Shown piece after piece: positions 1-64,000 of a stretch of DNA of 64,000 bases. Under the pieces are notes generated by a model, which saw only the letters and a program-made list of their open reading frames with translations, was not told the origin of the DNA and made no database searches. The position numbers and the translations under genes were made by a program. Source of the DNA: Aquisphaera giovannonii (GTDB lineage Bacteria > Planctomycetota > Planctomycetia > Isosphaerales > Isosphaeraceae). Within the stretch, counting starts at the first letter, position 1, and every line of letters begins with the position of its first letter. The stretch is from NCBI RefSeq assembly GCF_008087625.1, contig NZ_CP042997.1, forward strand, positions 3,534,001 to 3,598,000. The letters run 5' to 3'.

Positions 1-162
1 CAGCAGGTCAAGCCCACCCTGGAACGGGGACTTCAGCCGCCGCCCGCCCTTGGCCAGCGCCGCGACCTTACCCAGCTCCCTGGTGAAGAGCGTGACCACC
101 AGGCTCGTCTCGAAGACATCCACGGCGCGGACCACCACCGCGAGCGAGCGATTCGCGGGCAC
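1..162 (-). CDS. recO: DNA repair protein RecO, N-terminal part (3' end outside window)
   Basis: Reading the minus strand from a GTG at 162 gives 54 in-frame codons that run off the window edge. The segment contains LVVTLFTRELGKVAALAKG followed by GGRRLKSPFQGGLDLL, which is the usual start of the RecO OB-fold domain (family pattern: VTLFTREHGK..AKGARR.KS.F.G.L). RecO helps RecA displace SSB during recombinational repair through the RecFOR route. The GTG was chosen because a G-rich Shine-Dalgarno stretch (GGGGGGAGGGG) lies just upstream and no ATG fits. The gene is divergent from the SgcJ/EcaC-like gene. Only the first part is visible, so the C-terminal zinc region cannot be checked. Confidence 0.82.
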   Translation of the reverse strand, partial: MPANRSLAVVVRAVDVFETSLVVTLFTRELGKVAALAKGGRRLKSPFQGGLDLL

Positions 163-201
163 CCGATCCCCTCCCCCCGTCTGTCCGCGGGCGACGAACC
201 C

Positions 202-229
202 GGGCCCGCCGACCGATCATGGCGGGCCC
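202..229. promoter_or_regulatory. 9-bp perfect inverted repeat between divergent genes
   Basis: GGGCCCGCC (202-210) and GGCGGGCCC (221-229) form a perfect 9-bp stem around a 10-nt loop. It lies between the divergent starts of recO (162, minus) and the SgcJ/EcaC-like gene (329, plus). It could be a leader structure or an operator. In DNA this GC-rich such a hairpin also arises by chance, so the function is open. Confidence 0.3.
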
Positions 230-328
230 CTCACGCCATGGTACACGGCGGACGTTATCATGGTGACCTCGGTTGCGCGGGGCGTCCGCCCCGGCCGCCG
301 TCGGACGATCCAGCATGGGAGGTCGATC

Positions 329-829
329 ATGGCCGAGTCGGACGCGGAAGTCGAAGTGCGGGCCCTCTTCGCGAGCCTGCTGGACGCCTGGAACCGCCGG
401 GACGCCCGGGCCTTCGCGGCCCACTTCCGGCCGGACGGCGAGGCGATCGGCTTCGACGGGACCGCCATGAAAGGCCCCGACCAGATCGTCGCCAGTATCG
501 AGCCGATCTTCGCGCACCACCTGACGGCGCGGTACGTGCCGATCGTCCGCTCCGTGCAGTCGCTGGGGGACCACGTCGCGATCCTCCGGGCCGTCGCCGG
601 CATGGTCCCGCCCGGGCAGACCGACATCCACCCGGCCGTCAACGCCGTGCAGTCGCTCGTCGCGACGTCCGAGGGCGGCGGCTGGCGGATCGCCCTGTTC
701 CAGAACACGCCCGCGGCCTATCACGGCCGGCCCGACCTGGTCGCGGGGCTCACCGAGGAGCTGCGCAGGGCCCTCCGTTTGCAGGAGGAGGGTGCGGCCG
801 GCGAAGAAAGCGGCCGGGCCGCCGAATAG
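329..829 (+). CDS. SgcJ/EcaC-type NTF2-like (SnoaL-like) protein
   Basis: A 166-residue protein that starts at an ATG preceded by GGGAGG at good spacing. The frame is open further upstream, but that part overlaps recO and is not protein-like. The sequence reads as a single NTF2-like cone: an N-terminal helix with LLDAWNRRDARAFAAHF, then GFDG..MKGPDQI, then a C-terminal strand GGGWRIALFQNTPAAYHGRP. This pattern is typical of the SgcJ/EcaC family (TIGR02246-like), whose members are often annotated as oxidoreductases but rarely have a proven reaction. No signal peptide is seen, so it is probably cytoplasmic. The substrate is unknown. It precedes the rhomboid gene by 47 nt in the same direction. 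Confidence 0.75.
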   Translation: MAESDAEVEVRALFASLLDAWNRRDARAFAAHFRPDGEAIGFDGTAMKGPDQIVASIEPIFAHHLTARYVPIVRSVQSLGDHVAILRAVAGMVPPGQTDIHPAVNAVQSLVATSEGGGWRIALFQNTPAAYHGRPDLVAGLTEELRRALRLQEEGAAGEESGRAAE

Positions 830-876
830 CTCCCGGGCGATCGCCCGTCCCGCACGCAGTCAGGAGTCGCAGTCCG

Positions 877-1503
877 ATGGCCGAACCTCCGAACACGATC
901 CGCGACGAGATCCGCGGCGTCCTCGCCTTCGTCGGGACGATCTGGGCCGTCTACCTGCTGAGCTGGATCGTGCCCGGCATCGACCGCTTCGGGATCATCC
1001 CCCGGCACGCGATCGGGCTCGTCGGCATCCCGGCCATGCCGTTCCTCCACGGCAGCCTCGCCCACCTGGTGGGCAACACGATCCCGCTGATCGTCCTGCT
1101 CGTCCTGCTCGCCGGCTCACGGGCCGAGTCTTGGGAGGTCGTTGCCGCGATCGTCTTCCTGAGCGGGCTGCTGCTCTGGGTCTTCGGCCGCTCTTCCTAC
1201 GACGGGCACGCGGCGGTCCACATCGGCGCCAGCGGGCTGGTCTCGGGCCTGGCCGTGTTCCTCATCGTCGCCGGCCTCCTCGAGCAGCGCATCATCCCCC
1301 TGCTGATCGCCGTGCTCGTCGCCTTCCTGTACGGCGGCACCCTCATCTGGGGCCTGCTCCCCCGGCTCGGCTCCTCCGTCTCCTGGGACGGGCACCTCTG
1401 CGGCGCCGTGGCCGGGGGCCTCGTCGCCTACGCCCTCATCCGAGACACCGACGGCCGGCGGGCTACGCTGGCCAAGGCCCGCGCGGCCGACGAGCTCTCT
1501 TGA
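877..1503 (+). CDS. Rhomboid-family intramembrane serine protease
   Basis: A 208-residue polytopic membrane protein with about six hydrophobic segments and a short cytoplasmic N-terminus. The rhomboid hallmarks are present. HGSLAHLVGN gives Asn67 of the oxyanion region, HIGASGLVSG supplies the nucleophile Ser119 in the GxSG motif, and WDGHLCGAVAGG supplies His173 of the Ser-His dyad. The enzyme cleaves transmembrane substrates within the membrane; its substrate is unknown. The start is the ATG at 877, with CAGGAG 10 nt upstream. The length fits minimal bacterial rhomboids without accessory domains. Confidence 0.88.
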   Translation: MAEPPNTIRDEIRGVLAFVGTIWAVYLLSWIVPGIDRFGIIPRHAIGLVGIPAMPFLHGSLAHLVGNTIPLIVLLVLLAGSRAESWEVVAAIVFLSGLLLWVFGRSSYDGHAAVHIGASGLVSGLAVFLIVAGLLEQRIIPLLIAVLVAFLYGGTLIWGLLPRLGSSVSWDGHLCGAVAGGLVAYALIRDTDGRRATLAKARAADELS

Positions 1504-1595
1504 ACGCGGGCGACGCCGGGGGGACAATCGCGTCCGGGCCGGCGACGGCGCGGCCCGCGATCGACCGTGACGGCCCGGATGCCAGAGTCGCCGAC

Positions 1596-3401
1596 ATGAA
1601 GAACCGACCAGCTCGATCCCGCGGGATGTCCCGCCGCGTCGCGGCCCTCGCCCTGGCCCTCGCCCTGGCCCTCGCCGCCCCCGTGCAGGGCCTCGCCTCG
1701 GAGCCCGTGCCCGGCGTGCCGTGGCCGGCGACCGACGCCGCGGGGCGGTCGCTGCCCGTGGCCGGCGAGCCGGGCGTGCCCGGCCCTCGGCCCGGCCGCA
1801 CGGTCGCCATGTTCTACTTCCTCTGGCACAACGACCCACGCGGGATGTCGCCCCCGGGGAGCGGCCCTTTCGACGTGTCGAGGATCCTGGGCGCCGATCC
1901 CGACGCCCTCCGCAAGCCCACCTCCCCGCCCTGGGGCCCGTTCGGCGCGTTCCACTACTGGGGCGAGCCGCTCTATGGCTATTATTTCTCCGCCGACGCG
2001 TGGGTCCTCCGGCGGCATGCCGCGCTGCTGTCGGCGGCCGGCGTCGACGCCCTCATCTTCGACGCGACGAACGCCGTCACCTACAGGGACGTCTACCGGG
2101 CACTCTGCGCGGTCTTCGCGGACATCCGCCGGGCGGGAGGGCGAACGCCGGGCATCGCGTTCATGGTCAACACCCACGCCGGGAAGACGGCCCAGTCGCT
2201 CTACGAGGACCTCTATTGGCCCGGCGACCATCGCGACCTCTGGTTCCTCTGGGAGGGCAAGCCGCTGCTGCTCTGCGACCCGAAGGAGGCGAGCCCGGAA
2301 GTGCGGGCGTTCTTCACCCTCCGCGCGGCCCACTGGCCGTTCACCCAGGTGGACACGCCGTTTGCCTGGCACTGGGAGGCGACCTACCCGCAGCATTACG
2401 GCTACACGACCGACCCGGGACGGCCGGAACAGGTGAGTGTCTCGGTGGCGCAGAACCTCCGCGTCTCCGACGGGCAGGTCACCAACATGAGCTCCGGGGA
2501 TGCCCGCGGCCGGAGCTTCCACGACGGCAGGATGGAGCGATCCCCGGGCGCGACGGACCTGGGGCTGAACGTGCAGGAGCAATGGAAGAGGGCGATCGAG
2601 CTGGATCCACCGCTCGTCATGGTCACCGGCTGGAACGAGTGGATCGCCGGGCGCTACGGCGAATCCGGCGGGCCGGTCACATTCGTTGACCAGTTCAGCC
2701 GGGAGTACAGCCGGGACATCGAGCCCATGAAAGGGGGCCACGGCGACAACTACTATTATCAACTCGTGGCCAACGTCCGACGTTACAAGGGGGCGTCCCC
2801 GTTGCCGAAGGCCTCGGCCCCTCGGACGATCGAGATCGGACGCGACCTCGCCCAGTGGCGGTCGATCGAGCCGGAGTTCCTCGACGGCGTCGGCGACGCG
2901 GAGCCTCGCGACTTCGACGGCGCGGGAGGCCTGCGCTACCGGGACGGTTCGGGGCGGAACGACATCGTCGCCTGCAAGGTCGCCCGGGATTCGAAACGCG
3001 TCACCTTCCTCGCGAGGACCCGCCGGGCGTTGACCCCCTCGACCGATCCCAACTGGATGTGGCTCCTGATCGACGCCGATCATGACCCGAAGACCGGATG
3101 GGAGGGTTATGACTACCTCGCGAACCGGAACGTCGGGGAGGACGGGATGACCTCACTCGAGCGGAACCTCGGCGGTTGGAGATGGGAGCGGGTCGCGAAG
3201 GTTGGATTCCGGGCGACCGGGGATTCGCTCCAGCTGACCATCCCGAGGGAAGCCCTGGGCATCCCGGCCGGCAGCGCCGGCTTCAGTCTCGATTTCAAGT
3301 GGGCCGACAACCTCGCGAAGCCCGGCGAAGTGATGGATTTCTACACAAGCGGCGACGTCGCGCCCGAAGGCCGTTTCCGCTTTCGATATGTGGCGGACTG
3401 A
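1596..3401 (+). CDS. Secreted GH71/GH99-like protein with C-terminal CBM9-like domain
   Basis: About 601 residues. The N-terminus has a signal peptide with an Ala-Leu repeat (ALALALALA, encoded by a short tandem repeat near 1650-1680), after which the protein should be exported. The ATG at 1626 is an alternative start that would still give a signal peptide. The middle region contains MFYFLWHNDPRG, AGVDALIFDATNA and TGWNEWIAGRYG. The last of these resembles the active-site strand of GH99/WbsX-like TIM barrels. The C-terminal roughly 150 residues include LIDADHDPKTGWEGYDY, typical of CBM9/DOMON-like carbohydrate-binding domains. The protein is probably a polysaccharide-active enzyme in the periplasm or outside the cell. 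The substrate cannot be read from the sequence, and the family assignment is tentative. Confidence 0.68.
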   Translation: MKNRPARSRGMSRRVAALALALALALAAPVQGLASEPVPGVPWPATDAAGRSLPVAGEPGVPGPRPGRTVAMFYFLWHNDPRGMSPPGSGPFDVSRILGADPDALRKPTSPPWGPFGAFHYWGEPLYGYYFSADAWVLRRHAALLSAAGVDALIFDATNAVTYRDVYRALCAVFADIRRAGGRTPGIAFMVNTHAGKTAQSLYEDLYWPGDHRDLWFLWEGKPLLLCDPKEASPEVRAFFTLRAAHWPFTQVDTPFAWHWEATYPQHYGYTTDPGRPEQVSVSVAQNLRVSDGQVTNMSSGDARGRSFHDGRMERSPGATDLGLNVQEQWKRAIELDPPLVMVTGWNEWIAGRYGESGGPVTFVDQFSREYSRDIEPMKGGHGDNYYYQLVANVRRYKGASPLPKASAPRTIEIGRDLAQWRSIEPEFLDGVGDAEPRDFDGAGGLRYRDGSGRNDIVACKVARDSKRVTFLARTRRALTPSTDPNWMWLLIDADHDPKTGWEGYDYLANRNVGEDGMTSLERNLGGWRWERVAKVGFRATGDSLQLTIPREALGIPAGSAGFSLDFKWADNLAKPGEVMDFYTSGDVAPEGRFRFRYVAD

Positions 3402-3644
3402 CGCGGCGAGGCTTTTCGAACACTCGCCCGCCGGACGACGTAGAATGGGAGAGAGGCCATGCTTGACAGTCCTCGGCCGCGATTGCGGGCACATCGTTCC
3501 CATTCAGGAGTTGGCGGGCCAGGTACGCCGATTGCATCAGTCCCCGGCGTCTCGTCCGATGCCGCCCCGGGGCGGCGAGCCCTTTCCGGCGAGGGAGCCT
3601 CCGACCCTCGCTCCATGTCGAGTCGTGCGATTGAGAGGTGTAGC

Positions 3645-3998
3645 ATGCAGGTACACGTGAGCACGGACAACCACATCCACGGCAGCGAGCGTCTGATCGA
3701 GTCGATCACGCAGGAGGTGGAGACGGTCCTCGGCCGGTTCGACGGCCAGATCACCCGGGTGGACGTGCACCTGAACGATGTGAACGGCCCGAAGGGGCCG
3801 GGGCCGGACAAGCGTTGCCTGATCGAGGCGCGGCTCGCGGGCCTGCACCCGGTGGTCGCCAGCGACCAGGCGGCGACGCTGAACGAAGCGGTCAGCGGGG
3901 CGTCCGACAAGCTCTTCCGCCTGCTCGAGACGACGCTCGCCAAGCACCGGGGCAATCGGGGGCCGCAGGTGTCCGCCAGCGGGCAGACGACGCCGTGA
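3645..3998 (+). CDS. HPF/RaiA-family ribosome hibernation factor
   Basis: A 117-residue protein that starts MQVHVSTDNHI and reads through a beta-alpha-beta-beta-beta-alpha pattern (LIESITQEVETVLGRF, ITRVDVHLNDVNG, CLIEARLAGL.PVVASDQAATLNEAV, ASDKLFRLLETTLAKH). This is the sigma-54 modulation/S30EA fold, which binds the 30S subunit and silences ribosomes under stress. There is no long C-terminal dimerisation domain, so it is a short-form HPF or RaiA (YfiA) type. The start is supported by GAGAGG upstream. Upstream in-frame codons are not protein-like. No partner gene is adjacent. Confidence 0.8.
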   Translation: MQVHVSTDNHIHGSERLIESITQEVETVLGRFDGQITRVDVHLNDVNGPKGPGPDKRCLIEARLAGLHPVVASDQAATLNEAVSGASDKLFRLLETTLAKHRGNRGPQVSASGQTTP

Positions 3999-4020
3999 TG
4001 TCCCCGTCCTGAGGCTCATC

Positions 4021-4062
4021 AGGGGCCCGGTGAGCGGCATTTGACGCCCCCGCCGGGCCCTT
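4021..4062. terminator. Hairpin between convergent genes, candidate bidirectional terminator
   Basis: AGGGGCCCGG (4021-4030) pairs with CCGGGCCCTT (4053-4062), with one G-T wobble, around a 22-nt loop. It lies 22 nt after the stop of the ribosome-hibernation gene and between two convergent genes. There is no clear U-tract, as is common in GC-rich genomes. Confidence 0.4.
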
Positions 4063-4146
4063 CGCATGCGCCCCGGCGGCCGAAGTCGGGCCGCGGGGCG
4101 GATCAGGTGGAGGCTTCCGGACCGGAAGCCGTCAATGGAGCTCCGG

Positions 4147-5478
4147 TCAGGTGTCGACGTAGACGGACGTGCTGACGACCGTCTGGGCGGCCATGCCGGA
4201 CGGCCCGAAGATGGGGTTGTAATCCAGGTCGGCCACCTCGGTCACCACCGGCTTCGGCGCGGGAGTGCTCGGAGCTTCGGGCGACTGCCTGCGGCCGTTG
4301 ACGGCCTTGCGCCACTCCTTCGGCGCCGGGCCGTGATCCTCGCCCGTGGCGTCCTTGGCCACGTTCATGACCGTGTCGTTGAAGTGCCGGATGTTGGCGT
4401 TGACGGCCTTGAGGGATTCCTCGTCGCGCTCGAGCTGGGCCTGGGCCAACGCCGCGCCGCGGAGGGCCTCAGCCTGGATCTGGGCGACGGAGTAAGTCTC
4501 GTAGTACGAGTTCTCCACGGTGGTCTGCGCCACCAGAGTCTTGGAGCCGGGGACGCCCTTCGGCGAGGTCGTGGCGCTGAAGGAGCCGATCCGGTGCTGG
4601 ACGACGGGCATGCCGGAGGAGTCGTAGGTGATGATGTCACCCGGTCCGAAGGGGATATTCGGCGCCGCGGGTGGCGCGTAGAGCCGGGCCGTGTCGAACC
4701 GCTCGCCCGCGACGAAGATCGCGCCGGGCGAGCCCGGGCCGCCGACCCGCCGCACCTCGTAGGCGATCGGGTCGACCAGCAGGCCGACGAGCAGGTCCAT
4801 GAAGTCCGCCGACGAGCGGGGTCGGAGGGATTCGGCGGCGCGCTGGCGGGCCGTCGGGCTCTTGCCGTACACGGCCAGCATCGCCAGGACCTTCGAGGAC
4901 ATGGGCCGGTCGATCTGGCCGAGGACCTGGACGAGCATGACCTGGTCCTTGGGCTCGCTGCCGAACTCGCGATACAGCGGCAGGACGGCCTTCGGATCGG
5001 TGATCGCGTCGAGTGCGGCCTGGGCCGCGGCCTGCTTCTCGCGGCCGTTCCGGCCGTGGATGTCCTTGTGGATCCTCCGCAGGCGGCCCGCCCAGAGCCG
5101 ATCGGCGGCCTTCTGCTCCTCCGCCGCGGCGATCGCCTCGGGCGAGAGCCACCGCCCGCCGACCTTCCTGTGCCCGAGCTTCCGATGCGCCGCCTCCCTC
5201 GACGGGTCCAGGCGCACGACTTCCGCGAAATGCACCGCCGCGGCCCCGGCCAGGCCGCGCTGCTCGCACCAGAGGCCCAGCTTCCACTGGCCCGCCGCGG
5301 TCGGCGGCGTCTTCACGCGCAGGGCCAGGTATTCCTTCATCAGATCCGATGCCGCGGCGCCGGCCTCGGACGCGGCCTTCGCGGCCGGCGGCCCCGCCTT
5401 CGACTTCGGGGGCGACCCCGGCTCGCCCCCAACCTGGGCGGCCAGGATCAGCCCCGATGCGACCAGCAGCGAGTACAT
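4147..5478 (-). CDS. Secreted HEAT-like repeat protein of unknown function
   Basis: A 443-residue protein with an N-terminal signal segment (MYSLLVASGLILAAQ). An Ala/Lys-rich stretch follows, then a helical tetratricopeptide-like part (WKLGLWCEQRGLAGAAAVHFAEVVRLDP). Further on is a HEAT-like alpha repeat region (ALDAITDPKAVLPLYREFG and LVQVLGQIDRPMSSKVLAML). The C-terminal third is predicted non-helical and Pro-rich. No catalytic motif was recognised. It looks like a planctomycete-specific secreted scaffold protein. It is transcribed in the same direction as the glycoside-hydrolase-like gene upstream, about 155 nt away. The function is unknown. Confidence 0.6.
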   Translation of the reverse strand: MYSLLVASGLILAAQVGGEPGSPPKSKAGPPAAKAASEAGAAASDLMKEYLALRVKTPPTAAGQWKLGLWCEQRGLAGAAAVHFAEVVRLDPSREAAHRKLGHRKVGGRWLSPEAIAAAEEQKAADRLWAGRLRRIHKDIHGRNGREKQAAAQAALDAITDPKAVLPLYREFGSEPKDQVMLVQVLGQIDRPMSSKVLAMLAVYGKSPTARQRAAESLRPRSSADFMDLLVGLLVDPIAYEVRRVGGPGSPGAIFVAGERFDTARLYAPPAAPNIPFGPGDIITYDSSGMPVVQHRIGSFSATTSPKGVPGSKTLVAQTTVENSYYETYSVAQIQAEALRGAALAQAQLERDEESLKAVNANIRHFNDTVMNVAKDATGEDHGPAPKEWRKAVNGRRQSPEAPSTPAPKPVVTEVADLDYNPIFGPSGMAAQTVVSTSVYVDT

Positions 5479-5633
5479 TGGCCCCTCCCCGTGTCGTGCC
5501 GGCTTCCGGACCCGCCGGGCATCGCAATTGCGGCGATCAATTCAAGCACGAGATGTCATCGTGCCATTTATACGGCCGGACAGCGGCGAAGGCAACGACG
5601 GTCGTCGGCGCCTCGAGGATAACAAACGGAGCT

Positions 5634-8027
5634 TCATCGCGGGCTGGAGGCCGTGGCCGGCCCTTCCGTGACCCTCGATGAGAGCGGGGGGAGCTTCGTC
5701 CCGTCGTCGAGGGTGGCCTTGCCCGTCCCGAGGTTCACGACGACCATGGTCCCGTCCGCGAACCTCGTCTCCTGCACGGCGTGGTCCGGCGTGAGCCAGC
5801 GGTGCGAGAGCATCTCGCTGTAGCCGGTGGCGCGGGCGATGGGCGCGGTCTGCTTGTAGCTCTTCACGAACCGGTCCCGCTCCTTCTCCCAGAGCGCCCG
5901 GGTGAACATGAACATCGGCGGGGTGCCGTAGAGGGCGTTGAACAGGTCCCGGCGGTCCCAGACCGCGGGGAGCTTGTTGTTGTAATCGCCCCAGTACCAC
6001 TGAGCGACGACGCAGTCGTGGTAGACGAGCTCCCAGAGCGGCAGCCGGTAGAAGGGCCCGGTCTGGAACCTCTCGATCTGCGGCGGGGCGAGTTCGACGA
6101 TCCGGGCCATGTCGCGGCCGGCCTCGTCGATCCGGTACGGGCCCAGGGACAGCATCCCCTCGAAGTAATGGGCGTACGGGACCGCCGCGTCGTGCCCGGT
6201 CTCGCTCCCGGTCACGAGCCGGAACCTCTCGCTCATCAGGCGGAGCAGCTCCATCCTCCAGCGGCGGCTGTCGGACCGCGTCTGCGGATGGGCCTGCGCG
6301 TAGCACTCGCGCCATTCGGAGGCCGTGGTGGTGTCGATGAACCGGCACCGATAGGGATGCGTCCTCAGGTCCTCCGCCACCCGCTCCTCCGCATAGCCGA
6401 TCGCCGGCCGGTCGCAAGTGACGCCGCAGTCGTATCGGCTGCCGTCCTTCGCGTCCACGCCCCAGCCGTGGACCCAGCGCCCGTCCGCGTCGAGGACCAG
6501 GTCCGCCGGCCATGCCTTCGTCGTCCAGTCGGGGTGCCGATGGCCGATCGCCTGGAAGTTCACCGGATCCATCACGTCCTGGTAGATGTCGTACCGGCTG
6601 GTGAGGACGCCCAGGTCGTTGAGGCCCTTGATCTGGGCCGGGGAGACGCCGTTGGACCATAGAATCCGGTCGATCCCCGCGGACTGCATCTCGCGGACGA
6701 TGCCGACCGCGTCGCGATCCCAGCACCAGACGTTCACGGCGCCGATCAGGCGGTCCACGTTCGGGTTCTCTGCCTTCTTCTGCGCCAGCGTCTTCAGGAG
6801 GCCGATCTCGCGGGCATATTCGCGATATCGCTTGGCCATCGCGACATAGCCGCCGTCGTCCAGGAAGAGGTAGCGGATCTTCCGGGCCGGGCCGAATTCC
6901 CCCTTCTGCGGCCGCCACAGGGGGGCCAGAGAGAGCCGCCCGTCCAGCCTGGGGGTGCGGACGGCCGCGTCGTCCGGCGTCTCGACGATGGCCATCATGC
7001 CGGCCTTGCCGTCGGTGACGCCCCACCAGGCCATGCAGAGGCCGTGGCCGCCGGAGAGGTGGTACCACATCTCGGGGAGGGTCCGGTCCTCGACGGGGTA
7101 GCTCATGCCCTCGTTGACCGGCATGACCAGGAAGGCGCCGGCGGGGCTGGCGAACGGATGCGGATAGCCGACCTCCCCGGCCATCTCGCCGCGGCCGGAG
7201 AGCTCGACGGAGATCTCCGCGCGGCCGGGGACCAGGGCGACCTGCAATGCCACCAGCCCGGCCGACCGGGTGTCGACGAGGGTCGCCTCGATCCGGCCGC
7301 CCGCAGTCTTCGCCCGGAGCACCGGGAACGCCGCCCCGATGGGTCGCTGTTCCCAGGTCCGGCCGCCCCTCTTGTCGCGGACGAGAAGCGTGCCCCGGGC
7401 GGCGTCGAACCGGACCGCGAGGGAATCGTGCTGGAGCTCGAGGCTCTCCGGGACCTTCGCCGCGAAGCCCTCCGGCGCGGCGGAGAGGCGTTCGAGCGAG
7501 AGCTCGTCCGCATGGACGACGGTCGGCCCGCTGCCGATGATGCGGAAAGTCATCGTCCGAGCCCCGGGCGGGATGAGGAAGCGGGATTGGACCTCGCCCC
7601 ACGCCGCGGCGCGGATCGGCCGGCGGGCGTAGCTCCAGTCGATCGTCTCGCCGGCCGCGTCGCGGAGCACGACGGACATCTCCGCGGCCCCGTCGCCCTC
7701 GAGTCGGCCCCAGCCGCGGAACCGATAGAGCTCCCCCGGCCGGACGTCGATCCGCCTCCCGGCGGCCAGGCCCCAGTCCCCGCGGCCCGAGTGCTCGATC
7801 CGGGCGGAGCTGCGGCCCTCGTGCTTCCGGGACGGATCGATCGTCGCGCCGCCGCGGCCCGCATCTCGGGCCCAGAAGGGGTCCCAGCCCGAGAATCCCT
7901 CCTCGAAGCCGCCGTTGGTTAGGAGCCCGTCGCCCGCGGGGGCTGGCGTTTGCGCGGGGCAGGAGGACGTCCCCATCTCCGCGAGGAGGACACACGCGGC
8001 CATCAACAACCGGGACGGAGGGTTCAA
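5634..8027 (-). CDS. Secreted glycoside-hydrolase-like protein with N-terminal CBM-like domain
   Basis: About 797 residues from a TTG codon at 8027 that has a strong AAGGAG six bases upstream. An ATG at 8003 is the alternative. A signal peptide is followed by a CBM4/9-like jelly roll (GLLTNGGFEEGFSGWDP, then EGRSSARIEHSGRGDWGLA), a beta-sandwich region, and then a barrel-like part. That part has ILWSNGVSPAQIKGLND, YRCRFIDTTTASEW and RLVTGSETGHDAAVPYAHY, where the Asp and Glu could be catalytic. This layout recalls GH101-related or DUF5696 proteins, but I am not certain of the family. It probably acts on exported or environmental polysaccharide or glycoprotein. The stop is within 160 nt of the downstream HEAT-like gene, so the two may be co-transcribed. 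Confidence 0.62.
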   Translation of the reverse strand: MNPPSRLLMAACVLLAEMGTSSCPAQTPAPAGDGLLTNGGFEEGFSGWDPFWARDAGRGGATIDPSRKHEGRSSARIEHSGRGDWGLAAGRRIDVRPGELYRFRGWGRLEGDGAAEMSVVLRDAAGETIDWSYARRPIRAAAWGEVQSRFLIPPGARTMTFRIIGSGPTVVHADELSLERLSAAPEGFAAKVPESLELQHDSLAVRFDAARGTLLVRDKRGGRTWEQRPIGAAFPVLRAKTAGGRIEATLVDTRSAGLVALQVALVPGRAEISVELSGRGEMAGEVGYPHPFASPAGAFLVMPVNEGMSYPVEDRTLPEMWYHLSGGHGLCMAWWGVTDGKAGMMAIVETPDDAAVRTPRLDGRLSLAPLWRPQKGEFGPARKIRYLFLDDGGYVAMAKRYREYAREIGLLKTLAQKKAENPNVDRLIGAVNVWCWDRDAVGIVREMQSAGIDRILWSNGVSPAQIKGLNDLGVLTSRYDIYQDVMDPVNFQAIGHRHPDWTTKAWPADLVLDADGRWVHGWGVDAKDGSRYDCGVTCDRPAIGYAEERVAEDLRTHPYRCRFIDTTTASEWRECYAQAHPQTRSDSRRWRMELLRLMSERFRLVTGSETGHDAAVPYAHYFEGMLSLGPYRIDEAGRDMARIVELAPPQIERFQTGPFYRLPLWELVYHDCVVAQWYWGDYNNKLPAVWDRRDLFNALYGTPPMFMFTRALWEKERDRFVKSYKQTAPIARATGYSEMLSHRWLTPDHAVQETRFADGTMVVVNLGTGKATLDDGTKLPPLSSRVTEGPATASSPR

Positions 8028-8253
8028 CGCATTCTCCTTCGGCCGGGGGGGATGTCGCTTCCCGGCCGGGGTTGCGGCCGGGTGGCGGTTCTGCCATAAC
8101 GGCGGTGCCGGCGACGCGGCGGGCGGGTGTTGCGTGGAGCTCGGGGCCTGCCCCGGGCGGGCGATCGCAGCGATTGTCCCGCGCGGCGAGGGCGCGTTCG
8201 AGTAGGTCCCGGCGGGTGCCCCTTGGCCCGGCCCGTTCACGGTGGCGTGCCTC

Positions 8254-9633
8254 ATGCTCGGCAGACTGGTCCTCCCCGAGATCAAGGAGCTCATCGCCGA
8301 GGGCGACGAGCGGACGCTGCGCGAGGTCGTCAACGGCTGGTATCCGGCCGACGTCGCGACGGTGGTCGGTCAGCTCGATGCCCCGGATCGGCTCCGCGTC
8401 CTGAGAATCCTCGAGCCCGGCCTCGCGGCCGACACCTTCGCCTACCTGGACCGCGACACCCAGGTGGACGTCCTGGGCTCGGTCTCCCGATCCGAGGCGG
8501 CCTGGATCCTCAACACCATGCCGCCTGACGACCGCACCGCCTTCCTCGAGGACCTGCCCCCGGAGCAGTCCGAGCGCTGGATCGGCCTGCTGGACCCGGT
8601 CGAGCGGCAGGTCGCCCGGTCCCTCCTGAATTACGAGGAGGACAGCGTCGGCCGGCTGATGACGCCGGACTACATCGCCGTCAGCAAGGAATGGACGATC
8701 GCCCAGGTGCTCGACTTCGTCCGCGCCCACGGGCGGGACAGCGAGACGCTGAACGTCATCTACGTCGTGGACGCCGGCCACCACCTCATCGACGACCTCC
8801 GGATCCGGGAGATCCTGCTCGCCCCGGTACGCTCCCGCGTCGAGGACATCTGCGACCGCAAATACGTCAGCCTGAAGGCGACCGAGGAGCGGAAACGCGC
8901 GGTGGACGTCTTCCGGAAGTACGACCGCGTCGCGCTGCCGGTCACCGACGCCCACGGCCGCCTCGTCGGCATCGTCACGCTCGACGACGTGCTGGACGTG
9001 GCCGAGGAGGAGGCGACCCGCGAGATCCAGCAGTTCGGCGGCCTCGAGGCCCTCGACGAGCCGTACATGAGCACGCCGCTGCCCCAGATGGTCCGCAAGC
9101 GGGCGACCTGGCTGGTGATCCTCTTCGTGGGCGAGATGCTCACGGCCACGGCGATGGGCTTCTTCGAGGCCGAGATCTCCAAGGCCGTCGTCCTCGCCCT
9201 GTTCGTCCCCTTGATCATCTCCAGCGGCGGCAACTCCGGCTCGCAGGCGGCCACGCTGATCATCCGGGCCCTCGCCCTGGGCGAGGTCCGCCTGCGCGAC
9301 TGGTTCCTGGTCGTCCGCCGCGAGCTCCTCTCGGGCCTCCTCCTGGGCCTGATCCTGGGGACGATCGGCTTCCTCCGGATCGCCCTCTGGAGCGCCTTCT
9401 CGACCATCTACGGCGAGCACTGGCTGCTCGTCGGCGTCACCGTCGCCTGCTCGCTGCTGGGGATCGTGCTCTGGGGGACGATCACCGGGTCCATGCTGCC
9501 GTTCCTCCTCAAGCGCCTGGGCCTGGACCCGGCCACGTCCTCCGCGCCCTTCGTCGCGACGCTCGTGGACGTCACGGGGCTGGTCATCTACTTCAGCGTG
9601 GCCATGGTCATCCTCCGCGGGACGTTGCTCTGA
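8254..9633 (+). CDS. mgtE: Magnesium transporter MgtE
   Basis: About 459 residues with the standard MgtE order. First comes an N-domain (LREVVNGWYPADVATVVGQL). Next is a pair of CBS domains (VGRLMTPDYIAV.KEWTIAQVLDFV and VTDAHGRLVGIVTLDDVLD). Then there is a five-helix membrane domain carrying the GGNSGSQAATLIIRALALGE segment that lines the Mg channel. It takes up Mg2+ across the inner membrane, and the N and CBS domains sense cytoplasmic Mg. Possible starts are the ATG at 8254 or GTG codons at 8242 and 8248. None has a strong Shine-Dalgarno sequence, and the ATG was taken. It is divergent from the glycoside-hydrolase-like gene. Confidence 0.9.
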   Translation: MLGRLVLPEIKELIAEGDERTLREVVNGWYPADVATVVGQLDAPDRLRVLRILEPGLAADTFAYLDRDTQVDVLGSVSRSEAAWILNTMPPDDRTAFLEDLPPEQSERWIGLLDPVERQVARSLLNYEEDSVGRLMTPDYIAVSKEWTIAQVLDFVRAHGRDSETLNVIYVVDAGHHLIDDLRIREILLAPVRSRVEDICDRKYVSLKATEERKRAVDVFRKYDRVALPVTDAHGRLVGIVTLDDVLDVAEEEATREIQQFGGLEALDEPYMSTPLPQMVRKRATWLVILFVGEMLTATAMGFFEAEISKAVVLALFVPLIISSGGNSGSQAATLIIRALALGEVRLRDWFLVVRRELLSGLLLGLILGTIGFLRIALWSAFSTIYGEHWLLVGVTVACSLLGIVLWGTITGSMLPFLLKRLGLDPATSSAPFVATLVDVTGLVIYFSVAMVILRGTLL

Positions 9634-9755
9634 TCGACGACGCCGCGTCGTCGGCGAACGGCGAATCCCTTTACGTTCGGACGTTTGTCGATGTAGAGTC
9701 GGACGTCGCGTCAACCGGGCCAAGTCACCGGACGTCTGCGCAGGAGGGATGGGCC

Positions 9756-11642
9756 ATGAAGCGGCGCCACGGCCGGGGTATCACGCTCGTGGAAGTGCTC
9801 GTCATGATGGGCCTCCTGGCCGTTGCGGCGCTGCTGATGGGCCCCGCCATGCAGGCGGCGAGGGCAGCGGCGAGACGCGCCTCGTGCATCTCCAACCTGC
9901 GGGCGATGGGCCTGGCGCTGCACAATTACGCAAGCGCCAACAACGTCTATCCGCCGAGCGACATCCGGGGGGAGGGCAGGGGCGTCGGGGGCGGATTCCT
10001 CCTCCGGCTCACGCCGTACATGGAACAGGCGGCGGTCTACAACCTCTACAACTTCTCGCTGGAGCCGTGGGACGCCACCAACGTGACCTCCGTTGAGGCC
10101 CGTCTGGAGGGTTTCCTCTGCCCCGACAATCCCAGGGCAGACAACGTCGCCGCCTCGGAGCTCAACGTCCCGGTGGCTGACGCGAAGGCCACGTTCGGCC
10201 CGGCGCATTATGCCGCCAACTGGGGCGGCGGCCGGGACCGCTGGGGCCGCGACTTCGCGACGGGGCAGGGCACCTACCTAGGCGTCATGATGACCCTGAT
10301 CTCGCCCGACGGCGAGGTGAAGGCCCCCGACGGCAAGGCCCGGGCTCGCTGCGTCGGCATGGCGGACATCCTCGACGGCACGGCGAACACGCTCGCCGTC
10401 GCCGAGAAGGAGGAGAGCCTGGGCTGGGCCGTCGGCGGGTTCGCCGCCAGCGAGTTCGACGTGAACACGAAGCCGAAGAACGACGAGGACACCACACTGG
10501 CTCGCCGGGTCTACACCGGCTCGCCCCATCGCGAGGGGATCCACGCGGCGTTCTGCGACGGCTCCGTCCGCCGCGTGGGCGAGGGCATCAACGGGTCGAC
10601 CTGGTATGCCATGATGACGCGGGCCCGCGGCGAGATCATCCCGGACCATGCCGCGGGCCTCTCCTCGCCCCTGGCGGCTGGCGATCAGACGGCCGAGACG
10701 CTCGAGCGGCCCCGGCTCGCCGCAAGGGCGGCCGAGGACCTGGTGAAGCGGCTCATCGCCAAGCCTGCGGGGGATCCCGGCGAGGTCGGGGCCAACACGC
10801 TGAGCGTGAGGGTCGTCGACCTCCAGACCGGCGAGGCCGCGAGGATCATCGCCCCGCTCTCGAAGGAGCGAAACGCCTGCCGGTTCCCGGCCTGGTCGGC
10901 GGACGGGCGGCACATCGACTTCTGCGCGTCGGGGAAGGACCGCATGGCGGATGTGCATGTCTTCGACCTTTCTCTGAGGGGCGGCGAGGTCCGGCTCCTG
11001 GACCTGGGACCCGGGCTGATGCCGTCCCGGTCGCCATCCGGGGGTCGCATCCTCTTCCAGATCGCGCCGGGGTCCCGCGAATCACCCGGCATCTGGATGA
11101 TGCGGCCCGACGGCGGGGGACGGCGGAGGCTCGGCGGGGAGGGCAGGCCGCGATGGTCGCCGGACGGCCACCAGTTCCTGATCTTCCCGGACGAGGGCGG
11201 CACCTTCACGCTGATCGACGACCGGCCCGATCGCTGGAGCGGTGAGGTCCGCGTGGAGGGCCGGTCCGTCACCTCCGTGCCGAGCTGGGCCGAGCCGGAG
11301 ACGATCGTGGCCCCGCTCGGCGACGGGGCCGCGGGATCCGGCGCGGACAGCATCGCCCTCATCGAAGTCTCCTCCGCGGGCAAGGCGGCCGTCCGGACCA
11401 TCCTCTGGAAGAAGGGGGACGGAATGGACGCGACCCCGTGGTCGCCCGTCTATCACCCGGGTACCGGGAGGTGCGTCTTCGTGGGGGCGGGCGCGGGCGG
11501 CGGGTCGGGGCTCTACCTCCTGGATCGCGCCAGCCCCAAGCCCAGCCGGCTCGAGAAGGCCGGGCAGGTCCCCATCGGCATGACGCCCTCGCTCTCGCCC
11601 GACGGGCGATTCGTCATCTTCGCCAACATGGACCAGCCCTGA
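9756..11642 (+). CDS. DUF1559 prepilin-like protein fused to a TolB/PD40-like propeller
   Basis: A 628-residue protein whose start has CAGGAGGG seven bases upstream. The N-terminus is a type IV prepilin signal (RGITLVEVLVMMGLLAVAALLM). It is followed by the planctomycete DUF1559 (SBP_bac_10-like) domain, with RRASCISNLRAMGLALHNYAS and, near residue 280, the HAAFCDGSVRRVGEGI closing motif. From about residue 345 onward the protein has repeats of the PD40/WD40-like TolB type (FPAWSADGRHIDF, PRWSPDGHQFLIF, PSLSPDGRFVIFAN). DUF1559 proteins normally end after the first domain, so this fusion is unusual. It is probably processed by a prepilin peptidase and displayed in the periplasm or on pseudopili. 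The role is not known. Confidence 0.85.
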   Translation: MKRRHGRGITLVEVLVMMGLLAVAALLMGPAMQAARAAARRASCISNLRAMGLALHNYASANNVYPPSDIRGEGRGVGGGFLLRLTPYMEQAAVYNLYNFSLEPWDATNVTSVEARLEGFLCPDNPRADNVAASELNVPVADAKATFGPAHYAANWGGGRDRWGRDFATGQGTYLGVMMTLISPDGEVKAPDGKARARCVGMADILDGTANTLAVAEKEESLGWAVGGFAASEFDVNTKPKNDEDTTLARRVYTGSPHREGIHAAFCDGSVRRVGEGINGSTWYAMMTRARGEIIPDHAAGLSSPLAAGDQTAETLERPRLAARAAEDLVKRLIAKPAGDPGEVGANTLSVRVVDLQTGEAARIIAPLSKERNACRFPAWSADGRHIDFCASGKDRMADVHVFDLSLRGGEVRLLDLGPGLMPSRSPSGGRILFQIAPGSRESPGIWMMRPDGGGRRRLGGEGRPRWSPDGHQFLIFPDEGGTFTLIDDRPDRWSGEVRVEGRSVTSVPSWAEPETIVAPLGDGAAGSGADSIALIEVSSAGKAAVRTILWKKGDGMDATPWSPVYHPGTGRCVFVGAGAGGGSGLYLLDRASPKPSRLEKAGQVPIGMTPSLSPDGRFVIFANMDQP

Positions 11643-11653
11643 TCGGCCCGCGG

Positions 11654-11685
11654 CTCGCGACCGCCAGGCCGGGGACCGTCGCGAG
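11654..11685 (+). terminator. Hairpin after the DUF1559-propeller gene
   Basis: CTCGCGAC (11654-11661) and GTCGCGAG (11678-11685) form a perfect 8-bp stem starting 11 nt after the stop codon. No U-tract follows, so terminator function is plausible but unproven. Confidence 0.35.
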
Positions 11686-11713
11686 GGTACCGCACTCCCA
11701 CCGCGGCATCTTT

Positions 11714-11729
11714 TGCTGCAATTGCAGCA
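11714..11729. promoter_or_regulatory. Perfect 16-bp palindrome upstream of pckG
   Basis: TGCTGCAATTGCAGCA reads the same on both strands and stands out by its AT core from the GC-rich surroundings. It lies in the 363-nt stretch 11643-12005, which holds no convincing gene, about 280 nt before the pckG start. A dimeric repressor or activator site is the natural reading, but no matching regulator was identified. Confidence 0.4.
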
Positions 11730-12005
11730 GGAAATGCTGGAGTCGCGAGGCGGGGGGCGTTACGATCAGGTATTCCATCGCGGCCCGCCGCGGGGGACCG
11801 ATGAGCGACTCGTCCGCCGTGGCCGCCCCGGGGCCGGCGAATCCTGCTCGGGTCCGCCCCCGCGGGCGGACCCGGCGAAAGGTCTGACGACGGGGAGCCG
11901 TCGGTCCATGGAGACGGGCACCGCGGGGCCGACGCCGGCCCAACCAGATGGACGCCCGCCACACGAACCTCGGCTCGGATCGAGGGATGGCGAGGGAGGT
12001 AGCCG

Positions 12006-13880
<1,875 letters not shown>

Positions 13881-13883
13881 ATA

Positions 13884-13923
13884 CCCCACGCGACTCGACT
13901 GGAGCATTCCGGGTCGCGCGGGG
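13884..13923 (+). terminator. Long hairpin right after pckG
   Basis: CCCCACGCGACTCG (13884-13897) pairs with CGGGTCGCGCGGGG (13910-13923) over 14 positions with one mismatch and one G-T pair, around a 12-nt loop. It begins 3 nt after the pckG stop codon. The position and stem length fit a rho-independent-like terminator without a U-run. The remaining 238 nt up to the next gene hold nothing I can identify. Confidence 0.5.
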
Positions 13924-14161
13924 CCTACGCCTCCAACGGTGCAGGGGGCCGGTTGCATCCTCGTCCAGAGCCGCCGACCCCGCGGCGAGGGCGATTGCGT
14001 CCCTTCGATCCCGCCGGGCCGGGCATCCGTCCCGCGGCGACGAGGATGGGCCCCTCATGCTCGTGGCCAGGCCGACCGGAAAGAGGCCGCGCTAATAACT
14101 TCGGAGTTGGACAGGCGAGCCGGGAGCCAGTAGCATATCTGGCGTCCACGTCGGAAGGACC

Positions 14162-15769
14162 ATGCGCGATTCTCGCCCGTGCGACCGGAGCGCCGTCATG
14201 CAGAACCATGGCCTCCTGCCCCTCGCCCTGCTGCTCTCCTGCATCGCCCCCGAGGTCCGCTCCGGCCCGAGTGCGGACGGCGGCACGTCCGGCCAGCGGG
14301 CGGCGATGTACCTCGCCGGTCGCATCGATGCGCGCCTTGCGGCCCGATGGGCGTCGGCGAAAGTCCGCCCCGTCGCGGCGGCCGACGACGGGGAGTTCCT
14401 CCGCCGCGCCTGCCTGGACCTTATCGGCAAAATCCCGACCGCCGGCGAGGCCCGCGACTTCCTCAACGACCCGGACCCCAACAAACGTGCGACGCTGATC
14501 GACCGCCTGCTCGACAGTCCGGCGTATGCGGCCCGCGCCGCGTTCCTGTGGCGGCAGCTCCTCCTCCCCGAGACCGACGACCAGTTCGGAGCCTCCCCCG
14601 CGGGCCTGGAGGCCTGGCTGCGGAAGAAGGTCGATGAGGAAGCGGGGTACGACCAGATCGTCCGCGAGATCCTCTCGGCCAGGCTCGCGGCGAGCTCGAA
14701 CGACATGGCCGCCGTCGCCACGGTCGAGCCGTCGCCGACGGCCTTCTATGCGGCACGGGGCGGCAAGCCCGAGGTCGTCGCGGGCGACGCGGCGCGAGCC
14801 TTCCTCGGCATCCGCGTCCAGTGCGCGCAGTGCCACGACCACCCGTTCGCGAAGTGGAAGCGGGAGGAATTCTGGAGCTTCGCCGCTTTCTTCGCGGGCG
14901 TCCCCCAGCAGTCGAACGACGCGACCACGGTTCGCATGAACAAGGAGGACGCCCAGCGCCGCGAGCTGACCATCCCCGGCACGTCGAAGGTCGTCAAGGC
15001 GGTCCACCTCGACCATTCCGCGCCGGCCTGGCGTCCCCGCGCCGGCACGCGCGAGGTCCTGGCCGAATGGGTGTGCTCGCCCGACAACCCCTACTTCGCC
15101 CGGGCGGCCGTCAACCGCGTCTGGGCCCGGTTCTTCGGCGAGGGCCTGATCGATCCCGTGGACGACCTGGAGGCCGAGGCGGACCCGGCGCTCGTCGCGC
15201 TCCTGGACGAGGTCGCCCGCGACTTCCGCGACCATGGATACAACCTGAAATACCTGATCCGCGCCCTGATGGCGACCCGGGCGTACAACCTCTCGAGCGC
15301 CTCCGGGACCGGCACCACGACGGCCACGCCGCTCTTCTCCCGGATGCCCGTGCGCGGGATGTCGCCGGACCAGTTCGTGGACAGTCTGGCGCAGGCCACG
15401 GGATGCGAGCTGGGCGAGAACCGGGCCCGCCTGCTCGAGCTCTTCACCGAGCGCGACGTGCCGCCCACCGAGTCGCAGACGTCGATCCTCCAGGCCCTCA
15501 CCCTCATGAACGGCGCCTTCCTGAGCGCCGCCACGAAGCCGGAGACCGGGGAGACCATCGGGGCCATCGCCGAGGCGCCCTACCTGGACACCGCCGGCCG
15601 GGTCGAGATGGTCTTCCTGGCGGCCCTTTCACGTCAGCCGAGGTCGGAAGAGCGTTCGCTCGCGATCCGGTACATCGACGGCCGCGCCACCGAGGCGGAC
15701 CGTGCGAAGGCCCTGTCGGACGTCTTCTGGGCCCTGCTCAACGGGCCCGAGTTCCGCACCAATCACTGA
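14162..15769 (+). CDS. DUF1549/DUF1553 (planctomycete cytochrome-associated) exported protein
   Basis: A 535-residue protein with an N-terminal export signal ending in a possible lipobox (LLLSC near residue 27). The DUF1549 part has DDGEFLRRACLDLIGKIPTAGEARDFL, and the DUF1553 part has the blocks FARAAVNRVWARFFGEGLIDP and HGYNLKYLIRALMATRAYNLSS. A c-type heme-like motif, CAQCH, lies at residues 221-225, within VQCAQCHDHPFAKW. The families are very expanded in Planctomycetota and are usually paired with a DUF1501 protein, as here 58 nt downstream. The biochemical role is not established. GGAAGG precedes the ATG at 14162; the ATG at 14198 is an alternative. Confidence 0.85.
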   Translation: MRDSRPCDRSAVMQNHGLLPLALLLSCIAPEVRSGPSADGGTSGQRAAMYLAGRIDARLAARWASAKVRPVAAADDGEFLRRACLDLIGKIPTAGEARDFLNDPDPNKRATLIDRLLDSPAYAARAAFLWRQLLLPETDDQFGASPAGLEAWLRKKVDEEAGYDQIVREILSARLAASSNDMAAVATVEPSPTAFYAARGGKPEVVAGDAARAFLGIRVQCAQCHDHPFAKWKREEFWSFAAFFAGVPQQSNDATTVRMNKEDAQRRELTIPGTSKVVKAVHLDHSAPAWRPRAGTREVLAEWVCSPDNPYFARAAVNRVWARFFGEGLIDPVDDLEAEADPALVALLDEVARDFRDHGYNLKYLIRALMATRAYNLSSASGTGTTTATPLFSRMPVRGMSPDQFVDSLAQATGCELGENRARLLELFTERDVPPTESQTSILQALTLMNGAFLSAATKPETGETIGAIAEAPYLDTAGRVEMVFLAALSRQPRSEERSLAIRYIDGRATEADRAKALSDVFWALLNGPEFRTNH

Positions 15770-15827
15770 GGAGGCGAGGGATCGTCCTTCGCCGCCGCAC
15801 GTGTTGAGGGGATCGGGGAGACCGCCC

Positions 15828-17177
15828 ATGGACTATTCCTCCTCGCCGGCGGGGCGCGTCACCCGCCGGCAGATGCTCCGGCTCGCCTCGTGGGGGGCCC
15901 TGGCGGGCTCGGCCTCCGGCTGGATCGAGAACCTCGCGGCGAAGGCCGCGACGGATCCCCGACGCCGCAAGGCCTGCATCCTGCTCTGGATGTCGGGCGG
16001 GCCCAGCCAGATCGACACGTTCGACCCCAAGCCGGGCCACGAGAACGGCGGCCCGTTCAAGCCCATCTCGACGAGCGTCCCGGGAATGCAGATCGGCGAG
16101 CACCTGCCCAGGCTCGCCCGCGAGGCAAATGAGCTGGCGATCATCCGGGGGATGAGCACGAAGGAGGGGGACCACAGCCGGGCCACCTACGTACTCCGCA
16201 CCGGATACTTGCCGCAAGGCTCCGTCCGCTACCCCGCGCTCGGGTCGCTCATCTCCAAGGAGCTCGAGGACGACTCGGCGGAGCTGCCGGGGTTCGTCAG
16301 CGTGGCCCCGTACCGGGCGATCAGCCCCGGCGCGTTCGGGTCGGGATTCCTCGGCCCGCGGTACGCGCCGCTCGTCGTCGGCGAGCGATCGTACGGGGCC
16401 GGCAAGGCGGGCAGCCGCGCCTTTCATGTGGACGACCTCGAGCTGCCGCCGGACGTCCCCCGCGATCGCGCCGACGACAGGCTCAAGCTCCTCCAGTCGT
16501 TCGCCAGGGACTTCCGGGAGACGCGTCCGGGGGTCTCGCCCGAGAGCCACAACGACGCCTACACCCGGGCGGTGCGGATGATGCGGTCGCCGGCCGCGAA
16601 GGCCTTCGAGCTGGATGAGGAGCCCGCCGCCCTGCGCGACGCCTACGGCCGCAATCCCTTCGGCCAGGGGTGCCTGCTCGCCCGTCGCCTCGTCGAGCGG
16701 GGCGTCCCGTTCGTCGAGGTCACGCTCTCCAGCGTGGACGGGCGGAACTCCCTGGGGTGGGACACGCACGCCCAGAACTTCGACGCCGTCAAGGGCCTCT
16801 GCGGCGTGCTCGACGCCGGCTGGTCGACATTGATTTCGGACCTCCGCTCGCGTGGGCGGCTCGACGACACGCTGATCGTCTGGATGGGCGAGTTCGGCCG
16901 CACCCCCAAGATTAACGAGAGCGCGGGACGGGATCACTTCCCGAACGCCTGGTCCACGGTGCTTTCCGGCGGCAAGATCCACGGAGGCCGGGTGATCGGC
17001 GACACCGGGGCCGACGGCATGGAGGTCCGCGACCGGCCCGTCGCGGTGCCGGACCTGCTTGCCACGATCGTGAAGGCCCTCGGCCTGGACCCGATGACGC
17101 AGAACACGGCGGAGGACGGGCGGCCGATCCGGCTCGTGGATCCCAAGGCGAAGCCGATCGCGGAGCTCCTGGGATGA
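15828..17177 (+). CDS. DUF1501 (sulfatase-like fold) Tat-exported protein
   Basis: A 449-residue protein beginning with a twin-arginine type signal (RVTRRQMLRLASWGALAGSA). Next come the DUF1501 landmarks: CILLWMSGGPSQIDTFDPKP, LPRLAREANELAIIRGM, GQGCLLARRLVERGVPFVEV, WDTHAQNF, and DDTLIVWMGEFGRTPKIN followed by GRDHFPNAWS. DUF1501 proteins are related to alkaline phosphatase/sulfatase folds, but their substrates are unknown. The start has GGGGAG upstream. The stop overlaps the next start (ATGA type), so translation of the EF-hand gene is probably coupled to this one. Together with the preceding DUF1549/DUF1553 gene it forms the standard planctomycete pair. Confidence 0.88.
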   Translation: MDYSSSPAGRVTRRQMLRLASWGALAGSASGWIENLAAKAATDPRRRKACILLWMSGGPSQIDTFDPKPGHENGGPFKPISTSVPGMQIGEHLPRLAREANELAIIRGMSTKEGDHSRATYVLRTGYLPQGSVRYPALGSLISKELEDDSAELPGFVSVAPYRAISPGAFGSGFLGPRYAPLVVGERSYGAGKAGSRAFHVDDLELPPDVPRDRADDRLKLLQSFARDFRETRPGVSPESHNDAYTRAVRMMRSPAAKAFELDEEPAALRDAYGRNPFGQGCLLARRLVERGVPFVEVTLSSVDGRNSLGWDTHAQNFDAVKGLCGVLDAGWSTLISDLRSRGRLDDTLIVWMGEFGRTPKINESAGRDHFPNAWSTVLSGGKIHGGRVIGDTGADGMEVRDRPVAVPDLLATIVKALGLDPMTQNTAEDGRPIRLVDPKAKPIAELLG

Positions 17178-18922
17178 TGGCCTCCGCGGGACTGCTGGCG
17201 ATGGCCCTCGCTCTCCTCGCGGAGGACGAGCCTCCCGCGACGATCCCTCCGGCCTCCGCGTTCGCCGCGCTCGGGGACGACGCGGTGCAGGACGTCGTGA
17301 TCCTCGGGGAGACGCGGGCGATCCTCCTCCGGGTCCGCGTGATGGACGGAGATCGGCCCTTCCGCGCGGCCTGGGCCGAGGGGATCCGCGCCTACCACGC
17401 CCGCCTCGACGGCAACGGCGACGGCCGGCTCACCACGCAGGAGGCCGCGAAGAACGGCCTGGCCGCACTCCTGACTCCGGCCGTCCCGAACGCCGGCACG
17501 CCGGCCCGCGGCCAGCCGGAGGCGGACGTCAATCCGAAGGACGGCGTCATCTCGGTCGAGGAGCTGACGGAGGTCCTCCGCGGCCCGTTCGGGCCGTTCC
17601 GCCTCCAGGTCGACCCGGCCTCGGAGCGGCGGACCGACGCCCTGTTCGACCAGCTCGACCGCGACAAGGACGGCGAGCTCACCCGGCCCGAGATGGAGGC
17701 CATCGTCGGCTCGCTCCGCCGGCTCGACCGCGACGCCGATGAGATGATCGACGCGGGCGAGGTCAACCTGATGACCGCCTCCGTCGATGCGATGGCCATG
17801 ATCCGGCCCCGCCCCACGCGCGATCTGTCCACGCCGACGGTGCTGGAGCTGAGCCCCGGCGAGTCGCCCGTGCGGCTGGCGCGGTTACTCGTGAAGAAGT
17901 ACGACACGGGCTCGAGCCGGGGGCCCGGCCGGCGCGACTCCCGGCTGTCCCCCGAGGAGTTCGCCATCCCGGCCGAGGCGTTCGCCGCGTCGGACCGCAA
18001 CCGCGACGGCACGCTGAGCGCCGAGGAGCTCCGCACCTACCTGGCGGACGCGCCGCGCGACGCGATGCTCGACGTGGCCCTCTCCGCCGACGCCTCCGGC
18101 CGGGCCGCGGCGGCGGTCCGAGGCGCCGACGGCGGGTCGCCGGCCGGCATGACCGTCCGGCCGCTCGTACCGGGCGCGGTGGAGGTCGAGGCGGGCCCCG
18201 TCCGGCTCGACGTCCACGTGGACGACGGGGCGAGGGCCGCGGAGTCCGCCCGCAAGGGCCTGCGGGCCCGGTTCGATGCGGCCGATGCCAACCAGGACGG
18301 GTACCTCGAGAAGGACGAACTCAACCAGGACAATGCCCCCATCTCGCCCCTGGCCGGCCTGTTCGAGGCCCTCGACCATGACGGCGACGGCAAGGTGTAC
18401 CCCCGCGAGCTGGACGAGTTCGTGGCGAGGGAGGCGGTCGCGGCCCGGGGGCACCTGACGATGACGGCCTCCGACGAGGGCCGGGCGCTCTTCGGGATGC
18501 TCGACACGGACCGCGACCGCCGCCTCGGCGCGCGGGAGGTCCTGGAGACGTTCGCCCGGGTCTCGGCCTGCGACCGCAATCAGGATGGGCGCGTCAACCC
18601 CGACGAGATCCCGCAGCACGTCCGGCTCGTCCTCGACCGCGGCGACCTGTCGGTCCTCCTGGCGACGCCGGCGAACGCGAATGTCGTCGTCGTGTCCGCG
18701 GGCATGGTCGTCGCCCCCTCCCGGCCGAGGCCGGCCGCCGGGCCGATCTGGTTCCGCAAGATGGACCGGAACCACGACGGCGACGTCTCCCCGCGCGAGT
18801 TCCTGGGGACCCGCGACCAGTTCGATCGCCTCGACCGCGACCACGACGGGCTGCTCTCGCCGGCCGAGGCGCAGGAGGCGTCCCCCGGCCGGCCGGACCC
18901 GGTCAAGGCACCTGGCGGTTGA
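17174..18922 (+). CDS. Exported multi-EF-hand protein
   Basis: A 582-residue protein with a hydrophobic N-terminal segment (LLAMALALLA) and at least seven EF-hand-like calcium loops. Examples are DGNGDGRLTTQE, DRDKDGELTRPE, DRNRDGTLSAEE, DANQDGYLEKDE, DHDGDGKVYPRE, DRNQDGRVNPDE, DRNHDGDVSPRE and DRDHDGLLSPAE. Several keep all acidic ligands at positions 1, 3, 5 and 12, so calcium binding is likely. It is probably periplasmic. The start ATG overlaps the stop of the DUF1501 gene. The C-terminal 20 nt overlap the 3' end of the convergent STN/HEAT gene. No enzymatic domain is seen. Confidence 0.82.
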   Translation: MMASAGLLAMALALLAEDEPPATIPPASAFAALGDDAVQDVVILGETRAILLRVRVMDGDRPFRAAWAEGIRAYHARLDGNGDGRLTTQEAAKNGLAALLTPAVPNAGTPARGQPEADVNPKDGVISVEELTEVLRGPFGPFRLQVDPASERRTDALFDQLDRDKDGELTRPEMEAIVGSLRRLDRDADEMIDAGEVNLMTASVDAMAMIRPRPTRDLSTPTVLELSPGESPVRLARLLVKKYDTGSSRGPGRRDSRLSPEEFAIPAEAFAASDRNRDGTLSAEELRTYLADAPRDAMLDVALSADASGRAAAAVRGADGGSPAGMTVRPLVPGAVEVEAGPVRLDVHVDDGARAAESARKGLRARFDAADANQDGYLEKDELNQDNAPISPLAGLFEALDHDGDGKVYPRELDEFVAREAVAARGHLTMTASDEGRALFGMLDTDRDRRLGAREVLETFARVSACDRNQDGRVNPDEIPQHVRLVLDRGDLSVLLATPANANVVVVSAGMVVAPSRPRPAAGPIWFRKMDRNHDGDVSPREFLGTRDQFDRLDRDHDGLLSPAEAQEASPGRPDPVKAPGG

Positions 18923-20603
18923 GCCTCAGGAGGATCCGCTCGGCGCGGAAGACGATCTCGATGTCCTTCTCGCGGAGGGCATCCTCGAGCACGGGGATGG
19001 CGACGGGGCCCAGGTCGAAGAGCTGCGTCTCGGCCTCCTCGCGGGCCCTGGGGCCGAGGTCGCCGAGCTGCTTGACGAGCAGCCGGGCGCGGTCCTGGAG
19101 CCGCGGGTCGACCCCGTGCGCGATCACCGCCGCGGTCCTCACGAACTTCTTGGGGGTCGGGAAGACGTCGAGCAGGACGATCTCGTCGAGCGCCTCGCGC
19201 GACAGGTGCGCCAGCACGATCAGGCCCTTGGGCTCGAAGATGGTCGGCGCGTACTGGTCGAGGTACGCCTGGACGACCTCGGCTCGCATCCCCTGGGCCG
19301 CCAACCGGCGGGCGTAGGTGTCGCGGGTGACCTGCCGGAAGGAGGGGTCCGAGGGGCTCAGCGGCTGGGAGAGGGTGAGCTTGATCGGCGGCCCTTCGAT
19401 CACGGCCTTCTTGTTCGTCTCGGCGGCCAGGCGGGCGGCTGTCGTGATGAACAGGCTGGCGTCCTCGGTGACCCGATAGCTCAGGCCGATCGTGCCGAGC
19501 ACCTCGGCGAGCGCGTCGCGGGCCGCGATGCGGCCGTTCTTCAGGGTCATCGGCTGGCCCAGGTCGATCTTGTCCTTGGCGAGCGTCGGGTCGTCCACCT
19601 CGTAGCGGACCCGCGCCTGGCCGGCGACGAGCGCCAGGACGTCCCTCCGCGGGACCTTGTCGGCGTTGACCGTGACGGGGCGATTGAGCGCCTGGTCCAC
19701 CCTGGCGCGGGTGTCCGCGTCGGCCTCGGCGGGGATGGGCTTCGGCTCGGCCTTCTTGTCTCCTGGCTTGAGCTCGGCCTCCGCCTTCTCGAGGGCGGCC
19801 TCCGCGGCCTTGGCCTTCGCCTCGGGCTTGTCCCTGTTCTTCTCGCTCTCCTTCTTCTCCTTCTCCTTGGCGGCCTCCTCGTCGGCCACGCTCCTGGGGA
19901 CGCCCGAGGGGAGCTCGTCGAGCCAGCCGAAGCGATAGCGGCCGCCGTCGACGGGCGCGATCACCGCGACATCCAGGAGCTTCGCATTGGTCAGGTTCTG
20001 GAGCGTGTACTCGTCCGGCCCGCCGCGGATCTTGACCGGGATCGGGATTGCGACCTCGGCGTCGTAGGACAGGAACCGCTCGACCCGGGTCTCGTGCTTG
20101 ATGGTGAGGGCCTTGTCCGACCGCCGGAGCTTCTGGAACCAGTGGTCCTCGGGGATGAACCCCGGCGCGGTGCCCGCGGGGGCCGCGGCGAGCAGGTTCG
20201 CCTTGAACCAGCGGAGGCCGTCGCTCCGCTCGGTGGCCTGCGGCCAGTGGGCCAGGACGCTCCCCTTCTTGACTCGCAGGTCGAAGTCGACGTCCTGGGT
20301 CGGCTCGCCGAACGCCTGGACCACGGAGACCGGGGCGACCGGGAATTGCCGGTTCAGCTCCGGCCCCTCGACCTTGGGCCGGACGGTGCCGACCGGGCCG
20401 GGCATCGCGTTGCGGTAGACGCGCGGCTGGTTCAGGGAATTCTGGGCGGGGCTGCCGACCCAGACCGACCACTCGTAGACCTCGACCGGGAGCGGCGGGC
20501 GGTCCTCGGCGCCTCGGACGGTCGGCGCGAGGCAGAGTCCGGCGACGAGGAACATCCCGAGGGTAGGGACGCGAGGCGAGTGCGCGTGCGAGGTTCGTGT
20601 CAT
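18903..20603 (-). CDS. Exported protein with STN-like domain and C-terminal HEAT repeats
   Basis: A 566-residue protein with a signal peptide (MFLVAGLCLAPTVRGA). The N-terminal half is beta-rich without a family I can name. A Lys/Glu-rich charged linker runs from about residue 240 to 300. Then comes a segment resembling the secretin/TonB short N-terminal (STN) domain: VTVNADKVPRRDVLALVAG, then MTLKNGRIAARDALAEVLG and LSYRVTEDASLFITT. The last 80 residues are HEAT-like (VDPRLQDRARLLVKQLGDLG, then LGPVAIPVLEDALREKDIEI). The start overlaps the stop of the NPCBM gene by 4 nt, so the two are co-translated. The role is unknown; a surface or secretion scaffold is possible. Confidence 0.65.
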   Translation of the reverse strand: MTRTSHAHSPRVPTLGMFLVAGLCLAPTVRGAEDRPPLPVEVYEWSVWVGSPAQNSLNQPRVYRNAMPGPVGTVRPKVEGPELNRQFPVAPVSVVQAFGEPTQDVDFDLRVKKGSVLAHWPQATERSDGLRWFKANLLAAAPAGTAPGFIPEDHWFQKLRRSDKALTIKHETRVERFLSYDAEVAIPIPVKIRGGPDEYTLQNLTNAKLLDVAVIAPVDGGRYRFGWLDELPSGVPRSVADEEAAKEKEKKESEKNRDKPEAKAKAAEAALEKAEAELKPGDKKAEPKPIPAEADADTRARVDQALNRPVTVNADKVPRRDVLALVAGQARVRYEVDDPTLAKDKIDLGQPMTLKNGRIAARDALAEVLGTIGLSYRVTEDASLFITTAARLAAETNKKAVIEGPPIKLTLSQPLSPSDPSFRQVTRDTYARRLAAQGMRAEVVQAYLDQYAPTIFEPKGLIVLAHLSREALDEIVLLDVFPTPKKFVRTAAVIAHGVDPRLQDRARLLVKQLGDLGPRAREEAETQLFDLGPVAIPVLEDALREKDIEIVFRAERILLRLNRQVP

Positions 20604-23191
20604 GGTCGGCTCGCGGTTGTCGTGGTGGGCGATCGGTCCGTGGAGGTGGCCGCCACCGAGGCCGCCCCGGGCGCCGGCGCGGCCCCGGGGCGATAGAGCC
20701 GGGCGTCCGCCCAGATCACGCGATCGCCGGTGTCCTCATCGGCGCCGAAGTCCACGACCAGCCGGAGCTGGTCGGCCCCCGCGACGGGCAGGGAGAGGCG
20801 GACCGGCGGGGCGTCGGCGCGGAGGTCCGGGTTGGCGTACAGCTCCTTGCCGTCGGCGAAGACCCGGCAGTCGACCCGGCCCTTCTTGTTGGCCGAGGGG
20901 TCGAATCCGACGGTCGCCTCGAACGTGGTGTAGCGGCGGTCGAGGTCATAGGTGAGGGCCGTCCGCGAGTGCACGGAGAGGCCCTTCTCGACGGCCCGGT
21001 CGTCGAGCTTCAGCGGCGAGCCGTCGAGCGTGACGTCCCGGCGGTACGGGGTCCGGCGGGCGAAGTAGGGGGTCTCCTCGACCTTGCTCGGCTGGAGGTC
21101 CGAGAGGTAGGCCATCTCGCCGCCGCGGAACCGGACGCCGCGGACCTCGGCCGCGGGGAGCTTGACGGCCTGGCCCCAGGGGGTCTCCACCTCCCACTTG
21201 TCGCCCTCGACCTTCACCCAGCGGCCCGAGAGGGTCAGGCCGCCGGAGAGCGTGAACGTGGGCCGCACGTCTGTCGGGGGGGCCGGCGCGGGCTTGGCCG
21301 CGAGGACGAATCCCTCGACCTGCTTGAGCGCCAGCGTCCGGCTCTTGCCCCGGTAGGCGAACGTGAGCTTCTCCCCCTTCGCCGCCTCGACGACGCCGCC
21401 GATCGTCACGACCTCGCCGTCCTTGGCGCGGGCCAGGAGCAGGTCCTCGCCGCCGGGGGCCTTGAGCCGCTTGGCGAACGACTCGGGCGTCTCCTTGTGG
21501 TCGGCCATCCCCATGTACACGCCGAGGACGCGGGCCAGCGGGACGTCGACCTTGTCCCCCCAGGTCGTCGTCAGGGTGAGCGCGTCGGCGCTCAACGCCT
21601 CGAGCTTGCCGAAGAGCTGCTCGTCCTCGGCGAGGTAGACGCGGGCGTCGAGCGCGGGGGTGGGCGCCGCGGGGTCGAACTTGAGCTTGGGGTCGGTCTT
21701 CCCGGTCGCCTGGGCCTGGACCTGGGCGTTCTGGCCGTCGGCGTACATCAGGTTGATCATGAATTGCTTGTTGTTCAGGTCGCCGTCGGGCGGCTCCAGG
21801 AACAGGTCGGCCCAGGTCTCCTTGCCCGCGCGGCGGAGGCTCACGGGCCAGGCCGGGGTGCCGGTCGTGTCGAGCTGCCACATGGCCTGGCCCTTGTCGG
21901 TGGGGCACTGGATCATGATCTGCTGGATCGCCGCGTCGCGGAGGCCGGACATCACCAGGTGGATGTCGCGGATTCCGCTGGGCTTGGGCTCGACCTTGGG
22001 CATCTTGGGGGGCGGCACCGTCCCCGGTGGCGGCGCGGCGAGGTCGTCCCCGGCGGCCTTCTTGTCGTCCTTCCCCGGGGTGCCGCCGGGCCCGGTCGTG
22101 TCCACGTTCGGCTGGCCGACGAACTTGACCGCGAGCATCGAGGACCGCTCGAAGGTGATCGACTCGACCTGGTCCAGCGGGAGCCTCGCCTTGACCCTCG
22201 CCGCAGGGTTCGTCTGCGGGCCGGGGTTCGAGACGAAGACCAGCCTCGGGAGCTCCGCGACGACGCCCCCGGAGGGGAGCCGGGTCGGGGCGGCCCGCAC
22301 GGGAGTGAAGACCTGTCTGGGGAGGTCGGCGGTCCCGGCCGCGGGCGGGTTCGCGGGGGGCGCCGCGGGGGTGTTGTCCATGATGACGAGCTTACCGTGC
22401 TCCAGCGCGGTGGGCTCGCCGTGGAGGACCGTCCCGTGGATGGTGCGGACGGCGGTGCCCAGCCCGGTGATCCGGTCGGCGTGGACGATCAGGTCGCGGA
22501 AGAGGACGTCCACGGGCTCGGCCCCGTTGCGGTTGGCGACGAAGAGCTTCACGCCGCCGATGTCCATCGGGCCGATGTCGACCTTGCCGATCTCGCGCGG
22601 CTCCTTGGCCATCTCGTCGTAGACCTGGAAGCGGAGGCTCTGGCCCTGGCGGCGGAGCTCCAGGCGGATCGACTGGCCCTTCGCCGGGAAGGTGTGCCGG
22701 ATCGGCTTGGCGGGCGTCGGGTCCGGGCCGCCGAAGGGGTTGAAGACCCGCCGGCGGCCCATCATCGGCGAGCCCATCATCGCCCCGCCCGCGGCGGACT
22801 TCTCGATGGGCCGGTAGATGTCCCTGCCGTCGGGCTCGAGCTCGCGCAGGAGCGTCGCCTCGGGCTGGTCGATGACCTGGGTGGCGACCGCGATGCCGAT
22901 CGCGGCGCCGTCCTCGCGGGCGGGCTTCGGGAGCTTGCGGATGTCCAGGGTCGCGGTGATCGTGCAGTCGCCGCCGATCCGGAGCTGCTGGGGCGTCTTC
23001 CAGCCCGCCTCGGCCTCGCCCGGCTTGAGGGTCACCCGCAGGCCGTCGGCCTCGCGGGCGAGCGCCTTCTTGTCGCCGAAGCCCTCGGCGTCGAGCGCGG
23101 CCTGGTCGAACGCCTTCTCGGCCAGCGGCCGGTGATAGTCGCCCGCGCCGGCCGCCCAGAGGCCGATCCACACGACAAGTCCGCCCAGCAT
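20600..23191 (-). CDS. Exported protein with C-terminal NPCBM domain
   Basis: An 863-residue protein with a short N-terminal signal. The N-terminal region resembles a concanavalin-like/DUF1080-type sandwich (CTITATLDIRKLPKP, then FRDLIVHAD), followed by Pro-rich linkers. Several SH3-like strands follow, carrying repeated LTLTTTWGDKVDVPLARVLG-type segments. The C-terminal about 150 residues match the NPCBM/NEW2 carbohydrate-binding module: LSDLQPSKVEETPYF, GLSVHSRTALTYDLDRRYTTFEATVGFDP, then VDCRVFADGKELY and LRLVVDFGADEDTGDRVIWADARL. No catalytic domain was found. It probably binds glycans at the cell surface. The start has GGGGGA upstream. It overlaps the STN/HEAT gene (ATGA) and follows a 530-nt gap that holds repeats. 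Confidence 0.7.
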   Translation of the reverse strand: MLGGLVVWIGLWAAGAGDYHRPLAEKAFDQAALDAEGFGDKKALAREADGLRVTLKPGEAEAGWKTPQQLRIGGDCTITATLDIRKLPKPAREDGAAIGIAVATQVIDQPEATLLRELEPDGRDIYRPIEKSAAGGAMMGSPMMGRRRVFNPFGGPDPTPAKPIRHTFPAKGQSIRLELRRQGQSLRFQVYDEMAKEPREIGKVDIGPMDIGGVKLFVANRNGAEPVDVLFRDLIVHADRITGLGTAVRTIHGTVLHGEPTALEHGKLVIMDNTPAAPPANPPAAGTADLPRQVFTPVRAAPTRLPSGGVVAELPRLVFVSNPGPQTNPAARVKARLPLDQVESITFERSSMLAVKFVGQPNVDTTGPGGTPGKDDKKAAGDDLAAPPPGTVPPPKMPKVEPKPSGIRDIHLVMSGLRDAAIQQIMIQCPTDKGQAMWQLDTTGTPAWPVSLRRAGKETWADLFLEPPDGDLNNKQFMINLMYADGQNAQVQAQATGKTDPKLKFDPAAPTPALDARVYLAEDEQLFGKLEALSADALTLTTTWGDKVDVPLARVLGVYMGMADHKETPESFAKRLKAPGGEDLLLARAKDGEVVTIGGVVEAAKGEKLTFAYRGKSRTLALKQVEGFVLAAKPAPAPPTDVRPTFTLSGGLTLSGRWVKVEGDKWEVETPWGQAVKLPAAEVRGVRFRGGEMAYLSDLQPSKVEETPYFARRTPYRRDVTLDGSPLKLDDRAVEKGLSVHSRTALTYDLDRRYTTFEATVGFDPSANKKGRVDCRVFADGKELYANPDLRADAPPVRLSLPVAGADQLRLVVDFGADEDTGDRVIWADARLYRPGAAPAPGAASVAATSTDRSPTTTTASRP

Positions 23192-23371
23192 CGCCGATCC
23201 CCCGGTGTGTCGCGTGATCCCTGTATGTGGCTGAGTGACAGTGTCACGAGTCCTGCGCCGCGGGTCCCGGACTCGCTTCGGGGCCTCGTCGGCGATCGGC
23301 GACAGCCGGACCCGCCTCGCCTCTTACCAAGACTTCTCGTTACCCACGACGCGAGCCGATTGGTTTTTTCT

Positions 23372-23541
23372 GTCCCCTCCCCCCTGGTGGGGGAGGGTTA
23401 GGGAGAGGGGGCGACCGCCTCCGACATAGGGAGAAGACTCAGGATGGTTCGTCAGGGCCCGCTCGTGTTCCTTCCCTCGTGCGCTCACCGAAGAGCCGCG
23501 TACCCCCTCTCCCTAACCCTCCCCCACCGGGGGGGAGGGGA
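23372..23541. repeat. Inverted-repeat element with 40-bp arms
   Basis: The arm 23372-23411 and the reverse complement of 23502-23541 are identical over 39 of 40 positions, separated by 90 nt. Each arm also folds on itself around a CC(C/T)CC..GGTGGGGGAGG core and carries the GGGTTAGGGAGAGGGGG tail. The 90-nt spacer is not obviously coding. Size and structure fit a non-autonomous MITE- or REP-like element rather than a gene. It sits in the 530-nt gene-free stretch 23192-23721, between the Bat-type cluster and the NPCBM gene. Confidence 0.72.
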
Positions 23542-23633
23542 CCGCAATGGTGCCTCGGCTCGAGCCGTGGGTAAGGAGCGGCTTACCAGGGGGGGCTTCG
23601 ATCGCCTCGGCCGGCCCGATCCACCCCCTCTAA

Positions 23634-23654
23634 CTCCCCCTTTGTAAGGGGGAG
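23634..23654. repeat. Short hairpin repeat unit
   Basis: CTCCCCCTT and AAGGGGGAG form a perfect 9-bp stem around a TGT loop, preceded by CCACCCCCTCTAA. The composition is close to the arms of the 23372-23541 element but distinct from them. It could be a second interspersed-repeat type or the terminator of the minus-strand cluster that ends at 23722. Confidence 0.5.
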
Positions 23655-23721
23655 AACCGGACTGGCCTCCCCGGCCTTGTCACGATGTTCGAGGGGCCGA
23701 CAGTGAGGGCCGATTGCCACC

Positions 23722-24246
23722 TCAGGGCTTCGCGGCCTCGCCCGCGGCCTTGGACTTTGCCCCTTCGCCGGCGGTCTTGGCGGACTTCTCCTCGGCCAGG
23801 CGGCGGTAGTAGCGTTCCAGGACGGTGCGGTACTCGGGCGGGAAGCCCTCGCTCATGGACTGGAGGATGCGGTCGCGCTCGCGGTCGGAGAGCTTGCCCC
23901 ATCCCTTGCCGCCGTCGTTCGGGTCCGCGAGGTCGCCGATGCCGCCGGTGCCACGGCTGATCGTCGAGTCCCTCATCCCCATCATCGGCCGGTTCCGCTT
24001 GAGGCCGTTCTTGCACGCCTGGCACTGCTTCTCGAGCTGGGCGATCAGCTCGTCGAGGTCGCGGACGATGGCCTTCTGCTCGCCCTGGACGGGGTCGCCG
24101 GTCTGCTTCTTGCCCAGCGAGTCGACCACGCCCCCCATCTTGGAGGCGATGTCGTCCGGCTTGACATCCTCGGCGGTCGCGAGGGACGCGCCCAGGAGGC
24201 CCGTCAGGAGGGCCGCGGTCCCGAAGATACGACGGTCTCGGCTCAT
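23722..24246 (-). CDS. Small exported protein at the end of the Bat-type cluster, unknown function
   Basis: A 174-residue protein with a signal peptide (MSRDRRIFGTAALLTGLLGASLATA). The mature part is helical and charged, with DLDELIAQLEKQCQACKNGLKRNRP containing a CxxC pair, and FPPEYRTVLERYYRRLAEEK near the C-terminus. It ends in an Ala/Lys-rich tail. The start was placed at the ATG at 24246, which has AGGG upstream. It is 54 nt downstream of the coiled-coil gene and is likely the last gene of that operon. No catalytic motif is visible; it may be an accessory subunit of the membrane complex encoded upstream. Confidence 0.66.
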   Translation of the reverse strand: MSRDRRIFGTAALLTGLLGASLATAEDVKPDDIASKMGGVVDSLGKKQTGDPVQGEQKAIVRDLDELIAQLEKQCQACKNGLKRNRPMMGMRDSTISRGTGGIGDLADPNDGGKGWGKLSDRERDRILQSMSEGFPPEYRTVLERYYRRLAEEKSAKTAGEGAKSKAAGEAAKP

Positions 24247-24300
24247 GGTTCCCTCATGGTCTGGAGGATTGAAAGAGCGTACCCTCAATGCGGTCGGACG

Positions 24301-26235
24301 TCATTGCTGTTCGATGCGTTCCGCGATCCTGGCCAGGTTCTCGCGGAGGTCTTCCTGGGTCGCCTCCAACGCCTCGATTTCGCGACGCAGCGACGGCGTG
24401 AGCGTGGCGGAGGGGGCGGGAGCAGCCGGTGCGGGGTTTGAGCGCGTCTTGTCGACGCCCACGGTGTCATCATTCAGACGGGCCTGGAGGAGGCGGATCG
24501 TCTTCAGCTCGGCGATCATCCGGTTCAGCTCGCGCTCGCGCTCCGAGAGGTCCGAGGGGAGCGGCGAGTTGGAAGGGGGCGGGGTCGTGGGGGGGAGCCG
24601 GCGGACGGCCTGGAGCAGGCCGAGCAGGTCCTCCTCGATCCGCTTCTCCAGGGCGACGGTCCGGGGCGAGGCGTCGGTCTCCTTGAGCCGGCCCTCGACA
24701 TCGCGCATCCCCCGCCCGAAGACCTTCAGGGCCGTGGGCAGCGCGATGCCGAACTCGGTCTCCTCGACCAGGGCCAGGAGCTGCTCGGTGCGGCCGGCCA
24801 GCTCGGCCTCCTTCTGGGAGAGCCCGGCCATGGCAATCGCCGCGGGGCGGGACTTCTTGGCGAGCTTCGGGGCCTGGGCCTCGGTGTTCTCGCGGATGTA
24901 GGCCTGGGCCTCGTGCATCTCGGTCAGCTCGGCGATGAGCCGGGTGTGCAGCTCGGTCCGGAGCTGGACGAGCAGCTTCTCGGCGGCCTTGGCGAGGTCC
25001 TCGCCGGACTTCGTGAGGATGTCGAGCGCCTCGGACTGCTCGGACGCGGCGGGGTCGGCGGCGGTCCGCGCCAGGTTCTTCTCGGCGTCCTGCATCGAGC
25101 CGCCGGCCCGGATCAGGTCCTTCTGGAGGGCCATCCCGGCATCCCCCAGGCGGGCCGACGCGGCGGCGAGGGCCTCGGCGGCCTTGCGGGTCGTCTGCTG
25201 GCCGGCCTCGTGCTTGCCGAACTCGCCCTTGGCGAGGTCGCGTGCCGAGGCGGCGGAGCGAGCATCCAGCGCCTTGAGCTCGTCGCGGAGGATGGCCTCG
25301 GCCTTCTCCTCGGGGGCGACGGCCCCGGCCAGGTCCTTGCCGTCCCGGCCCAGCTCCTCCGCGGCCTCCTTGAGCGGGACCTCGGCCTTCCGCAGTTGCG
25401 ACGGCTGGTAGTCGGAGAAGACCGGATCCCCGGCGAGCGCCGTCGCGGCCTTGGCGATCGCCGCCTCGCGGTCGCGGAGGGCCGCCCGCGCGGCCTTCGG
25501 GTCCCCGTCCTTCTTGGCGGCGAGCTCCCGGGTGTCGTCCAGGAGCTTCTTCTGGTCGCGGGCCAGCGACTCGAGGTCGGGGCGGCGGGCGGCCAGCTTC
25601 TCCCCGGTCCGCCGCTGATCGATGGCGAACCGGGACCAGCCCAGCTCGCGCCGCTCGTCCTTGACGATCCGCTCAAGCTGGCCGAGGGTCTCGCGCATCT
25701 GCCGGAGTCGAGCGAGCTTGAGCTGGAAGTCGAGGTCCTCGGCGAGCAGGACGTTGCGGAGGTGCTCGAGCTTGGCCAGGAGCTCCTTGATCTCCGTCTC
25801 CGCCTTGGAGAGCTGGGCGCCCTTGAGCATCTTGTGCGCGTCGCGCATCTGCTCGAGGATCAGCTCCTCGCGGGAGAACTTCAGGGCCAGCCGGAGCCTC
25901 GAGGCGTTCTCGGGCTCGAGCCCGCGGAGGGCCTCGGAGAGGCGGAACATCCGCTCCTCCAGCTCGGTCATCTGGGCCGCGGCGTTCTCCTGGGTGAAGC
26001 CGATGGCGTCCCCGGCGGGGACGGCCGGCTTGTCCGGCTTCTTGGCCGCGTCCTTGTCCTTCTCGCCGTCCTTGCCCTCGGCCTCCTTGGTGGCCGGCTT
26101 GTCGTCGTCGAAGAGGCCCTTGGTGGGATCCTGCGCGCGGGCCCACGGCCCGGGGAGGGCGAGGCACAGTGTCGCGAGCAGCCCGGCGAGGCCGGCCGCC
26201 CGGGGTCGGGCATGCGGTCTAGGGCTTGTCCTCAT
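24301..26235 (-). CDS. Exported long coiled-coil protein of the Bat-type cluster
   Basis: A 644-residue protein. The ATG at 26235 is preceded by a perfect AAGGAGGT five bases away, inside the 3' end of the upstream DUF4175-like gene (17-nt overlap). A Tat-like or Sec signal (RPRAAGLAGLLATLCLALPGPWARA) leads into a highly charged region, and then almost continuous predicted helix with coiled-coil periodicity (for example MTELEERMFRLSEALRGLE, then LRHERRELGWS-like and AKLEHLRNVLLAED blocks). No enzymatic motif was seen. Length and position suggest a periplasmic structural partner of the DUF4175-like membrane protein. Confidence 0.68.
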   Translation of the reverse strand: MRTSPRPHARPRAAGLAGLLATLCLALPGPWARAQDPTKGLFDDDKPATKEAEGKDGEKDKDAAKKPDKPAVPAGDAIGFTQENAAAQMTELEERMFRLSEALRGLEPENASRLRLALKFSREELILEQMRDAHKMLKGAQLSKAETEIKELLAKLEHLRNVLLAEDLDFQLKLARLRQMRETLGQLERIVKDERRELGWSRFAIDQRRTGEKLAARRPDLESLARDQKKLLDDTRELAAKKDGDPKAARAALRDREAAIAKAATALAGDPVFSDYQPSQLRKAEVPLKEAAEELGRDGKDLAGAVAPEEKAEAILRDELKALDARSAASARDLAKGEFGKHEAGQQTTRKAAEALAAASARLGDAGMALQKDLIRAGGSMQDAEKNLARTAADPAASEQSEALDILTKSGEDLAKAAEKLLVQLRTELHTRLIAELTEMHEAQAYIRENTEAQAPKLAKKSRPAAIAMAGLSQKEAELAGRTEQLLALVEETEFGIALPTALKVFGRGMRDVEGRLKETDASPRTVALEKRIEEDLLGLLQAVRRLPPTTPPPSNSPLPSDLSERERELNRMIAELKTIRLLQARLNDDTVGVDKTRSNPAPAAPAPSATLTPSLRREIEALEATQEDLRENLARIAERIEQQ

Positions 26236-28447
26236 CGAACACCTCCTTCGTGCGGGTTTCCCGGGCATCCTCGGTATCTTTGAGCACCTTCTGCTGGATC
26301 TTGATGACCTCGGCGACCTGGTTGACCACGTCGACGAAGCTCTCCCACTGGGACATCTGCTCGAGGATCGTCTTCATCTTCGCCACGACCTCGCCGTGGA
26401 GGCGGCGGGCCTTCTCGACGTCGGGCTGGGCCCGCGTCCCGCCGCCGAGCGCCTGGAGGACGTTGCGGAGCTCCGCCACCTGGCCGGCGTTGAGCTCGCG
26501 GATCGGGTCGATGATGCCGTCCTGGAGCAGGCGGTGGGACTTGGGGGAGCCCACCTCGTTGAGCTTCATCTCCTGGAGCGTGTCGGCGATCCGGCCGGCG
26601 ACCTGGTCGAGCTGCCGGCTCGAGGTGTGCAGGGCCCGGAGGACGTTCATGTAATCCTCCGGCGACGTGGTGCTCGCCAGGACCGGCGCCTGCTTCTCCG
26701 CGGCCTCGACGGTCGCGAGGAACTTCGCCCGCTCGGCCCGCTGGCGGATGAGGATCTCGTAGAAGAGCTCGTCGGCCGAGACCACCTGGAGGTGGACGAC
26801 GCCCGACCGGCCGACCTGGGCCCCCCGGGCGCAGCGGTCCTCGGCCTCGGCCTGGATCCGGAGAATCGTGCCGACCGGCGGCGGGCTGGGCTGGAGGTCG
26901 AGGTCGTGCCGCGCCTGGTGGTCGAGGACGGCCTTGCCGCCGGCGGGCAGGGGCAGGGGGACGGTCTGCTTGGAGACGGCAGGCTCGGCCTTGCCCTCGG
27001 CGTGGCTCGTCCGCTCCACCTGGAGGCGGGTCGCCGCGAGCCCCAGGTCGTCGGTGGCCGCCATGGCCAGCGGGATGGTGGCGACGGGCGTGACGTGGGC
27101 GCCGACCCCCTGGGCGCGGAGCGTCACGCGCGGCTCGCGGTCCTTGAGCAGGCCGAGCGAGAGGAACGTCGGCCGGGAGGCGAGCCCGGTCCCGCTCGCG
27201 GTGAGCTGGATCTCCAGCGTCGTCGCCTCGCGGAGCGTCCAGCGGGCCGCGAAGGACTTGGGGTCCACGCGCTCGAGCGCGGGGGGCTCGCCCGGATGCA
27301 CGTCCAGGCGGGTGCGGTCGATCGGCTCGGAGCCGACCAGGGTCATCTCGACCTCGGTATCGGGCAGGAAGAGGAGCGACTGCGCGGTGTCCTCGACCGC
27401 GCGGAACTCCCCCTTCGCGGCGCCCGGGTCGCGGACGCGGAGCCGGGTGGCCTGCAGGGTCGGCCGGTCGGCCCGCTCGATCCGGATCGGCCCCAGCCAG
27501 TCGTCGCCGCCGGTGAGCTCGAAGGTCGACGAGGCGGAGGAGGGGGGGAGCTCGTGCCGGAAGACACCGGGCGCGACGGCGGTCATCAGCACATCGCGGA
27601 CGGCCCCCTCGGGGGTCCGCTCGCGGAGCCGGACCGACGGCGGGGCCACGGGGGCCTCGGGCCTGCTCCGGATCGAGAACGGCTCGCCGCGGCCGGGGAG
27701 GTCCCAGCGGTCGTCCCGCGGCCGGAGGTCGGGCAGGTCGGCCCGGACCTCCACCGTGAACGGCTCGTCGCGGGGGGCCAGCAGGGACTTGCCGTCGCCC
27801 ACCCCGGTCACGGACAGATACGTCCCCTGCGGCCAGCGTTCGTCCGCCCCCCGGAGCCATCGCGCCAGGCTGAGCCGCGCCGCGGACGGGGCGACCAGGG
27901 CGAAGGCGACGGGGATCGCCAGGGCGCCGAGGAACAGGAGCCCTCGCCCCGCCGTCCTGGCCCAGTTCCACCGCGTCTCGCGGTCGGCGGCGGCCAGGGC
28001 CTCCAGCGCACGCCGGACGGCCAGGCGGACCATGGCGGGGGACTCGGCCGCCTTCTCCTGGCGGAGCAGGCCGGGGAGTTGGAGCACGTCGGCGACCTGC
28101 TGGCCGACCCCCGGGCGGACGCGGTCGAGCGTCATCGCCAGCGAGAGGTCGTCGAGCGTCGCGGCGCGGAACCGGGGGACCAGGCGGATCGCCAGGGCGA
28201 CGGCCAGGCCGGCCAGGGTGACGCCCAGCAGGACCTGCCGGGACGAGAGCCCGAGCCGCAGCCCGTAATCGAGGGCCACGAGGGCGGCGGCCAGGGCGAC
28301 CGTCGCGGCCGCGGCGTCGAGGGCGAACTCGAGGGCCATCTCGAGCCCCAGCGCCCGCCGCTTCCGCGAGAGCCAGGCGCGCAGCCGCGCCTGCTCCTCG
28401 CGGAGCGAGTCGGGTTGGACGGTGAGGGTCTCGGGCTCGGTGGTCAC
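26219..28447 (-). CDS. DUF4175-like membrane protein
   Basis: A 742-residue protein with two adjacent membrane segments near residues 42-92 and a third near 167-190. These are followed by a large periplasmic part with Ig-like strand patterns (VSVRADLPDL.P, then SSTFELTGGDDWLGPIRI) and a helical C-terminus (LDQVAGRIADTLQEMKLNEVG and WESFVDVVNQVAEVIKIQQKVL). This arrangement matches planctomycete and proteobacterial DUF4175-type proteins found beside MoxR, DUF58 and BatA genes. The exact activity is unknown. It lies 34 nt downstream of the VWA/GATase gene. Confidence 0.66.
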   Translation of the reverse strand: MTTEPETLTVQPDSLREEQARLRAWLSRKRRALGLEMALEFALDAAAATVALAAALVALDYGLRLGLSSRQVLLGVTLAGLAVALAIRLVPRFRAATLDDLSLAMTLDRVRPGVGQQVADVLQLPGLLRQEKAAESPAMVRLAVRRALEALAAADRETRWNWARTAGRGLLFLGALAIPVAFALVAPSAARLSLARWLRGADERWPQGTYLSVTGVGDGKSLLAPRDEPFTVEVRADLPDLRPRDDRWDLPGRGEPFSIRSRPEAPVAPPSVRLRERTPEGAVRDVLMTAVAPGVFRHELPPSSASSTFELTGGDDWLGPIRIERADRPTLQATRLRVRDPGAAKGEFRAVEDTAQSLLFLPDTEVEMTLVGSEPIDRTRLDVHPGEPPALERVDPKSFAARWTLREATTLEIQLTASGTGLASRPTFLSLGLLKDREPRVTLRAQGVGAHVTPVATIPLAMAATDDLGLAATRLQVERTSHAEGKAEPAVSKQTVPLPLPAGGKAVLDHQARHDLDLQPSPPPVGTILRIQAEAEDRCARGAQVGRSGVVHLQVVSADELFYEILIRQRAERAKFLATVEAAEKQAPVLASTTSPEDYMNVLRALHTSSRQLDQVAGRIADTLQEMKLNEVGSPKSHRLLQDGIIDPIRELNAGQVAELRNVLQALGGGTRAQPDVEKARRLHGEVVAKMKTILEQMSQWESFVDVVNQVAEVIKIQQKVLKDTEDARETRTKEVFDEDKP

Positions 28448-28481
28448 GTTCGGCCTCTCGAGGGCTGGACGATCGGACGAC

Positions 28482-30938
28482 TCAGACCATGCGGAAGATC
28501 TTGCGCGAAATCCACTCGGCCGTCAGGCCCAGGATGATGGTCGCATAGAAGAGGGGCGCATCCCAGAGCTCGTCTCGCTGCTCGACGGTCCGGGTGACCT
28601 CGCGCATCGCGATCGACTCGTCGAGCTTGCCGGCCTCGGACACGTCCAGGACCCGGCCACCGGTCAGCCGGGCGAGGTCGGCGAGCAGGGCGCGGTTCAG
28701 CGACGGCTCGTCGAGCTCCCGCCGCGGCGGCTCGACCCGGAAGTTCGTGGTCGAGACCCGGGTCGCCGCCCCGGCGTCGGCGCCCGTCGCGGGGGTGATG
28801 CGGAGCGTGTAGCCGCCGGCTCGCTCGGCCGGGAAGCTCGCCGCGAGCGAGGCCGGGTCGTCGGGGACGCGCTCAAAGGCCAGCGGCTCCGGTGCCTGGC
28901 CGTCGGGCTCCACCTCGGCCGCCAGCCCGGAGGCCTCGGCCACCGCCGCGGCCTCGGTGAACCGGACGCCGATCTGGACCCGGTCGCCCACCCGGTACGC
29001 CGTCTTGCCCAGGCTGACCAGGAACGGGAACCGGCCGCCCAGGGCCTTGTTCCGCCCCACCCGATCGACCAGGCGGGCCCAGAAGCCGTCGAAGTAGTCC
29101 TCGGAGAGGTACCGCCAGCGGTAGGTGCTGTCGAACCCGATGAAGACCGTGCGCCCCGGGCCGTAGAGCTGGGAGGCCAGCAGGACGTGCCGGCCGTACT
29201 GGTTCTGCATCCGCGGGTCGCCGTGGCGGGCCAGCACCGTCGCGCCGGGCCGGGCCCGCGTGACGGGGAAGCTCCAGTACATGCCGGGAAGGCTCGTCAG
29301 GATCGTCCGGTTGCGGATCGGGTCGGGGTGGAACTCGAAGATCGGGTCGCCCCGCCCCTCGGGCGTCAGCTCGAGCGCGTAGGTCGACTGGGTGGCCAGG
29401 CGGACCTCGGCCTCCGTGCGGAAGAGCCCGGGCTCTCGGACGACAGGCAGGATGCGCGTCCACCGCCCCGACTCCGAGGTGCCGCCGGCCTCCGCGTCGA
29501 AGAGCTGCTGCGAGTACAGCTCTCCCGGCATGTAGATCAGGCCGCCGCCGTCCTTGCCCACGAAGTTGGCGATCAGCTCCGGCCACGCGGGGCCGAGGGC
29601 CTGCACGTCGGGGTCGATCAGGATCAGGGCGTCGTAGCGGGCCAGTTCCTCCGCATCGCCGGGCAGGCGGGAGATCGGCTTGTCGCCCGGCTGGCGGAAG
29701 CCGGGGTCGGCGTGCTGGAGCCAGGCGGCGAAGGACACGTGCTGGTCGCGCTGGAGCGTGTTGCGGAGGAACTGCATCTCGGGCGACGGCGAACCGGCGA
29801 TCATCAGGACACGGATCTGCTGGCGGACGACGCGCACCATGGCGGTCGCCACGTTGTCGTCCCGCGTCAGCTCCGGCCCGGCGTCCTCGATCCGGGCCCG
29901 ATACTCGTACTGGCCGATCGCCTTGGGCACGATCCGGAAGGAGGTCCGCTTCTGGATGCCGTCGTCGCCCAGCGGGATCCGCTGGCTGGCGACCTGCTGC
30001 CAGTCGGCGCCGTTGACGCGCTGCTCGAGGACGAGGTCGGCGTCGGCCTCCTTCAGCCCCCGGGCCTCGACGATGACGGACAGGGTCATCGGGTCGGTCG
30101 CGAAGACGACCGGGCTGGCCACGACCTCCACGACCCGGACGTTGCGCGGGCCTTCCTCGCCGCCCGCGGCGATCGGGAAGATCGGGACGTTCAGCCGGGC
30201 CAGCGACTCGGCCACGCGCAGCGGGTCCTCGCCGGCGTTCGAGCGGCCGTCGGAGACCAGCGCGATCCCCGCCACGGGCCGGCCGCGGTGGACCGCCAGC
30301 ACGCCCCGCAGCGCGTCGCCGAGGGGGGAGATCGACCACCGGGGCTGGATCTCCTCCAGGGGCTTGGCGCGGGCCGGGCCGGCCGTCACGGCCTTCGAGG
30401 CCGACTCCAGGTCGAAGAACGACACGTCGCGTCCCTTGCCGAGGTCGTCCAGGTGGGCCGAGATCGCCTTCTTCGCGAGGTCCAGCCGGGGCGTCTCCCG
30501 GAGCCGGTCCACCGGCGACTTGCCCCCCTCGCCCTGGATCTTCAGGGCCGCCGCGGTCGCGGCCGCGCGGGTCTCGTCGGTGTAGGGGTCGGAGAACCGC
30601 ATGCTCTCCGAGTCGTCGACGATGATCGGCAGTTGCGACCGGACCGTCTCGCGGTGCGACGTGACCAGGACCGGCTCGACCAGCATGGCGCCGGCCGCCA
30701 GGAGCACGAGCGTCCGCAACGCCACCAGCCACGCCCGCCTCGGCCCCGACAGCTCCCGCTTCTCACGCCGGGGGAGCCACCAGAGCAGGGCGAGGGCGGC
30801 GACGGCCGCCGCGAGGAGCAGAAGCGCGAGCCCCCCGCCGGGCAGCGCGGTCAGCTCCAGGCGCGTGCTCTCGCCCGACGGCACGTCGCCCGGCGACCGC
30901 GGCCCGAGGCCCAGGAGTAGCTGCCAGATCCGGTTCAT
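28482..30938 (-). CDS. Membrane VWA/glutamine-amidotransferase-like protein (Bat-type cluster)
   Basis: An 818-residue protein with two N-terminal membrane helices (LALLLLAAAVAALALLWWL and LVALRTLVLLAAGAMLVEPVL). A VWA-like fold follows, with a MIDAS-type start LPIIVDDSESM, and PVAGIALVSDGRSNAGED further along. From about residue 380 comes a class-I-GATase-like Rossmann region (IRVLMIAGSPSPEMQFL, then RYDALILIDPDVQ and GGGLIYMPGE), but no catalytic Cys triad was seen. A last membrane helix lies near the C-terminus (WDAPLFYATIILGLTAEWI). Such proteins occur with BatA and MoxR in Planctomycetota. The function is probably complex assembly or surveillance at the membrane. Confidence 0.72.
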   Translation of the reverse strand: MNRIWQLLLGLGPRSPGDVPSGESTRLELTALPGGGLALLLLAAAVAALALLWWLPRREKRELSGPRRAWLVALRTLVLLAAGAMLVEPVLVTSHRETVRSQLPIIVDDSESMRFSDPYTDETRAAATAAALKIQGEGGKSPVDRLRETPRLDLAKKAISAHLDDLGKGRDVSFFDLESASKAVTAGPARAKPLEEIQPRWSISPLGDALRGVLAVHRGRPVAGIALVSDGRSNAGEDPLRVAESLARLNVPIFPIAAGGEEGPRNVRVVEVVASPVVFATDPMTLSVIVEARGLKEADADLVLEQRVNGADWQQVASQRIPLGDDGIQKRTSFRIVPKAIGQYEYRARIEDAGPELTRDDNVATAMVRVVRQQIRVLMIAGSPSPEMQFLRNTLQRDQHVSFAAWLQHADPGFRQPGDKPISRLPGDAEELARYDALILIDPDVQALGPAWPELIANFVGKDGGGLIYMPGELYSQQLFDAEAGGTSESGRWTRILPVVREPGLFRTEAEVRLATQSTYALELTPEGRGDPIFEFHPDPIRNRTILTSLPGMYWSFPVTRARPGATVLARHGDPRMQNQYGRHVLLASQLYGPGRTVFIGFDSTYRWRYLSEDYFDGFWARLVDRVGRNKALGGRFPFLVSLGKTAYRVGDRVQIGVRFTEAAAVAEASGLAAEVEPDGQAPEPLAFERVPDDPASLAASFPAERAGGYTLRITPATGADAGAATRVSTTNFRVEPPRRELDEPSLNRALLADLARLTGGRVLDVSEAGKLDESIAMREVTRTVEQRDELWDAPLFYATIILGLTAEWISRKIFRMV

Positions 30939-30975
30939 GACGCACCGTCGGGCCGAGGAGGAGTCGGTTTGGTCG

Positions 30976-33144
30976 TCATCGCGATCGCCCCACCCAGGAG
31001 GCCAGGATCGGTTCGAAGATCAGGAGCGCAAGCAGCACCCAGGCCATCTCGTGCCAGACCTCCCGGCCGGTCGCCGAGAAGGCGTCGCGGCCGTCGCCCC
31101 GCGCCGCGGCGACCTCGATGTTCAGCGGGGCGAGCAGCCCCTTCAGGTCGGCCGCCGCGATCCGATCGAGCTCGCTCTCCCGGGCGTCGGGGTTGGAGGC
31201 GAAGACGTCCTGCTGCGTGCCGAGCGGCCCCTCGTCCCACGAGACGCGGTAGAGGCCGGCCTTGCGCGTGTCGGGGACGGTGATCTCCCAGGCCGGCGTC
31301 GTGTCGCCTGAGGCCTTGTCCCCGGCCGAGCCCGAGGGCAGCGACCTCGGCTCGCCGCCCCCCGGCGGGGTGAGCCGGACGCTCGTCAGCTGGTGGCTCG
31401 AGTGGACGATCCGGGTCGGCCGCTCGCCCGCGGTGACCGTGTGCGCGAACGACGTCGGCCGGGCCGTCCCCCGCACGGCCTCTCGGATCGCCAGCACGAA
31501 GCTGGGCTCGATCGGCCAGTCGGTGTCGGCGCGGTCCGCGGTGGTCGTCCAGAGGAGGACGCGGCCCTCGCCGACGACCCGCTCGACCACGGCGGGCGAC
31601 CGCGCCGGGTCGTTCCAGCGGGCGAGCACCCGGACCGCTCCCGGTTCGCCGGAAGGCTCCTCCACGTTCATGATCCGGCGGACGGCCACCCTCTCCAGCG
31701 CCGAGGGCCTCAGCTCCAGCAGCTTCTCGATCGGTGATGGCCGGACGTCCTCGACGGTCAGCCCGCGGATCGCCTCGTCCGCCTGCGCCTTGAGGGGGAC
31801 CGGCAGGAGCGGCTCGCCCGACCGGTAGAGCCGCTGGTTGTACAAGGCCGTGTCCAGCCTCCCCCCCGTGAAGACCATCAGCCCCATCCCGCCGCGGACG
31901 AGCTGGGCGAGCTTCCGGGCCTGCTCGTCGGTCGGCGAGGCGACGTTGGCCAGGACGAGGACGTCCGCGGGCTCGAGCCGGGGGTTGAGGAAGTTCTCCT
32001 CCTGGACCGTCTCGATTCGCCAGGCCTCCGCGTCGCCGACGCCGATCGAGAGGGGCGCCGCGAGGTAGTCGACCTCCGACCCGAACGGCTCGGACGAGGG
32101 CTCGCCGTCCACCAGGCGGATCAGCAGCGAGTCCTTCACCGGGACCGCGGCCCAGATCTGGTTGTCGCCGGCCAGCTCGTCCTCGGGCAGTTGCAGGGAG
32201 ATGTCGTGCATCCCCTGCGAGGGGAACCGGGCGGTGATCGGGACGCGCATCACCTGGTGCGGCGGGATCTCCGGCAGGGGGACCTCGGTCGGCCGGTCGT
32301 CGATGCGGAGGATCGCCTTGGCGCGGCTGAGGACCCGGGGGGAGTCGTTGCGGACGGTCGCCTCCCAGTGGGACTCGGCGCCGGCGAGGATCGCGCGGTC
32401 GAGGGGGACGAGGGCCTGGAGCGCGACGTTGCCGGCCTCGTCGTCGCCCACGTCCACCACGCGGACGCGGACGCCCTGCTCGTCCCAGCGGCGGGCCACC
32501 TCGCCGACGGAGGCGTCCCAGCCCGCCTTGCGGAGGTCGGTGATGATCGTGAGATTCCGCATCGGGTACGTGCAGGACTGGACGACCTCGTCTATCCCGG
32601 CCAGGACCGTCGGCCAGGCGGCGTGCGTGTCCGAGAGGGGCATGGCCAGGGCGTCGCCGGAGAGCTCCTCCTTCCGCGTCCCCTCCACCTCGTGGAAGAC
32701 GGGCGTGCGGGGGGTCGACGCGGCGACGAGGGTGCAGCGGTCCTGCGGGTTCGCCGCGCCGAGGACCGCGCCGGCGGCCTCGCGGGCGCGGTGGAACGCC
32801 GGGGGCCCGCCGCCGCCGGCGTAGCCCATGCTCAGCGAGTCGTCCACCAGGACGATCTGGCTGGTCCGCCCGCCGCCCACCAGCCATTTCTCGAGGCCGG
32901 TCGGGTTCAGGATCGGGCGCGCCAGGAAGAGGAACAGGAGGACCGGCAGCGCGACCCGCAGGAGCAGCAGGAGCAGCTCCTCGATCTGGATCCTCCGCCG
33001 GTTGCGCCGGATCGTCAGCTTGAGGTGGCGCATCGGCGCCCACTCCACCACGCGGAACCGGCGGCGGTTCAGCAGGTGGATGATGATGGGGATGGACCCC
33101 AGCAGGGTCCCCCAGGCCAGGAGTGGGCTCAGCAGGCTAAACAT
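30976..33144 (-). CDS. BatA-like membrane protein with VWA domain
   Basis: A 722-residue protein that begins with the BatA N-terminal double-transmembrane domain (LLAWGTLLGSIPIIIHLLNRR, then VVEWAPMRHLKLTIRRNRRR and LLLLLLRVALPVLLFLFLARP). A VWA domain follows, with SQIVLVDDSLSMGY and RNLTIITDLRKAGW. The middle resembles the same Ig/GATase-like layout as the next gene. A C-terminal hydrophobic helix (WVLLALLIFEPILASWV) completes the topology. BatA-type proteins form membrane assemblies with MoxR ATPases and DUF58 proteins. The start is 3 nt after the stop of the DUF58 gene. Confidence 0.82.
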   Translation of the reverse strand: MFSLLSPLLAWGTLLGSIPIIIHLLNRRRFRVVEWAPMRHLKLTIRRNRRRIQIEELLLLLLRVALPVLLFLFLARPILNPTGLEKWLVGGGRTSQIVLVDDSLSMGYAGGGGPPAFHRAREAAGAVLGAANPQDRCTLVAASTPRTPVFHEVEGTRKEELSGDALAMPLSDTHAAWPTVLAGIDEVVQSCTYPMRNLTIITDLRKAGWDASVGEVARRWDEQGVRVRVVDVGDDEAGNVALQALVPLDRAILAGAESHWEATVRNDSPRVLSRAKAILRIDDRPTEVPLPEIPPHQVMRVPITARFPSQGMHDISLQLPEDELAGDNQIWAAVPVKDSLLIRLVDGEPSSEPFGSEVDYLAAPLSIGVGDAEAWRIETVQEENFLNPRLEPADVLVLANVASPTDEQARKLAQLVRGGMGLMVFTGGRLDTALYNQRLYRSGEPLLPVPLKAQADEAIRGLTVEDVRPSPIEKLLELRPSALERVAVRRIMNVEEPSGEPGAVRVLARWNDPARSPAVVERVVGEGRVLLWTTTADRADTDWPIEPSFVLAIREAVRGTARPTSFAHTVTAGERPTRIVHSSHQLTSVRLTPPGGGEPRSLPSGSAGDKASGDTTPAWEITVPDTRKAGLYRVSWDEGPLGTQQDVFASNPDARESELDRIAAADLKGLLAPLNIEVAAARGDGRDAFSATGREVWHEMAWVLLALLIFEPILASWVGRSR

Positions 33145-34036
33145 GGTTCAGTAGCGCCCGCCCGGGTTGTGGGCCGAGTCCTCGCGGGAGCGGAGGAAGC
33201 GGGCGAGCGAGTCGCCCAGGTGGTCGTCGGTGCAGAGGGCGACGTGGTCGTAGCCCCGGGCGCCGCACTCCCTGCGGACCTCCGCCAGGAACTCGCGGAT
33301 CGCCCCCTGGTACGCCTTCCGGAAGGCGCCGGGCTCGGCGAAGACCTGCTCGTCCCCCTCGATGTCCTTGAAGACCGTCGGGCCGTCGAAGGGGAGCTCC
33401 AGCTCGTCGCGGTCGAGCACCTGCATGACGAGCACCTCGTGGCCGAGGAAGCGGAGCCGGTCCAGCCCGTCGTAGACCGACTCCAGGTCGGTGAACAGGT
33501 CGGAGACGACCACCAGGAACCCCCGGCGTCGGATCCGGTCGGTGAGCGACCGGAGCAGCCCGCCGAGCTCGGTCCTGCGGGCCGGGGTGCATTTCTGGAG
33601 GATCTGCGACATCACCGTCACCTGCGCCTGGGTCGCGCTCGGCGGCAGGAGTTGCCCGGCCTCCTCGTCGAACAGGACGAGGCCGACGGGGTCCTGCTGG
33701 CGGGACAGGAGCATCGCCAGGGAGACGACCAGGGTCGAGGCGTAGTCGAACTTGGCGAGCGCCGCGCGGGAGCCCTTGTAGTTCATCGACGCGCTGGCGT
33801 CGACGACGAAGGTCACGCGGACGTTGCTCTCCTCCTCGTACTGCTTGATGTAGTGGCGGTCGGACCGCGCGAAGACGCGCCAGTCGAGCCGGCGGAGGTC
33901 GTCGCCCGGCGTGTACTCGCGGTAGGCGGCGAACTCGATGTTGAAGCCGTGGAACGGGCTGCGGTGCTGCCCGCTGATCGCCCCCTCGGCCAGCCGGCGC
34001 GACCGCAGGGTGAGGTCGGCGATCTGGGCGATGACG

Positions 34037-35086
<1,050 letters not shown>

Positions 35087-35115
35087 CGTCGCGTCCCCCT
35101 TCTCTTGTCGCGGGT

Positions 35116-36195
35116 TCACCGCTGGAACACGGGGAGGTACTTGAACGGAAGCTGGAGGATGATCGCGGCGATCGAGGTCCCGTAGACCTGGCCGATGCCG
35201 TCGCCGCTCCACGACCCGTCGCCCGCCTGCATGGCGAGGAGCTGGTCCCGGGTCTTGGGGAAGTAGGCGTCCCAGTACGCGTCGCCGGCCATGTAGAAGC
35301 CCTGGGACGCGTAGAGGTGGGCGTAGTAGTCGTGGGCCCCGCCCTTGCTCCACTCGTCGCGGGCGCGGAACTGGTCCCAGACGTACTTCAGGCAGTCGGT
35401 GGCGATCGGGCTGTCGAACTGCCCGGCGTTGTAGAGCGTGGCGACGGCCGCCGCCGAGATCGGGAGCCTCGGGCCCCCGCCGGAGAGGAGCGAGTAGCGG
35501 ATCCCCCCCTCGGGCGTCCGGCACTTCTCCAGGTAGTCCGCGGCCGAGTCGATGACCGCCTTGGGGACGAGGAACCCCGCGTTGTGCGCGGCCCGGAGCG
35601 CCTGCACCTGGGTGACGGTGACCGAGCCCTCGTCGCCGGTCCCGGGGACGTAGGTCCACCCCCCCGCGCTGCTCTGGCCCTGGCTGGTCAGCGTGACGGC
35701 CTTGCGGATCGCATCGGCGACCTGGTTGCGGAGCGACGCCTTCGTGATCGACCCGTACGCGCAGGCCAGGAACATGAGGGCGAAGCCGTGGCCGTGCATC
35801 GGCTGGCCGCTGTCCTGGCCGGGCCCGGTGATGAGGCCCGTCGCCGTGCTGCACCGGACGAGGTACTCGACGGCGCCCTGCACCGCCTTGGAGTACTTTC
35901 CCCGGGTGGGGGAGTTCCCGTGGGCGAGGAACGCCGTCCCGGCCAAGCCGGTCATCGCGACCGGGTAGGCCTGGCCGCCGCCGGTGATCCAGGAGCCGTC
36001 CTCGGCCTGGGCCCCGGCCAGGTAGTCCAGCCCCTTGACCACCGCCCGCAGCGTCTCCGGCGTGATGTGCTTGGGCAGGACCTCCTTCTCCTGGCCGGAG
36101 GTCGGCCGCGCCGGGGCCAATGCGCCGCCCGCGGCGAGGAGCCCCAGGCCGCGGAGGAATTCGCGCCGACGGAGCAAGGACGACTTGGGTATCAT
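35116..36195 (-). CDS. Exported prenyltransferase/squalene-cyclase-repeat protein
   Basis: A 359-residue protein with a twin-arginine signal (RRREFLRGLGLLAAGGALAPA). The body is an alpha-barrel of repeats as in squalene-hopene cyclase and protein prenyltransferases. Examples are LDYLAGAQAEDGSWI, AVEYLVRCSTATG, AVTLTSQGQSSAGGWTYV, ADYLEKCRTPEGGIRYSL and LLAMQAGDGSWSGDG. The DxDD motif of cyclases is absent, so it is more likely a binding or scaffold protein than an enzyme. It overlaps the SIMPL gene (ATGA) and ends 29 nt before moxR starts, so it belongs to the same operon. Its link to Bat/MoxR is known only from synteny. Confidence 0.78.
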   Translation of the reverse strand: MIPKSSLLRRREFLRGLGLLAAGGALAPARPTSGQEKEVLPKHITPETLRAVVKGLDYLAGAQAEDGSWITGGGQAYPVAMTGLAGTAFLAHGNSPTRGKYSKAVQGAVEYLVRCSTATGLITGPGQDSGQPMHGHGFALMFLACAYGSITKASLRNQVADAIRKAVTLTSQGQSSAGGWTYVPGTGDEGSVTVTQVQALRAAHNAGFLVPKAVIDSAADYLEKCRTPEGGIRYSLLSGGGPRLPISAAAVATLYNAGQFDSPIATDCLKYVWDQFRARDEWSKGGAHDYYAHLYASQGFYMAGDAYWDAYFPKTRDQLLAMQAGDGSWSGDGIGQVYGTSIAAIILQLPFKYLPVFQR

Positions 36196-37088
36196 TCCGC
36201 CCCCCTCTTCGCCGTCTTCGTCGGCCCGGCCAGGTCGAACCGCACGTGCAGCTCCACCCGCACGGGGATCTCCTGGAACCGGGACGACTCGAGCCGCTTG
36301 CGGGGCACCTCCTCGTCGTTCGCGGAGGGCATGATGCCGTAGTAGAGCGCCATCGCCGCGGCGGAGGACTTCTCGCCGGAGACCAGCACCTCCCGGATCC
36401 CGGCGATCCGGCCCAGTTCCACCCCGCTGAGCTTGGCCAGCCGGCCCGCCTTGGCGCGGGCGTCGGCGATCGCCTCGCCGTAGGCCTTCTCCTGGAGCGA
36501 CTCGTAGTCGTCCAGGATGAACCGGACGAGCTTGCTCCCCTCGTTGTTGTACCGGTAGGAGTAGTACGACATGGCGTCGCCGCCCCCCACCTTGCCGCCG
36601 GCGTCCTGGGCGACGTCCAGCAACTTGGCCACGAGCTGGAGCAGCGCCTCCTCGTCCATCGACCGGATGTCCGAGACGGTGATCACGAGCTTCCGCCGGA
36701 GCTGGACCTCGACCTTCCCCTTGCGGGCGGGGGGCGTGTCCATGTAATACGGGTTGTACGCCTGCCCCTTCTGGTCCACGAGCAGGCCGCGCTCCTCGAC
36801 CGCGACGTTCTTCATCTTGAGGGTGGAGAAGGCGTCCTGGAGCCTCTTCTTCGCGTCGCGGTACTTCACGATCGCGTCGGCGCTCAGTTCCGAGGAGGCC
36901 GAGACCTCCAGGTCGATCTCCAGCCGGTTGGGCCTGGCGACGGCCGTCCCCTTGCCGATCACGGCGAAGCCGTCGATGTTCGCCTGCGCGTTGGCGGCCC
37001 CGTCCGCGAGCTGGCCCCGGGCCGGGGCCGCGGAGGCGGCGAGGGCGATCGCCGCGACGGCGACGACCGCGATGTCCGACCTGCTCAT
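36192..37088 (-). CDS. SIMPL-domain (DUF541) exported protein
   Basis: A 298-residue protein with a signal peptide (IAVVAVAAIALAASAAPARG). The SIMPL fold is seen in GFAVIGKGTAVARPNRLEIDLEV, LQDAFSTLKMKNVAVEERGL, KLVITVSDIRSMDEEALLQLV and YGEAIADARAKAGRLAKLSGVELG. The family's function is unclear; some members interact with kinases or act in outer-membrane or periplasmic stress responses. The start at 37088 overlaps the stop of the PQQ-propeller gene by 4 nt and has a GGGGGG site, and its own stop overlaps the next start, so all three genes are tightly coupled. Confidence 0.85.
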   Translation of the reverse strand: MSRSDIAVVAVAAIALAASAAPARGQLADGAANAQANIDGFAVIGKGTAVARPNRLEIDLEVSASSELSADAIVKYRDAKKRLQDAFSTLKMKNVAVEERGLLVDQKGQAYNPYYMDTPPARKGKVEVQLRRKLVITVSDIRSMDEEALLQLVAKLLDVAQDAGGKVGGGDAMSYYSYRYNNEGSKLVRFILDDYESLQEKAYGEAIADARAKAGRLAKLSGVELGRIAGIREVLVSGEKSSAAAMALYYGIMPSANDEEVPRKRLESSRFQEIPVRVELHVRFDLAGPTKTAKRGAE

Positions 37089-39208
37089 TCGGCCCCCCTC
37101 ATTCTCGGTGACCCGGTCCCTTCGCGGGCGATCTTCTCGGCCCCGGGGGGCCGTCGCGGATAGGCCGAGATCGTACGGTTGCTGATCGCCACCAACAAGC
37201 GGTCGGTCAGGATCAGGTCTCCCCCCTCGGCGCCGGTGTCCTGCCCCCGGAAGATCCGACGGACCCGGCCGGTCTGCGGGTCGACCTCGAAGATCCCGCG
37301 CGGCGTGAGCTGCCAGAGCCCGTCCCGCCGCACGAGCAGGCGCCCGTCGTGGCATCCCCCCGGCAGGGGGGCCGTCCAGCGGAGCGAGCGCCCCTTCAGG
37401 TCGAGCGCCGCGAGCTCCGGCCCGCCCAGATACAGGGTCGCGTCGTCCACCCCGAGCAGCCGCGCCGACTTGGCGATCGGGCGCTCCCACGCGAGTTTCA
37501 TCCGGTCGGGGTCGATCGCGCAGATGCGGTCCGACTTCAGCCCCTTGATCAGCACGAGGTCACCCAGGAGCAGGGGGCCGCTGCATGCCGTCGAGGGTGC
37601 GGCCTGGGGCATCTCGTCGAAGATGATAATGAACCGGCTCTGCGACTGGGAGGGGTCGGTCTCATAGCCGTAGCCCCAGTCCACCGCCCCGGAATCGGCG
37701 TCGAGCCGCGCGAGGATCCCGCTGTGCGTGTCCACGTAGACCGAGCCGGCGCGGTAGAGGAGCCGAGGCTGGGGATTCGTCTCCCGCGGGCCGTAGTACC
37801 AGTAATAGCGCTCGCCCTCGCGGAAGATCCCGACCTCCGTCTTCCAGAGCAGCTTGCCGTCGCGGGGCCGGATCGCCAGGACGTACTGGCGAGGCTGGCC
37901 GTCCTGGCCGCCGCCGCCGTACATCGAGCTCGTCGAGGTCGAGGACTTGCCCGCGATGAACAGGGTGTCCCGGGCCAGGAGTGGAGGGCCCACGAAGTCG
38001 ATCCCGGCATAGTCGGACAAATCCGAAGACTGCCAGACGAGGTCCCCGTTCTCGGCCCGCCGGCAGGCCAGGCGGAACTCGGCCTGGTAGTTCGGATCCT
38101 TGACGTCGCGGCCGAGGGTCCAGACCCGGCCGGAGGCCGCGAGGATGGCGAACCGGTTCGTCTCGATCATCTGGGACTGGCCCTGCGTCGTGGCCTGCTC
38201 CAGGTTGTGGAACGACGCGGACCGCCAGAGCAGCTTGCCGCTGGCCAGGTCGACGGCGAACACGTGGCCGAGGTAGTTGGCGAAGAGCGTCTGCCCCTCG
38301 ACCGCCGTCGCCGGCACGGCACCGCTGAAGGAGGTCGCCTCCCACTGGGACAGCTCGACGGGCGTCATCCCCGCGGTGACCGAGGCCGCAAACTTCACCT
38401 GCCAGGCGGCGGCCACCGCCTCGGCCAGCTCCGGCGCCGGGCCGCCGCCCGCGGACGATGCCGGCCCGGCGTCCGCGGCGGGCCCGGACTCCGCCGCGAT
38501 GCGCCCGAGGTGCACGCCCGCCTTCGCCTTCCTGCCCGCGATCGTGACGACCTCGTCGGCGTAGCGTTCCCCCATCTCGGCGCGGAGGGCCTCCAGCTCC
38601 GACCGCCGCCCGGCCCTCGCCAGCGCCAGGGCGGCCTTGACCGTGGTCAGTGCCGGCGGGAGCTCGGAGTCGGGGCGCTCGCGGAGGAGGGCCAGCCAGC
38701 AGTCGGCGGCGCGGTCGAACTCCCCCCGCTCGTAGTAGAGGTCGCCCAGCCGGTCCGCCGCGTTGTCCCCGACGGAGGTGAGGAAGTACGACGAGAAGAG
38801 CCGCTCGAGCGTCGCCTGCTCGGTCGCCCCCTCGGCCTGGTCCAGCAGCTTCTTCGCGTCCGAGTCGTAGAAGAGCCGATACGCCGCCTGCCCCTCGGAC
38901 GAGAGGGCGGAGAGGACCGACCGACGCTTCCGGGCCACGGAGATGATGAAGCCGTCCGGCCCGTCGACGAACCGGGCCGCCTGGGCCTCGGGGATGGCGT
39001 AGAGCGCCTTGCTCGCCCGCTCCCAGGCCCCCCGCCGCGCGAACCTGTCGAAGTCGTCGAACGCCTCCTTCGTCTCGCTCGATGCCGGCGGCATCTGGAG
39101 CGGCCGGTCCGGGCGATCGTTCGACATCCTCTCGGCCGCCTTGTCGTCGGCGCGACCGGATGCGGCGAAGAGCGAGGCGAGCATCGCGAGTAGGCAAGAC
39201 CGGTGCAC
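37085..39208 (-). CDS. Exported TPR plus PQQ-like beta-propeller protein
   Basis: A 707-residue protein from a GTG at 39208 (an ATG at 39184 is an alternative). A signal peptide (CLLAMLASLFAASGRA) is followed by a helical TPR-like half with RLGDLYYERGEFDRAADCWLALL. A PQQ-like propeller then runs from about residue 290. Its blades carry the typical strand pattern, for example GHVFAVDLASGKLLWRSAS, VLAIRPRDGKLLWKTEV, GILARLDADSGAVDWGYG and ELAALDLKGRSLRWTAPL. There is no sign of a quinoprotein active site, so it is likely a scaffold. It is the first gene of the co-directional Bat/MoxR block, which starts downstream of a 681-nt gap. Confidence 0.8.
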   Translation of the reverse strand: MHRSCLLAMLASLFAASGRADDKAAERMSNDRPDRPLQMPPASSETKEAFDDFDRFARRGAWERASKALYAIPEAQAARFVDGPDGFIISVARKRRSVLSALSSEGQAAYRLFYDSDAKKLLDQAEGATEQATLERLFSSYFLTSVGDNAADRLGDLYYERGEFDRAADCWLALLRERPDSELPPALTTVKAALALARAGRRSELEALRAEMGERYADEVVTIAGRKAKAGVHLGRIAAESGPAADAGPASSAGGGPAPELAEAVAAAWQVKFAASVTAGMTPVELSQWEATSFSGAVPATAVEGQTLFANYLGHVFAVDLASGKLLWRSASFHNLEQATTQGQSQMIETNRFAILAASGRVWTLGRDVKDPNYQAEFRLACRRAENGDLVWQSSDLSDYAGIDFVGPPLLARDTLFIAGKSSTSTSSMYGGGGQDGQPRQYVLAIRPRDGKLLWKTEVGIFREGERYYWYYGPRETNPQPRLLYRAGSVYVDTHSGILARLDADSGAVDWGYGYETDPSQSQSRFIIIFDEMPQAAPSTACSGPLLLGDLVLIKGLKSDRICAIDPDRMKLAWERPIAKSARLLGVDDATLYLGGPELAALDLKGRSLRWTAPLPGGCHDGRLLVRRDGLWQLTPRGIFEVDPQTGRVRRIFRGQDTGAEGGDLILTDRLLVAISNRTISAYPRRPPGAEKIAREGTGSPRMRGAE

Positions 39209-39889
39209 GTCGGCGGGGCCCCGATGAAGACATCAATCGTCATGGACCGTACCGCTCAGACCGCCCGGAGAGGGGGTGGCCCTGAAAGGTCTCACAGTTG
39301 TAATCGCTGCCACCCGGGGGTTGCAAACGAATTCTCTCGCATTGCCAATCGACGGAGGATGCGGGTCACGAACGGCCACGCGGGCTCATACAACGACGGA
39401 AATCGTGATCGACATCGCAATCCTGGTCGCGCTGTTCGACCGCCCGCCGGCCGAAGGTCGGGAAGTCGCCACCGGGACGACGCCTCCTGGCAAATCGGCC
39501 GGCGTACGGTCGCGGACTCTCGCCCGCAACTCCGGGCCGGCCCGAAGGGGCATGCGGATCGCGGCCATCCGGCCGCCGGCGAGGAACGATGTCGCGATAG
39601 GATTCAGGCGAGGTGAGGGCACGGCGAGCGGGGAATCGAGGACCCCGGCGGGCTGCTCATCGACCTTTGGGTCGAAGGTCGGCGTCGCGCCTGTTACAAC
39701 GGCGAGCGACCGGCCCGGAGGGTCACTCGACTCGAGGACCGCCCATGCCGGCAAGTGGCCCGCGCAGGATCGTAACGGCTTCGCGGGACTTTCCGCTCCC
39801 GTAGATCGCGAGCCCTGTGCGACTCATGCCGCTCCATCCCGGCTCGGAGAGGTCGGGGGATGGCGTAGCGGAGGTGGGAATTCGTCGAA
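39209..39889. other. Gene-free stretch between PQQ-propeller gene and tRNA-Phe
   Basis: This 681-nt stretch holds no convincing gene. Open frames run through it on both strands, but none has protein-like composition or a good start. The region 39661-39681 has overlapping stems: CGACC at 39661-39665 can pair with GGTCG at 39670-39674, and CGACCTT at 39661-39667 can pair with AAGGTCG at 39675-39681. These alternative hairpins might belong to a leader. The promoter of the Bat-type block should lie near its left end. Confidence 0.5.
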
Positions 39890-39962
39890 TGGGCAGAGTG
39901 AGAGTTGAACTCACGACACCAGGATTTTCAGTCCTGTGCTCTACCAACTGAGCTATCTGCCC
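39890..39962 (-). tRNA. tRNA-Phe (anticodon GAA)
   Basis: On the minus strand the 73-nt sequence begins GGGCAGATAGCTCAGTTGGT and folds into a cloverleaf. The acceptor stem GGGCAGA pairs with TCTGCCC. The D-arm carries AGCTCAGTTGGTAGAGC. The anticodon stem CAGGA/TCCTG encloses loop CTGAAAA with anticodon GAA. The T-arm is GTGAGTTCAACTCTCAC. The discriminator base is A and no CCA is encoded. All stems are complete, so it is probably functional. Confidence 0.97.
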
Positions 39963-40234
39963 GGAGTCTCATGAACGCATGCCAGGATAAGGCGAGTCAG
40001 CCCGGTTGTCAACCACCTCGTCCTCCGATCCTCGATCCCGCCGGGCGTCCCCGGCCTTCCGCGACACCTTGCGGGCGGGGCTAGCGAACCCGCACTGATT
40101 CTACAACCATGTTCTAAATTCGCGATTTGCGTCAATACAGTCGGGGCGGTTCTCACCCCACCCTCCGGCGTCTTAGGTTCTGGAGGGAGCCTCGGCGATC
40201 GACGACGCACACCTCCTCTTGGGGCTGGACCGGC

Positions 40235-41038
40235 ATGGGCAAGGGCACGAACGCGCATCAAGAAGGGGCGGGGCTCGCGGACGCGATGGGGAACGCGCCA
40301 CGTCCGAGCCATTTCCCTCTCCTGCGGCTGCTCCAGCTCCTGGTGCTCCTCCAGACCGAGCGATACCCCAACGCCCGGAGACTGGCCGAGATTTGCGAGG
40401 TCAGCCGACGGACGATCTACCGCGACCTTGCCATGCTGGATGAGGCGGGGATCCCGATCCTCTATCGGCCCGAACGGCAGGGATATCAGCTCGCCCGCAG
40501 GATGTTCCTCACGGACCCGCGCATCGAGGAGCATGAGGCATTGGCCCTGTTGATCCTCAGTCGCAACTGGGCCGCGGGCGAGGACCTCGGGCTTTCGCGG
40601 GCCGCCGGATCGGCCGTGCAGAAGGTCCTCCAAGCGCTTCCCGAGCCGTTGCGCGACAACCTGCTGGCCGCGGCCGAGGTGGTCGGGGACCGGCCGGCGG
40701 AGGGGGCCGTGAGCGCGGAACGCACCGAGATCCATTCGCTGCTCTTGAAATCGCTCTCGGACCGTCGCCATGTCCGCATCTGGTTGACCGTGGCCGGGAG
40801 CGACGCGGTGGAGTGCACCAAGCTCGCCATCTATCGACTCTCCAGGATCGACGGCCAGTGGTGCCTCGTCGGCCGATCGAGCCGTCATGCGGATGTCTGC
40901 CTCATCCCGATGCGCAGCGTCTCGCGGGCCGAGAGCACGGAGGAGGCGTACTCCATCCCTCCGCGTTTCAATCTGGAGCGGTTCCTCGAGCAGGCACGGC
41001 CCGCGGTCGAGGGTCGCCCGCACCTGAATGTCGGATGA
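40235..41038 (+). CDS. HTH/WYL-domain transcriptional regulator
   Basis: About 267 residues. The N-terminal winged helix reads FPLLRLLQLLVLLQTERY, ARRLAEICEVSRRTIYRDLAMLD and IPILYRPERQGYQL (DeoR/HTH_11 type). The C-terminal part is a WYL domain (LAIYRLSRIDGQWCLVGRSS, then DVCLIPMRSVSRAE). WYL regulators bind single-stranded nucleic acid or other ligands and often control DNA repair or defence genes. The start is uncertain: the ATG at 40235 was taken and an ATG at 40286 is close. No obvious target gene is adjacent. Confidence 0.8.
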   Translation: MGKGTNAHQEGAGLADAMGNAPRPSHFPLLRLLQLLVLLQTERYPNARRLAEICEVSRRTIYRDLAMLDEAGIPILYRPERQGYQLARRMFLTDPRIEEHEALALLILSRNWAAGEDLGLSRAAGSAVQKVLQALPEPLRDNLLAAAEVVGDRPAEGAVSAERTEIHSLLLKSLSDRRHVRIWLTVAGSDAVECTKLAIYRLSRIDGQWCLVGRSSRHADVCLIPMRSVSRAESTEEAYSIPPRFNLERFLEQARPAVEGRPHLNVG

Positions 41039-41534
41039 TTCGCCACGATCGGCACGGTGCGTGATGCCTCCGCCGTCATGGGCCGCTCGCAACCACGCCG
41101 GTCCGGGCGACCGTCGGCCCATCTCGAGTAGGACGGGGCGGTCGACTTCTCAAGGAAACGAAGAAAACGTGCTTTTTGAGATTGACGTCCGAACGTCCTA
41201 TCGGTAACTTCATGATGGGATTTGTCAGGCCTATCAAAGGCTTTCGCAGATCCCCATGAGGCTTGCGACATTCAGGTCAACAGTCTTGTGGATCTTTTCT
41301 CGGGTGTATCGCCGAAATCGGGCAAGTTGCTCAACGGTTGGATATTGCCCCTCTCGCACGGATGTGACTTCGGGACGACATGCGGGGGTCGACGACAGCG
41401 TCGCGATCACCGAGCGTCTCCCTTCCTCAGACCCTGAAGATGCTTGCACTGGGCATTTTGTCCGACTCGCCCCCCACCACACGACGCGCCGGGAAGGGGA
41501 AGCTCGGATTGCAGCGCAGCAAGGAGGTGGCTCC

Positions 41535-41717
41535 ATGTTGGTCCTGCGCCCGGATGTGAATCGCCACGTCGTCTCAGGCCATCACGATCGTTGGATGACG
41601 CTCCCGGCCCACGCGGAGCGAGTTCGATCGGGATCTCACCCCCGGCCCCGGTCCTCCTCATCGGCGAGGATAGCGGCGTGCCGTCCCTTCCCGTCGGGCC
41701 TGCTTCGGTGTTCGTGA
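41535..41717 (+). CDS. Possible small protein with perfect Shine-Dalgarno, unknown
   Basis: A 60-codon frame beginning MLVLRPDVNRHVVSGHHD, preceded by AAGGAGGT seven bases before the ATG. The composition is Arg/Ser-rich toward the C-terminus, which is typical of non-coding frames in GC-rich DNA. Only the ribosome site argues for it. It should be kept as a weak candidate. Confidence 0.2.
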   Translation: MLVLRPDVNRHVVSGHHDRWMTLPAHAERVRSGSHPRPRSSSSARIAACRPFPSGLLRCS

Positions 41718-42082
41718 CGCACTTCCAGAGAAACGTCACATCGGCTCGCATCGCATGACGCGAAACGGAGTGAGCTCCGATCCCGACCGGGGATCCTCGT
41801 CCCTCGCTTCATGGCCCCGAAGCCGCGGAACCACGAAGGCCCCACGATCCGCCCTCAACATCCATCAAATAACGACGAGATCCGTCTCCTTATGAACCTC
41901 CCATCGATCACTCACGTTGAAGGGCCGGCACGATTGGTCGTGAGGGATGAGACGGACGTGCTCGAGTCCCGGTTGTGGGATCGTGCGCGGCTCAATTTGC
42001 TCCTGCTCTACGGCGGACTCCGGAGTGGCGCCGCGAACGCCAAGGTTATGCCCCCTCCCGGCGGCGCCGGCCCCTTGACGGG

Positions 42083-42105
42083 GGGGCAGGGCCAGCCCTG
42101 ACCCC
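42083..42105 (-). terminator. Hairpin downstream of the nuclease-fold-like gene
   Basis: GGGG CAGGGC CA GCCCTG A CCCC forms a strong stem with one bulged A, 18 nt past the stop of the minus-strand gene that ends at 42124. There is no U-run. Confidence 0.38.
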
Positions 42106-42123
42106 GGGCCGCCCGCAAGGGAG

Positions 42124-42822
42124 TCAGGCGATCGCGATCGGCCCGGCAATCGCCGCAGCCTCGAGGGGCCTCGAGCTGTAGACCCACCGGTTGCCGACCT
42201 TCCCGACGACGACGCACGCGCCCGATTCGCGGAGGCAGTAGGCCACGCGACGGGCGAAATCGACCGGGCGATCGAGCCTGCGGGCCAGGTCGTCGGTCGT
42301 GAACGGCATCTCCCAGTCCCATCCCCCGGGAAGCAGCGTCCACAGGTCCGACGGCTCGTCGACGGACATCCGACCCGCGACCTGGACGAGGCGGCGATCC
42401 GCGACGGCGAAGCCCGGCCGCCGGCGCCGAGGCAGGCGGACCTCGTCGATCTCCACCTCCACGACCTCGAGCGACAGGTTCGGATCGGGCAGGCTACGCG
42501 CCAGGCCCACGAGGTCGTCGAACACGTCGAGGCGCGTGCCCCGCTTCGAACTCCGTCGCGAAACGGTCTCCGGCCCGTCCCTGGGCGCCCGGAGGACGAT
42601 CCGTTTCCGGACGACGACCGGCTTGACGACCCGGATGCGGTGCGAGGGAAGCAGCCGCGCGAGCTTCGCGCGCAACGGCCCGAGCGACGCGGACTGGACC
42701 TCGATGACGCGGCCCGTCGCGTCGATCGCGTCGACGCGGAAGCCGTCGAGGGCCACCTCGCTGCGGCCCCCGCCGGCGTCACCGTACAGGTCCTTCAAGG
42801 CACGGTGCAGGCTCGATTCCAA
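42124..42822 (-). CDS. Uncharacterised protein with possible PD-(D/E)XK-like N-terminal region and winged-helix-like C-terminal region
   Basis: A 232-residue protein. The N-terminal 110 residues read like a restriction-endonuclease fold: LHRALKDLYGDAGG, then GFRVDAIDATGRVIEVQSASL. That segment has an acidic residue, a turn and a hydrophobic strand ending in ExQ, which is a common variant of the ExK half-motif. The next helix is GPLRAKLARLLPSHRIRVVKPV. The C-terminal region has FTTDDLARRLDRPVDFARRVAYCLRESGACVVVG, which looks like a winged helix for DNA binding. The fold call is inference from strand and residue pattern; no relative is known to me by name. It is downstream of pyrE by about 50 nt and in the same direction. 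Confidence 0.55.
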   Translation of the reverse strand: MESSLHRALKDLYGDAGGGRSEVALDGFRVDAIDATGRVIEVQSASLGPLRAKLARLLPSHRIRVVKPVVVRKRIVLRAPRDGPETVSRRSSKRGTRLDVFDDLVGLARSLPDPNLSLEVVEVEIDEVRLPRRRRPGFAVADRRLVQVAGRMSVDEPSDLWTLLPGGWDWEMPFTTDDLARRLDRPVDFARRVAYCLRESGACVVVGKVGNRWVYSSRPLEAAAIAGPIAIA

Positions 42823-42872
42823 GGTGCATCCTCCGTGCGCTCGCCCACCCGGGAGGAGAGGCCTGCCGGGGC

Positions 42873-43457
42873 TCAGGCGGGTGCCAGCGGCTCGACGCCG
42901 AGGTCGCGGATCGTCAGCAGGGGATGGAAGGGGATCCCCTTCGCCCTGAACGCGTCCGCCGCCCCCTCTAGCCGATCAAGCACCACCACGACGAGCGCGA
43001 CCTTGCAGCCCATCGCCTCCACGGCCTCGATGGCCTGCAACGAGGAGCCCCCGGTCGTGGCCACGTCGTCGAGGATGGCGACCGCGGAGCCGCTCGCGAG
43101 CGGGCCCTCGACGAGGTTGCCCATGCCGTGGGACTTGGCCTGCTTCCTCACGAGGAAGCCCCGCAAGTCGCCCCGGCCATGCCAGGGAGCCAGGGCGAGC
43201 GTCGCCCCGACGATCGGGTCGGCGCCCATGGTCAGGCCCCCGACCGCGGCGAGTTCCGGATGGGCCGCCAACCGATCGATGACTCCCAACGCGATGAGGC
43301 GCGCCCCTTCGGCGGAGAGGGTCACCTTGCGTCCGTCGATGTAGTAATGCGACGACCGACCGCTCGCCAGAGTGAACGACCCCAGCCGCAACGCGTCCCG
43401 CTTCAGGACGTCGATCAGTCGAGAACGGGCCGCGTCATCCCAGGTCAGGTCCGCCAT
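42873..43457 (-). CDS. pyrE: Orotate phosphoribosyltransferase
   Basis: A 194-residue protein (EC 2.4.2.10) that joins orotate and PRPP to form OMP in pyrimidine synthesis. Family blocks are FTLASGRSSHYYIDGRKVTLS, GGLTMGADPIVGATLAL, GFLVRKQAKSHGMGNLVEG and the PRPP loop AVAILDDVATTGGSSLQA (126-142 region, Asp130/Asp131). The start ATG at 43457 is supported by GAGGAGGG upstream. The enzyme is cytoplasmic. It is divergent from the cobalamin-domain regulator with 282 nt between starts. No other pyrimidine gene is nearby. Confidence 0.93.
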   Translation of the reverse strand: MADLTWDDAARSRLIDVLKRDALRLGSFTLASGRSSHYYIDGRKVTLSAEGARLIALGVIDRLAAHPELAAVGGLTMGADPIVGATLALAPWHGRGDLRGFLVRKQAKSHGMGNLVEGPLASGSAVAILDDVATTGGSSLQAIEAVEAMGCKVALVVVVLDRLEGAADAFRAKGIPFHPLLTIRDLGVEPLAPA

Positions 43458-43646
43458 GGAGCCCTCCTCACTCACCCCCGCCGGCCAGGGTTTCGTTCGC
43501 CCTGAGCGAATCCCCGGGCCAGGCCAGGCTACCACGTCCCCGGGACCGGGCCAAGTCGAGTGCCCACGCCCGTCATCGCGATCGATCGCCAACCCTCCGG
43601 GCACACCTCGACGGGGCCCTTCCGTCGGCTGAGGAGCGATGTCTTA

Positions 43647-43662
43647 ATTTTCCTTCGAAAAT
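43647..43662. promoter_or_regulatory. Inverted repeat upstream of the cobalamin-domain regulator
   Basis: ATTTTC-CTTC-GAAAAT is a 6-bp inverted repeat with a 4-nt centre, AT-rich against a GC-rich background. It lies about 78 nt before the regulator start. A TATACAAT stretch resembling a -10 box lies at 43696-43703. CarH-type regulators bind palindromic operators at their own promoter, so an autoregulatory site is plausible but not shown. Confidence 0.35.
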
Positions 43663-43739
43663 CTTGGACGCCCATTCCCTGGGAGCTAGGGTCGCTATAC
43701 AATCAAATCGTCCAAAACGTTCAAGGCGGGGAATCGTCC

Positions 43740-44747
43740 GTGGATGCATCGAATGAAAACCTGAAGACGAGGATCGTCGCCCAGGCGCTGGGGCTCAGCG
43801 TGAGCACGGTGAAGCGGTGGGTCGACACAGGCGTGATCGATGCCAGGCGGACGGTCGGCAATCACCGGCTCATACCACGCTCCGAGGCGATCCGCATGGC
43901 GCGGGAGTTGGGGCGGGATCCGGGACTGCTCCAGGCGCAGTCCCCGCGTCCGTCGGCGACGAGCGCGGCCTCGATCGATCAGGCCCTTTGCGACCGCCTC
44001 TATCACCTCCTCCGCCAGGGCCACGACCGCGCCGGCCAGGTCAGGCAGTTGATCCGGACGGTCCACGAGACCGGAGGGGCCGTGGGACTGGCGGATGGGC
44101 TCGTCGGCCCGGTGATGCAGCGGATTGGCCACGGCTGGCAAGAAGGTGCGGTGGACGTGTATCAGGAACATCTTGCGACGCATGTGATCGCGTCGGTCCT
44201 GATGAGCCTGATCGGAGCCTGCCCCGGCACCGGCCCGACGCCGAGGCCGCTGGCGATTGTGGCGGCCCCCGGGGGCGACCCCTACGTCCTCGCGACGCTG
44301 CTTGCCGAGCTGGTCCTCCGCGAGTCGGGCTGGGATGTGTGCAACCTGGGCGTCGACCTCCCGCTCCGATCGCTCGCGAATGCGATCCGCCCGAAGCGAC
44401 CGGGGCTCGTCTGCCTTTCGGTCAGCACGATCAGGGAGCCCGACGCGTTCGACGAGGAGTTCGCCGCGATCCGCGAGGCCGCGGCGTCCGTGAAGGCATC
44501 GGTCATCGTCGGGGGGCGGGGGTTCGGCCCGGAGCTCCGATCGCGGCACGCCGACGTCGCCTCCGGCCATCGGATGGCCGACCTGGCCGACTTCGCACGA
44601 CGCTTGAACACCAGCCTGGGGTCCTCGGCGGCCGCGTCCACCTCGCGAGAGGGATTCGCGGGCCGGCCGGGTCGTTCACGGCCCGACGCCGATCGATCCG
44701 ACACCCGCGGCCAGGCTACGGGGAGGGAGTGGCACATCGATGGGTAG
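43740..44747 (+). CDS. MerR-type HTH plus cobalamin-domain regulator (CarH-like, altered axial ligand)
   Basis: A 335-residue protein from a GTG at 43740 with GGCGGGGAA upstream. Residues 8-50 form a MerR-type winged helix (LKTRIVAQALGLSVSTVKRWVDTG). Residues about 79-160 form the four-helix B12-cap domain carrying W133-x9-E143-H144, the motif that contacts the adenosyl side of cobalamin in CarH. Residues about 170-300 are the Rossmann-like B12-binding fold (LAIVAAPGGDPYVLATLLAEL, then VCNLGVDLP, VIVGGRGFGPEL). In CarH an ExHxxG motif supplies the lower-axial histidine. Here the aligned stretch is D180-P-Y182-V-L-A185, so the histidine is replaced by tyrosine. Either cobalamin binds without His ligation or the protein senses something else. 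The gene overlaps the sigma factor start by 8 nt. Confidence 0.75.
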   Translation: MDASNENLKTRIVAQALGLSVSTVKRWVDTGVIDARRTVGNHRLIPRSEAIRMARELGRDPGLLQAQSPRPSATSAASIDQALCDRLYHLLRQGHDRAGQVRQLIRTVHETGGAVGLADGLVGPVMQRIGHGWQEGAVDVYQEHLATHVIASVLMSLIGACPGTGPTPRPLAIVAAPGGDPYVLATLLAELVLRESGWDVCNLGVDLPLRSLANAIRPKRPGLVCLSVSTIREPDAFDEEFAAIREAAASVKASVIVGGRGFGPELRSRHADVASGHRMADLADFARRLNTSLGSSAAASTSREGFAGRPGRSRPDADRSDTRGQATGREWHIDG

Positions 44748-45729
44748 CCGACAACAGTCGTCCGGCAGGGATCGCTCGGATCATTTCCTGGCGCAAGGCA
44801 AGGAGATCACCATGTTGAATGCCGACGAGGAGCGGTCCCTTCTGGAACGGTTGGGCGAGTGCAAGCGGAAGCTTGCCGCGGCCCTGGCGGACGTCCGCAG
44901 CGTCGACGTGCCGACCGCGGCGGACGACCCCCATGCGCTGGCCCGCTACATCGCCATCGCCTCCGCGGGCCTCGTGGACGGCGTGACGGGGGCGCAGCTC
45001 GGGGCCGTCTATCGTACCTACATGGGGCTCCGCGAACGGTTGGCGATGGCCAACGTGAAGCTCGTCGCCCACGTCGCCAAGCGATTCCGCGATCGCGGGA
45101 TCCCCTACGGCGACCTCCTCCAGGAAGGCTTCTGCGGCCTCCTCGAGGCGATCGACCGGTTCGACCTCAAGCACGAGACCAAGCTCGCGACCTACGCGAC
45201 GTGGTGGATCCGCCAGTCGATCCAGCAGGCGGTGGCGGCGGGGGCCTATCCGGTCCGCCTGACGACCCGGCATCTCCGGCAGCTCGCCCAGAACCAGCAC
45301 GAGATCGATTCGCGTTCCCGAGGCGCCGACGGCCTGCCGCAGGGCGAGCCCGCCGAGACGGGGGGCGAGGTCATCCGCCGGATTCACGCGGCGACCCGCC
45401 CCGCGGTCTCCCTCGACGCCGCCCTGGAACGCAATCAGGGGTTCAGCCTCCGGCAAGCGATCGGGAGCGAGGCCAGCGACGAGATCGACGACATGGACGT
45501 CGAGGAGACCGTCGGCCGCATCGTCCACGCCCTCCGGCCACGCGAGCAGGAGGTCCTGTCGCTCCGATTCGGGCTCGGGGGTCGGCCGCGCCTCTCGCTC
45601 AGCCAGGTCGGCGAGGCACTCTCTGTCTCCAAGGAGCGGGTCCGGCAGATCCAGGATCGCGCCATCGAGAAGCTGCGGAAGATCGCCGACGAGGAGCACC
45701 TCGCCCGGCGGCTGGCCCTCGAGCCCTGA
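44740..45729 (+). CDS. Sigma-70 family RNA polymerase sigma factor (non-ECF)
   Basis: A 329-residue protein with region 1.2-like start (DHFLAQGKEITMLNADEERSLLERL) and region 2 with RERLAMANVKLVAHVAKRF, GDLLQEGFCGLLEAIDRFD and KLATYATWWIRQSIQQAVA. Region 3 includes VRLTTRHLRQLAQNQHEI, and region 4 is LRPREQEVLSLRFGLGGRP with the HTH LSLSQVGEALSVSKERVRQIQ. It is a group 2/3 sigma factor, not ECF. The ATG at 44740 keeps region 1.2 whole; an ATG at 44812 has an excellent AAGGAG but truncates it. The start overlaps the stop of the cobalamin-domain regulator by 8 nt, so the pair is translationally coupled and probably functions as regulator plus sigma. Confidence 0.9.
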   Translation: MGSRQQSSGRDRSDHFLAQGKEITMLNADEERSLLERLGECKRKLAAALADVRSVDVPTAADDPHALARYIAIASAGLVDGVTGAQLGAVYRTYMGLRERLAMANVKLVAHVAKRFRDRGIPYGDLLQEGFCGLLEAIDRFDLKHETKLATYATWWIRQSIQQAVAAGAYPVRLTTRHLRQLAQNQHEIDSRSRGADGLPQGEPAETGGEVIRRIHAATRPAVSLDAALERNQGFSLRQAIGSEASDEIDDMDVEETVGRIVHALRPREQEVLSLRFGLGGRPRLSLSQVGEALSVSKERVRQIQDRAIEKLRKIADEEHLARRLALEP

Positions 45730-45875
45730 TCCGGGCCGGGCGTGATCGGTCCGTCTCGAAGGCCGGGGCGTGGCGGAGCGGGCTCAAGAATCGGCGAGCC
45801 GGACGCCGATCCTGAAGGCATGGCTGCGGAGCAGCACACCGAACGCCACGTTCATTCATGGGACCTCTTCGACCC

Positions 45876-46823
45876 ATGGCCAAACCAAGATTTCGGCCCG
45901 ATCCGGATCGCGATCCGGTCGGGCCGTTCTTGCATTTCCTGATGGCGGAGTGCAACGTCTCGCCGCACACGCTGGCCGCCTATCGTTCCGACCTGATGCG
46001 CTTCCTCCGCTGGCGCAAGGCGAACGCCCCGGGGCCGCTCCGCTCGCTCGACATCCTCTCGCTGAGCGGATACGTCGAGGAGCTGGGCCGGCAAGGCCTG
46101 GCGGCGAGCAGCATCGGACGGCACCTCGCCAGCCTCTCGACCTTCTTCCGCTACCTGGTGTCCGAGGGGAAGGTCGCGGACAACCTGGCGAAGCTCCTCG
46201 TGGCCCCGGCCGTCTGGGATCGGCTCCCCACAGTCCTCGGGCCCGCGGCCGTGGAACGGATGCTGGCCGCACCGAGGCCCGACACTCCGATGGGACGGCG
46301 CGACCGCGCGGCCCTCGAGACGCTCTACGCGACCGGCTGCCGGGCATCCGAGGTGGTCGGACTCCGGGCCGCGGATGTCGACCTGCAGACCGGGCTGGCC
46401 CGCTGCGTCGGCAAGGGGGACAAGGAACGCTGGGTCCCGCTGGGGGCCAAGGCCATCGCGGCGCTGAGGGCCTACCTCGCGGACCGACCGGGCCTCGTCT
46501 CCAGGCATCCCGAGACGCGGACCCTGTTCGTGGCCAGGTCGGGCCGCCCGCTCTCGAGGGTCGGGCTGTGGCGGATCGTCAAGAAGTCCGCGGCGGCGGC
46601 GGGTCTGAAGGGTGACGTCAGCCCGCATACCCTCCGGCACAGCTTCGCGACCCACCTCCTGGCGGGCGGCGCGGACCTTCGGGCGGTCCAGGAGATGCTC
46701 GGGCACGCCTCGATCGCCACGACCCAGATCTATACCCGGGTGGAGATGAGCCGGCTTCGCGAGGTCCACGCCCAGTTCCACCCGCGGGGCCGTCCACCCG
46801 TTGACCCGGACGCGGCCCGATGA
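45876..46823 (+). CDS. xerD: Tyrosine recombinase XerD-like
   Basis: A 315-residue protein with the SAM-like N-terminal domain (AECNVSPHTLAAYRSDLMRFLRW) and a catalytic domain with all expected residues: Arg156 (GCRASEV), Lys180 (VGKGDKERWVPLG), His251 and Arg254 (SPHTLRHSFATHLL), His277 (LGHASI) and nucleophile Tyr286 (TTQIYTRVE). Xer proteins resolve chromosome dimers at dif. Motif details lean to XerD, but XerC cannot be excluded. The start is taken at the ATG at 45876; the ATG at 45858 is possible and no ribosome site decides. It follows the sigma gene by 146 nt. Confidence 0.88.
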   Translation: MAKPRFRPDPDRDPVGPFLHFLMAECNVSPHTLAAYRSDLMRFLRWRKANAPGPLRSLDILSLSGYVEELGRQGLAASSIGRHLASLSTFFRYLVSEGKVADNLAKLLVAPAVWDRLPTVLGPAAVERMLAAPRPDTPMGRRDRAALETLYATGCRASEVVGLRAADVDLQTGLARCVGKGDKERWVPLGAKAIAALRAYLADRPGLVSRHPETRTLFVARSGRPLSRVGLWRIVKKSAAAAGLKGDVSPHTLRHSFATHLLAGGADLRAVQEMLGHASIATTQIYTRVEMSRLREVHAQFHPRGRPPVDPDAAR

Positions 46824-46872
46824 CCGCGCCGACGCTCGCCGGAGTGCCTGACGGGATGCGGCTCGATCGAGG

Positions 46873-47178
46873 TCATACCCCGTGGGGATGACCCCCGGCC
46901 CCGAAGCACCCCTCCAGCTTGGCCTGGACGGTGGGCCGGTATCCCATCGGATCGGCCCCCTTGGGCGGGGCGATGCCGATCCCCTTGCAATCCGCGATCG
47001 GCATGATGCGGACGATCTTCCGGTCCTGATCGGCGAGGAGGGCGACGCGCGTCTCGCCGATGAGCGTCGTGTCCTTCCAGTGGCAGCGGCAGGCGGTGCC
47101 GTCCGGGAGATAGAGCATGACTTCCGGCAGGCCGGCTTCGCTCAGGGCACTCCAGAGGTGGGCGATCAGGTCGGTCAT
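46873..47178 (-). CDS. Small conserved-looking protein, unknown function
   Basis: A 101-residue protein beginning MTDLIAHLWSALSEAGLPEV, followed by two short beta-strands (LYLPDGTACRCHWKDTTL, then RVALLADQDRKIVRIMPIAD). The composition is protein-like, and it ends 49 nt after the convergent xerD gene. I do not recognise the family. No signal peptide is seen. A weak ribosome site leaves the start open. Confidence 0.5.
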   Translation of the reverse strand: MTDLIAHLWSALSEAGLPEVMLYLPDGTACRCHWKDTTLIGETRVALLADQDRKIVRIMPIADCKGIGIAPPKGADPMGYRPTVQAKLEGCFGAGGHPHGV

Positions 47179-47324
47179 CTCGGGGCGATCTCCCGGGCCG
47201 GGACTTCCTGGCGGCCTCCCGACGGGAGGCGTCCCCGCTCAATCCTAGGACACGGTCGGGCGGGGGCGCGATGAATGCGCCGGCCGCGCGGCCGCCATCC
47301 TCGAGGGGAGATGGCAAGGGGGGC

Positions 47325-49907
47325 CTAGCGGGGACGTCGCGCGTCCGCCCTCGCCTTGCGGACCCGGTCGCCAAGGGCCTCGACGTCGGGCTTCACGTTG
47401 AGCGCGCGGGCGTCGACGAAGGCGGCGAGGCGATCGAAGCTCGCCTTCGTCCTCTGGCTGGACTTGGCAGCTTCCACGGCCAGGCCGGCGGACCGCTGGG
47501 CGTCGGTCAGTGCGAGCCAGCACTCGGTCATGATCCAGTAGAAGTTGTAGACGATGACCACCCTCGTGCCGGGTGCCTCGTCCGTCGAGATCGCCTCGAA
47601 GATCTCGCCCTGGCAGGACTCCATGCCGTCGAGGTTGTCCTGCAGCAGCTTGATGCTCTGCGCGACCGAATCGCCGTCGCCGCGCTGGAGGAGGACGCCG
47701 GACCACCGCATCGCGACGCGAGCCCTCTGGCTGATCAGGTGGAGCATCTGGTCGCGGCGAGACCGGTCGACGCGGGGCTTCAGGGCCTCGATCAGCCGGT
47801 CGAGGCGTCCGTATGCGGGCTCGTACTCCCCGAGGGCCTCCTCGGCGATGGCCATCTGTATGGGGAGCGATTCCGAGTTCGGGTCGACTTTCAGGGCGAG
47901 GCGGGCGACCCGCAGCATCACCTCGTAATAACGACGCTCGACCGGCCGGTCCTCGTCCGCGAGCGCGGCCCTCTCCTGGGGCGATTTCCCGGCGTAGCGG
48001 CGGACCTTGAAGCGATTGAGCTGCTCCAACTGCTCCTGGACGAAGTCGACCAGCCGGGCGGCCAGCGTCGGGTCCCGGCGCATCCAGTCGAGCAGGAGCT
48101 CCTCGGCGCCGGGGAGCCCGAAGAACTCGCGGAGCGAGAGCTGGGCGTCGTTCTCCGCGATCCGGGTGGAAAGGGCCTGCGCCAGCCCCAGGTACGCCCG
48201 GGGCAGCGGGCTGCGCGGATACTCGCGGACGAGCGAGCGGAGCGGCCCCGCGGCGGCGTCGGCGCGGCCCTCCTGGATGTCCCGCACGGCCTGCTTGAAC
48301 TCGGGGAGGGTCGCGGGATCGGGCTTCAACGCCGCGCCGGCCGCGGCGACGCCCAGGCCGCCGAGGATGGTCAGGTAGGCGGCATTGATCGCGATCTTGC
48401 CGCGATTGCGGATCGCCCAGTTCCGCAGGCGCTCGAGGCGCGACGGGTTGACCGCGACGCGGAGGGGGCGTCGGTGGAGGAAGGCGTCGAGGTCGTCCGC
48501 CAGGGCCTGCGCGTCGGGATAGCGGTCCCCGGGCTCGAACTGGAGGCAGCGCGAGACGATGGCCTGGAGGGCATACGGCACCCGGGGGTTGAGGGACCGC
48601 ACGTCGATGTCCAGGGTGTGTCGTGCGTCGAGGAGCTCCTGCATCGCCCGGGGCAGGGGCACCTTCTCATTGGGCAGCGCGGGGGCCTGCCCGGTGAGCA
48701 TCTCGCGGAGCACCAGCCCGAGGGAGTAGATGTCGGATTGGGCCCCGACGAGGTCCCACGACTGGGGATCGAGGAAGGCGCGGATCTGCTCGGGCGCCAT
48801 GTAGGGGAGGGTCCCCCCCAGCATCGCATACTCCGACCGATCGGCCACGTAGGGGGACGCCGCCAGGTTGAAGTCCAGGAGCTGGGGCCCGTGGTGGACC
48901 GTCAGGAGGATGTTCCCCGGCTTGACGTCGCGGTGGAACGTGTGCATCTCGTGCGCGTAATGGAGCGCGCGGGCCAGGACCATCGCGAGCCAGGCGGCCG
49001 CCTCGGCGAAGGTGCCGGATCGGGGGAAGCCCCGCCAGCCCTCGCCGGACGGGCCGTCCCGTCGGAGCGACGCGCGTTCTCCCTCGTCCAGCGTCGGGAG
49101 GGCCGGGTGGAGTCCGTCCAGGAGGGCCTCCCAGACGGCGGCCGCGCGGGCGGGCCGGTCCCCCGGCCGCAGCTTCCTGAGGATGTCGTCGAGCGGGAGG
49201 CCGGGCCGATAGGGCATGGAGAGCCCCCGGAGCCCTTCGGCCGTCTGGTAGGCCACGGAGTTGACGGGCACGATGTGGGGATGGTCCAGCACGCCCTGGG
49301 TCTTGGGCTCCTGGCCATTGTCCAGGGAGACCTTGAGCACGACCCGCTTCCCCCCCAGCGAGAGGTCCTGCGCCAGGTAGACCCGGGACGACCCCCCCTT
49401 GCCGATGAGCGCGTCGAGGCGGAATTCCTCGAACAGGTCTCCGGGCCTGGGGTAGTTCGGCTCCTTGTTCTCGAGCACGCCGGCCTCGCTGAAGAGGCGA
49501 TGGTAGCGGAGTTGCGACACGAAGGACTCGCTCCATCGGGGATAGCGGCGGCAGAATCCCTCCACGTCGGGGGTCTCCCCGCTCTCCTCCCGGAGGCAGT
49601 ATTCCTCATAGATGAGGCTGATCACGCGGCTGTCGGCGGCGTCGAGGCCCGGGAAGCGATCCAGGTACTGGGCCACCTCCGCCGGCCGCCCGCGCTCGAA
49701 TCGGCAGCGCATGTCGGCCTTGATCAGGGCGCCGAGATGTGCCAGCGGATCCCCGTACCGGCTCATCGGCCCGCGTCGGCAGTCCCGCCAGAATTCCTCG
49801 AGCGGGACGTCGCCGCGGACCTGCCACTGTTCCTCGAGCCGCCTGACGTCCGACACGATGCTGCCGAGGTCCCCGCCGTCGCCCGGCGGGTGTAGGAGAG
49901 ACGACAT
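47325..49907 (-). CDS. Ser/Thr protein kinase with TPR-like C-terminus and DFN motif
   Basis: An 860-residue protein. Residues about 60-140 contain an N-terminal module (ISLIYEEYCLREESGETPDV, then FCRRYPRW) also seen in the kinase at 52.9-56.4 kb. The kinase domain starts near 163: glycine loop IGKGGSSRVYLA (169-179), Lys192 in VVLKVS, catalytic loop HRDVKPGN (325-332), and LLDFNLAAS, in which the third residue of the usual DFG is Asn347. MAPEQ follows. A hydrophobic helix near 530 (NAAYLTILGGLGVAAAGAAL) anchors it. The C-terminal third has TPR-like helices. GGGAGG precedes the ATG. It sits 12 nt downstream of an ECF-like sigma factor gene, a pairing typical of Planctomycetota. Confidence 0.87.
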   Translation of the reverse strand: MSSLLHPPGDGGDLGSIVSDVRRLEEQWQVRGDVPLEEFWRDCRRGPMSRYGDPLAHLGALIKADMRCRFERGRPAEVAQYLDRFPGLDAADSRVISLIYEEYCLREESGETPDVEGFCRRYPRWSESFVSQLRYHRLFSEAGVLENKEPNYPRPGDLFEEFRLDALIGKGGSSRVYLAQDLSLGGKRVVLKVSLDNGQEPKTQGVLDHPHIVPVNSVAYQTAEGLRGLSMPYRPGLPLDDILRKLRPGDRPARAAAVWEALLDGLHPALPTLDEGERASLRRDGPSGEGWRGFPRSGTFAEAAAWLAMVLARALHYAHEMHTFHRDVKPGNILLTVHHGPQLLDFNLAASPYVADRSEYAMLGGTLPYMAPEQIRAFLDPQSWDLVGAQSDIYSLGLVLREMLTGQAPALPNEKVPLPRAMQELLDARHTLDIDVRSLNPRVPYALQAIVSRCLQFEPGDRYPDAQALADDLDAFLHRRPLRVAVNPSRLERLRNWAIRNRGKIAINAAYLTILGGLGVAAAGAALKPDPATLPEFKQAVRDIQEGRADAAAGPLRSLVREYPRSPLPRAYLGLAQALSTRIAENDAQLSLREFFGLPGAEELLLDWMRRDPTLAARLVDFVQEQLEQLNRFKVRRYAGKSPQERAALADEDRPVERRYYEVMLRVARLALKVDPNSESLPIQMAIAEEALGEYEPAYGRLDRLIEALKPRVDRSRRDQMLHLISQRARVAMRWSGVLLQRGDGDSVAQSIKLLQDNLDGMESCQGEIFEAISTDEAPGTRVVIVYNFYWIMTECWLALTDAQRSAGLAVEAAKSSQRTKASFDRLAAFVDARALNVKPDVEALGDRVRKARADARRPR

Positions 49908-49919
49908 CGTTCCTCCCGT

Positions 49920-50507
49920 TCAATCCCTGATTGTGTCGAACAGGTCCTTCAGGAACCGCTGCACCTTCCGGATGTTCCATCCGGTGCTCTCGGCGATGTC
50001 GGCGGTCGTATGCCCCTCGCGCCTCAGCTGGATGATGGCCCGCTCGGTCTCATCCCGGCGGGCCAGCAGGCGTTCGTGGACCTCGTTGGCCTGAGCGAGC
50101 TGGGAAGCCGTGGGCTCCGCCGAGGGGAGCTGGACGGGTGCCTCGTCCGGATCCGAGGGGACCAGCCGGCGATCCCTGGAGATGTCCCGCTTGAGCGCAT
50201 GCTGGCGGCGGTATTCGTCGATGACCTTCTGCTCGGCGACGTGGGCGAGGAAGGCGATCAGGGATTCGACCGAGGGAAAGCTGAGGTGGTTGATGTTGGC
50301 CGCGAGGCTCTTCATGACGTCGCTGGCGAAATCCGTACTATCGTACAACGATCGCATGGAGCGATCGAGGCGACGCCGGACGACGCGGCGCACCTTCGGA
50401 TAGCACTCCCGGAAGACCGTCTCCCACGCGACCTGGTCCCCTCGCTGGGCGTCCAGGAGGGCCCGGGATAGCTCATCACCGAACGTCGGTCCCGACAGCA
50501 TCGTCAT
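49920..50507 (-). CDS. ECF-like sigma factor paired with a Ser/Thr kinase
   Basis: A 195-residue protein with region 2 (WETVFRECYPKVRRVVRRRL, then STDFASDVMKSLA) and region 4 HTH at the C-terminus (LRREGHTTADIAESTGWNI, then RKVQRFLKDL). It belongs to the divergent ECF type in planctomycetes that is encoded next to Ser/Thr kinases. The kinase may phosphorylate the sigma factor or a partner; this is inference from known ECF-kinase pairs. The ATG at 50507 has a GGGGAGGGG site. It ends 12 nt before the kinase gene. Confidence 0.85.
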   Translation of the reverse strand: MTMLSGPTFGDELSRALLDAQRGDQVAWETVFRECYPKVRRVVRRRLDRSMRSLYDSTDFASDVMKSLAANINHLSFPSVESLIAFLAHVAEQKVIDEYRRQHALKRDISRDRRLVPSDPDEAPVQLPSAEPTASQLAQANEVHERLLARRDETERAIIQLRREGHTTADIAESTGWNIRKVQRFLKDLFDTIRD

Positions 50508-50603
50508 GATGGCGATTCCCCTCCCCAGTGCCGGCGGGAATCTTATTTAGGGCGAAGAACACACGCGCCAACCGAGCAATCCAGTCCCTGCCGTCCCGCC
50601 GAA

Positions 50604-50625
50604 ATGCCGATTTTATACTCGGCAT
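50604..50625. promoter_or_regulatory. Inverted repeat around a -10-like box upstream of the sigma-kinase genes
   Basis: ATGCCGA (50604-50610) and TCGGCAT (50619-50625) form a perfect 7-bp inverted repeat with an 8-nt spacer. On the minus strand this spacer is part of GAGTATAAAATCGG, which looks like a -10 element for the operon starting at 50507. No good -35 was found. A regulator bound here would cover the promoter. The surrounding 356-nt stretch 50508-50863 shows no gene. Confidence 0.4.
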
Positions 50626-50863
50626 GCCCCCATGAAAATGCCCTCGCCGAAAAAAGGCGCTATCTCGGCGGGCATGGAAAGGCGAGGCCACCGGAGAAAT
50701 CTGGCGGGAGTTGCGGTCGACGAGGCGATCGTTCGGCCGTGGGGACGCGTAGAAAGGTCTGCTCACCTCCCTGCGATTGCTAGAATGCGACGCGAGCAGG
50801 TTGGGGTTGGATTGTCTGCATCAGAGGGTATCATTCACACTCGCCGATTCCGGGCGCTCCCGA

Positions 50864-51118
50864 TCAGGCGACCGCCGTGGGCGTCGGGGCAAGGGGGGGC
50901 GGGGTGTTGAAGGAACCGGGGCCGCATGCGGTGGAGGGGCCGGTGGCTTTGACCCCGATGGCGGACGAACCCGGGTCCATCGGCGAGACGAAATACGTCC
51001 CGCTGCTCGTCGGCACCGCGGCCGGATCCGTGGGAATCAGGAGGACGTTGGTGTCGCTGGGCGCCAGCCTGAGGGGGAGCGTGTCGAGGCTGGGCTGGAA
51101 GCGTCGTCGCGTGCGCAT
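50864..51118 (-). CDS. Small planctomycete protein with an LPLRLAPS-type N-terminal motif
   Basis: An 84-residue protein beginning MRTRRRFQPSLDTLPLRLAP, with GAGGAG nine bases before the ATG. The basic RRRFQPSLDxLPxR start followed by a Pro/Thr/Ser-rich, low-complexity tail recalls short proteins I associate with Isosphaeraceae genomes, and loosely the LEPLEDRRLL motif at the N-terminus of large planctomycete surface proteins. I do not know the function. It may be a leader or a surface-directed peptide. Confidence 0.55.
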   Translation of the reverse strand: MRTRRRFQPSLDTLPLRLAPSDTNVLLIPTDPAAVPTSSGTYFVSPMDPGSSAIGVKATGPSTACGPGSFNTPPPLAPTPTAVA

Positions 51119-51340
51119 GGTAGCACTCCTCGCCGGTCGGCGGTGAGAGGGATTATCGATTGTTCAGATTAGGACGAGAAATCCAGGTGGGATGAACTGC
51201 GTCGGAGCGTCAGGGCCTGATGGCCGGGGATGGCCATCCAAGTGCCTATCGCGGAAGGCGGGGAACAGGTCCGGTCGGAGCCGCCGCCATGCGACGGTCG
51301 GCCGGGCGACGGGATGTCTTCCCGCCGCCCGTCGGCTGAT

Positions 51341-51952
51341 TCAGTTCTGAAGCACGCAACGCCCCGGCGTCGCGTTGATGACCTCGAAGGGCACCATCGG
51401 CGGCGTCTCATCCCCGACCGGGTAAGAATCGGCCGGGATCATGGAGAGCGCGGCGAACCGGTAGAGCGGGCAGCCTCGATGCTGGTTGACCACCCCGTCG
51501 GAAAGCTGGATGGCGAGATCAACCCGCCCGGATCGGAGGGCGGCGATGTACAGCCCCAGCGGCGAGAGCCGCGACCGTTCCATCTCCGTCCGAATCGGCA
51601 GCCCGTGTCCCGCGTTGATCAATGCTTCGGCTCGCCGCAGCTCTTTCTGCAACTCGGACCGAAGACGGCTGATGATCTTGCGGACCCGGGCCACGTAGCG
51701 GCGGGCCGCGTCCGGGTGGGCCAGGACGGTCCACGGGTCGGTGAACGGCGGGGAGATCGGCTGGGACGCCACGTAGAGTTCGGGATCCAGCGGTATCCGG
51801 CGGTCGTTCTCGTGGGCCTGGAAGAGCGTCATCGCAGCGGCCGCCCACAGCCGAGGCGTCGAGCAGCCGCGATACCAGTCGCTGCATCGCCGCGTAAAGG
51901 CTCGCTCGATCCGGGTTGCGAGTCGGTCGATCACTTCTTGAGTCGGCAACAC
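51341..51952 (-). CDS. Hypothetical protein, unknown function
   Basis: A 203-residue protein from a GTG at 51952 with GAGG upstream. The sequence is helical in the first half (VIDRLATRIERAFTRR and YVARVRKIISRLRSELQKEL) with a middle WAAAAMTLFQAHENDRRIPLD. No family, signal peptide or active-site pattern was recognised. It has protein-like composition and a clean stop. No partner can be inferred from position. Confidence 0.5.
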   Translation of the reverse strand: MLPTQEVIDRLATRIERAFTRRCSDWYRGCSTPRLWAAAAMTLFQAHENDRRIPLDPELYVASQPISPPFTDPWTVLAHPDAARRYVARVRKIISRLRSELQKELRRAEALINAGHGLPIRTEMERSRLSPLGLYIAALRSGRVDLAIQLSDGVVNQHRGCPLYRFAALSMIPADSYPVGDETPPMVPFEVINATPGRCVLQN

Positions 51953-52504
51953 GGGTCAGACCTCGGCAATGCGGGGCACCAGGATTCGGTCTGCCGGCCC
52001 CCGGCGGGATCGGCCTTGGAAGCGGCTCATGACCGCGATGCTTCTACGGACCGGATTCGGCAGCCATCCGCGTCACGGAAACAAAAAAATTTCCAAAATT
52101 CCCTCGCCGCGGTTTCGCGCGGCCTCCCCGGGACCCCTTTCGAGCCCCGACAGCTATCCTCAAGCCATTGAAATTGAAGAACTTAGAATCTCGCATTCGT
52201 CCTCACGCCTCGCGAGGAGCGGTTGCCACCGGGTCGCGACGAACCCTCCTAATCAGGATGAAACTCGGGTCCGACGAGCTTCGGTCTGCAGGAAATGAAG
52301 TTGATCTGTGCGATGTGGAGGACTCCGCCAGAACATCTTGCATCCACCTACAGTCTCGAATATGTTGAGATCCGGCTAGAAATCTGAACGCCCCCCCGCC
52401 CGCGACGAACCAGGCATAAACTTCCGGCCTCTCACCGCAGTGTCTCGAAGGCGCGTACGCCTTCGGCTCCGCATCTTGGCCGTCCGTTCGAGGCGCAGCG
52501 TCCC
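51953..52504. other. 552-nt gene-free stretch with a hairpin
   Basis: No gene was found. An unusually AT-rich patch (ACAAAAAAATTTCC near 52082-52095) lies here. At 52446-52465 CGAAGGCG-CGTA-CGCCTTCG is a perfect 8-bp stem, 39 nt before the HTH protein start. It could be a leader element or terminator. Confidence 0.45.
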
Positions 52505-52780
52505 ATGAACAAATCACCCTCCAACTCGGAATGGTTGGAAATCAAGGCAGGCCTGGCGAGGAGGGTCCGGGAGATCCGTGAGGATCTGTACGGGGAGCAT
52601 GGCGGACCCCTTATGGCCGAGGCCCTCCAGATCCCCTTCCGGACCTGGTTGAACTACGAGAACGGATGCACCATCCCGGCGCCCTCGATCCTCCGATTCA
52701 TCGAGCACACCCAGGCCAATCCGCACTGGCTGTTGACCGGCCGCGGCCCGAAATATCAGATCGCGGCCGCCACCAACTGA
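52505..52780 (+). CDS. Small HTH (XRE-like) protein
   Basis: A 91-residue protein. [21 protein letters not shown] leads into [22 protein letters not shown], then [20 protein letters not shown]. The pattern (LGIP..T..NYE.G...P and a closing NP.WLLTG.G) is that of phage-type XRE repressors. It likely binds DNA as a dimer. No adjacent partner explains its target. The ribosome site is weak. Confidence 0.68.
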
Positions 52781-52846
52781 CGCGTGCGTCCCGGCGGGCC
52801 CCCGCGAGAGTCTAGGTCGCGACTCCGCGAAGGCGCTGGAATCGGC

Positions 52847-52874
52847 CGTCCCCCCTCGTCATCGAGGGGGGGCG
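52847..52874 (-). terminator. Hairpin whose loop contains the stop codon of the WD40 kinase
   Basis: CCCCCCTCG (52850-52858) and CGAGGGGGG (52863-52871) form a perfect 9-bp stem, extended to 12 positions by flanking pairs including one wobble. The 4-nt loop TCAT carries the complement of the TGA stop of the minus-strand kinase gene (52859-52861). As a transcript this places the stop codon at the tip of a terminator-like hairpin. Confidence 0.5.
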
Positions 52875-55800
52875 TCGCCGGACCAGATGCGGACCGAGCC
52901 GCGATGGTCGCAGGAGGCGAGCCTGCTCCCATCCGGCGAGAACGCCACCGCGTTGACGCGGGCGGTATGCCCATTCATCGCGTAGAAGAGCTGACTGCTC
53001 TCGAGGTCCCAGAGCCGCACCTTGCCGTCGTCGCAGCCGGTCGCCATGAGGCTCTGATCGGGGTGGGTGGCGACGCCTCGTACCCCCATCGGGTGGCCGA
53101 GGATGGTCTGATTCACGCCCCATTCCTGGATCGACCAGAACCTGGCGGTCCTGTCCGCGGTCCCCTCGACGAGGGTCTGGCCGTCCGGCGTGAAGGCCAG
53201 GCACCACGTCACGGGCCCGGTCCGGTCCCTCCCCTTGTAGGGGATGAAATGATCGGGATCCCAGAACTTCACCAGTCCGTTCGTGGACGACGAGGCGAGG
53301 ATGTTGCCGCTGGGCGTATAGGCGAGCGCATTGATTGCCGCGCCGACCGCCGGAAGCTCGACGGGCGGGGCCGAGGGCTTGCGGAGGTCCCACATCGAGA
53401 TCACCCCGCGTTTCCCGGCGGCGGCCAGGTGGGTGCCATGGGGGCTGAAGCTCACCGCCCAGAGCCGGTCCGCGGCCCCGAAGTCGTGGAGCAGCGTCCG
53501 CCTGGCGGGGCTTCCCGCCGGCTCCGGCCGGGTCGGGTCCAGGTCCCAGAGGAAGATCTTCCCATCCAGCCCCGCGCTGGCGAGGAGGGCCGGCGGGCCA
53601 TCGCCCGGCTTCTCGCCCCTGGGGGCCATGGAGAGCGCCGTGACCGTCTGGTCGTGCCCGGCGAGCCTGGCGATCTCCCGCCGGCCCTTCAGGTCCCAGA
53701 TCCTCACGAGGTGGTCGTCGCCGCCGGAGGCCAGCATCGCGCCGCCATGATCGAAGCACAGGCTCCAGGCCTCGCCGTCGTGCGATCCGAGCTCAGTCCC
53801 CTCCTCCCCGAGGTCCCGGTGATCCCAGACCCTGATGGAGTGGTCCCCGCAGCCCAGCAATAGGGACGAGCCGTCGGCATCGAATGCGATCGGCGCGCTC
53901 AGGCGCGAGTTGGCGCGATACGGGCGTCCCGGGACGCCGTCGGCGAGACCCCAGGTCCAGACCATCCGGTCATCGCCCGCGGCCAGGCGCCGCTCGTCCG
54001 GGGCCAGGGCGAACCAGCGGAAGGAGGAGCGGCCCTCCACCGGCAGGATGCACAGCTCCTCCGGGCGATCGACCAGGCGCGTCCAGAGCCGGCTCCCGCC
54101 GTCGCATCCGACGACCGCCTCGTCCCCCCGCCAGAAGCGGAGGAACCGGATCGGGCCGTATCGCCCCGGGCTGAAGGCCAGGAGCTTCCCCGAGGCCGCG
54201 TCCCATATGAGCAGGGCGCCCCCGTCCGTCCCCGCCGCCACCCGCCGACCGGTCTTCGAAACCGTCAAGGATTGGATCGCCCCGGCCGGCCTCTGCTCCA
54301 GGGGCCTCGCGGGCGACCCGTCGGCGCGGAAGAGTTGAACGGTGCCATCGCTCGATCCTTCGGCCAGGAGATCCTCGCCCCCGCTCCAGGCCAGTCGCGT
54401 GACGCCGCCTCGCGCCCCGGAGGGATCGGCCCTCCAGCCGCCGTCGGAGCGGACCCAGGCCCAGGCCCTCCAGCCGTCGCCGCCCGCCATCTTGCCGCAG
54501 AGGTGCAGCCTCGTGCCGCCGTGCGAGAGGCGGAAATCCGACACCTCCATGGCGCCGATGCGGAAGTCGCCGACGGCCCGCCCCTGCTTCGCGTCCCAGA
54601 ACCGGACCTGCAGGCCCTCCGCGGCCTCCCCCAGGCTGGCGACCGTCCCCTCGGTCGCGTTGCTGGGGGCGTCGTAGGCGAGCCGCAGGACCTTGCCGGC
54701 GTGCCTGTCCCGGAACCTGGCGTGCGTCCCGGCCCTGGTGTCCCAGCGGATGATGTGGCCCGACGCGTCGCCGGAGACCAGTTCGCCGGGGCGGCCGGAC
54801 GCGGCGACGCAGATAACCGCGCCGGAGTGCCCCTTCTGGGGGGGCCGGGCGCGGCGGATCAGCGACCGGATGTATTCCCACTCGAAGCCCTTCGCGAGGT
54901 CCAGGCGGTCGTCGGCCACCCAGCCGTCGAGGAGTTGCACGGCCAGCTCGGGCTGCCCTTCATCGAGCGCCTGCTTCACCCGGCCCAGCAGCATGTCGTA
55001 GGACCGCTTCGCGACGCCGCGGGTCTCCCCGTCCGCCCTGCTCCTCTGGTAGGACACGACGCTCTTCTCGCTCTCCGCGAGCGAGAGCCTCTTCTCCAGC
55101 TCGCGGTTGCTCTCGGTTACCTTCAGGTAATGGAAGACCGCCCCGCCCAGCAGGAGGAGCGAGAGCAGGAGGCTGAACGCCAGCAGGCCCGCCGCCAGCG
55201 GCTGCCGCCGGCGCCACTGGAGGAAGCGGCGAAGGCGGGTGGTGCGCTTCGCCCGGATGGGCTGGTTCTCGCCGAATCTCCGCAAGTCGTCGGCGAGGTC
55301 GGCCGCGGACGCGTACCGCCGCGACGGCTCCCGGTCGAGGCACTTCAGGCAGATCGTCTCGAGGTCGGCCGGGACGCCGTGCCGGAGCCGCGACGGCGGG
55401 ACGAGCTCCGCCTCCACGACCTGGCAGAGCGTCTCCATCGGCGTGAACCCGCGGAACGGTGCCGCGCCGGTGACCATCTCATAGAGGAGCGCGCCCAGGG
55501 CGTAGACGTCGGTCGCCGGGCCGATCGCCCCCTCGCCGCCGGAGACCTGCTCGGGCGCCATGTAGGACGGCGTCCCGAGGAGCACGCCGTTGAGCGAGAC
55601 GCCCTGCTCGCCCATCAGGAATTTGGCGAGGCCGAAGTCGGTGATCTTGGGGACGCCGTCGGGCGTCATCAGGATGTTGCTGGGATTCAGGTCGCGGTGC
55701 ACGATGCCGCGCTGGTGGGCGACGTGGATGGCCCGGGCCAGGATCTCGGTCAGCCTGGCCGACCATCGGAACGCCTGCGGCATGCCGCGGATCATCCGCG

Positions 55801-56434
55801 TCAGGTTGCCGCCGACCACGTACTCCATCGTCAGATACGGCAGCCCGTCGTGGTCGCCGATCTCGAAGATCTGGACCACGTTCGGATGGATGAGCTGCGC
55901 CGCGGCCTCGGCCTCGTTCCGGAGCCTGGCTCGCTCGCGGAGCCCGGCATTCTCCCCGGCGAGGATCATCTTGAGGGCCACGACCCGGCTGAGGTTGCTC
56001 TGGCGCGCCTTGTAGACGACCCCCATGCCCCCCCGGCCGATCTCCTCGATGATGTGGTAGTTGGCGATCCGCGGGAACCGGTCGTCGGCCCCGCGCTCGG
56101 CCTGGGCGGCGGGGGCGGGGGCGGGGCCGGACCCGTCGCTCAGCGTCGGCATCTCGGATCCCAGGACCTCCCGGAGCGACAGCAGCGACTCCATCCGGCC
56201 CAGCAGGTCGGGGAACCTCTCCTGCCACTCGTCGAGCGTCGGCTTCTGGCCCAGGTCGTGCCGGGTCGTCACCTCCGTGTGGATCAGCTCGAGGACCGCC
56301 TCCTCGTTCTCGCCGAGGGTGGGATAGGCGGAGAGGATTGCCTCGACCCGGATCGCCTCCCCGTCGCGGAGGCGGCTCCTCAACTCGGCGCACGCCTCCC
56401 TGACGGTCCGCAGATATTCCCTCTGGATTGGCAA
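52859..56434 (-). CDS. Ser/Thr protein kinase with C-terminal WD40 propeller
   Basis: About 1191 residues from a TTG at 56434 (the ribosome site is weak, and no other start keeps the N-terminal module). Residues 40-90 hold the shared N-terminal module (VLELIHTEVTTRHDLGQKPT, then QERFPDLLGRM). Kinase domain: glycine loop IGRGGMGVVYKA (132-143), Lys155, HRDLNPSN (246-253), ITDFGLAKF and MAPEQ. Position 250 is Asn where the catalytic-loop Lys is usual. A membrane helix lies near 413-436. The extracytoplasmic C-terminal part, from about 510 to the end, has many WD40-like repeats with the strand end W-D or W-S (for example SHDGEAWSLCFDHGGAMLASGG, cut here). The stop lies in a hairpin loop. The signal sensed is unknown. 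Confidence 0.85.
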   Translation of the reverse strand: MPIQREYLRTVREACAELRSRLRDGEAIRVEAILSAYPTLGENEEAVLELIHTEVTTRHDLGQKPTLDEWQERFPDLLGRMESLLSLREVLGSEMPTLSDGSGPAPAPAAQAERGADDRFPRIANYHIIEEIGRGGMGVVYKARQSNLSRVVALKMILAGENAGLRERARLRNEAEAAAQLIHPNVVQIFEIGDHDGLPYLTMEYVVGGNLTRMIRGMPQAFRWSARLTEILARAIHVAHQRGIVHRDLNPSNILMTPDGVPKITDFGLAKFLMGEQGVSLNGVLLGTPSYMAPEQVSGGEGAIGPATDVYALGALLYEMVTGAAPFRGFTPMETLCQVVEAELVPPSRLRHGVPADLETICLKCLDREPSRRYASAADLADDLRRFGENQPIRAKRTTRLRRFLQWRRRQPLAAGLLAFSLLLSLLLLGGAVFHYLKVTESNRELEKRLSLAESEKSVVSYQRSRADGETRGVAKRSYDMLLGRVKQALDEGQPELAVQLLDGWVADDRLDLAKGFEWEYIRSLIRRARPPQKGHSGAVICVAASGRPGELVSGDASGHIIRWDTRAGTHARFRDRHAGKVLRLAYDAPSNATEGTVASLGEAAEGLQVRFWDAKQGRAVGDFRIGAMEVSDFRLSHGGTRLHLCGKMAGGDGWRAWAWVRSDGGWRADPSGARGGVTRLAWSGGEDLLAEGSSDGTVQLFRADGSPARPLEQRPAGAIQSLTVSKTGRRVAAGTDGGALLIWDAASGKLLAFSPGRYGPIRFLRFWRGDEAVVGCDGGSRLWTRLVDRPEELCILPVEGRSSFRWFALAPDERRLAAGDDRMVWTWGLADGVPGRPYRANSRLSAPIAFDADGSSLLLGCGDHSIRVWDHRDLGEEGTELGSHDGEAWSLCFDHGGAMLASGGDDHLVRIWDLKGRREIARLAGHDQTVTALSMAPRGEKPGDGPPALLASAGLDGKIFLWDLDPTRPEPAGSPARRTLLHDFGAADRLWAVSFSPHGTHLAAAGKRGVISMWDLRKPSAPPVELPAVGAAINALAYTPSGNILASSSTNGLVKFWDPDHFIPYKGRDRTGPVTWCLAFTPDGQTLVEGTADRTARFWSIQEWGVNQTILGHPMGVRGVATHPDQSLMATGCDDGKVRLWDLESSQLFYAMNGHTARVNAVAFSPDGSRLASCDHRGSVRIWSGDAPPR

Positions 56435-56776
56435 GGTTCTTGTCCGTTCAGCGAGGGGCGACCGTTCCGTGCGTCTCGGGCCGGTGACGTCTTGGCGGGC
56501 GACCAACAGTCTAGCGGCCCCGCCTGCGTGCGGGCAAGCACCCCGGTATCGTAATTGTGGGGGCATGACCGGGGCGGGCGAGGCGGGCCCCAACCCGACC
56601 GTCGAGGCGGCCTGCGCCGGGCCGCGAATTCGCTCTGGCCAATCCCTCGCCTCATCGCGTAGAACGCATCGGAGACGCCGGGATGGCGAGGGGCGTGTGG
56701 GGCCGCGGCGCCCCGGCTCCGGGCGGGGGCCGCCAGGCGGCGGCCCGCGACGTGCGCCCGGCACGGAGCATCCTCG
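56435..56776. other. Divergent intergenic region, no feature seen
   Basis: This 342-nt stretch separates the divergent WD40-kinase and MFS genes and must hold both promoters. I see no convincing -35/-10 pair, repeat or RNA structure. Confidence 0.5.
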
Positions 56777-58171
56777 ATGCAAGACCTCGCGGGATCGGAG
56801 CGGAGGCGCGGATGGCTGCGGTCCCTGGGGCTGGACCGCCCCGAGCTGCGGGCATGGGCCCTCTACGACTGGGCCAACTCGGCGATGGTCTGCACGATCA
56901 TCACCGCGGTCTTCCCGACGTACTACTCCTCCGTCGCCTGCGCGGGCCTCGAGCCGGCCGTCGCCTCCCGGATGCTCGCCGTGGCCACGACGATCGGGAT
57001 GGTCTTCATCGCCGCCCTCTCGCCGGTCCTGGGCGCCTTCGCGGACTACACGGCGCAGAAGAAGCGACTGCTCGGCCTCTTCCTGACGCTCGGACTCGCC
57101 GCGGTCGCGGGCATGTTCTTCATCCGGACCGGCGACTGGGTCCTCGCCTCGGCGCTGTTCATCCTGGCCAACATCGGGGCCAACGGGAGCTTCGTCTTCT
57201 ACGACGCCCTCCTGCCGCACATCGCCAGTGACGAGGAGATCGACCGCGTCTCGACGGCGGGGTATGCGCTCGGCTACCTGGGCGGCGGCGTGCTCCTCGC
57301 GCTCAACCTGGCCTGGATCGTGCGTCCGGGCCTCTTCGGACTGCCGACCGACCCGGGGAGCACCCTGGGGGCGCGGCTGGCGTTCCTGTCCGTGGCGGCC
57401 TGGTGGGGACTCTTCTCGATCCCCCTCTTCCGCCGCGTGCCGGAGCCGAGGGCGGTGCACCCCGCGGAGGAGTTGCATGGGGAGAGTCCCGTCCGCGCCA
57501 CCCTGGAGCGGCTGTCGAATACGGCCCGGGACCTGAAGCGGTACCGCAACGGTTTCCTCATGCTGCTCGCGTTCCTGATCTACAACGACGGGATCGGCAC
57601 GATCATGCGGATGGCCGTCGTCTACGGCTCCGAGATCGGCATCAAGCAGGAGGACCTCATCCGGTCGATCCTGATCGTCCAGTTCGTCGGGATCCCGTTC
57701 TCCTTCCTGTTCGGGGCGATCGCGTCGAGGATCGGCGTCAAGGTCTCGATCCTCTGGGGCCTCGCGGTCTACACCGTCATCTGCGTCATCGGCTATTTCA
57801 TGACGACGGCGGGCCACTTCCTCCTGCTCTCGATCCTGGTCGGGACCGTCCAGGGGGGTACCCAGGCGCTCAGCCGATCGATGTTCGCGAGCCTCATCCC
57901 GAGGGACCGGTCGGGCGAGTACTTCGGCTTCTTCTCCGTCGCGGAGAAGTTCGCCGGCATCCTCGGCCCGGCCCTGTTCGCGGCGATCAACTGGGGGACC
58001 GGCTCCAGCCGGGGGGCCATCCTGGGGGTGATCGGCTTCTTCGTGGTCGGCGGCATCCTGCTCTGGATGGTCGACGTGGAGGCCGGCCAGCGGGAGGCGC
58101 GGCTCGACGAGCCCGCCGAGGCCCTCGCGCTCACGCCGCTCGCCTCGGCCGCGACCAGTGAATCGCCGTGA
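56777..58171 (+). CDS. MFS transporter of the UMF1/Atg22-like family
   Basis: A 464-residue protein with about 12 membrane segments. The opening RAWALYDWANSAMVCTIITAVFPTYY is the UMF1 signature. Other blocks are LSPVLGAFADYTAQKKR, ASALFILANIGANGSFVFYDALLP and GGTQALSRSMFASLIPRDRSGEYFG. Family members export small metabolites or are vacuolar effluxers in yeast; the bacterial substrates are unknown. The ATG has GGAG upstream. The 3' end overlaps the convergent phosphatidylcholine-synthase gene by 41 nt. Confidence 0.85.
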   Translation: MQDLAGSERRRGWLRSLGLDRPELRAWALYDWANSAMVCTIITAVFPTYYSSVACAGLEPAVASRMLAVATTIGMVFIAALSPVLGAFADYTAQKKRLLGLFLTLGLAAVAGMFFIRTGDWVLASALFILANIGANGSFVFYDALLPHIASDEEIDRVSTAGYALGYLGGGVLLALNLAWIVRPGLFGLPTDPGSTLGARLAFLSVAAWWGLFSIPLFRRVPEPRAVHPAEELHGESPVRATLERLSNTARDLKRYRNGFLMLLAFLIYNDGIGTIMRMAVVYGSEIGIKQEDLIRSILIVQFVGIPFSFLFGAIASRIGVKVSILWGLAVYTVICVIGYFMTTAGHFLLLSILVGTVQGGTQALSRSMFASLIPRDRSGEYFGFFSVAEKFAGILGPALFAAINWGTGSSRGAILGVIGFFVVGGILLWMVDVEAGQREARLDEPAEALALTPLASAATSESP

Positions 58172-58946
58172 CGACCCAGGACGCCGCGATGTAGTAGAGC
58201 GGATACAGGAACGAGACCAGGGCCAGGCGGACCACCCGCGGGTCGTCTCGCGGGGGGACGTCGGAGGGCAGGCTCCACAGCAGCCACCCCAGCGGCACCA
58301 CCCAGATAGCGCCGAGCACCGTCGAGACCACGTTCAGCATCCCCGGCTGGGACGGGTAGAGGTACTTGCTCGGCACGAACGTGAACAGGGCCAGGGCCAG
58401 CACGATCGCGAGCGCGGCCCAGGGGGGAACCGGCAGCACGTACAGGTACAGGGCCACGACGTTCCAGAGCGAGGGGAACCCCAGGAAGTATCCGTCGGGC
58501 GTCTTGATGTCCACCTGGCAGAAGCCGTAGAGGCTGGCGAGCATGGCGACCACGAGCCAGGCCTCGGTCCCGGGGGGTACGAGCCCCGCCCGGCCGATCA
58601 GGAGGATGGGCAGGAAGGTGTAATTCAGGAAGTCCACGATGTCGTCGAGGCGGCGCCCGTCGAAGCTCGGGACGGCCTCCTTGATGCGGACCATCCGGGC
58701 GAAGGTGCCGTCGGTCGCGTCCACGATCGTGGCGATCGCCATCAGCAGGAAGCACCAGCGATAGGCCGCCGGCCCCCCCTCGAGCAGGAGCGACGCCATG
58801 ATCGCCGCCGCGATGAGCCCGCTCGCGGTGTAGGCGTGGACGCACCAGCCCAGGAACCGCCTCAGGGACGAGGGCGCCGCCTTCGCGGCGAGCCCCTGCG
58901 TCGTCGGCCCGGCGGCGTCCCCGCGTTCCCCCCCCATGTCCGGCAT
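58131..58946 (-). CDS. pcs: Phosphatidylcholine synthase (Pcs) homologue
   Basis: A 271-residue integral membrane protein of the CDP-alcohol phosphotransferase superfamily. It carries the exact spacing reported for Pcs, DG(x2)AR(x12)G(x3)D(x3)D: Asp79-Gly80, Ala83-Arg84, Gly97, Asp101, Asp105. The local context is IVDATDGTFARMVRIKEAV. Helices after it fit the eight-helix topology. The N-terminus HAYTASGLIAAAIMASLL also matches Pcs. Pcs joins choline and CDP-diacylglycerol into phosphatidylcholine with release of CMP (EC 2.7.8.24). The ATG at 58946 has GAGGGG upstream. The gene is 10 nt downstream of the ACT-family permease and at the end of a set with a phosphoethanolamine methyltransferase homologue. 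The substrate is inferred from the motif, not tested. Confidence 0.82.
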   Translation of the reverse strand: MPDMGGERGDAAGPTTQGLAAKAAPSSLRRFLGWCVHAYTASGLIAAAIMASLLLEGGPAAYRWCFLLMAIATIVDATDGTFARMVRIKEAVPSFDGRRLDDIVDFLNYTFLPILLIGRAGLVPPGTEAWLVVAMLASLYGFCQVDIKTPDGYFLGFPSLWNVVALYLYVLPVPPWAALAIVLALALFTFVPSKYLYPSQPGMLNVVSTVLGAIWVVPLGWLLWSLPSDVPPRDDPRVVRLALVSFLYPLYYIAASWVVTAIHWSRPRRAA

Positions 58947-58956
58947 CGACGACCCC

Positions 58957-60513
58957 TCAATCCGCCCCGACGGGCCCCAGCGCGGGCCCGGGCAACTCCG
59001 GCTCCGCGGCGGCCGAATGCTCGGACAGCACCGCGAAGCCCCGCCGCCGCGCGACCATGTAATAGACCAGCCCAATCGCGACGAGCGCCCCGGTGGCCAG
59101 CGCGGCCGCGTACTTCCCCGCCGGATCGTCGCCGTAGATCGACGCGCGCGGCCAGCTCATGTTCACGACCAGGAACGCCCCCCAGGCGACCGCCAGGACG
59201 TTCACGACGAGGCCCAAACGCCCCAGCCGGAATGGCGCCGGGCCCTCGGAGTCCGGCCATCCCCGGAGCCTGGCCGCCAGCAGCGGATAGCTCACGAGGA
59301 GGTAGGCCAGGTTGGCCCAGACGATCGCCACCGAGCAGAGCGTCTCGATGATCCGCGGCAGGTTCACGTTCGCGACCAGGATCGCGGCCGCGGCCGCCCC
59401 CGTCGCGACGGCCGGCACGACCGGCGTGCCGGTCCCCCGCGGGACCAGGGCGAGCGACCGGGCGAAGGGCAGGGCGTCGTCCCTCGCCATCGCGAAGATC
59501 AGGCGGACCGTGCCGGCATGCACCGCCAGGGCGCAGACGGCGATCGCGAAGACGACCGCCCCCAGGAAGAGCCGCCCGAGCGACGGGCCGAGCGCCTCCT
59601 TGATTAGCCAAGGCAGCCCCCCGTCGATGGCGGAGAGGCGGGAGGATGTCGGGTCGTCGGCCGCCATCAGGCCGGCCGCGATGAGCAGGCCTCCGGCGAC
59701 CCCCGCCGCCAGCAACGCCCGCAGGATGGCCCGGGGCGCCCTCCTCCTCGGGGCGGTCGTCTCCTCCGCGAGGGTGCCGGCGGTGTCGAAGCCGTAGAGG
59801 ACGTACGACGGCATGATCGCCGCCGCCAGCAGCGGCCCGATCATCCCCGATGTCCATCCTGCGGCCGGATCGCCGCCGTGGATCTGCAGCAGGATCCCCG
59901 GGCCCCGCTTCGCCCGGAGCAGCAGGAGGACGATGAGCAGCGTCACGCCGGCCAGCTCGCTCATCACGCCGAGGTTGTTGATCCACGCCATGAGCCGCAC
60001 CCCGGCCACGTTCACCGCCGTCGTCAGGGCGATCAGGATGCAGCCCAGGAGCACGGCATTCCGCGCCCGATCGGCGGGGTCCGCCGCATCCCCGACGACC
60101 TGGAAGGCCGAGGCGAGTTGCGGCAAGGTCCCCTGGAGCGCCAGCGCCACGGCCGCGAGGGAGATGACCGAGCTCGCCAGATAGACCCAGCCGGCCATCC
60201 AGCCCAGCCCCGCCGGGCCGATCCGCCGCGACCACTGGTAGACGCCCCCCGAGAGCGGGTAATGCGCCGCGAGCTCCGCGAAGCCGGCCGCCACGGAGAG
60301 CTGCCCGAGCAGCACGACCGGCCAGGTCCAGAAGAACGCCGGGCCCGCCGCGGCGAAGCCCAGCGCGAACATCTGGAAGACGCCCGTCAGGATCGAGATG
60401 TAGGAGAACCCGGCCGCGAACGACGAGAAGCTCCCCAGGGACCGATGCAGCTCCTGCCGGTAGCCGAAGCCCGCCAGGTCGCGGAGATCCTCCGCGTGAT
60501 CGTTCGTCGCCAC
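58957..60513 (-). CDS. ACT-type APC-superfamily permease (amino acid/choline)
   Basis: About 518 residues and 12 or more membrane segments. The N-terminal block LAGFGYRQELHRSLGSFSSF, followed by AAGFSYISILTGVF, is the signature of the ACT family, which includes the yeast choline permease Hnm1 as well as GABA and amino-acid permeases. Other landmarks are PLSGGVYQWSRRIGPAG and SYVLYGFDTAGTLAEET. The substrate cannot be read from motif alone; choline or ethanolamine would fit the neighbours. The GTG at 60513 has GAGG at good spacing; a GTG at 60528 is the other choice. It lies between the methyltransferase (48 to 63 nt upstream) and pcs (10 nt downstream). Confidence 0.8.
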   Translation of the reverse strand: MATNDHAEDLRDLAGFGYRQELHRSLGSFSSFAAGFSYISILTGVFQMFALGFAAAGPAFFWTWPVVLLGQLSVAAGFAELAAHYPLSGGVYQWSRRIGPAGLGWMAGWVYLASSVISLAAVALALQGTLPQLASAFQVVGDAADPADRARNAVLLGCILIALTTAVNVAGVRLMAWINNLGVMSELAGVTLLIVLLLLRAKRGPGILLQIHGGDPAAGWTSGMIGPLLAAAIMPSYVLYGFDTAGTLAEETTAPRRRAPRAILRALLAAGVAGGLLIAAGLMAADDPTSSRLSAIDGGLPWLIKEALGPSLGRLFLGAVVFAIAVCALAVHAGTVRLIFAMARDDALPFARSLALVPRGTGTPVVPAVATGAAAAAILVANVNLPRIIETLCSVAIVWANLAYLLVSYPLLAARLRGWPDSEGPAPFRLGRLGLVVNVLAVAWGAFLVVNMSWPRASIYGDDPAGKYAAALATGALVAIGLVYYMVARRRGFAVLSEHSAAAEPELPGPALGPVGAD

Positions 60514-60576
60514 CGCGTCGCCTCGCACCCCCCGCGCGGACGCGGGACCGACGGTCCGATAACCGGCCTACTCAAC

Positions 60577-61386
60577 TCAGCCCTTGCGGGTGGCGAGGTA
60601 GATGCCCCACTTCATGTCGCCCGCCGCGCAGAACCGCTCCTTCATCGCCCAGCGCTCGACCAGGTAATTCAGGTCCTCCTCGGAGAAGCTCGAGAGGAAC
60701 TCGGAGCGGTGCTCGACGAGCCGCTTCTTCTCGCGGCCGAGGATGTCCACGAAGGTCGCCGTGGCGTCGTCCACGACCACGTCGACGAACCCGGCGTCGC
60801 GGAGGAGCTGGCCGTACTGACCGGGCTCGATGACGCTGTAGCCCGTCTTGACGATGTACTCCTCGAACTCCGGCGAGGCCGGCGTCCTGCCCCGGGCGTA
60901 GTCGGTGATCACCATCTTGCCGCCGTCGGCCATCAGGCCGTACAGGCAGGCGAAGAGCGTCTTCTTGTCCGGGACGTGCATCAGGGCGTCCCGGCTCCAG
61001 ATGACGTCGAACTTCTCCGGGAAGGACGTCTCGAGCACGTCCCCCAGGATGAAGTTGACGTCGCCCTGCATCCCGAGCTCTTCCACCCGATCGACGGCGA
61101 TCGCCACCATCTCCTCGGCCAGGTCCACGCCCGTCACCTTCGCCCCGTACGCCTTCGCGAGGTGGAACGCCGCGCCGCCGATGCCGCTGCCCACGTCCAG
61201 CACGCGGAAGCCGGGCCGGAGCACCCCTTCCAGCCGGCGACACAGGTTCTCGGTCGTCTCGTGACCGCCCGTGCTGATATAGTCCCGGCCGAAGATCTTC
61301 TCGTAGCGGAGGATCGAGGTGCGGCTGTACTGGCCCTTGTTGTCGAACTTCGGCTTCGAAGCCGGCGCCGATGATGACTCTGGCAT
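60577..61386 (-). CDS. Phosphoethanolamine N-methyltransferase-like (PMT-type) protein
   Basis: A 269-residue SAM-dependent methyltransferase. Motif I is VLDVGSGIGGAAF (62-74), followed by VTGVDLAEEM, FDVIWSRDALMHV and GKMVITDYARG. The N-terminus NKGQYSRTSILRYEKIFGR, then YISTGG, closely resembles protozoan and plant PMTs. The residues aligned to the catalytic dyad of the Plasmodium enzyme (Tyr19, His132) are Tyr20 and His137, and Tyr163 and Tyr183 match further phosphobase-contact tyrosines. The aligned Arg179 of the Plasmodium enzyme is Thr181 here, so substrate specificity is not certain. PMT converts phosphoethanolamine to phosphocholine in three SAM-dependent steps. First gene of the set with permease and pcs. 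Confidence 0.75.
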   Translation of the reverse strand: MPESSSAPASKPKFDNKGQYSRTSILRYEKIFGRDYISTGGHETTENLCRRLEGVLRPGFRVLDVGSGIGGAAFHLAKAYGAKVTGVDLAEEMVAIAVDRVEELGMQGDVNFILGDVLETSFPEKFDVIWSRDALMHVPDKKTLFACLYGLMADGGKMVITDYARGRTPASPEFEEYIVKTGYSVIEPGQYGQLLRDAGFVDVVVDDATATFVDILGREKKRLVEHRSEFLSSFSEEDLNYLVERWAMKERFCAAGDMKWGIYLATRKG

Positions 61387-61391
61387 TTTGG

Positions 61392-61465
61392 ATCCATCGA
61401 GTTAAGTGGCGGCGCGGCACTCGCCATCGCTCCCGGTATCGGACTCTCGGCCGGCCTCGATGGAT
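61392..61465 (-). promoter_or_regulatory. Leader with 10-bp inverted repeat abutting the PMT start
   Basis: ATCCATCGAG (61392-61401) and CTCGATGGAT (61456-61465) are perfect reverse complements, 54 nt apart. In the minus-strand transcript the second arm ends 6 nt before the ATG at 61386 and so would mask the ribosome site. The enclosed segment can form at least two inner stems (CCGG/CCGG and GGCG/CGCC). This is a junction-like arrangement that could regulate translation. No known riboswitch class was recognised. The rest of the gap up to 61684 shows nothing else. Confidence 0.42.
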
Positions 61466-61684
61466 TTCTGCGATGAGAACCGCGTCGCGCGGGTTGGAAT
61501 TCAACATTCTGGTGGAACCACGCGACGCTTGTAAAGAGCCCTCCACCGAGACCGCGGCGTGCGGCGAGCCCTCCGGACGGGCCCGCCGCGACGGTCCGGG
61601 GCGACCGGGCGCAAGGAGTCGCAGATCAACGACGGCCGGCCCTCCCCGACGAAAGAAAGGGCGCGGGGGTAAGGCGTCGGGGGT

Positions 61685-64000
61685 TCAGCGGGCGGGCCTC
61701 CGCGCGGCGGGCGCGGGCGTGTGGCGGAACGCCGCGGAAGAAGGCCGATACCGGATGCGGACCCCGGCCGCCCCCGCGATCGGGGGCATGTAGGTGGTCC
61801 GCCCGCGTCGGACCCCGGCCGAAAGCGTGAGGATGCTCCGCTTCGGCGCCGCGCCCAGGAGGGTGACGGACTGGACATCCCCGAAGGCCGAGCGGAAGAC
61901 CTCGATGAGCCCGCCCTTCGCCAGGTTCATCGTCACCGGCACGCCGGCTGCGTCGGCATAGGCCAGCCTCGGGCCCACGCCGAACGTGGTGACGTAGGGC
62001 CCGCCCGGCACGCCGTTGCCGGCGCCGGAGAGGAGCGTCCCCGCCGTGTCGGTGATGCCTCGCTTCAGCAGCGCGTCGGTCATGCCGTCCACGACGATCC
62101 GCACGAACACCCCGAGCGGTAGCGGCGCGGTGGGGACGAGCGTCACCGAGCACGACGCGGCATCGTAGCTGGCGGATGCGAGGCGGATGGCGCCGTCGTC
62201 CGACGTCCCGAAGGTGCCGTCCGCGCCGGCCGTGATCGCGTAATATCCGTAATTGCCGAGGTCCGACGCGCGGGCCGGGTCGAGCGCCTTGCTGAAGGAG
62301 TAGACCAGGGCGGAGACGCCCCCGGGGCCGACGACGAGCTGCTGCCCCGTGATCTGCGGCGGAGGCCCGACAGGCCCCCCACCTCCGCCGCCGCCACCTC
62401 CGCCGCCGCCCGCGAGGATCGTCAGGGTGGCGGTCGCCTGCGAGCCGACCTGCGCCCCGGCCGAGGCGTCGCCGAGGGCCAGGCCCACCGTCACGGCGGT
62501 CGCGGTCGAGGCCGGGTGGAGCAGGGGGACGGTGATGGTGGCCGTCGTCTGATTGCCGAGGAACGTCAGGGTGCCGGAGACCGGCGTGTAATCGACGCCC
62601 GCGACGCCGGTGCCCCCGGCCGTCGCGTAGCTCACCTGGACCGTCCCGCCCCGATTCCCGCCACCCCTCACGACGGTGATCGTCGCCGACGTCGCCGACG
62701 CGGAGCCCGTGTAATTGCCGCTGCTGAACTGGAGGACCGCGGGCATGTTGTTGTCGATGGTGACCGTCGAGGTGGCGATCGTCCCCAGCGTCGCCCCGCC
62801 AGTCGGCGAGCCGAGGGCGACCTGGAAGGCCACCGAACTCGCCGCCTGCGAGGGGTTGGCGAGGATCGTGACCACGAAGGTCTTGTCCATCTCGCCGGGC
62901 TGGAACGTCAGTGTCCCGGACGCGGCCGCGTAATCCTTGCCCGCGATCGCCGTCCCGTTGGCCGTCGCGTAATTCACGGAGACCAGGGCGTTGGCGTTGC
63001 CGGACCGCACGACGTGGACGATCAGCGAGCCGGAGGTCGCCTCGACCGTCATGGTCGCCGTCGCGAACTGGACGCTCACCGGGACGGCCGAGGTGGAGTT
63101 GGAGAACTCCGACGTGTCCCCCGTGCTCAGGTTCGTGGCCGTCGCCGTGACCCAGTCCGTCGGGGCCAGGCTGTTCAGCGGGGTGTACCCGAACGCGGCA
63201 TGGCCCGACGCGTCGGTCGTGACCGTCGTCGATCCGATGTACGTCTGGCCCTGGCCGTAGCCCGAAGGGTCGGGCACGAGGCTGGTGAAGAACTGGATCA
63301 GGAACGTGGTCCCCGGGACGCTGGAGAGCGTGCCCTGGACGTTGCTGGTCGTGCCCCCGCCGACCGCCGTCGTCAGCACCGGGGCATTCTGGAGGTTGTT
63401 CGGCCCCGGCGTCCCCGCCGGCCGGGCGGGCGTCACGCCGCTCGCCGGATCGCCCGGCGCCACCAGGTCGATCCCGATCCGATTGTTCGCCCAGATGGCG
63501 TTGGAGAGGATGCTGTCGCCGGTCCCCGAATCGACCTCGACCCCCGCCTGCCGGTGGAAGGCGATCCTGTTCCCGAGGCCCGTCGCCGTGCCGCCGACGG
63601 TGTTCCCGCCGGCATTCCCGGTGAACAGCACGCCCGTCACCTCGTTGCCCAGCCGCGAATTACCCGTGACGTCCGTGCCGATGAAGTTGCCCGCGATCAG
63701 GTTGCCCGTCGAGAACGGGCCGTCGAGGTGAATGCCGACGTGGTTGGCCGAGATCAGGTTGAGCGCCGCCGACGAGCCGCCGCCGATGCTGTTCCGCGGG
63801 GCGCCGCTCAGGAACACCCCTTCGGCCTTGTTCCCGAGATCCAGCTTGCCGGACTTGTCCGTGCCGATGAAGTTGCCGGCGAGCAGGTTCTGCGTGGAGG
63901 CGAGGCCGGAGATCGAGACGCCGATATTGTTCCCGGAGATGACCTGGGAGCCCTGGCTCGTGCCGCTGATCGTGTTGTTCGACGAGTCGACGATCAGGAT
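61685..64000 (-). CDS. Large surface protein with beta-helix and two Calx-beta domains (N-terminus outside window)
   Basis: 771 codons are visible, open to the window edge, so the true start is beyond 64000. The first 230 visible residues are parallel beta-helix repeats of the type LIAGNFIGTDxxGxxxLGN. Two Calx-beta domains follow at about 308-417 and 420-530 (NYATANGTAIAGKDYAAASG, TLTFQPGEMDKTF, and the second with ATAGGTGVAGVDYTPVSG). A poly-Gly linker near 531-542 is encoded by a 15-bp tandem repeat. The C-terminal 225 residues include an Ig-like stretch (SFSKALDPARASDLGNYGYY) and end in GRTTYMPPIAGAAGVRI. It is probably exported and surface-bound; no enzymatic part is visible. It lies upstream of the PMT set in the same direction, but with a 298-nt gap. 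Confidence 0.78.
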   Translation of the reverse strand: MLIVDSSNNTISGTSQGSQVISGNNIGVSISGLASTQNLLAGNFIGTDKSGKLDLGNKAEGVFLSGAPRNSIGGGSSAALNLISANHVGIHLDGPFSTGNLIAGNFIGTDVTGNSRLGNEVTGVLFTGNAGGNTVGGTATGLGNRIAFHRQAGVEVDSGTGDSILSNAIWANNRIGIDLVAPGDPASGVTPARPAGTPGPNNLQNAPVLTTAVGGGTTSNVQGTLSSVPGTTFLIQFFTSLVPDPSGYGQGQTYIGSTTVTTDASGHAAFGYTPLNSLAPTDWVTATATNLSTGDTSEFSNSTSAVPVSVQFATATMTVEATSGSLIVHVVRSGNANALVSVNYATANGTAIAGKDYAAASGTLTFQPGEMDKTFVVTILANPSQAASSVAFQVALGSPTGGATLGTIATSTVTIDNNMPAVLQFSSGNYTGSASATSATITVVRGGGNRGGTVQVSYATAGGTGVAGVDYTPVSGTLTFLGNQTTATITVPLLHPASTATAVTVGLALGDASAGAQVGSQATATLTILAGGGGGGGGGGGGPVGPPPQITGQQLVVGPGGVSALVYSFSKALDPARASDLGNYGYYAITAGADGTFGTSDDGAIRLASASYDAASCSVTLVPTAPLPLGVFVRIVVDGMTDALLKRGITDTAGTLLSGAGNGVPGGPYVTTFGVGPRLAYADAAGVPVTMNLAKGGLIEVFRSAFGDVQSVTLLGAAPKRSILTLSAGVRRGRTTYMPPIAGAAGVRIRYRPSSAAFRHTPAPAARRPAR
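62378..62407. repeat. 15-bp tandem repeat encoding a poly-glycine linker
   Basis: CCACCTCCGCCGCCG occurs twice in a row, followed by more GCC units. On the minus strand it encodes the glycine run between the second Calx-beta domain and the C-terminal domain. Copy number could vary by slippage. Confidence 0.7.

Follow-up and report, generated by a model that had tools for sequence, protein, structure and literature searches.

The window analyzed here, a 64,000-nucleotide stretch of the Aquisphaera giovannonii genome, contains three adjacent genes on the minus strand, which encode a methyltransferase resembling phosphoethanolamine methyltransferase (PMT), a permease and a homologue of phosphatidylcholine synthase (Pcs), in addition to a promoter-like site:

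61535-61506, minus strand: promoter-like site upstream of the PMT-like gene; weak, consensus match only (9/12 matches; shuffles mean 0.2)
61386..60577, minus strand: PMT-like SAM methyltransferase, 269 aa
60528..58957, minus strand: APC-superfamily permease, GTG start, 523 aa
58946..58131, minus strand: Pcs homologue, ATG start, 271 aa

The gap between the PMT-like and permease genes is 48 nt, or 63 nt with the alternative permease GTG at 60513, and that between the permease and Pcs genes is 10 nt, in agreement with the preliminary description on coordinates, strand and gaps. A consensus scan of the minus strand from 58000 to 61800 revealed the site at 61535-61506 as the sole promoter-like match and no terminator-like site. 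The three genes probably form one operon and would be co-transcribed. This arrangement, which had been proposed as worth looking for in other Isosphaeraceae, recurs with unchanged order and strand in 16 of 45 genomes of this family (the window's included); therefore, the three-gene set is not a product of chance.

In a search against the PDB, each of the 11 best distinct sequences for the methyltransferase is a phosphoethanolamine methyltransferase (E 3e-70 to 2e-37, 132-240 bits), followed by MitM with 69 bits (E 4e-18). The homology to the PMT/PEAMT enzymes (EC 2.1.1.103) of plants, nematodes and Plasmodium extends over the whole domain; the closest match is the C-terminal domain of Arabidopsis PMT2 (E 3e-70), and the enzyme is single-domain like that of Plasmodium. 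The best NCBIfam model is a sarcosine/dimethylglycine methyltransferase, with 69 bits against a cut-off of 550. Residues Tyr20 and His137 align with the catalytic Tyr19 and His132 of PfPMT (residue numbering checked on 3uj6), a pair with which Asp128, here D133, is counted, and all three residues are present in each of the 25 Isosphaeraceae PMT-like sequences. The earlier assignment to the PMT family with its catalytic Tyr and His is thus borne out at the family level.

Residues Q19, Y20, Y28, D133, H137, Y163, Y177, Y183 and K249 are invariant in the 25 Isosphaeraceae sequences and the five aligned PDB PMTs; among them, Y28, Y163, Y177, Y183 and K249 correspond to Tyr27, Tyr160, Tyr175, Tyr181 and Lys247 of the phosphobase site. 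By contrast, Arg179, which acts in the phosphobase site of known PMTs according to a passage of PMC6705855 and is an Arg in all seven solved PMT proteins aligned, is replaced by Thr181 in 25/25 Isosphaeraceae sequences. In addition, Gly243 of known PMTs, four residues before the Lys247 position, is Arg245 in all 25. Owing to these two exchanges, we call the enzyme PMT-like rather than a proven PMT; the catalytic pair described previously stands. Judged from its sequence, the enzyme is predicted to trimethylate phosphoethanolamine to phosphocholine, and the exchange of Arg179 would mean either that the phosphate grip has moved, or that the substrate differs, perhaps being free ethanolamine. It also differs from the known PMTs in being bacterial and operonic with Pcs. 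In an unrooted tree, which carries no information on whether transfer ran from plants to planctomycetes or the reverse, the Isosphaeraceae sequences form their own clade on a long branch with a support of 100/99. Paralogues tried as outgroups for rooting were dropped, their end branches being 2.8-8.9 changes per column. AlphaFold2 prediction from three sequences reached a pLDDT of 65, with four of the five models below 38.

The product of 58946..58131 carries the exact Pcs motif DG-x2-AR-x12-G-x3-D-x3-D, which is found in 31 of the 32 Isosphaeraceae Pcs ORFs read from the loci (two pairs being the same gene read twice, and one partial); the exception, in G016, has a Trp for the first Gly. The x12 spacing is shared with the bacterial Pcs of Sinorhizobium meliloti, Legionella and Pseudomonas, at 29 to 38% identity, whereas PgsA and L105 have a spacing of x8. 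The five NCBIfam Pcs models give the highest scores (89-147 bits), compared to at most 21 bits for the other listed families and 18 bits for the PssA model, and we accordingly read the product as a divergent Pcs homologue; it reaches none of the five curated cut-offs, the best match being NF045887 (PhCholSynPs) with 147 bits against 300. It shares 26 residues with three annotated Pcs. In a tree of 35 rows, 29 of which are from Isosphaeraceae after two duplicates and the partial ORF were dropped, the three annotated Pcs fall among those of Isosphaeraceae and two PgsA lie apart, with long branches that make the inner placing unsure. At the family level, the Pcs assignment stands, with its exact motif spacing. 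The homologue is predicted to form phosphatidylcholine (PC) from CDP-diacylglycerol and choline. As the only PF01066 matches in the window's genome are PgsA, Pcs and a protein closest to inositol-phosphate-lipid synthases, whose cut-offs it does not reach, a Kennedy-type CPT of this family is not seen there.

The permease matches PF13520 over the cut-off with 129 bits. The ACT (TC 2.A.3.4) and urea-carboxylase-system permease models TIGR00907 (162 bits, cut-off 598) and TIGR03428 (492 bits, cut-off 740) both match near full length; the reported ACT-family signature thus stands only at the family level, as both scores fall below the curated cut-offs. The gene occurs in 26 of 45 Isosphaeraceae genomes and adjoins Pcs in every one of them, including four in which PMT was not detected (G016, G039, G040 and G041), as expected of a choline importer. 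We predict that it imports choline (or ethanolamine), with transport presumably directed inward. The transporters ChoXWV and LicB, which belong to a different family, fill the role predicted for the permease: as named in parts of PMC10434233, they take up choline for a choline-using pathway.

The PMT-like gene is present in 25 of 45 Isosphaeraceae genomes and in none of the 352 other Planctomycetia sampled. Among these 25, the triple is kept in 16 and the PMT-Pcs pair without the permease in two more, and PMT adjoins Pcs or is one gene away in 18; in the remaining seven the two genes are apart, either by >1 Mb on one contig (three) or on different contigs (four). Pcs is found in 25/25 PMT genomes compared to 6/20 without PMT (Fisher 2e-7), and by genus in 12/12 compared to 2/9 (3e-4), neither value being corrected for kinship. 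On the RimO tree, which covers 40 of the 45 genomes and leaves out five without a whole RimO, the co-occurrence of PMT with Pcs is not significant, with 2.7 of five independent pairs going the same way and never the opposite (p about 0.25), nor is that with the kinase described below, with 3.1 of five (p about 0.25), because independent pairs are too few.

In five genomes (G001, G010, G025, G037 and G038), a PF01633 gene lies directly before PMT on the same strand, and we regard this neighbor as choline/ethanolamine-kinase-like from its family match. Three scanned kinases scored 71, 77 and 85.5 bits (cut-off 29); the kinase P0005 has a choline/ethanolamine kinase family protein as its best PDB match (3e-25), and the top NCBIfam model for the kinase is GntI, with a score below the GntI cut-off. 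A PF01633 kinase over the cut-off occurs in 17 of the 25 PMT genomes compared to one of the 20 others, and does not reach the cut-off in eight of the 25. The window's genome has no kinase beside PMT and carries a divergent homologue at G000:C1:9967957. The Pfam scan comprised 30 proteins, three being the kinases and the other 27 a part of the called neighbors; in the search for a phosphatase or cytidylyltransferase near PMT or the separate kinases, these 27 included no phosphatase-named family, four having no family match at all. Two proteins approach a phosphatase: L087:8520-10340, encoded on the other strand, is a sulfatase with a weaker phosphodiesterase/pyrophosphatase match, and L069:10324-11475 is an alpha/beta hydrolase. 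The scanned neighbors of separate kinases have no common partner save DUF1501, which adjoins one separate kinase and also one kinase-PMT set.

From the computed homologies, catalytic residues, conserved order and co-occurrence, we propose, with a probability of roughly 0.6, that the operon supplies choline to Pcs from two sides, by uptake and by PMT synthesis. The permease would import choline when it is available. When it is absent, a choline/ethanolamine-type kinase, encoded before PMT in some relatives and perhaps by the more distant homologue elsewhere in A. giovannonii, would convert ethanolamine to phosphoethanolamine, from which the PMT-like enzyme would make phosphocholine by three SAM-dependent methylations. 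A phosphatase encoded outside the operon would then release choline, which Pcs would condense with CDP-diacylglycerol to PC; the substrates and the phosphatase step are the conjectural parts of this scheme. The kinase-like gene directly before PMT in five genomes strengthens the proposal, as does the absence of phosphatidylserine decarboxylase (Psd) from 15 of the 25 PMT genomes, several of which reach a completeness of 99-100%. A self-contained route to choline lipids had been suggested previously; its pathway gains from both observations, whereas self-containment is not established, given no adjacent kinase in the window's genome and no phosphatase among the 27 neighbors.

A methyltransferase shifted to free ethanolamine (or mono-/dimethylethanolamine) would make choline directly and need no phosphatase before Pcs, in keeping with the Arg179-to-Thr exchange and the scanned neighbors. 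However, Lys247 and the four binding tyrosines are kept, the new Arg in place of Gly243 could make up for the missing charge, and the kinase beside PMT in five genomes would have no obvious purpose; we thus consider this shift unlikely. The separation of PMT from Pcs in seven genomes would fit a PMT that serves another use of choline, such as glycine betaine as an osmolyte or phosphocholine decoration, Pcs being nearby only through the shared precursor, and part of PMC6356786 ties a red-alga PEAMT to betaine synthesis. Given that every PMT genome has Pcs, mostly next to PMT or one gene away, such a use as the main role appears very improbable.

PC might instead come mainly from methylation of phosphatidylethanolamine (PE) by a phospholipid N-methyltransferase of the PmtA type, with the operon as a minor salvage system. 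The PmtA pathway is choline-independent as well, but methylates the lipid PE, whereas the proposed PMT route methylates the phosphobase. Of the 45 Isosphaeraceae genomes, 13 encode a Psd homologue, the window's genome among them, and MMPE and DMPE are among the abbreviations in a figure legend of PMC7828035 for four planctomycete cultures taken together. On the other hand, the absence of Psd in 15 PMT genomes argues against PE methylation there, and Table 8 of PMC4334474 gives PC as present and mono-/dimethyl-PE as absent in A. giovannonii, S. acidiphila and S. rosea, where choline from the media is possible. PC is also a major lipid of S. acidiphila according to a portion of PMC12493201, with the same possibility of choline in the media; that paper also reports a Singulisphaera deletion mutant. 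We therefore hold a predominance of PE methylation to be quite improbable.

The PMT family has been investigated as a target for drugs against malaria and nematodes, and the PMT-like set provides bacterial relatives of this family together with a natural experiment in the phosphate pocket. PmtA, Pcs and acylation are the well-studied bacterial PC routes, and the Pcs pathway needs exogenous choline, as outlined in parts of PMC10434233 (2023); here, by contrast, a probable choline-making gene adjoins Pcs. If PMT feeds Pcs, bacterial PC would be formed with neither outside choline nor PE, which would explain how Isosphaeraceae without Psd could have PC. The gene set suggests choline self-supply for membranes, by a route seldom attributed to bacteria. 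For the broader view, in which Isosphaeraceae have a dedicated choline-synthesis branch, whose PMT-family enzyme with a rebuilt anion pocket binds phosphoethanolamine anew or methylates ethanolamine to choline, and which together with Pcs makes up a fourth bacterial PC route independent of exogenous choline and PE, we see the odds as evenly balanced. The operon represents a new variant of known parts: in line with the statement that the arrangement was not known as described, a PMT-Pcs operon or a PMT in planctomycetes is unnamed among the full-text matches listed, which cover few subscription papers.

Outside Isosphaeraceae, a match in G441 (1.5e-24) was rejected as PMT, as the protein is devoid of the QY/YE motif. 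A search of 72,556 plasmid records at E 1e-15 gave no PMT match, and the 69 pattern matches in viral contigs included no relative. Eight plasmid records match Pcs, of which five have no annotation under the match, two are annotated as 'phosphatidylcholine synthase' and one as 'phosphatidylcholine/phosphatidylserine synthase'. In G088, which belongs to a different family of planctomycetes, the gene before Pcs encodes a sodium:solute symporter in place of the permease.

The methyltransferase, permease and Pcs homologue are encoded by three adjacent minus-strand genes with intergenic gaps of 48 and 10 nt, in agreement with their placing in the preliminary description. They are followed by a convergent transporter gene whose 3' end shares 41 nt with that of pcs.

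Features of the locus, with window coordinates
61386..60577, minus strand: methyltransferase, 269 aa, first gene of the triple
60528..58957, minus strand: permease, 523 aa, second gene
58946..58131, minus strand: CDP-alcohol transferase (Pcs homologue), 271 aa, third gene
56777..58171, plus strand: MFS gene, ATG22/UMF1-like transporter (PF11700, 211 bits)

The sole promoter-like match within 58000-61800 sits upstream of the methyltransferase gene, which fits a single transcript but proves nothing. The position of the MFS gene may not be due to chance, since a homologue lies in the stretch around Pcs in 17 of 31 genomes that have Pcs. A long minus-strand ORF at 52859-57817 has a translation that looks, by eye, like a serine/threonine kinase with WD40-like repeats after it; its initial part is antisense to the MFS gene, so that its true start should lie further downstream.

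Against Pfam, the methyltransferase scores above cut-off only with general methyltransferase domains. In the PDB, phosphoethanolamine methyltransferases (PMTs) take the first 11 places among distinct sequences, from the C-terminal domain of Arabidopsis PMT2 (E 3e-70) to P. falciparum PMT (2e-37), and the first non-PMT molecule appears at 4e-18; the family proposed in the preliminary description is thus upheld. The catalytic Tyr and His that it had recognized are invariant in all 25 family sequences, as are the binding tyrosines, Lys247 and the SRD-motif Asp in the alignment; the roles of the Tyr, the His, the binding tyrosines and Lys247 are those described in PMC6705855. In an unrooted tree with five eukaryotic PMTs, the 25 bacterial sequences form a single clade (100/99). 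Only three columns are fixed differently between the two sets: a Gly replaced by Ala72, Arg179 by Thr181 and Gly243 by Arg245. The PMTs of P. vivax and P. falciparum also carry the Arg and Gly, which are seen in 7/7 of the solved PMT proteins compared. The bacterial set has accordingly lost one arginine from the phosphate site and gained another four residues before Lys247, which would sit on a helix according to a weak structure model. This loss and gain probably represents a shift of the phosphate grip; the altered site could also reflect a change of substrate.

The Pcs homologue is matched best by five Pcs models of NCBIfam (147 to 89 bits, each under its curated cut-off), far ahead of the PssA model at 18 bits. 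The exact Pcs motif reported earlier recurs, with its x12 spacing, in 31 of the 32 ORFs read (two pairs being the same gene read twice). Furthermore, 26 residues are common to this protein and the annotated Pcs of S. meliloti, Legionella and Pseudomonas, some of them absent from E. coli PgsA. The genome encodes three PF01066 proteins: one above the PgsA cut-off, one nearest to inositol-phosphate-lipid synthases but under their cut-offs, and Pcs.

Of 45 Isosphaeraceae genomes, 25 carry PMT (E ≤ 1e-30), 31 carry Pcs (E ≤ 1e-10; only a fragment in G008) and 26 carry the permease (E ≤ 1e-60). With at most six best candidates scored per genome, no PMT was counted in the 352 other genomes of a class-wide sample of 397 that includes the 45, and a phylum-wide sample gave 2/392, both Isosphaeraceae. 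A weak match outside the family (G441) was rejected, as the QY/YE motif is absent from the protein. No plasmid PMT was matched at 1e-15 among 72,556 plasmid records.

The same three-gene order on one strand, which the preliminary description had proposed looking for in other Isosphaeraceae, is kept in 16 of the 25 PMT genomes. Two others (G004, G010) have PMT and Pcs without the permease, and in seven PMT is separated from Pcs, either by >1 Mb on one contig (G011, G037, G038) or on different contigs (G017, G018, G043, G044). The permease adjoins Pcs in 26/26 genomes, including four that yielded no PMT (G039, G040, G041 and G016, an 89% complete draft); it therefore tracks Pcs rather than PMT, as would be expected of a choline importer. 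Five genomes have Pcs without the permease, three with PMT (G004, G010, G011) and two without, where Pcs is a fragment (G008) or lies at a contig end (G015).

Pcs is found in 25/25 PMT genomes against 6/20 others (p 2e-7; by genus 12/12 against 2/9, p 3e-4), and a choline/ethanolamine-kinase-like protein (PF01633) in 17/25 against 1/20 (p 1e-5). A RimO tree covering 40 of the 45 genomes implies at least eight changes in PMT. It offers five independent pairs, of which an average of 2.7 show Pcs going in the same direction as PMT and none in the opposite direction; for the kinase going the same way as PMT the average is 3.1, and p is about 0.25 in both cases. Co-occurrence by itself is therefore no proof, and conserved adjacency weighs more.

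In five genomes of four genera (G001, G010, G025, G037 and G038) the kinase gene immediately precedes PMT on the same strand, and in G001 and G025 kinase, PMT, permease and Pcs are consecutive. PF01633 exceeds its cut-off in 18 genomes, of which 17 carry PMT. The best PDB match of the G010 protein is a choline/ethanolamine kinase family protein, and a more divergent homologue, at 39% to that of G010, is encoded elsewhere in the window's genome. Such a kinase is the enzyme expected one step ahead of PMT. We propose that it would convert ethanolamine and ATP to phosphoethanolamine, which the PMT-like enzyme would methylate three times to phosphocholine; a putative phosphatase, none being seen among 27 neighbours scanned, would release choline, and Pcs would join it to CDP-diacylglycerol to form PC, with choline imported by the permease entering at this final step. 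The methyltransferase might alternatively make choline directly from ethanolamine; the phosphobase route is preferred mainly because the kinase adjoins PMT in relatives.

PC might also arise by methylation of PE, and MMPE and DMPE are indeed abbreviated in a legend of PMC7828035 that covers four planctomycete cultures jointly. However, Psd (PF02666) occurs in 13/45 genomes, the window's included, and is absent from 15 of the 25 PMT genomes, which makes PE methylation unlikely there. Table 8 of PMC4334474 gives PC, and no mono- or dimethyl-PE, for A. giovannonii, S. acidiphila and S. rosea, and PMC12493201 places PC among the major lipids of S. acidiphila; these lipid data agree with PE methylation being unlikely, though the media may have held choline. 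The proposed phosphobase route is built of parts of known kinds and is not a new kind of system; the literature matches listed hold no description of the combination, its bacterial setting or the altered phosphate pocket.

At locus L092 (~7060-9520) of the draft G016, which yielded no PMT, Trp stands in place of the first Gly of the Pcs motif (DWTLAR) and the permease frame contains one TGA, reflecting either pathway decay or draft errors. The permease frame of G018, a draft of the same genus, also has one in-frame TGA (G018:C673:3-1352). Two close genomes with PMT far from Pcs carry, shortly after kinase-PMT, genes for an IS605-type OrfB with a Cas12f1-like domain (L085, 8609-9805) and a reverse transcriptase (L086, 9243-10592), which may be traces of the PMT gene's movement. 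In G088, a planctomycete of another family, a sodium:solute symporter gene (PF00474) precedes the Pcs homologue on the same strand (L206, 6625-8998), so that, compared to Isosphaeraceae, a different transporter occupies the same place before Pcs.
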